A DNA stretch of 22,578 nt from a virus: positions 1 to 22,578 of IMG/VR virus record IMGVR_UViG_3300025652_000608; one strand, given 5' to 3'. Positions 1-22,578 of the stretch are shown in pieces. Position numbers and translations under genes: made by a program. Each line of letters begins with the position of its first letter. The stretch's first letter is position 1. Under the pieces are notes generated by a model. The model was given only the letters and a program-made list of their open reading frames with translations. It did not search any database and was not told the DNA's origin.

Positions 1-59
1 TGACCTCCGTTATTAGATGTACAAACTTTAAAATTTTCAAAAGCTTCTATTTGTATCAT
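1..59 (-). CDS. Partial conserved phage protein, N-terminus only
   Basis: Reading leftward from the ATG at 59, an open frame runs off the window edge and gives the start of a protein containing ENFKVCTSNNGG. The ATG overlaps the TGA stop of the preceding gene as ATGA, the same stop-start coupling used repeatedly in this array, which is the main reason to accept so short a fragment. N-termini of this type (a V-x-T-S/R-N-G-G pattern followed by an acidic helix) occur in small conserved proteins near the connector genes of marine podophages; that is recollection of the family, not a search. Its function is unknown. Confidence 0.6.
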   Translation of the reverse strand, partial: MIQIEAFENFKVCTSNNGG

Positions 60-703
60 TGTTTTTGCCTTATAACTCTTCCGACTCTATACTCTTGAGT
101 CGTTTCTTTTGCCTCACCTAGCATTTTAAGAGCAGTCATTGCCTCTGTAAATCTGCTATTATACATTTGCATAATGTCTTGTTCGCCTTTGAGATAGATA
201 TTAGCCTCTACCAAAGAACCGTACAAAAGACACATTTCCGCATTCGTACTTAACCAAGTTGTGGCAGAACCTGCTCCCGCAGTTAAACTTTCTGGTCGAT
301 AAAAATAATGCAGTTCACAAGTGTAGGTCGCGTCTGGAGAAGGAGACAACAGAAAATTGTCTATATCGAACTGAGCGTAGTACTGAGGCTTACCTTCTGT
401 CGCAGGGTCTGGAGTGTACGACTGACAAAACGAAACGTCTTTAAATTCTACAAAAGTTTTATCGCCATTAACTGTGTAACTCAATGAAAACGGAGCTAAG
501 AAATCTGTAGGACCACTTAAATACTGAGATCCTTTTGACATAACTGCAGTAGCATTCTTACGAAACAAATCAAGCTGCACGTTTTTTAAGATGCGTTCTT
601 CTGCAACTCGGATAAACAAAGGCAAGTTGTTAATAAAACTTGTCTCAGTGTTATCAGTATAATCCTGTATAGCCGTCTTTAGTTCATCATATGTAAAGCT
701 CAT
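56..703 (-). CDS. Head-to-tail adaptor (connector) protein, SU10-adaptor-like
   Basis: This 215-residue protein probably forms a ring below the portal that joins the DNA-filled head to the tail. The N-terminus (MSFTYDELKTAIQDYT, then an AEERIL helix near residues 34-39) is the helical opening typical of this adaptor family. The middle has the pattern KDVSF, then PQYYAQFD, FLLSPSPDATY and ELHYFYRPESL, and the end has LLYGSLVEANIYLKGEQD followed by a helix. I recognise this signature from adaptors of SU10-type and related marine phages. The ATG at 703 overlaps the TGA of the upstream gene (ATGA), and its own stop overlaps the next start. Its place at the end of the capsid/connector gene set fits the role. 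The family call is fairly secure; the exact ring position is inference. Confidence 0.75.
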   Translation of the reverse strand: MSFTYDELKTAIQDYTDNTETSFINNLPLFIRVAEERILKNVQLDLFRKNATAVMSKGSQYLSGPTDFLAPFSLSYTVNGDKTFVEFKDVSFCQSYTPDPATEGKPQYYAQFDIDNFLLSPSPDATYTCELHYFYRPESLTAGAGSATTWLSTNAEMCLLYGSLVEANIYLKGEQDIMQMYNSRFTEAMTALKMLGEAKETTQEYRVGRVIRQKQ

Positions 704-1026
704 GTTATCACCACCGTAGCTGTGCCAACAGATCCTGTGGCTACTAAATTGTTATCTGGGGAAAGGCCCGGCAAGTAATTAAATCCCACTGGATTCCATC
801 CCCACTGCAATGCTCGTTGTTCCTCTAGATTTGTTTCTGGTCTTGGGTTCCTTAATGCTTGAGGATCTGGGTACGCTTTTGGTGGAAACAACTGAGGCTG
901 TTTGGGGTCAAATTCATCAGGACCAACCTTGGCCCCTGTCCACTCCACCTTCATGTCACGAAGACGGTATCGACGGCCTGATCGATCAGATATTCCCCAC
1001 GCTTTACTGCCACTCGCGTATGCCAT
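700..1026 (-). CDS. Zinc-ribbon-type phage structural protein lacking its cysteines
   Basis: This 108-residue protein is conserved between connector genes in marine phages. The usual family pattern, from memory, is a treble-clef or zinc-ribbon module, CDRCGxRY ... W.G..VCP.C(Y/F)(D/E)PKxPQ, followed by a Pro-rich DPQALRNPRPE segment. Here the framework is intact: ISDRSGRRYRLRDMKVEWTG, then KVGPDEFDPKQPQLFP and DPQALRNPRPET. All four expected cysteines are replaced (S, S, G, E), and the protein contains no cysteine at all. The C-terminus after WGWNPVGFNYLPG is a short hydrophobic beta tail. Its start overlaps the previous stop as TAATG and its stop overlaps the adaptor start as ATGA. It may be a minor virion or head-completion component; a direct assay of function is not known to me. 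Confidence 0.7.
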   Translation of the reverse strand: MAYASGSKAWGISDRSGRRYRLRDMKVEWTGAKVGPDEFDPKQPQLFPPKAYPDPQALRNPRPETNLEEQRALQWGWNPVGFNYLPGLSPDNNLVATGSVGTATVVIT

Positions 1027-1691
1027 TAGACCCTCAAATAACTAAGACTAGGTTGAAGTTTCAAAGCGGTTCTTCCCTGATCTTCATCCGCTGCTCGTTG
1101 GAACTCTTCTTCGTAAACAGTCTTCAACATCTGTACACGATCTGGAGCTCGTTTCATGGCAATATAGTAGGATAACCCTGCAGCCATACAAGGATAAAAC
1201 CGGAACGGCATATCTGTTGTATTAACCAATGTGTCGGCGTCTTCGATCCTCTGAACAAAATAATAAATAATTTGATCTGTAGAGTTCTCAGGTACTGACC
1301 AAAGATTTAGTACAGGATTAATCTGACGATTTAGCCAATACTGGCTAGGTCTGCCCTGCGTTGTTTTATTGGGCAAAGTTGCGTATTCACCCCTGGATAT
1401 TCTTTGAACTTCGTAGTCAGTATTGTTTCTACGAAGAACAACATCCAATAGATCAACTACATTGTCCGAAAGAGTTTCTTGTCCCTGTCCCTGCGTGAGA
1501 TCAATCGTATGAGACTTAACAGTCCACAGGTTTAATCCTCTGTTGGCCCATTCTGCAAACATGAGATTCAAAGAGCGACGAGCAGTTTTGGCATCATAGC
1601 CCGTGCGTACTTCTATACCGCACCGCTCATATGCTTCCTCAATAAGTTCAGCTACATCGAGATTGAAATCTCTTGATCCAGAAGTTGTCAT
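1026..1691 (-). CDS. Putative head-completion/connector protein (P22 gp4-type position)
   Basis: This is a 221-residue protein. The N-terminal helices (ELIEEAYERCGIEVRTGYDAKTARRSLNLMF, cited in part, roughly residues 16-45) lead to WANRGLNLWTV, a pattern common to head-completion or tail-accessory proteins that plug the portal after packaging. The centre is beta-rich (LLDVVLRRNNTDYEVQRISRGEYA; WLNRQINPVLNLWSVP), and a C-terminal helix ends in PSLSYLRV. It sits between small basic proteins and the adaptor. Its ATG overlaps the upstream TAA (TAATG) and has an AAGGCGG-type ribosome site. I infer that it binds the portal-adaptor complex. Similarity to P22 gp4 is of pattern and genomic position only; it could equally be called a conserved structural protein. 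Confidence 0.65.
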   Translation of the reverse strand: MTTSGSRDFNLDVAELIEEAYERCGIEVRTGYDAKTARRSLNLMFAEWANRGLNLWTVKSHTIDLTQGQGQETLSDNVVDLLDVVLRRNNTDYEVQRISRGEYATLPNKTTQGRPSQYWLNRQINPVLNLWSVPENSTDQIIYYFVQRIEDADTLVNTTDMPFRFYPCMAAGLSYYIAMKRAPDRVQMLKTVYEEEFQRAADEDQGRTALKLQPSLSYLRV

Positions 1692-1897
1692 TACATTCCG
1701 CCTTTATATTTCCCACCGCGACCAGCCATAACACAGCCACCGTTCTTGTAGCCTTTATTTATCATACCACCCTTTGCCTTCTTCGCGGTTTTAGCCGCAT
1801 TAACAAAGTCTTGGTTACTAGGCGCACCCTTGTCGCCCTTGTTACGCATAGGCTTTCCGCTTGCTCGACGTTTTCGGATATTCTCGTATAAACTCAT
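1691..1897 (-). CDS. Small basic Gly/Lys-rich phage protein
   Basis: This is a 68-residue, strongly basic protein beginning MSLYENIRKRRASGKPMRNKGDKGAPS and ending in a Gly/Lys-rich stretch, GGMINKGYKNGGCVMAGRGG then KYKGGM. I placed the start at 1897, where AGGGAGAGG lies just upstream. A longer reading from 1957 would overlap most of the end of the preceding gene and has no better site. The preceding stop is one base from this ATG (TAATATG). Proteins with this KGG/GRGGKYKGM tail are frequent in marine phage structural regions, again from memory. The charge suggests contact with DNA or with acidic virion parts, but no function is established. Confidence 0.65.
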   Translation of the reverse strand: MSLYENIRKRRASGKPMRNKGDKGAPSNQDFVNAAKTAKKAKGGMINKGYKNGGCVMAGRGGKYKGGM

Positions 1898-1898
1898 A

Positions 1899-2132
1899 TT
1901 ACCTCTCCCTGTTGGTGGCGTGGATATTTGCTTTGCCATCTGGCTGCGGCTGATCATGATATGCGTTCCTTACCAAAAAATCCTGCCACATAGGCTTGAT
2001 CATGTTGTAATTTTCTTCAACCTTGTAGGACGTGACCGTCAACTGAGCATTCATCTGGTAAACCTGCAGAGAGGCCCAACCTAATAAACCCAAGGCAACA
2101 AACGACACCAGTTGATTGACTTCTAATTTCAT
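1899..2132 (-). CDS. Small single-pass membrane protein
   Basis: This 77-residue protein (from the ATG at 2132) starts MKLEVNQLVSFVALGLLGWA, giving one membrane segment at about residues 8-26, followed by a short coiled region and ENYNMIKPMWQDFLVRNAYHD. An in-frame GTG lies three codons upstream at 2141, but ATG is preferred. The predicted topology is N-out or N-in with a polar tail. It is flanked by small basic proteins within the connector block. The size and single TM are compatible with a spanin- or holin-like accessory role, but the true lysis genes are elsewhere and there is no lipobox. I therefore leave the function open. Confidence 0.6.
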   Translation of the reverse strand: MKLEVNQLVSFVALGLLGWASLQVYQMNAQLTVTSYKVEENYNMIKPMWQDFLVRNAYHDQPQPDGKANIHATNRER

Positions 2133-2134
2133 AG

Positions 2135-2380
2135 CTACCACGCTTTACAAGACCAATATTTGGCCTTTAATTTATCCAAAGTGCCTTTATCGCACCCATG
2201 ACGAGCCCTAAACGACTTTCGCCGTTTAGGGTCTGATTTTTTAATCTTCATGTTGGCGTCACCAAAACGAACTATCTTTTCTTTTCCTTTATCGCAGGCT
2301 TTAACAACAGACTTCTTACCGCCAGAAATCTGACGTTTAGGTTTGTTGCATTTCATCTTAGCCTTGTCGATTTTAGGCAT
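2135..2380 (-). CDS. Small basic four-cysteine phage protein (KRKSFKARH family)
   Basis: This 81-residue, very basic protein opens PKIDKAKMKCNKPKRQ and ends in KRRKSFRARHGCDKGTLDKL followed by KAKYWSCKAW. Cysteines fall at positions 11, 29, 63 and 78, two in each half, which would suit one metal site or two disulphides. The closing motif (arginine/lysine-rich SF+ARH, then YW.CK.W) is one I recognise as widespread in large and marine phages, usually annotated as hypothetical. AAGGATTATCC provides a ribosome site just before the ATG. The basic charge suggests a nucleic-acid-binding protein packaged with or near DNA; this is inference. Confidence 0.7.
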   Translation of the reverse strand: MPKIDKAKMKCNKPKRQISGGKKSVVKACDKGKEKIVRFGDANMKIKKSDPKRRKSFRARHGCDKGTLDKLKAKYWSCKAW

Positions 2381-2389
2381 GGATAATCC

Positions 2390-2671
2390 TTACGCTAAAA
2401 GAAACGTCAGTTCAGTCCCCGCGCCCGTAAGCGCAGAAATGTAGACCCCAGAAGTAAACAACATCCCATTCTCAGGAATGTATATCTCGTTCATACCTAT
2501 GGGAAACTTCTGCGTTAACAGTGTTGCTCCCCCATTACCATTGGTAAGAGTGAAAGATCCCGCCGCAGTCGCGTATATGTTTACGGCTTGAAGTCTAGAT
2601 CTGGACGGCCCTATGAGAGCCGCCGCTGAACCTTGTGCATGAGTATACGCATTTATGTCTGACCCTGCCAT
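2390..2671 (-). CDS. Small beta-rich structural protein
   Basis: This is a 93-residue protein of short alternating strands: VNIYATAAGSFTLTNGNGG, then GMNEIYIPENGMLF, TSGVYISALTGAG and ELTFLLA. It has no cysteine, no signal peptide and no membrane segment. The composition (Gly, Ala, Thr, Ser) and the jelly-roll-like spacing resemble small capsid decoration or tail-associated proteins. An AAGGAGAG ribosome site precedes the ATG at 2671. It lies directly downstream of another beta-rich protein, so the two may be partners on the virion surface. The function is inferred from composition and position only. Confidence 0.65.
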   Translation of the reverse strand: MAGSDINAYTHAQGSAAALIGPSRSRLQAVNIYATAAGSFTLTNGNGGATLLTQKFPIGMNEIYIPENGMLFTSGVYISALTGAGTELTFLLA

Positions 2672-2682
2672 CTAAGCTCTCC

Positions 2683-3153
2683 TTATGGACGGATTGCGGT
2701 GTGGTATGCTTGCGCGTACATGATTGTAATAACTGCAACACCAGCGTTAGTAGCTGCGCTGTTTGTAACTGTTAGCTTTAAATCCGCAGTGCCTGTGTTG
2801 TCCCACTCACCTGTACCACCACCTTGTGTGGTTACAGTTTTAAGACCAGCACTTGTGCCAGTAGCCAATGTGTTTAGGATTGTTGTAGCTCCACCAACTG
2901 TATCACCAACACTAATGTTAGTTGTGGCGTTAGCCGCTGTTGATAAATCAACAATACAATTAATAATTTTTGAGTTAGCTGGAATAACCATATTGGTTGC
3001 TCCTGCTGCAATAGCACCGTTGGAAAGATCCATAGAGTGTGTCTGCATCATTACAACGTAACCTACGTTTGCAATGTCAGAACCAACAGTAGTTCCTGTT
3101 GTGTTTTTAATGTTGCCTGCCCGAATCGGACCGGAAAAAGTTGTGTTAGCCAT
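2683..3153 (-). CDS. Beta-rich virion protein, possible capsid decoration
   Basis: This 156-residue protein starts MANTTFSGPIRAGNIKN, an opening common in marine podophage virion proteins found beside the capsid gene, and ends MYAQAYHTAIRP. The body is rich in Thr, Ala, Gly and Val, with the alternating pattern of a beta-sandwich (NMVIPANSKIINCIVDLSTA; TTILNTLATGTSAGLKTV). An AGGAG site lies just before the ATG at 3153. It is the first gene after the capsid terminator, so it is either read through at a reduced level or started from an unseen promoter in the 131-bp gap. A decoration or minor head protein is the likeliest role. Confidence 0.65.
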   Translation of the reverse strand: MANTTFSGPIRAGNIKNTTGTTVGSDIANVGYVVMMQTHSMDLSNGAIAAGATNMVIPANSKIINCIVDLSTAANATTNISVGDTVGGATTILNTLATGTSAGLKTVTTQGGGTGEWDNTGTADLKLTVTNSAATNAGVAVITIMYAQAYHTAIRP

Positions 3154-3178
3154 GTGAGTCTCCTGTCTTGGCGAATGT

Positions 3179-3196
3179 CAGTCACATGTGTGACTG
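3179..3196. repeat. Perfect 8-bp inverted repeat
   Basis: CAGTCACA and TGTGACTG are perfect inverted arms around a TG centre, lying in the 131-bp gap between the capsid terminator and the next gene. Because the loop would be too tight, it would fold as a 7-bp stem with a 4-base loop, or act as a dimeric protein site. There is no T-run beside it, so it is not an intrinsic terminator. It is about 25 bases upstream of the ATG of the following leftward gene, where it could act in the leader mRNA or protect a processed 5' end. Confidence 0.5.
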
Positions 3197-3230
3197 TCAG
3201 GGAATAACTCTTCATACAACACTTGAAGGC

Positions 3231-3262
3231 AAAAAGAAAGAGGCGATCCGAAAACCGCCTCT
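3231..3262 (-). terminator. Rho-independent terminator after the capsid gene
   Basis: On the leftward transcript, AGAGGCG and CGCCTCT form a 7-bp stem around a 10-base loop, followed directly by TTTCTTTTT. It begins about 22 bases after the stop codon of the major capsid gene. This is the only clear intrinsic terminator within the leftward array. It should mark the end of the high-level capsid transcript, with downstream connector genes supplied by read-through or a separate promoter. Confidence 0.85.
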
Positions 3263-3284
3263 AACTATAGTATTAGTCCGGAAC

Positions 3285-4196
3285 TTATGCCCCAGGTGAA
3301 CCAAATACACAACGTGGGTCTGAGAAGCCGAAGCTGTAACGTTCCCGTGCCTTAAAGCGCATGTTTCCTGTGTCGAAGTCTGCTTCCATGTTAGTGGAAA
3401 GCGGAGTCCGCTCAAAGTGAATCAAACCGCGAGGCGCGTCTGTTTTGATGAAGAACGCATCTGGATCAGTAAGGAAGTCGTTAACGGCATAACCGTCAGG
3501 CAACATACCCATTGAGCGAATTGCGTTAGTATCATTGTCTGCAGTACCAACCCGAAGGTTAGAAACCATCAAACGTTCTGCAACGAATTGCAGTTGACGT
3601 GGAATCATCAACTTCAAGCCGCGAAGAGCGACCTTCAACCCACGCTCGTCAACATAACCAGCGATGTTGATAAGAGCGTCTTCCAAAGAAGTTTCGTTCA
3701 AATCAGCAGCAGTTGCTGGAGTATTAGAGAATGTTCCGCCGTTAGTTAGCGGGTGGTTTGTTGCACAAAGAGCAACGCCGTCACCGCCTGCACTAGCACC
3801 GCCTGCAAAGGCGTTGTTAAGAACAGCAGCAGCTTTAACCTGCTTAGAGTGCGCCATTGAACGAGCGAGGGCCTTAGTGTAACGACTGCCGAGACGGTCA
3901 TACAGGTTATCCTCGATTGCTTCCTCAGTGATTGAGAACGCAAGTGCAACGGTTTCGTGATTATAACGAGCAGTGTAAGCTTCGTTAGCATCATCGAAGT
4001 TGATTGCAGAACCTTCAGATTTTGTAGGTGCTGCGCCAAACCCGGCCAACATAACTTCTTCTTCGAATGCACGATCAGAAGATTCTGTTGTAAAGATTTC
4101 GCTGTGCTGGTTTTCGTACCGATTGTACTCCATACCAAATAAGGCGTTAAGGCCTGGTTCTAGCTCTTTCGCTAGTTGTGCGCGTGATATAGCCAT
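3285..4196 (-). CDS. Major capsid protein (HK97-fold, Mu gpT-like group)
   Basis: This 303-residue protein builds the icosahedral shell. The N-terminal arm (MAISRAQLAKELEPGLNALFG) and the E-loop-type segment around residues 45-75 (EEEVMLAGFGAAPTKSEGSA) lead into YTARYNHETVALAFSITEEAIEDN, a helix-rich spine domain (ARSMAHSKQVKAAAVLNNAF) and the A-domain region with LCATNHPL and LKLMIPRQLQ. The C-terminus ends RERYSFGFSDPRCVFGSPGA. This arrangement is that of the gpT-type capsid proteins seen in Mu-like and many marine phages. An AGGAGGT site precedes the ATG, among the strongest in the array. It is flanked by a scaffold and small head proteins upstream and a terminator downstream, as expected for the most abundant product. 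Confidence 0.88.
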   Translation of the reverse strand: MAISRAQLAKELEPGLNALFGMEYNRYENQHSEIFTTESSDRAFEEEVMLAGFGAAPTKSEGSAINFDDANEAYTARYNHETVALAFSITEEAIEDNLYDRLGSRYTKALARSMAHSKQVKAAAVLNNAFAGGASAGGDGVALCATNHPLTNGGTFSNTPATAADLNETSLEDALINIAGYVDERGLKVALRGLKLMIPRQLQFVAERLMVSNLRVGTADNDTNAIRSMGMLPDGYAVNDFLTDPDAFFIKTDAPRGLIHFERTPLSTNMEADFDTGNMRFKARERYSFGFSDPRCVFGSPGA

Positions 4197-4210
4197 GTGT
4201 TAGACCTCCT

Positions 4211-4861
4211 TTAAACGCCGAGAGACGAAGGAGTACCCGCTGCAATTCCGCCATTGGCAGAGTTGAACGAAGTATTCAAACGTACTATTAGTGGGATACC
4301 AGCGACTGTGAAGTCTGAGTTATCAGGGTCATCTTGGACGCCAATAACACGAAGCTGAAGAGTAGCGGTGTTTGCAGCAGTATTCAAATCTGCAGATGCA
4401 GAAGAGATTCCTGTTACGTCACTACCTGCAGTTGCAGTTGCCAATGCGATATTTTTAAAGACCATTGCACGAACTTCCGCTTCAGTGTTTGCCGCACCCA
4501 CTACATTAGATGTAGCGATTGTGAACGTCTGCATTGGATTATCGTAAACAAAAGCTTTAATTGGGTAGTTAGCATCTGCGCCAGCAGCAGTACCCTGCCA
4601 AGTAGCCGACCAGATTGTCTTACCGTCTGATGCGCGAACGTATTCGCAACCCCAGAAAACACCCAAGAATGCAACGTTACCACCTGCAGCAGCTTGCGCT
4701 ACAGAGATAGTTCCGCCTGCGATTGGTATAACAGGAGAGCCCTGATATAATTTTGTATTGTTGTTTGACGCAATACGATACTCGGTAGCACCCGTAGTAT
4801 TCGCACCTTGTCCAACAATGCCAATGGGACGTAGCCCAAAGGATCCGTTAGAATTTGCCAT
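4211..4861 (-). CDS. Head structural/decoration protein
   Basis: This 216-residue protein begins MANSNGSFGLRPIGIVGQGA and contains TEYRIASNNNTKLYQGSPV, a run of hydrophobic strands, and KAFVYDNPMQTFTIATSN. Near the C-terminus is QLRVIGVQDDPDNSDF. This set of landmarks (FGLRPVG start, EY.IAS...YQGDPV, VYDDP, RVIG) marks a conserved protein encoded beside the capsid gene in many marine phages, where it is taken to be a decoration or second head protein. It is Ala/Thr/Ser-rich and lacks signal or membrane segments. A GAGGTG site lies 5-6 bases before the ATG, and only 14 bases separate its stop from the capsid start. Role by family and position; not tested. Confidence 0.7.
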   Translation of the reverse strand: MANSNGSFGLRPIGIVGQGANTTGATEYRIASNNNTKLYQGSPVIPIAGGTISVAQAAAGGNVAFLGVFWGCEYVRASDGKTIWSATWQGTAAGADANYPIKAFVYDNPMQTFTIATSNVVGAANTEAEVRAMVFKNIALATATAGSDVTGISSASADLNTAANTATLQLRVIGVQDDPDNSDFTVAGIPLIVRLNTSFNSANGGIAAGTPSSLGV

Positions 4862-4880
4862 AATAGCACCTCAATAAAAG

Positions 4881-5342
4881 TTACTCGGAGTCTCGTCTTG
4901 AACCTCCGAAGGATACACGACTTTGCCGACTATTAGATATCGGCATAGAAGGATGTTGGTCCTTCATTAAATCCTGATCGACTGCAACCATCTGTTCGCG
5001 GGTTCGGCTCCCGTAATACTCGGATCTCTCATTGGCGGTTTCGACAGGTATGCGACACAACATTAAACCACCTTGACCAATCACACCTTCAAATCGACCT
5101 TCGTCAATAGTAGGAGCTTCATAATCTGGATACTCATCCTTTCGGACGGGTTCCCACCCTTCATGCAGTTTGGTGTTGACGTTCATTTTATCGTCTTCAC
5201 CCCGCATTGAGGTTCGAATCCAACGATGCACATAGCCCTCTGGGGCGTCTGGTGCAGCGAGGCGGCTGGGCGGAGCCCAAGGTTTTCTGCGAGTTTCTGA
5301 GGCTCGAGTTGCGTTTTTTCGCGGTGTTCTGTTGTCAGTCAT
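4881..5342 (-). CDS. Conserved phage protein between scaffold and head genes
   Basis: This 153-residue hydrophilic protein has a basic, Pro-rich N-terminus (PRKNATRASETRRKPWAPPS) and the core GYVHRWIRTSMRGEDDKMNV, then GWEPVRKDEYPDYEAP. A hydrophobic strand (GVIGQGGLMLCRIPVETANE) leads to a helix with YYGSRTREQMVAVDQDL, and the tail is Ser/Arg-rich. I recognise this RW.R....G..D..NV...GWEPVR...P pattern as a conserved protein found next to scaffold and capsid genes in marine phages, without a known function. GAAGGAG precedes the ATG by seven bases. Position suggests a role in procapsid assembly. Confidence 0.65.
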   Translation of the reverse strand: MTDNRTPRKNATRASETRRKPWAPPSRLAAPDAPEGYVHRWIRTSMRGEDDKMNVNTKLHEGWEPVRKDEYPDYEAPTIDEGRFEGVIGQGGLMLCRIPVETANERSEYYGSRTREQMVAVDQDLMKDQHPSMPISNSRQSRVSFGGSRRDSE

Positions 5343-5346
5343 TTTA

Positions 5347-6261
5347 TTACTCCTTCACAAATTTAGCGTATTCTTCAAGAGGTACGCCTAGCTTTTTTGC
5401 AATCGCGACTTGTGAATGCGTTAACTTGACCGACCTGCGCCCCTGTTTAGTACTGCGGGATGCGGAGTTGCCAGCGGATGCGACCTGACTACCTCCACCC
5501 GATTTCTTCGCAGGTTGGAACTTGTGTGGAAATTCCGACCTAATGCGTTTATCAACCTCAGTATAGTACTCAGATGAGTCAGAGTCAAACCCTTCGTCAT
5601 TCGTAAGTTGTGAATGAATTGCAAACGCTGCTGCAGTCATTACCCTATCTTCACCAAACCACTTGTTTTTTTGCGCCCATTTTTCCGCTTTCGCATCCGG
5701 TTGAGGACGCTGCGGTGCAACTTGTTGTTGCGGTGCAACTTGTTGTTGCGGTTGTTGAGCCGATTCAACTTGTGTTTTAGCCAGTTGTTCTTGCCGAGCT
5801 TTCGCAGTGTTATAACGGTTCTGTTCCGCAGTAACTTGCGCTAAAGCAGTTTGCGCCTCTACCATCTTGTCAGTGTCGCCCGTCTCATAAGCTTCTTTAT
5901 AGATCCGCTTAATCTCTTCGGTCTGCGCTTGCAGCCTGCTTCCGAACTCAGAAAGATATCCTGTGTCTAAAGCTTGCATACGGCTTTTAAGTTTTTTGTT
6001 TTCGTCAATCAGTTCTTGAGAAAGACGAACAGCTTCTGCCTTGTCTCTCTCTTCCTGACGATACTTTTCAGTCAGCTTCTTAATACGCGACTGAACACCC
6101 TTACTATAGCTGTCCAGTTCCTCGTCACCGTTAGATGCTTCGACTTTTGTTTCTTCTGAGGACGCTTCCTTGGCAGGTTCCTCTGGCGGAGCTTCTGACT
6201 CAGGTTCTATGTAAACCTGCTCTGTCTCTTGCTCTTCAACTTCAATTTTTTCTTCTGACAT
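5347..6261 (-). CDS. Capsid scaffold protein
   Basis: This 304-residue protein is probably the scaffold that shapes the procapsid and is then released. Residues 1-50 are very acidic (Glu/Pro-rich). Residues 55-165 form long helices with heptad spacing (SRIKKLTEKYRQEERDKAEA; ENKKLKSRMQAL). A Gln/Pro linker around 168-190 carries a doubled QQQVAP. The next domain reads WAQKNKWFGEDRVMTAAAFA, and then EYYTEVDKRIRSEFPHKF. The basic C-terminus (RRSVKLTHSQVAIAKKLGVP and the final EEYAKFVKE) is the kind of tail that binds capsid subunits. The WFG-D...MT..A...H and EYY...D.RI...FP.KF pattern recurs in marine phage scaffolds. An AGGAGAGG site lies upstream. Confidence 0.78.
   Translation of the reverse strand: MSEEKIEVEEQETEQVYIEPESEAPPEEPAKEASSEETKVEASNGDEELDSYSKGVQSRIKKLTEKYRQEERDKAEAVRLSQELIDENKKLKSRMQALDTGYLSEFGSRLQAQTEEIKRIYKEAYETGDTDKMVEAQTALAQVTAEQNRYNTAKARQEQLAKTQVESAQQPQQQVAPQQQVAPQRPQPDAKAEKWAQKNKWFGEDRVMTAAAFAIHSQLTNDEGFDSDSSEYYTEVDKRIRSEFPHKFQPAKKSGGGSQVASAGNSASRSTKQGRRSVKLTHSQVAIAKKLGVPLEEYAKFVKE
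5711..5746. repeat. Perfect 18-bp tandem duplication inside the scaffold gene
   Basis: TGCGGTGCAACTTGTTGT is repeated exactly, head to tail, with a partial third copy beginning after it. On the coding strand it doubles the QQQVAP hexapeptide in the flexible linker of the scaffold. Exact identity at DNA level suggests a recent slippage event; the length of this linker probably varies between related phages. Confidence 0.85.
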
Positions 6262-6272
6262 AGTTGCCTCTC

Positions 6273-6761
6273 CTATATGTGTTTAACATCGTCAGGCTCT
6301 AGGATAGTCGCAATAACTTCATCATCGTTAATAATACGAACCTCCCCTCCTTCGATTTTAAATCTTGAGCCGGAATACCGACCTATACAAACCCACTGGC
6401 CTTCTTTGCACCATGGTTCAGCCTCTGGGCCAAACTTATCTGCATCCTTATAAGCTAGGGGACCTAGCTTCATAACATAAGCCACTACGGTAGCAACGGA
6501 CTCCCGTTCTCGGACTTCGTCAGGTATATACAAACCGGATGAAGTTTTCGCTTTTCCTTGGTACGGCATAACCAAAACCCGCCAACCTGTGGGTTGGGGA
6601 AGTCGATCAAGCAGGGGTTGTTCTAAGAGGTTTGGGTCTAGCACCCGTTCTTCTGAGGTTACATACGCGCTATCCAAAGAAGAAGACTCAGCCTTTTTGG
6701 CTTTTTTGTCTTTGTTCATTTTCTGCGCGACTGAATCAGGAAGATATAAAGTCTTCGACAT
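6273..6761 (-). CDS. GroES-like co-chaperonin (Cpn10 fold)
   Basis: This 162-residue protein has an extra N-terminal extension (about residues 1-50, Lys/Ser-rich) followed by a Cpn10-type domain. The landmarks are PTGWRVLVMPYQGKAKTSSG from residue 57, LYIPDEVRE, a V/A/V strand, LAYKDADKFGPEAEPWCKEG, GRYSGSRFKIEGGEVRII and NDDEVIATI. The stretch at residues 69-81 matches the GroEL-binding mobile loop in position (K-x-x-GG-x-x-x-P in host proteins). Phage co-chaperonins such as T4 gp31 help the host GroEL fold the capsid protein; here the gene is just upstream of scaffold and capsid, which suits that role. No GroEL gene is visible. The ATG at 6761 lies inside the end of the preceding gene; a later in-frame ATG at 6719 is possible but has no better ribosome site. 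Confidence 0.78.
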   Translation of the reverse strand: MSKTLYLPDSVAQKMNKDKKAKKAESSSLDSAYVTSEERVLDPNLLEQPLLDRLPQPTGWRVLVMPYQGKAKTSSGLYIPDEVRERESVATVVAYVMKLGPLAYKDADKFGPEAEPWCKEGQWVCIGRYSGSRFKIEGGEVRIINDDEVIATILEPDDVKHI

Positions 6762-6948
6762 CGTCTACGTTTCTTTCCAGCAGGGTCTTGATTTCTTCTC
6801 TAGCAAGAGAGAGTCCCCGTATCTCTCCCACAGACATTTTATACTGCTCCCAATCCTTTACAGCACCGAGAGAAAGAGCCCGAGATATATCTTGTTCGCG
6901 CTCTTCAAGTTTCTTATACAGATGTTTCGCCAAGTCCACAACATCCAT
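6736..6948 (-). CDS. Small helical conserved phage protein
   Basis: This is a 70-residue, almost wholly helical protein: MDVVDLAKHLYKKLEEREQD, then a short turn with KDWEQYKMSVGEIRGLSLAR and a last helix EEIKTLLERNVDDVEDF. It has no cysteine, signal or membrane segment. The start overlaps the upstream TAA (TAATGG) and its 3' end overlaps the co-chaperonin start by 26 bases. Proteins with this HLYKK.EER.QD...KDWE.YK..VGEIRGL pattern are, from memory, a recurrent small ORF before the head genes of marine phages. No function is known; a small scaffold or terminase accessory role is only a guess. Confidence 0.7.
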   Translation of the reverse strand: MDVVDLAKHLYKKLEEREQDISRALSLGAVKDWEQYKMSVGEIRGLSLAREEIKTLLERNVDDVEDFISS

Positions 6949-7313
6949 TATAGGATGTCCTTGTATTCTTCTTGTGAATCAGATGTGATTGGACCACCTT
7001 CTGCCCATATGTCACAGACTTTTTCTTTAGAACACATAAACTTTAAACTTTGGCAATACCCAACTTCTCCTGTGTCATCTCCGATACAACCCAACATTTC
7101 TTCAGTTTGATTGTACATAGAACACGTTCCACAACACTGATCAGTTAAATGAGCTTCAGTGTAGTTATGCTCATATTCTGCCATATCCAGATTTTCCATG
7201 TTGGCTTCTGGATCTTGAGTTGGCAATGGGCAAGCCATACCTTCTTCAGTTTCTTCCATTTTGTCTACGGGCATTCCCTCAGACATTATGCTTATTACAA
7301 TAGTGCTACTCAT
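6948..7313 (-). CDS. Cys-rich protein, possible metal or Fe-S binding
   Basis: This is a 121-residue acidic protein with eight cysteines (28, 60, 61, 64, 76, 87, 94, 100). The C-terminal part has the compact pattern CCGTCSMYNQTEEMLGCIGD, then GYCQSLKFMCSKEKVCDIWA followed by GGP. The CxxC ... C ... GYC ... C ... VCDxW spacing resembles small high-potential Fe-S proteins or a zinc-stabilised module. The reducing cytoplasm argues for metal rather than disulphides, since there is no signal peptide. GAGGAAGGA lies upstream of the ATG at 7313. It follows the endolysin and precedes small head genes. I know similar proteins in marine phage contigs without an assigned role. Confidence 0.65.
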   Translation of the reverse strand: MSSTIVISIMSEGMPVDKMEETEEGMACPLPTQDPEANMENLDMAEYEHNYTEAHLTDQCCGTCSMYNQTEEMLGCIGDDTGEVGYCQSLKFMCSKEKVCDIWAEGGPITSDSQEEYKDIL

Positions 7314-7335
7314 TTTAGGTCCTTCCTCAAGTAGT

Positions 7336-7950
7336 CTATTTCAACCAATCATAGACCTTATTTGTTTCTTTAATCCTGTGATCTAACCCCGTGTACCCGC
7401 CGTTTATCCTGCGGGTCAGGCGTTTAATTGCATCATCATTAACACCTTCGTCACAAATTTTCCATAGGTTGTTAGACTCAAAGAACCAGATAGCGGTATC
7501 CATAGCGTAATCCTCTTCAAGAAGAGAAGGATCTTGAATAACTTCTGGCTTACCCATGTCCGCAGCAAACGCTTTGACGTTGTCATACCCGGTTAATTGA
7601 AGAAATCCTCGGCCTATGTATAGGCCGGCTTTTTCCTTAGAATCGTTACCCATTCTTCCAAGATACACATTTTCAGCAAGTGCTTTTGGGTTTCTAGCAA
7701 ATGGTTCTGCGCTTTCTTCTGTTGGAAAACGGCTAGGCCAAACCTTCATCATAGCCTCTACGCTGTAGTTTAGGTTTTCTCGCACATATTTAAATGTGCC
7801 GCTTTCATGTATAACCTGACCTAAGAGATGCGCTCCACGTTCTGGAGACAGTTCGTAGTGCGATACAATGCCTCTAGCTGTGTTAGGTCCAAATGAACCA
7901 TCTGCAGTGCATCCACATTTTTCCTGTAATAGTTTTAAAGCATTACTCAT
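7336..7950 (-). CDS. Endolysin, glycoside hydrolase family 19 (chitinase-like lysozyme)
   Basis: This 204-residue enzyme cleaves the peptidoglycan glycan strand at the end of infection. A short N-terminal helical segment (ALKLLQEKCGCTADGSFGPN) looks like a partial peptidoglycan-binding repeat. The catalytic domain follows: the H-E-S-G motif places the general acid at Glu49, a second acidic residue, Glu58, lies in VRENLNYS, and the substrate-cleft motif GRGFLQLTGYDN lies near residues 113-124. The end has WFFESNNLW and RRINGGYTGLDHR, both typical of phage GH19 lysins. There is no signal peptide, so release depends on the holin encoded just upstream; the ATG overlaps the holin TGA by four bases (ATGA). 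The length matches typical phage GH19 lysins. Confidence 0.9.
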   Translation of the reverse strand: MSNALKLLQEKCGCTADGSFGPNTARGIVSHYELSPERGAHLLGQVIHESGTFKYVRENLNYSVEAMMKVWPSRFPTEESAEPFARNPKALAENVYLGRMGNDSKEKAGLYIGRGFLQLTGYDNVKAFAADMGKPEVIQDPSLLEEDYAMDTAIWFFESNNLWKICDEGVNDDAIKRLTRRINGGYTGLDHRIKETNKVYDWLK

Positions 7951-8351
7951 TTTGTAATTCCTTGTTTCTTTTCATAGCTGCGGAGTCCGCCCAAACCGAG
8001 CATTCCCATCATCACAGTCATCAAACTGCCCATATCAAACTCTGGCAACGCAGGTATGTCTACACCAGCGGCAGTTACACCAAACACAATCAATGGCTGT
8101 AAGACAAAGTGATATGCAAAAGCAACGCCACATACCCAACCTATGAACGGTCTCCATCCACCTTTGAATAAAGAACCCGATGCAGCTTCGGCTTTGTTTA
8201 TTTCTAACTGCCCCATTAGCGCCTGCTGGGCATGATTGTCGGACATTGTGGCGATCTCATGGGCCAGCTTGGCCTTTTGATCTTTGTCCTCAATAACTTT
8301 GTCTAGTAGCCCACTAACAGGCCCTATCAAATTACTTACTAAACTCATCAT
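7947..8351 (-). CDS. Holin, 3-TM GTA-release type
   Basis: This 134-residue inner-membrane protein should form the lesion that lets the endolysin reach the wall. An amphipathic N-terminal part with a charged helix (residues 17-58) is followed by KGGWRPFIGWVCGVAFAYHF and a second hydrophobic run (LQPLIVFGV), then a last hydrophobic helix around 108-124 (MGSLMTVMMGMLGLGGL) and a basic tail. The GWRPFIGW.C......H signature is that of the 3-TM holin family named for gene-transfer-agent release. It overlaps the endolysin start as ATGA and begins at the TAA of the EF-hand gene, so holin and lysin are translationally coupled. Two adjacent ATG codons (8351, 8348) could serve as start. Confidence 0.85.
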   Translation of the reverse strand: MMSLVSNLIGPVSGLLDKVIEDKDQKAKLAHEIATMSDNHAQQALMGQLEINKAEAASGSLFKGGWRPFIGWVCGVAFAYHFVLQPLIVFGVTAAGVDIPALPEFDMGSLMTVMMGMLGLGGLRSYEKKQGITK

Positions 8352-8671
8352 TAGTTATTCGCCTTTCCTTTTGTGTAGGCCTCCTTGCCGTAGAACGCGG
8401 CAACGATAGCAGCTACAGAAACAAAATACACACCAGCTATAGACGCCAGTGATTTCATGGCTTCATCAAGATTAGCCAAGTTACAAATAATTATTGCGAA
8501 AGGGTACAACAACATGCCGAATAATGCAAACCATGCCATTTGCCGTTGAGCGTCTCTTTGAGCATCCTCGTCAGCCATTCGCAAACGTTTGTCTTCTAAT
8601 GCTAACTTATCCCACTCAGTTTGGTCTATTGTGCCGCTACCATCTAAATCGGCTTTTTCAAATTCTGTCAT
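8351..8671 (-). CDS. Two-TM membrane protein with an EF-hand calcium loop
   Basis: This 106-residue protein carries a canonical EF-hand loop at residues 8-19 (DLDGSGTIDQTE): liganding positions 1, 3, 5, 7, 9 and 12 are Asp, Asp, Ser, Thr, Asp and Glu, with Gly at 6 and Ile at 8. A charged helix (RLRMADEDAQRDAQRQ) then leads into membrane helices at about 46-66 and 76-94 and a basic tail. It lies directly before the holin with a TAATGATG junction and has an AGGAG site. I recall this EF-hand plus two-TM arrangement in marine phages without a tested function. It could gate the lysis pore or be a second holin whose state depends on calcium; both are inference. Confidence 0.75.
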   Translation of the reverse strand: MTEFEKADLDGSGTIDQTEWDKLALEDKRLRMADEDAQRDAQRQMAWFALFGMLLYPFAIIICNLANLDEAMKSLASIAGVYFVSVAAIVAAFYGKEAYTKGKANN

Positions 8672-8680
8672 GTTAATCTC

Positions 8681-9190
8681 CTAATCTGCCAACGGGTTGT
8701 CTAACGCCCTTTGTAGCTTACCCATTAATTTATCTTCTAGCTCTTTCATATCGCCGCTTTGTGATACTCTAACACGTTCTCGTTGATTTTCAAATCGTAC
8801 TTCTGCATTGTCTATCATCTTGCGAACTTTGTCCTCAGACTCTCGAACCATGTCTTCTATGCGGTCTGTCTGCTGCTCGATGCGTAATATATCATCTTTC
8901 AAACCGTTCTTAATGTCTCGACTGTACTCCACAGATTCTTCTACCTTATCGGCGATACCCGTGACTTTTGCATCCATGACATCCATCGCTTGTTGGTACG
9001 CACCTAGGTCTAACCCCGCAACCTCCTCGATCTTTTGGTACATAACAAACCCACCGTACAAACCACCTACCACTGTAGATAAGAACGCAAGTATAGCCAT
9101 GATAGACCCAAACGACATCTTCATGCCCCCTGTCTTAAACTCACGATCTGCAAGCCCATCAATGTTATCTGCTATCTTGGTTGTATCCAT
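8681..9190 (-). CDS. Membrane-anchored coiled-coil protein
   Basis: This is a 169-residue protein with a short polar N-terminus, one hydrophobic segment at about 26-51 (FGSIMAILAFLSTVVGGLYG and following), then a long helical, heptad-rich part (residues 60-165) with many Asp/Glu/Arg/Lys. There is no cysteine and no cleavable signal. The start overlaps the upstream TAA (TAATGG). Its position between the exported cassette and the holin, and the TM-plus-coiled-coil architecture, recall i-spanin (Rz-like) proteins. However, it lacks a partner o-spanin with a lipobox, and the coiled coil is longer than usual. It could otherwise be a virion or inner-membrane adaptor. The name is descriptive only. 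Confidence 0.65.
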   Translation of the reverse strand: MDTTKIADNIDGLADREFKTGGMKMSFGSIMAILAFLSTVVGGLYGGFVMYQKIEEVAGLDLGAYQQAMDVMDAKVTGIADKVEESVEYSRDIKNGLKDDILRIEQQTDRIEDMVRESEDKVRKMIDNAEVRFENQRERVRVSQSGDMKELEDKLMGKLQRALDNPLAD

Positions 9191-9588
9191 TAGTTTTCAA
9201 ACTCCATTTCGCCATCAGCGTTTTGTAAGTTCCTTAGTTGTTCTATTTCATCTCGTAGTTTTTGTATCTCCAACCTGCGTTGCGTCAACTCGATTTGATA
9301 AAGATCATCACAGTTTATACGGGATTTAGGTTTATCTAAAGGTATAACGACACGCGCATACACGCCTATGTTTTTGCCACGGCTGTTAGTATCTAAGCCC
9401 GAAATAACTCCGGTTACACCATACTCTAAGTTTATACCTCCACCGACAGCATTACTGCACCGTGTAGTACCTGTTGAAAACGAATCCGATTGATAGTTCA
9501 TCGGAGGGCTCGGCAACGCAAGGGAAAGAGAATTACTGTCGGCCACAGCAGAACTCGATATAACACAAAGAACTAACGCTAATCTCAT
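9190..9588 (-). CDS. Exported coiled-coil protein of the secreted cassette
   Basis: This is a 132-residue protein with a clear Sec signal peptide, MRLALVLCVISSSAVA, cleaved after AVA16. The mature part has two cysteines (44 and 93), likely one disulphide in the periplasm. Between them lies a Gly-rich beta region (CSNAVGGGINLEYGVTGVIS; GKNIGVYARVVIPLDKP), which could be a short outer-membrane-like or beta-hairpin segment. A C-terminal heptad helix follows (residues 96-122, IELTQRRLEIQKLRDEIEQL), suggesting oligomerisation. I chose the ATG at 9588 because it overlaps the upstream TGA as ATGA and starts exactly at the signal peptide; a longer frame to 9615 would bury the signal. Its role is unknown; it is last of five exported proteins. 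Confidence 0.68.
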   Translation of the reverse strand: MRLALVLCVISSSAVADSNSLSLALPSPPMNYQSDSFSTGTTRCSNAVGGGINLEYGVTGVISGLDTNSRGKNIGVYARVVIPLDKPKSRINCDDLYQIELTQRRLEIQKLRDEIEQLRNLQNADGEMEFEN

Positions 9589-9971
9589 GTGGGGGGCCCA
9601 TCTAATCTGGAACATATTCTAGACGATATTAAAGTTTGGGACGTGTCAGTCTTTTTTACTTTTGATGTAGTACACAGATATACCGCTTCGGGAGTATCTT
9701 GCTTCCTTATGTAAACATCAAAATCTTTATGCTCTTTGTAGTCAACCTTTATGATTCTATACGTTGTAGAAAAAGGTATGTTCATCCAGTTCAAATCAAA
9801 CAAATCAATCTGATAGTATTTTATTTCTTCTCTGGAATTAAATAGAGTCATCTCTACCTTGACCACGTTTTTAACATGGCTTGGCTTTACTTCTGGGTAG
9901 GCGGGGATCATCTCATGTGCTGTTACACAGGACCCCCAAACCAAAAAGAATATGATTAACTTACTTAGCAA
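9585..9971 (-). CDS. Exported Ig-like mini-protein, resembles half a pilus chaperone
   Basis: This protein of about 128 residues starts at a TTG codon (9971) that gives an ideal signal peptide, MLSKLIIFFLVWGSCVTA. The only upstream ATGs in frame (10,040 and 10,031) would add a polar extension in front of it. The mature part is beta-rich: KVEMTLFNSREEIKYYQIDL, FDLNWMNIPFSTTYRIIKVD, then YKEHKDFDVYIRKQ and AVYLCTTSKV...SSRICSR. The order (hydrophobic strand, N-rich turn, Y-x-I-x-x-F-D, P-F, strand, strand, Cys) recalls the N-terminal Ig-like domain of periplasmic pilus chaperones, but only one domain is present. Two cysteines near the end could pair. It directly follows a pilin-like protein. 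The similarity is of pattern only, and the start codon is my main uncertainty. Confidence 0.6.
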   Translation of the reverse strand: MLSKLIIFFLVWGSCVTAHEMIPAYPEVKPSHVKNVVKVEMTLFNSREEIKYYQIDLFDLNWMNIPFSTTYRIIKVDYKEHKDFDVYIRKQDTPEAVYLCTTSKVKKTDTSQTLISSRICSRLDGPPT

Positions 9972-10449
9972 TGCAGCTTGCCTGCACAACAGCAGTGTAT
10001 GTTCCTCCTGGGAACGGTTTGGCTGACCCATAAGTTGCACTAGATGCAGTAGAGAACCATGTTGACCCTGCCAATGTTAAGTTAAAGTTTGTAGTGTTAC
10101 CCACCACTGTCTTAGCTGCTTCGTAGGCTGACATGCCAGCAACAGACGTTTGCGTAACGCTTGTACTACCCGTCCATGCAATCGTATCTGAAAGCGAAGG
10201 AGACGAGCTAAAAGCTGTCGGGTGTGTTATACTAGCTATGTAAGAATCTGCGATTGAAACGTCATACCGGATTATAGGCAGTACACCTCCATCTGCAGGA
10301 GTAGTGCTCAACTTACTAGCAATCGGGTTGCCATATGAACCCGCTTTAGTTGTTTGTATAATGCATTTAGCTTCTACACTACCTGTGATCTCGACGTTAG
10401 CTATTGCAGGAAATGCAACTAACGAAAGTATTGCTATTGAATATTTCAT
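9961..10449 (-). CDS. Exported pilin-like beta protein with a terminal disulphide
   Basis: This 162-residue protein has a clean signal peptide, MKYSIAILSLVAFPAIA, with AIA before the cut. The mature protein is a run of short strands and contains exactly two cysteines, C29 near the start (GSVEAKC) and C159 four residues from the end (VVQASCIAK), ideally placed to tie the first and last strands together. The ending PFPGGTYTAVVQASCIA resembles the final strand of fimbrial subunits and spore-coat-U-like domains (P.G.Y...V.V). I start at 10,449 because GAGG lies six bases upstream; an ATG at 10,461 overlaps the upstream TGA as ATGA and is also possible (166 residues). It is followed by the Ig-like mini-protein. 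Function unknown; self-assembly outside the cytoplasm is an inference. Confidence 0.65.
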   Translation of the reverse strand: MKYSIAILSLVAFPAIANVEITGSVEAKCIIQTTKAGSYGNPIASKLSTTPADGGVLPIIRYDVSIADSYIASITHPTAFSSSPSLSDTIAWTGSTSVTQTSVAGMSAYEAAKTVVGNTTNFNLTLAGSTWFSTASSATYGSAKPFPGGTYTAVVQASCIAK

Positions 10450-10457
10450 ATTAAACC

Positions 10458-11327
10458 TCATCTATTGTACTGCATATCGACCATCTGTTCGTGCAGTATT
10501 TGTTGTGCTAAGTTATTACGCAAGGCTTTCTTGTTGTCAGGTATCTCTGAGTCAGCAAGACCGGGGGCGTCAGCATACACGCCTCCATTGATAGATGCAT
10601 TGTAGTACATAGCTATGTTTGTCTGTTGATTTATAGCCATGATAATATCATCTTGTCCTTGTGTCTTAAATAGGGTCAATGCGTTGGCAGACGCTGTTAG
10701 ACCCATTTCAATTCTAGTTTCTTCTTCTTCTTCCTCTTCAGAAAGAATTAAATTACCGTCTTCATCGTACTGAAACTCCTCAGTTTCTAACGTTTCAACA
10801 ACAGCATCATCTTCAAGTGCATTATACACCTCTATCACAGGAAGAACAGGCATGGGCTTTACATACCCCGGACAGTTAGGGTTGGACTGCGGGTCAAAAC
10901 ACTCATCTACTCGATAACTATATATAACCACAGCATCTTTGACCGTGCCCTGCCCTTCAACGTCAATCGAACCTGCACCCCATTGAGTGGCTGGAATGTT
11001 AGAAAGCGGGAACGATTTAACAATGGTGTTGCCCGGAACTCCTGACCAATCGTCAGTTTCTCGAAAGATATAGCCACCTGCGCCAGCCTTCTTATTGCTA
11101 ACATGAACTTTCATATCATCCTCTGGGTTTTTCACAGTGGTGTATCTGTATATAAGACCGTTTATATCAATCCCTGGAACATCAGGCAGAACAGAATTCA
11201 TCCCCCAGCTTAGTGCTGTGGACGCTGCGTTCCCTGTTGACCCATAACTATAGGGGTCACATTGCGAGTAAGAAGGCCAGAGTGCTAATAATAACACCCA
11301 ACCCCAATTTAGTTTCAACATCTTCAT
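10458..11327 (-). CDS. Exported protein of the secreted cassette, 289 residues
   Basis: A Sec signal (MKMLKLNWGWVLLLALWPSY, residues 1-21) precedes CDPYSYGSTGNAASTALSWG. The central region is beta-rich (LIYRYTTVKNPEDDMKVHVS; GGYIFRETDDWSGVPGNTIV). A cysteine pair lies in DECFDPQSNPNCPGY, and an acidic stretch with a run of glutamates follows (near residues 186-205). The C-terminus is helical (LTASANALTLFKTQGQDDII; ALRNNLAQQILHEQMVDMQY). No lipobox is present (YSQC is not one). It overlaps the upstream gene by 71 bases and shares ATGA with the downstream pilin-like gene if the latter starts at 10,461. I do not recognise a characterised family, although proteins with this pattern occur in marine phage contigs. 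Confidence 0.65.
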   Translation of the reverse strand: MKMLKLNWGWVLLLALWPSYSQCDPYSYGSTGNAASTALSWGMNSVLPDVPGIDINGLIYRYTTVKNPEDDMKVHVSNKKAGAGGYIFRETDDWSGVPGNTIVKSFPLSNIPATQWGAGSIDVEGQGTVKDAVVIYSYRVDECFDPQSNPNCPGYVKPMPVLPVIEVYNALEDDAVVETLETEEFQYDEDGNLILSEEEEEEETRIEMGLTASANALTLFKTQGQDDIIMAINQQTNIAMYYNASINGGVYADAPGLADSEIPDNKKALRNNLAQQILHEQMVDMQYNR

Positions 11328-11832
11328 TGAAAATCTTTCTCATTGGGTTTCTCTGTTCGTATTTAATTTGATCATCAACAGCTTGCATTTCCCATGCCAG
11401 CCTAGCTTTATCCCCCACCAACCCATCCTTGGGACAGGGCGTCCCCGCGTTGAGCATGGCTTCAAACACTCTTTCGTCCTGACACATTACGGATACGGCT
11501 GCCACTTTCATACCCATATCGTACATGGTTTTGGCGTTCTTTAATTTTTCGCAATTCATATCCCGCACAGTTCTACCTGCAGAGATACCAAGTATCTGTG
11601 TTTGCACAGCACCAGCTACACCTACCGTGCATAAATCTGAGTTACTGTTGCTAATCTGTGGAGAAATTGCAGAAGGTGGTGGACTTTTAACAGTAGTATC
11701 CATCGACCCAGTAGACGTAACAGTGCTGTTAGTGTCCGTTTTTATTACATCATCTTCAGCAAAGACAGTGTTCCCTACAGTGATAAAAAAGAACAGTGCT
11801 GTAAATAAGCGAATCTTATTAAACTTGCTCAT
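11257..11832 (-). CDS. Exported protein with C-terminal membrane helix, 191 residues
   Basis: The signal peptide spans residues 1-25 (MSKFNKIRLFTALFFFITVG, then NTVFA before EDD). A Ser/Thr/Pro-rich linker (TGSMDTTVKSPPPSAISPQI) leads to a small conserved core with four cysteines (68, 94, 117, 133): DLCTVGVAGAVQTQILGISA, MNCEKLKNAKTMYDMGMKVA, CQDERVF and GTPCPKDG. A final hydrophobic stretch (176-191, LGLGVIISTLAFLLAM) should anchor it in the membrane. I recall the DLCTVG...AVQTQ..GIS.G.TVRD.NCE core in marine myo- and podophages, always unassigned. AGGGGGT precedes the ATG, which begins two bases after the portal stop, so it is expressed with the late genes. Confidence 0.7.
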   Translation of the reverse strand: MSKFNKIRLFTALFFFITVGNTVFAEDDVIKTDTNSTVTSTGSMDTTVKSPPPSAISPQISNSNSDLCTVGVAGAVQTQILGISAGRTVRDMNCEKLKNAKTMYDMGMKVAAVSVMCQDERVFEAMLNAGTPCPKDGLVGDKARLAWEMQAVDDQIKYEQRNPMRKIFNEDVETKLGLGVIISTLAFLLAM

Positions 11833-11833
11833 C

Positions 11834-14314
11834 TTACCCCCTGTTCATCTTATCTCGCTGTACATCGATTCTTTCGCGGTTAACTTCGTTGCGTTTGTCC
11901 GCGATTTCTTCTTGGCTTTCTATTCTTGCAGAATCTGTAGTAGCGCGTTGTTCCATTTTCTGTAGCTCTACAAGCATCTGGCCTTGATCCTCTTCAGTCT
12001 TGCGCTGAAGGTCTTTTTGTTTCAGATCAAGTTCCTGCATACGAATCTGGACAAGAGGATCGTCCATTGGACTATTACCTTGTGGCATCATCTGAGGCAT
12101 AACCTCAGTTATCAACTGCTCTGTCTGCATGGAGATTAGTTTTTCCATCTCAGCAGGATTCTGCATATCCTGTTGGACTTTTGCGATCTGAGCTTGAGCA
12201 GCTTGAGGATCGATCTTACCAGTATTTGCCGAAGCTTGCGCCTGTTGGATTATACCAGCAATCTCAAACTGAACCATCTGACGAGCCTTTTGAGAGATGT
12301 GTTCCATCAAATGAGCATAAAACGTACCCATGACCTGTGGCGAAGTAGAAACCAAAGGAGTCTGCATAAACATTAAGTGAATGCGGATGTGGGCATCATG
12401 ATCCTGATCTGGGAAAGTTGTAAGTATTTCACCCATTAACGCCCTAGCGTTCTCAATCGCAGGGTCTAACGGCTCTGGTTGAGGAGGAGGAGGAAGAATT
12501 TCATCTATGTTTTGTACTTCTAGCGCCTGATACATACGTTTATATGCCGCATTTAAGTTGTGCATCTCTGGGTTTGATTGCGCCAACTGTAGTTGCGTTT
12601 GAGCTAAAGTCACACGTTGTGCCATAGAGAAGATATTCGGATCACTTACAGGAACCACGTCAATTCGATTATCAAAGTCTGCAGCCATGATCATACGATC
12701 ACCGCCTTGAACATCGTATGGATATTCTTGAGGCAGGTTGTCCCTAAAGATTCTAGCTAACACTCGGAACTCTTGCTTCTGAGCGTAATGCAACCGCTTG
12801 TGAATTGCAGACATAACTTTCATGCCGCGCTCTAGGAGAGCCACAGTGGTCCCTACAGGGGCGTTAGCGTTGGTATCACCTGTTTGCTGGTCAGCAAGCT
12901 GAACAAAGCGTCTACCGCCTTCTATGAGCATCCCAAGTAGGTTTTGCAAGGTTCCGGAGGGTTCCTTGTACGGAAGCGGGATAATAGCGTCTCTGATGTT
13001 GCCACCGGGAGCGTCAATATCTCGCCATTCTCCGGGTTGTAAGGGCTCATCGTCATTGCGAACCCTTACACCCCGAGCCTTGAACCCAGCAGGGAGGTTT
13101 GCCAAGGTTCCGGCGTCGATCAACTGGCGAAGAATGCTTGTAGCTGCGCGACCTAAACCACCAATCATGTGGATCAAACCAAAGCCGTAGAACCCTAATC
13201 CAGGCATAAACTTATAGTGAACAAAATACTGTTGCTTCTTCGCTAGAGGAGTATCCTCTTGGAAGTTTCTGCGAATAGACAGGATATGTCCCGAACCTTC
13301 ATCGACAGAAACAATATACGGAAGAGCAATTCCAGTAGGCTCTCCGTCTGGAGCCATGTCCTCGAAACCTTCAATGTCTAAATCGACATGCATTTCTAAA
13401 ATAGTGTAGACATCGTCCATATATGTCTTGGACGTGCCTTGGATCTCGTCAACTTTTTGACGGACCTCATCATCATCACCCTCAAATGTACTTAACTCTA
13501 CGTCACGGTACATTCCTGCGATCTGCATCTTGCGAATTGCGTTGGCGTCCATTTTAAGAACGTGGGTAACCCTAGAAGCGGTAGCTAAGTCCGATGCTGC
13601 ATAGGGAACAACTAGATCTTGTGCGGGAATAAACTGAGAAACAGCCCGTTGTTTGGCCTCATCGTAGTAAACTTTTTTGAAACATGAACCCGAAAGCGGT
13701 AAATAAAATAGAAGTTGATCCATATCAGGGTCAAATTCTTCCATGACTTCCATGATCTGGTAGTTCATATAATTTTTAACTCGAGTAGCCTGATCTTCTC
13801 GAGCCTGATCTTGTAGACCTAAGACTTGAGTTTTAACTGGGCCACCAGACGGTAGGAGCTCCTTGTAGGCTTGTGCTTGGAATTGGGTCACACTCTCCGC
13901 TATAAGCGGGTGAGTGACTCCAGAGGCCCCTTGAAACGGCTGTGTGCGCTCGATCTGCTTAATACCAAGCTGATCCAACCCTTTAGTGTAAGCTTCTTCC
14001 CACTCAGACCTAGACTCCAAGTCATCCTCGTATGAGGCGCGAAGATCCGACGATAGTTCTCCTAGATAACCTTCGTCAAGTTCTTCTGCTAAATTCGCGT
14101 CATGTTCTAAGGGGATGTCAACTTCAACACCTTCCATCGATTCCATCAAGGATTGGATAATAGCTCCACCCTGACCGTCATCGAGAACTTCGGCCCCGCC
14201 TTCAAATTCTTCTGGCTGCATTACATCTACATCAACAGATGCTTGTGTAGGCAACATATCTTCCATTCTAATTCCAGAATCAACTGGGCCCATTGGGCGT
14301 GGTGGCAAGGCCAT
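11834..14314 (-). CDS. Portal protein
   Basis: This 826-residue protein forms the dodecameric ring at one capsid vertex through which DNA enters and leaves. The acidic N-terminus (residues 1-90) is followed by SEWEEAYTKGLDQLGIKQIE and RTQPFQGASGVTHPLIAESV, a hallmark of long portals in this group, then QFQAQAYKELLPSGGPVKTQ. Further landmarks are LPLSGSCFKKVYYDEA, LVVPYAASDLATASRVTHVL, YFVHYKFMPGLGFYGFGLIH and a stem-like helical region. The last 150 residues are Gln/Met-rich and heptad-like, consistent with an extended barrel or a tail that contacts internal proteins. It directly follows the terminase (TAATG). The size is at the large end for portals but usual for this group. Confidence 0.88.
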   Translation of the reverse strand: MALPPRPMGPVDSGIRMEDMLPTQASVDVDVMQPEEFEGGAEVLDDGQGGAIIQSLMESMEGVEVDIPLEHDANLAEELDEGYLGELSSDLRASYEDDLESRSEWEEAYTKGLDQLGIKQIERTQPFQGASGVTHPLIAESVTQFQAQAYKELLPSGGPVKTQVLGLQDQAREDQATRVKNYMNYQIMEVMEEFDPDMDQLLFYLPLSGSCFKKVYYDEAKQRAVSQFIPAQDLVVPYAASDLATASRVTHVLKMDANAIRKMQIAGMYRDVELSTFEGDDDEVRQKVDEIQGTSKTYMDDVYTILEMHVDLDIEGFEDMAPDGEPTGIALPYIVSVDEGSGHILSIRRNFQEDTPLAKKQQYFVHYKFMPGLGFYGFGLIHMIGGLGRAATSILRQLIDAGTLANLPAGFKARGVRVRNDDEPLQPGEWRDIDAPGGNIRDAIIPLPYKEPSGTLQNLLGMLIEGGRRFVQLADQQTGDTNANAPVGTTVALLERGMKVMSAIHKRLHYAQKQEFRVLARIFRDNLPQEYPYDVQGGDRMIMAADFDNRIDVVPVSDPNIFSMAQRVTLAQTQLQLAQSNPEMHNLNAAYKRMYQALEVQNIDEILPPPPQPEPLDPAIENARALMGEILTTFPDQDHDAHIRIHLMFMQTPLVSTSPQVMGTFYAHLMEHISQKARQMVQFEIAGIIQQAQASANTGKIDPQAAQAQIAKVQQDMQNPAEMEKLISMQTEQLITEVMPQMMPQGNSPMDDPLVQIRMQELDLKQKDLQRKTEEDQGQMLVELQKMEQRATTDSARIESQEEIADKRNEVNRERIDVQRDKMNRG

Positions 14315-15777
14315 TAGTAATACTCCCGTTTACGAGGGACGAAGTCATCCCCATCGTCTTCTCCGTCTAACGAAATAAACCCGCCTTGTCGAAAACGCAT
14401 TAGTGCTAGTGTCATACTATCACAAAAATCATCATTGTCACCATTGGGAAATGAAACTACTTCCTCAATGACTTCTTCTGCAAATTTCTTATCGTCCGGA
14501 GCCCATACCATTCCTGATTCAAACATAGGAGCTACCATATGCATCCGGCTAATTTTATCATTCCCTTTACCTGGGGAGAAACCCAGTGCGGGGATGCCTT
14601 TAAGTCTTAGCTCTTGAATCAAAGGCGTACCTGTAGCTTTAGCCTCGATCAGAACCATGTCCGGCTCCCAGTATTCGTATTCTTCGAAAGCCTGTTCTTT
14701 TAACTCTGGAAAATTCCATCGTCCTCTTTGTGCGTCTAACAGAATAATGTGATCTGGGCCACCTTCTTCTGGTTTGAACACACCCCAAGTAGTAATTGCA
14801 GAATAGTCGGCGGATTCTTTTTTGGAGAACGCTGTATCGTAAGACTGCAGTACATAATCCAATCGAGGAATCTTTTCCTCTTCCCAACGGTTCCACCACT
14901 CTCGCTTAATAATAGCAGATTCAGATCCCGTGGGGTTCTGCTGCCACTGAGCGTTCCATTTCCCAACAGGCAACGAAGCTTTAATCGACAGCAAAGCGTC
15001 TTTTGCCCAGAACTCAGGCCACAACGGCTCGTCACTAGGCATAATTGCAGGAAATTCCACAACTTCCCACTGATCCGACATGATATCGCTGCCCTGTTGG
15101 GCCAGTAATCTGCCTGTTAAATCTTTTTTACCCCAACGGGTCATAACAATTATGATAGCGCCGCCCGGCTGTAGACGTTGTCTAGGTCCAGAGGTGTACC
15201 ATTCGTATGCATGGTCGAATGCAGTAGAGCTTAACGCATCTTGTTCCGAATGCGGGTCATCAATGACGAGTAAATCCGCACCACGACCCGTAATGGCAGC
15301 GCCAACACCCGCCGCAAAGTACTCAGCACCCAAGTCAGTGCCCCAAGTGCCCGCGCCTTTATTGTCTTCTTTAAGGTTTGTATTCGGAAAAATAGTTTTG
15401 TACTCTGGGTCATCGATTAAATCCCTCACTTTACGTCCAAATCTCACCGCCAACTCAGTGTTGTGTGTGGCTTGGATGATTTTTAATTTAGGATTTCTAC
15501 CTAGAAACCAAGCAGGCATCAAGTAGGATGCAAACTCAGACTTCGAATGACGCGGAGGCATGTTGATAATCAATCTCTTGAGTTCTCCTCGCGCAACACG
15601 TTCAAGTTTTTCGGCAATAATCCGGTGATGACGGCCCTCGATGAAATTATCATACACATGATGGACAAAGGGCATGAAGCTTTCGTGAGCCTTTTCCCTC
15701 AAGTCCATGCGTTTCTTGGCCTCGGTTAAGGCCAAGATTTCTTTTAACGCTTCTTCTGGTAGTGCTTGTAAGTTCAT
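14314..15777 (-). CDS. terL: Terminase large subunit (packaging ATPase/nuclease)
   Basis: This 487-residue motor protein pumps and cuts DNA at the portal. The ATPase half has a Walker A-like loop PPRHSKSE (74-81) after RLIINM, an adenine-side ATHNTELAVRFGRKVRDL, Walker B LLVIDDPHSEQDA with Asp173-Asp174, and the coupling motif MTRWGKKDL (212-220). The nuclease half has the RNase H-like acidic residues Asp314 (QSYDTAFSKKESADYSA), Glu378 (DMVLIEAKATG) and Asp453 (DNDDFCDSMTLALMRFRQGG). The end is acidic. The ATG overlaps the stop of the giant virion gene (ATGA) and its TAA overlaps the portal ATG. All expected motifs are present and the length is normal. The small subunit is not identifiable in this window. 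Confidence 0.93.
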   Translation of the reverse strand: MNLQALPEEALKEILALTEAKKRMDLREKAHESFMPFVHHVYDNFIEGRHHRIIAEKLERVARGELKRLIINMPPRHSKSEFASYLMPAWFLGRNPKLKIIQATHNTELAVRFGRKVRDLIDDPEYKTIFPNTNLKEDNKGAGTWGTDLGAEYFAAGVGAAITGRGADLLVIDDPHSEQDALSSTAFDHAYEWYTSGPRQRLQPGGAIIIVMTRWGKKDLTGRLLAQQGSDIMSDQWEVVEFPAIMPSDEPLWPEFWAKDALLSIKASLPVGKWNAQWQQNPTGSESAIIKREWWNRWEEEKIPRLDYVLQSYDTAFSKKESADYSAITTWGVFKPEEGGPDHIILLDAQRGRWNFPELKEQAFEEYEYWEPDMVLIEAKATGTPLIQELRLKGIPALGFSPGKGNDKISRMHMVAPMFESGMVWAPDDKKFAEEVIEEVVSFPNGDNDDFCDSMTLALMRFRQGGFISLDGEDDGDDFVPRKREYY

Positions 15778-18700
15778 CTAGATGTAGCCGCCGTATAGGT
15801 CCTTCTATCATATTGTTGTCTTCGTTGTCCGGGGCCCGTGTCCCCAGGGCGTATAGTCTGTCCTGTATATGGTCTAGTACCTGCACCCGCCCGTAATCGG
15901 TAGGACTCCTCGATCTTAACACAAGTAGGACCGTTAGGTGCATCCACAAGCTCGTACCCTTCTGGACATTCCATAACAGGATTACCCGCAACATTTACGC
16001 CAAGAGCAGGAGCTACAGTGCCACCACCCGTGTCTACAGGTAGACCAACTGTTACCCCGTCATCTGTTTCAGTAAACGTTGGAGTTACAGGATTATCGTT
16101 GTCATCCTCTGGAGGGACATAGGCGGTGTTGTACGGAACAAACGGGCTGTTGGTGTTCGTAACAGTTTCCACAGGAACTTCTGCTGCAACATTGTTGACA
16201 GTTTCGTCTGTTAGAAGTCTTGGAACTTCTTCTACCGTCTTCATTCCCGGAACCTCATCTTCGATACTGATCGTAATCCCCTCGGTTGGGTCAGCTACCT
16301 CAGTGTTGTTCGGAATTACCACCTCAGTGCCTGCTAGGTTTACATCAGTTGTAGCCGCAGGTTGCACATCGAGCATGTCAGGGCGACGAGTATCGACAGA
16401 AGTGCTTTCTGGAACCTCAACTTCCGTAAAGATTGTTTGTAGATCGTTTTCTACTACCGTGCCTTCACCAAGTTGAGACTTCCCGTCAACTGAAAGGTTT
16501 GCTTGGTCACCGATAATGCTGCGTAAATACGCAGCCGAGTCTGATAGAACTGAATCATTGATAGGAACAACATTATCTACAGTCACAGACCCGTCAATCT
16601 CAGGAGTGTTAAGTTTTGGAGCCACAGCGTTTTCATATGCTGCGTTCCCCGCTGCTTCCGCTGCTATTGCATCCCCAGTTTCCGCTAAAGTCTGGGTATA
16701 CGACTGTTCTTGAGCCTGTATAGCGGCGTAGTTTTCTTGAGCCTGCTGATCAGAAACCTCGGATAAGACCGAAGGAGGTCCTTGGTTCGCGCCAACAGTG
16801 GATACTTCGGTAATTTTGCTTCCGAAGTGTACATTCCGCTCATTTTCGTTGGTCGTATCATAAATTTCAACAGGCTGAAATCCAACTTCAGGCTCTGTAC
16901 TAAACGTAACCGTTTGACTGTAGTCATCCCCAGCTTTTCTAGGTCCAACATCTTCTCTCAAAACTAACTTAGCTGTACCGTCTCCTACAACCAGTTCGGT
17001 AGGAACCTCGGTGTTTTGAAAAAGACCACCAATTTCCATTACCGCGTCATTGTTCATAAAGATAGTTTGCTGGCTACGAGGCTGTACACCTGAAATTTCC
17101 CCGTCTGGCTGACCAAACCTAGTGCGCTCCGCTCGATCTCTGACCGTAGTGCCGTCCCCAAATGCGTCATAAGTAGAGCCTTTAGCCGTTGTGAACGTCT
17201 TAACTGGATCCGCTGATAAGACCGAAGGAGGGCCAGTGTTTACCTCGGGGGCCATAGGAGCAAGTTCAATGCCACTCATGGACGAAAGAAGGTTGGCGTT
17301 TGCTGTTTCACGCGCTGCTGCTTCCGCTTCCTGACGTTTAGCCGTGGCAGTGTTAATGTCATTCTCTAGGAAAAGATCGAGGGCCGTCTGACCGTTAAGA
17401 CTTTCACCAGCATTGGCTTGTTCAATAACGTCCGCTGCCATTTCTTCCGACAACATCGAGTTGATTTCGGAAAGAGTGTCCTCGTTTATGCTTCCAGACT
17501 TAGAAACTTCGTCCCCAGCTATTAAACCAAGCATATCCGCTTTTTCACGGGCTGCTCTTTCAGATACCTCTGTAGCAACCTCAACTGCATCTTGCATTGG
17601 AAGCTCTAGTTTAGAGGCTAACTCAACAACGTTACCTGTTGTTGCAGACTGCTCGAGAGAAGCATCATTCAAGATCATCTCAGATAGCAACGCTGAACCG
17701 TCACTCATAGACTTCAGCCGTGCTTCCTCCTCCATCATAGTAGTTTGATCTGTAACTTGCGTGTTGTTATCCGCTCGAGGCGTTACCATAGGTCCTTGAG
17801 CAAATCCGGAAAGATCATATGACTTACCATCTATGGCGTCAAACACGTTGTCATATGAAGTAGTAACAGATGAATCCGCTATGTTTCCTGCAGTAGGACT
17901 TAGATCTGGATTTAAGATTGAACCGTACAAAGTATTTCCAGACGGGTCCACCATCGGTCCGCCATCTGGTCCAGTAACCGTGCCATCTGATGCAATCCCA
18001 GAGTTATTTGAGCCATCGGTGTTAACAGATTTAACCGCATTGGGATTAAATCCTGGAGGCGAAGCCATAACAGCCCCCGCTCCACCAAGAGCCGTACCTA
18101 CGGCTGCACCTTCCTCATCAAACACAGGATAAATTTCATCTATGTTTTGTCCGTCACTTTGTATAACGGATTCAGCAAGAGTGGGTTCTAAGAATCCTTC
18201 ACTTGCAAACCCTTCTAAGAAAGGAGCCGTATATTTTGTTTTGCCCGGTATTTTATTCATCAACCCAAAGGTTAAACCTTCAACTATACCCATACCAGCC
18301 GCGTAAGGCGTGATCTTCTGGACATAATCATTTTTCAACTGAGCCGCTTGATCGTTGCTAATAGGACCAAATTCTCCGTTAGCGATCCTCGAATCCATCC
18401 TGTTTTCAATCTCAGTAACAAGTTCCCCTGTGGTCATCGTTGCACCAAGACCCGCACCTGCAAGAGGGTTAAGCATAGAAGTCCCGACGATAGCCGCTGT
18501 AGTAGGAGCGCCGTACACGATTTCAGAGAAGAGAGCCATTGGATCGGGACCAAAGGACCCAGTTCCAAAGATGTCTCGGTCCTTCGCCTGACCAAATGTG
18601 GTGTCTTTAATATCCTCAAGACGCTGTTCTTTGCTTGCTTGGATTGTATCCGCAAAACCTCCGATAGTGTTAGCTACCTGATTGTCTGTTCCCGCAACCA

Positions 18701-20147
18701 TGCCCCGCCGATTTGGATCTGCACCCAAAGCTCTAGCAAAACCAGGGTCAATCTCAGAAATAACATTCCCGCTAGAATCTAATTGTGGAACGCCACTTAA
18801 TGCATCGCCAAACATATACTGATCCGCCGGATCAAAATAATCTATACCTTTTTCAAGACCACGGGTAACCAGTTCTCCCGCTTGCATTATACCTGCTGTA
18901 GTAAGACCGCCAATGCCAGTGCCCTCACTGGCTGCGTATTCTGCTTCCGATTCGGCCCGTAAACGGTCATTCTCCATAATCTTTGTCTGTAACGCACTAG
19001 GGAACCCCATGCTCGGAGGACCGGTGTTCGGTAAGTTAGCATCTCTTAAAAAGTCTTGTTGAGTGTAGTCCGCGTAACTTGTAGCGTTCTGAGCAGTCTG
19101 AACCCCACCTTCGTCAAGCGCAGCCAACTGAGCCTCAAGTTCACTAGGAGTAGAAACGCGGTTCTGGAAGTTCATCACCGTGTCTTCGTAACCAGGTAAA
19201 CCGCCTATCCCACCTATATTGTCTGTAACACGCTCGTTATCGCTGAATGTATTGCCGCGATCCGCGAAATCTAACTGTGCCGCCGCTGCAAAAGGACTGC
19301 CGCTTGCAGTCTTCGTGTAATCTACCGGAGATACAAAGCCCGGTGACCCCGCGCCAGTAGTAAAATAATCTTGAACCGCTCCAGCATCAGGCTGAATCAT
19401 GTCACTAGGTGCAGGAGCCGCCAATAAATCTAACGGGCTAACGTCTGCCATACCCGCTGCTTCAAGCTTCGCGTTGAAATCTAACGTTGGTTCTGGACGA
19501 AGTTGCGGACGTGGACTGGTTTCGGGAGCCAAGTCCGTAGTGTAACTCTTACCGCGATAATCAAATGTTTTGTCGCCTCCACCCGCCGCTCGGGCCGCTG
19601 CAAACGCATCGTTAAAAGAACCAGAATCGTCAGATCCACCCGTGAAACCATAGTTGGGTTTAGGAGTGTAGTTGGTATTGCCTACCTGTGCTGCATACGA
19701 ATCGCTCGCACCAAAACTTTTAAAGCCGGATTTGATAAACTCAAGAAAATCCCCGTCAGTAGCCGAAGACTTGGAAGCAGCATAGGGACTGCCCTCTTTC
19801 ATAGAGATTTCTGCAATCTTAGCTTTGTTATTATTATTGCCATCGTTGCCTGCAACAGAAACAGCCTGCCCTAACCCTGCATCTTTGTTCGCGCCAGTGT
19901 ATGTACGAGTAAGCATCTCGCTGCCGTTCTCGTTTGTACCGTGAGAAACCCATGAGAATCCATCGCCTGCATATGTACCGTGTTTTGAAACAGAACCAAG
20001 TTGCTTTGTAGGAGCGCCTTTGGCTAAATTGCCTGTGGCTTTTTTCTTCGAAGACTTGTTATCATTGTTGCCGCCACCGCCGCCGCCACCTTCACTGTCA
20101 AAAACTACTGGGTTTAGATGCCGTAATGGCCCAAATAAATGTCTCAT
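15774..20147 (-). CDS. Giant virion protein, likely internal/ejection protein
   Basis: This is a 1457-residue protein. The N-terminus holds a run of glycines then Asn/Lys (SEGGGGGGGNNDNKSSKKK), followed by long low-complexity, Ser/Asp/Ala-rich stretches. A hydrophobic, Gly/Ala-rich block at about residues 535-690 (GAPTTAAIVGTSMLNPLAGA; AAGMGIVEGLTFGLM; GAAVGTALGGAGAVMA) looks able to enter membranes. A short motif NxGPPSxxS recurs three times (near residues 372, 970 and 1118). Near the C-terminus MECPEGYELVDAPNGPTCVK is a small two-cysteine module seen in phage virion proteins. It is encoded between the lysozyme-like gene and the terminase, each junction overlapping by ATGA. Size, membrane-active block and position suggest a protein ejected with DNA, but I recognise no catalytic domain. 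Confidence 0.7.
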   Translation of the reverse strand: MRHLFGPLRHLNPVVFDSEGGGGGGGNNDNKSSKKKATGNLAKGAPTKQLGSVSKHGTYAGDGFSWVSHGTNENGSEMLTRTYTGANKDAGLGQAVSVAGNDGNNNNKAKIAEISMKEGSPYAASKSSATDGDFLEFIKSGFKSFGASDSYAAQVGNTNYTPKPNYGFTGGSDDSGSFNDAFAAARAAGGGDKTFDYRGKSYTTDLAPETSPRPQLRPEPTLDFNAKLEAAGMADVSPLDLLAAPAPSDMIQPDAGAVQDYFTTGAGSPGFVSPVDYTKTASGSPFAAAAQLDFADRGNTFSDNERVTDNIGGIGGLPGYEDTVMNFQNRVSTPSELEAQLAALDEGGVQTAQNATSYADYTQQDFLRDANLPNTGPPSMGFPSALQTKIMENDRLRAESEAEYAASEGTGIGGLTTAGIMQAGELVTRGLEKGIDYFDPADQYMFGDALSGVPQLDSSGNVISEIDPGFARALGADPNRRGMVAGTDNQVANTIGGFADTIQASKEQRLEDIKDTTFGQAKDRDIFGTGSFGPDPMALFSEIVYGAPTTAAIVGTSMLNPLAGAGLGATMTTGELVTEIENRMDSRIANGEFGPISNDQAAQLKNDYVQKITPYAAGMGIVEGLTFGLMNKIPGKTKYTAPFLEGFASEGFLEPTLAESVIQSDGQNIDEIYPVFDEEGAAVGTALGGAGAVMASPPGFNPNAVKSVNTDGSNNSGIASDGTVTGPDGGPMVDPSGNTLYGSILNPDLSPTAGNIADSSVTTSYDNVFDAIDGKSYDLSGFAQGPMVTPRADNNTQVTDQTTMMEEEARLKSMSDGSALLSEMILNDASLEQSATTGNVVELASKLELPMQDAVEVATEVSERAAREKADMLGLIAGDEVSKSGSINEDTLSEINSMLSEEMAADVIEQANAGESLNGQTALDLFLENDINTATAKRQEAEAAARETANANLLSSMSGIELAPMAPEVNTGPPSVLSADPVKTFTTAKGSTYDAFGDGTTVRDRAERTRFGQPDGEISGVQPRSQQTIFMNNDAVMEIGGLFQNTEVPTELVVGDGTAKLVLREDVGPRKAGDDYSQTVTFSTEPEVGFQPVEIYDTTNENERNVHFGSKITEVSTVGANQGPPSVLSEVSDQQAQENYAAIQAQEQSYTQTLAETGDAIAAEAAGNAAYENAVAPKLNTPEIDGSVTVDNVVPINDSVLSDSAAYLRSIIGDQANLSVDGKSQLGEGTVVENDLQTIFTEVEVPESTSVDTRRPDMLDVQPAATTDVNLAGTEVVIPNNTEVADPTEGITISIEDEVPGMKTVEEVPRLLTDETVNNVAAEVPVETVTNTNSPFVPYNTAYVPPEDDNDNPVTPTFTETDDGVTVGLPVDTGGGTVAPALGVNVAGNPVMECPEGYELVDAPNGPTCVKIEESYRLRAGAGTRPYTGQTIRPGDTGPGQRRQQYDRRTYTAATSR

Positions 20148-20557
20148 GCTGCTTTCCTATGCCATTTCTCGTCACGCTTACTACCGTCCGGATACAATCG
20201 TAAACCCTCCGCAGTTTTGATTTCTGGGTAATTATCACACAAAAACGTCTGAATGTCTCGTATAAATCTAATAACCTGCTTTCGACCCGCCCTACATTGG
20301 AACTTCGGAAAGAACAATATACCTTCCTTGCGAGTGAAAACCTCGTCCCCGTCCCATGTATCGGTGTCAATCTCCTCGCGAGTGAAGAACCCCCAAGTAC
20401 AATAACCAACAACCTCACCATTTAACCAATGAACAAAACAACGATCATGGTCTAACGCTGATAGTATTGCGTTTCGAGCCCCGCCAATCGTTCGATCCTC
20501 ATAATAAGTGTCTTCTAAAACCAAAGTCATAACCCTACCAATAAGATCGTAACTCAT
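20144..20557 (-). CDS. HlyC-like acyltransferase candidate
   Basis: This is a 137-residue protein. The core CFVHWLNGEVVGYCTWGFFT resembles the 'NG-x-VVGY-x-TW' strand pair of toxin-activating lysine acyltransferases (HlyC family, a GNAT-like fold). The middle (DTDTWDGDEVFTRKEGILFF, then PKFQCRAGRKQVIRFIRDIQ) matches the family's later acidic turn, hydrophobic strand and A-G-x-x-x-x-I/M helix. The end (GLRLYPDGSKRDEKWHRKAA) is basic. In HlyC a His and an Asp are catalytic; candidates here are His36 or His43 and an Asp near residue 68, but I cannot align them with confidence. The gene ends inside the start of the 1457-residue protein (ATGA), recalling hlyC-hlyA order. It could instead be an unrelated GNAT-type protein. 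Confidence 0.5.
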   Translation of the reverse strand: MSYDLIGRVMTLVLEDTYYEDRTIGGARNAILSALDHDRCFVHWLNGEVVGYCTWGFFTREEIDTDTWDGDEVFTRKEGILFFPKFQCRAGRKQVIRFIRDIQTFLCDNYPEIKTAEGLRLYPDGSKRDEKWHRKAA

Positions 20558-21234
20558 TTCAAGCTCCCAATGCCGCCTGGTGTAGAATATCTCTGTATCA
20601 TGTCCGCATTCGGTAAAGCTGTAGGAATACCCTTACTCAAAGGACTCATCTTCCCGCCACGCCGAAACGTGCCCGGAGGTGTAAGACCCTTGGGCCGAGG
20701 AGCGTTGCCCCCGCTTAAAAGCTTTCGAGCCGCTGCCATTAATCCAGAATCTTTCTCCGCAACCTGTGGAGTCAACTTCATACTGTCTCGAGCCATCTGC
20801 TGCAAATTACCGTCCTTGTCCGCAGGAATCCTAGTCGCATAGTCCGATAACCGTGTGCCATTGGAATCAGACGGGTTATATTCCCCGTCAGTCTCAATGA
20901 ACTTCTTCATTCCAGACTTGCCACCTAAATGTGCCATCGCCAACATAGACTCCGGAGACAAAACAACCCCGCCAACCTGTTGACCAATGAACTTATCAAG
21001 CCCCTGATCAGCAACAAACGTTAATATATCGTCCTCATGCCAAGCTTGAACTTCCTCTTGTAACGCAGGATTAGTCTGGAACTGGGACATCGAGAACTTC
21101 TTGCCCGTTGAAGACATGAAATCTGATAAACGATCCGGTCCGAACTGGTATTTACCAGAGAAACCTTCAGAATTACGAGCACCATAATTACCGCCGCTTT
21201 CCGACTGACCTAAACGTTCCCTAAATGTAGACAT
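20554..21234 (-). CDS. Lysozyme/transglycosylase-like virion protein
   Basis: This 226-residue protein begins MSTFRERLGQSESGGNYGAR. The E-S-G-G-x-Y pattern (Glu12) followed by NSEGFSGKYQFGPDRLSDFM is typical of small lysozyme-like or lytic-transglycosylase domains in phage virions, where Glu is the catalytic acid. Helices with QTNPALQEEVQAWHEDDILT and SPESMLAMAHLGGKSGMKKF complete the domain (to about residue 130). The rest is Pro/Gly-rich and basic, without further recognisable domain. I moved the start from a TTG at 21,255 to the ATG at 21,234, which has GGAG eight bases upstream and matches the domain onset. It is the first gene of the leftward array and is coupled by ATGA to the next. It probably opens the wall locally during DNA entry. 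Confidence 0.72.
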   Translation of the reverse strand: MSTFRERLGQSESGGNYGARNSEGFSGKYQFGPDRLSDFMSSTGKKFSMSQFQTNPALQEEVQAWHEDDILTFVADQGLDKFIGQQVGGVVLSPESMLAMAHLGGKSGMKKFIETDGEYNPSDSNGTRLSDYATRIPADKDGNLQQMARDSMKLTPQVAEKDSGLMAAARKLLSGGNAPRPKGLTPPGTFRRGGKMSPLSKGIPTALPNADMIQRYSTPGGIGSLK

Positions 21235-21344
21235 TAATAAAGCTCCAAGGTTCAAGAACCTCTATACAACATTCTCGAATGAAATTACACCCATGATTTT
21301 TCTCGGCCCAAGGTGCTTGTGTGCTGGGTACAAGTGCTAATGAA

Positions 21345-21373
21345 ATTATGCCCGAATAAATTTACCACACCAA
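21345..21373 (-). promoter_or_regulatory. Candidate leftward sigma70-type promoter
   Basis: On the minus strand TTGGTG and CATAAT are separated by 17 bases. The -10 differs from TATAAT at one position; the -35 matches only TTG. Transcription would start near 21,338, about 100 bases before the lysozyme-like gene, making this the most plausible driver of the leftward array. A direct repeat overlaps the -10. The match is modest and a phage-specific promoter could lie elsewhere. Confidence 0.35.
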
Positions 21374-21401
21374 CTAAATAGCTGCCGTGGAGCGCGATGC
21401 A

Positions 21402-21420
21402 CCCCCCAAATATAGGGGGG
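21402..21420. repeat. GC hairpin in the control region
   Basis: CCCCCC and GGGGGG pair around AAATATA. The right arm continues into GGGGGCCCCC, so alternative foldings exist. There is no T-run on either strand, so it is not a standard terminator. It belongs with two other C/G-block hairpins at 21,886 and 22,532 in the same rightward part of the window and may insulate the divergent units. Confidence 0.55.
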
Positions 21421-21450
21421 CCCCCTTCGCCTAGAGGGCAATATTGAGGT

Positions 21451-21529
21451 CGATCCGACCCAGTTACCCCCGCCCAATGCCAAGGGGGCAAGCGATCCGG
21501 CCCAGATATGCACGATCCGACCCAGATAT
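21451..21529. repeat. Three iteron-like direct repeats CGATCCGRCCCAG
   Basis: Copies start at 21,451, 21,493 and 21,513. The last two extend to CGATCCGRCCCAGATAT and differ at one base (G for A). Start-to-start distances are 42 and 20 bases, close to multiples of two helical turns, so bound proteins would lie on nearly the same face. The position is just upstream of the rightward promoter. Repressor operators, an activator array or replication iterons are all possible. Confidence 0.7.
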
Positions 21530-21546
21530 TGGGTAAATTAATTTAA

Positions 21547-21611
21547 ATAACTTGCAATTAATTGTGTTTTAGTTGTTGACTTATTAAATCATAGGCCCCA
21601 TAACAAGTTAT
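21547..21611. repeat. 8-bp inverted repeat flanking the rightward promoter
   Basis: ATAACTTG at 21,547-21,554 and CAAGTTAT at 21,604-21,611 are exact inverted copies. One lies upstream of the -35, and the other overlaps the end of the -10. Two regulator molecules bound here could loop or cover the promoter. The repeat is short, so chance occurrence in AT-rich DNA is possible. Confidence 0.45.
21576..21604 (+). promoter_or_regulatory. Rightward sigma70-type promoter
   Basis: TTGACT (5 of 6 to TTGACA), a 17-base spacer and CATAAC (4 of 6 to TATAAT) lie 48 bases before the first rightward gene. The DNA immediately upstream is AT-rich, as in an UP element. It should be read by host RNA polymerase and is probably an early promoter. 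Confidence 0.6.
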
Positions 21612-21652
21612 GGAAGCAATCAAGCGACCATTTCAATTAAGGAAACATTCAA

Positions 21653-21874
21653 ATGGAATATCAAGACAAGATAGCAAAGATCGAAGCAAAGATTGCCAAG
21701 CTGACTAAACAGCGCAATGAGCTACGCATAGAAGCAATCGAGCAAGGTTATGCTCACTATGTCACTACATACCGGACACTGGCCCCCAACCTCACATGGT
21801 GGAAAGAGAACCGACCCACAGTTTGGCAACAGTATGCCAAAGAGTCCAAGGTCAATAAGTTTACTTGGATATAG
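21653..21874 (+). CDS. Small coiled-coil early protein
   Basis: This is a 73-residue protein. The N-terminal half is a lysine-rich heptad helix (YQDKIAKIEAKIAKLTKQRN) and the second half contains YVTTYRTLAPNLTWWKENRP with several aromatic residues, then VWQQYAKES and FTWI at the end. AAGGAAA serves as ribosome site. It is first in the rightward unit, just after the promoter, and is followed by a GC hairpin. A role in early take-over or regulation is usual for such small first genes, but nothing in the sequence specifies it. I do not recognise the family. Confidence 0.7.
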   Translation: MEYQDKIAKIEAKIAKLTKQRNELRIEAIEQGYAHYVTTYRTLAPNLTWWKENRPTVWQQYAKESKVNKFTWI

Positions 21875-21885
21875 AGTTTATCTGC

Positions 21886-21908
21886 ATGGCCCCCCAAACG
21901 GGGGCCAT
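21886..21908 (+). terminator. Perfect GC hairpin after the first rightward gene
   Basis: ATGGCCCCC and GGGGGCCAT form a 9-bp stem with a CAAAC loop, 12 bases after the stop at 21,874. It lacks a following T-run, so termination would be partial or it could instead stabilise or process the mRNA. A similar hairpin follows the third rightward gene. Confidence 0.55.
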
Positions 21909-21948
21909 CGAGATGGACTTTCCCATCATTCAACTAGGAGAATAGAAT

Positions 21949-22173
21949 ATGCAAGAAACATACGGATTAGACGATAAGGATCGATTTACAAAAGACAAGG
22001 ATGGAAACACCATCGTCGTTGGCAAAGTCGGAGACGAAAAGCCGGAGCAATCCACCGGCAATCGCTTAAAGTTTAAGCTCGAGTTCATGATGATGATGCT
22101 GATGGCAGATCGTCGCGACGAAGCATCTAAGATGTACGATCAGCTGATCGAAGAGTTTGACAAGCTTGCATAA
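21949..22173 (+). CDS. Small acidic early protein
   Basis: This is a 74-residue protein. The N-terminus is charged (DDKDRFTKDKDGNTIVVGKV), with a DKDGN stretch that looks like part of an EF-hand loop but lacks the rest. The C-terminal half is a helix with a run of methionines (LKFKLEFMMMMLMADRRDEA) ending SKMYDQLIEEFDKLA. A strong AGGAG site lies eight bases before the ATG. It sits in the rightward unit between two other small genes, each with its own good ribosome site. Not recognised; function unknown. Confidence 0.7.
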   Translation: MQETYGLDDKDRFTKDKDGNTIVVGKVGDEKPEQSTGNRLKFKLEFMMMMLMADRRDEASKMYDQLIEEFDKLA

Positions 22174-22181
22174 CTAAAAAC

Positions 22182-22209
22182 TTGTGTTCCGGTCACAATC
22201 TGATATGAT
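22182..22209 (+). promoter_or_regulatory. Rightward extended -10 promoter
   Basis: TATGAT (5 of 6) is preceded by TG one base upstream, the extended -10 signature, and TTGTGT lies 16 bases before it. It is located between the second and third rightward genes, about 37 bases before the ATG at 22,246, and would give the third gene independent expression. Confidence 0.6.
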
Positions 22210-22245
22210 CGGGACACTATAAATTTCAACTAATAGGAGGCTATA

Positions 22246-22518
22246 ATGCCAAGAACAACATTCGGAAAAGCAAGAACAAAAGAAACACCATACGCAGTTT
22301 ACAAGAACTCCCAGGGCTGGGAGTGGCGGGTGCTCAAGACCTACAAACATTCTAGCGCAGAACAAAACGATCCATATGCTAGATGGTTTGTTGCGGCAAC
22401 ATCCCCGCATATGCATGGTGGCGGGTTCGAGCTTGGCGATACATATGCTAGAGAGATCACGCAATACGGTCAGCTTGTAGATGCTGATCCAGCATGGCGG
22501 GACGAATACCCAGGATAA
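22246..22518 (+). CDS. Small conserved early protein
   Basis: This is a 90-residue protein with many aromatic residues: TPYAVYKNSQGWEWRVLKTY, then QNDPYARWFVAATSPHMHGG and FELGDTYAREI. A DPYARWF...P......ELGD.Y.R.I pattern is one I associate with small proteins in marine phage early regions; no function is attached. It has a very good AGGAGG site five to six bases before the ATG, its own extended -10 promoter upstream, and a perfect GC hairpin 13 bases after the stop. This suggests strong, separately controlled early expression. Confidence 0.72.
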   Translation: MPRTTFGKARTKETPYAVYKNSQGWEWRVLKTYKHSSAEQNDPYARWFVAATSPHMHGGGFELGDTYAREITQYGQLVDADPAWRDEYPG

Positions 22519-22531
22519 TAAGAACATCAGC

Positions 22532-22554
22532 AAGGGCCCCCGCGTGGGGCCCTT
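22532..22554 (+). terminator. Perfect GC hairpin after the third rightward gene
   Basis: AAGGGCCCC and GGGGCCCTT pair over nine bases with a CGCGT loop, 13 bases after the stop at 22,518. The downstream DNA has only a short TTT about 18 bases away. It is likely a transcript end or mRNA-stabilising element and mirrors the hairpin at 21,886. Confidence 0.6.
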
Positions 22555-22578
22555 CGTGATGCGCTTGGCATCTTTCAA

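Follow-up and report, generated by a model that had tools for sequence, protein, structure and literature searches.

A conserved module of predicted exported proteins beside the lysis genes of marine phages

Pelagiphages carry curli modules with CsgG, CsgF, CsgA/B and FecR, which are common to several phage families (PMC9599517). Spanin pairs can be encoded in overlapping genes, and 91 of 677 surveyed phages are without recognisable spanins (PMC6139136). Among proteins of pilus assembly, FGL chaperones have a stabilising disulphide in strands F/G (PMC4133393), and cysteines link strands A and B of archaic pilins (PMC4654587). The antiholin RI of T4 has a signal peptide that can be cleaved and is exported (PMC8385771). 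The module described here resembles pelagiphage curli as a multi-gene module of predicted exported proteins common to several phage families. Unlike the curli modules, it encodes no protein among P1 to P5, cc and ef that matches a curli family of Pfam, CsgG and CsgF included. No description of it was found in the open-licence literature.

The window is the whole stretch of DNA that was analysed, a virus record of IMG/VR with 22,578 bases. Its late genes lie on the minus strand in the order TerL, portal, P1 to P5, cc, ef, holin and endolysin, followed by GroES-like and capsid genes and SU10-type adaptors (Table 1). An earlier note on this DNA had described P1 to P5 as five consecutive genes at 9190-11832; the open reading frames have the lengths that it gave, and no gene lies between them. 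The start of P4 overlaps the end of P3. The last codons of P1 and the signal peptide of P2 are read from the same nucleotides in two frames. This overlap recurs in homologues, also in the pelagiphage HTVC115P after correction of a start: upstream of the annotated GTG start of gp53 (L258, 8602-10002), the same frame encodes a signal peptide, MIKSKSLSIILSLWLLLLLLLVSPSKA, and the start in the deposited record is therefore probably an error. The phage late region of the window also holds a HlyC-like gene and a large protein beside it (Table 1). HTVC115P, too, has a gene annotated as toxin-activating lysine-acyltransferase.

Table 1. Coordinates and properties of the module, the adjoining lysis genes and further late features of the window
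Feature	Length (aa)	Position	Strand	Properties
P1	191	11257..11832	-	predicted signal peptide; stretch rich in Thr/Ser, followed by one rich in Pro; four-Cys domain (mature Cys68, 94, 117, 133); C-terminal hydrophobic anchor
P2	289	10458..11327	-	predicted signal peptide; N-terminal domain, followed by acidic linker; MVDMQY motif at C-terminus; mature Cys143 and Cys152; C23 at cleavage site, variable
P1/P2 overlap		11257..11327	-	71 nt read in two frames; final 23 P1 codons (hydrophobic anchor) coincide with the P2 signal peptide
P3	162	9961..10449	-	predicted signal peptide; pilin-like Ig fold (model); disordered N-terminal segment; mature Cys29 and Cys159
P4	128	9585..9971	-	TTG start; predicted signal peptide; one PapD-like domain (model); invariant mature Cys100 and Cys120
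P5	132	9190..9588	-	predicted signal peptide; two Cys (mature Cys44, 93); C-terminal heptad-like (coiled-coil-like) segment
cc	169	8681..9190	-	single membrane segment at N-terminus; long coiled coil; C-terminal NPLAD
ef	106	8351..8671	-	EF-hand-like N-terminus (below Pfam cut-off); membrane segments
Holin		7947..8351	-	GTA_holin_3TM type; PF11351, E 8e-24; PHROG_3427
Endolysin		7336..7950	-	GH19-like; PHROG_181, E 3e-47; GH19 match weak
HlyC-like gene		20144..20557	-	weak match to RTX toxin acyltransferase (HlyC), E 5e-5
Large protein	1457	15774..20147	-	between TerL and HlyC-like gene; no Pfam or PHROG match

None of P1 to P5 matched a known family of Pfam, NCBIfam or PADLOC. PHROG families of unknown function were matched by P1 (PHROG_20531, E 9e-15), P3 and P5 (PHROG_37374, E 4e-8), the last with a weak match in Vibrio phage douglas. 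P2 has no family match in Pfam, NCBIfam, PADLOC or PHROG. The membrane and coiled-coil layout of cc was assigned by inspection. It has no Pfam or PHROG family match and a homologue in HTVC115P (E 9e-10).

Export signals were called with an explicit scoring rule for the h-region and the -3/-1 site, with a bonus for a charged n-region. P1 to P5 score 2.8-4.9, in line with the signal peptides that the earlier note had read in each of them; the highest score among the remaining 21 genes of the window is 2.2. Two genes outside the cassette receive low-scoring calls, and neither has a net positive n-region. By our own arithmetic, exactly five exported genes among 26 would be contiguous with a probability of about 3e-4. 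The predicted signal peptide is kept in nearly all representative homologues: P1 28/28, P2 31/31, P3 22/24, P4 32/34 and P5 25/26. The residues themselves drift. Mean pairwise identity of P1 is 34% in residues 1-20 versus 81% in the rest; P3, P4 and P5 follow the same trend, and the drift is weak in P2 (60% versus 67%). Retention of the export property while residues 1-20 drift is the pattern expected of real signal peptides. Chance hydrophobic N-termini were considered and are ruled out by this conservation under drift together with purifying selection (median dN/dS about 0.06-0.11). Paired cysteines were found in the mature parts of all five proteins, as had been noticed before.

Relatives of P3 (at least 577) and of P2 (at least 550) were found in scans of IMG/VR, and members of the module lie on at least 550 contigs. 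Gene order was followed in 144 loci distinct in their P3 DNA, of which 123 had enough flank upstream and 112 downstream. The genes are conserved together in the order of the window, as the earlier note required of its reading: P1 is upstream of P3 in 123/123 loci, P2 adjoins P3 in 122 of them and overlaps it in the remaining one (L198), and P4, P5 and cc are downstream of P3 in 112/112. In every locus with enough sequence, cc follows P5, and ef is present in the conserved unit with cc in 74 of 80. The conserved unit thus reaches two genes past P1 to P5 and includes cc and ef (8351-9190). Distant versions keep the gene order; examples are L406, on a contig of 173.5 kb, and L402, where a T4-type terminase gene follows. 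Of 118 loci, 73 encode a protein of 63-78 residues with a membrane segment and a coiled coil directly upstream of P1 (L018 6391-6627, L114 7777-8001 and others). The window is without this small gene, and the portal adjoins P1 instead.

The phages with the cassette differ in their packaging genes. Compared with the window TerL, three groups of terminases are 92%, 46-48% and 36-37% identical. Two further groups have no BLASTP match to the window TerL nor to each other, and their P1 to P5 are still 47-85% identical to those of the window. Since the cassette is common to phages with TerL proteins unrelated by BLASTP, it appears to transfer between backbones as a block. Carriers include small podovirus-like phages as well as a phage with a contig of 173 kb. 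The isolates nearest to the window in TerL are 023Pt_psg01 (61%), HTVC027P (59%) and DSL-LC04 (59%). Cassette profiles found no match in the examined regions of these three, where other small genes fill the slot from portal to GroES. In bacterial genomes, the module was detected on four contigs only, in two metagenome bins. These contigs are probably binned phage DNA, and no host is therefore assigned from them. The Rhodobacteraceae bin with three cassette contigs has an SCPU pilin match (L374, G048:C228; E 8e-28); PapD_N and usher had no match in this bin.

A simpler core is present in cultured phages. P1 homologues were found in 11 phage records and confirmed, with strong profile support, in ten annotated ones, mostly isolates. 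Carriers of PHROG_20531 are the pelagiphages HTVC115P, HTVC202P, HTVC023P, HTVC033P, Baldr and Mosig and the roseophages CRP-207 and CRP-810; the metagenomic phage MedDCM-S28-C10 also has the core. The hosts of the isolates are SAR11 for the pelagiphages and Roseobacter for the roseophages. The core consists of P1, a larger protein and a transmembrane coiled-coil protein often ending in NPL, and has an altered form in the two roseophages, with an ef-like protein after cc in CRP-207. The larger protein is predicted to be exported in most carriers and, in pelagiphages, has an acidic linker. Its likeness to P2 is one of layout, as the P2 profile finds no equivalents in isolates. Profile support for cc is moderate and covers four records only (HTVC115P, MW202481, CRP-810 and CRP-207); other likenesses to cc are again of layout. 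Two genes annotated as lysozymes, CRP-810 gp51 (L261, 9162-9584; E 4e-7) and CRP-207 gp73 (L411, 3292-3873; E 2e-6), match the cc profile and read as membrane plus coiled-coil proteins. P3, P4 and P5 were absent from the PHROG_20531 carriers in the cassette-profile search. They look like additions between P2 and cc, the alternative being a loss from the isolates.

Structure models point to folds for P3 and P4. The P3 model is good outside residues 1-25, where pLDDT is below 50. Its best structure match in the PDB is the PapGII pilin domain (E 5e-3, modest TM), among other Ig-like adhesins; CfaB and FimG rank lower. The P4 model is one PapD-like domain with a pLDDT of 85. SafB is the best Foldseek match in the PDB (best E 8e-4, TM 0.62 by query), and pilus chaperones make up 33 of the top 50 PDB matches by our own count, the remainder including other PapD-superfamily domains. 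Matches of P4 in a viral structure library were weak and mostly unnamed. Its mature part of about 110 residues does not reach the size of a two-domain chaperone, about 200 residues or more. The invariant cysteines of P4 fall in strands F and G of the model, a likeness to FGL chaperones, whereas the cysteines of P3 are at other positions than those of archaic pilins. P3 is thus predicted to have a pilin-like Ig fold and P4 to be a PapD-type domain. The pilin-like subunit and the Ig-like mini-protein of the earlier note stand at the level of model folds, without confirmation by sequence profiles. In hhalign comparisons of P3 and P4 with PapD_N (PF00345) and SCPU (PF05229), the probability was below 1%, a weak negative because the phage alignments are shallow. 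As the comparison is without significance, membership in these families is not claimed. A profile search against PDB sequences with P2, P3 and P4 returned chance matches only and was set aside. No usher (PF00577) was found in 47 cassette records, many of them fragmentary and with a host usher possible; the E. coli control was positive. Like the chaperone-usher pathway (PapD, FimC, Caf1M, CsuC), the module combines a PapD-like P4 with a pilin-like P3, encoded by adjacent genes and both with predicted export signals. Unlike it, the putative chaperone has one domain, no usher was found, no profile match is significant and the genes lie in a phage lysis region.

A lipoprotein gene is the usual mark of spanins. 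In a simple pattern scan of the window, no convincing lipoprotein (o-spanin) gene was seen, only two chance-like open reading frames. Scans of other loci gave one convincing case among 11, about 1 kb upstream of P1 in L402. Since almost no lipoprotein gene was found, the module is perhaps in place of classical spanins. It is similar to the two-component spanins (Rz/Rz1) in adjoining holin and endolysin, in the i-spanin-like layout that cc shows by inspection and in the overlapping frames for the P1 anchor and the P2 signal peptide. It differs in having far more proteins, no family match and no lipobox in representatives of P1 to P5, cc and ef. Lysis genes follow the cassette in the window, as had been claimed, and do so in most other loci. 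In 74 loci with 5.5 kb of sequence downstream of P3, an endolysin lies within this distance in 68 and a holin-like gene in 69. The endolysins are of unrelated families: GH19-type (PHROG_181), GH108 (PF05838), a PG_binding_1 protein and Hydrolase_2. Lysins and holins vary between loci, while P1 to P5 and cc are constant. Among phages with the core, HTVC023P, HTVC033P and MW202481 have a gene for peptidase M15 or lysozyme next to it. The core of HTVC202P, Baldr and MedDCM-S28-C10 adjoins the terminase instead, and no adjoining lysin was seen.

The earlier note had offered surface change, exclusion of other phages or help in release as possible roles of the cassette; its location favours help in release. 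P1 to P5 and cc, usually joined by ef, make up one mobile late unit in the lysis region of many marine phages, with proteins predicted to be exported or to lie in the inner membrane. We tentatively propose, with less than even confidence, that it serves outer-membrane passage at release. The hosts are presumably Gram-negative. The genes, their order, mobility, purifying selection and the lysis neighbourhood are seen in the sequences, and the signal peptides and the folds of P3 and P4 are predictions; from there we infer assembly into a complex, a partnership of P3 and P4 and a role in release. P1 by its C-terminal anchor and cc by its N-terminal anchor and coiled coil would face the periplasm from the inner membrane. 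P2 and P5 would serve as linkers in the periplasm. P3 would have a pilin-like domain that requires a donated strand, and the single PapD-like domain of P4 would hold or cap it. Together with holin and endolysin, the envelope complex would breach the outer membrane at release, or condition it, and so do the job of lipoprotein spanins elsewhere. Against a role in release, an outer-membrane anchor was predicted in no member of the module, and no lysin was detected in 6 of the 74 loci. The three phages with the core beside the terminase and the lipoprotein gene of L402 also speak against it. Adjacency to lysis genes is not function, and the need for a pilin-like protein in lysis is unexplained.

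A rival explanation is a surface or periplasmic fibre of P3, polymerised by donor-strand exchange with P4 as the chaperone, that would coat or link infected cells. Such a fibre could serve superinfection exclusion, aggregation or the capture of sibling cells, as proposed for pelagiphage curli operons. The best structure matches, a pilin domain and pilus chaperones, agree with it, as do the constant adjacency of the P3 and P4 genes, the N-terminal segment of P3, disordered in the model as expected of a donor strand, and the precedent of curli modules shared by several pelagiphage families (PMC9599517). The fibre is nevertheless rather unlikely: no usher was found in the 47 records, P4 is a single domain as against the two domains of pilus chaperones, and sequence profiles relate neither protein to PapD_N or SCPU. 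It also leaves the association with lysis genes unexplained, and the core of the isolates does without P3 and P4. A related idea joins the fold predictions to the lysis region. A phage chaperone and pilin-like pair without an usher might use donor-strand exchange to build a structure that spans the periplasm or pierces the outer membrane at the end of infection; this is unlikely.

Two further explanations concern other stages of the infection. The exported proteins may sense or delay lysis through the holin, as the T4 antiholin RI does. The module adjoins holin and endolysin, RI shows that a lysis regulator can be exported, and the EF-hand-like ef could respond to calcium. Five to seven proteins are many for an antiholin, however, and one cassette accompanies differing holin types, which makes a timing function improbable. 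Ig-like folds are common among virion decorations, and the genes lie in a late operon between portal and capsid genes. The N-termini could then be membrane-targeting signals put to another use, and the proteins could end in particles. This is the least probable explanation. Virion proteins of tailed phages normally assemble in the cytoplasm, whereas Sec-type signals are kept across five families here, and the module moves between phages with unrelated packaging genes.

Compared with the earlier note, the unit is two genes longer, is transferred between unrelated phages and has a simpler core in isolates. This module of six to seven genes, shared by unrelated marine phages, has no described function and matches no described phage system. 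The ten annotated records with a profile-confirmed P1 homologue are mostly isolates, and the question can therefore be addressed experimentally. A module for opening the outer membrane would be relevant to the release of progeny by phages without recognisable spanins. A piercing structure without an usher would be an outer-membrane route that uses neither spanins nor usher. As the source of a fibre, the module would join curli as the second surface system carried by phages of the ocean.
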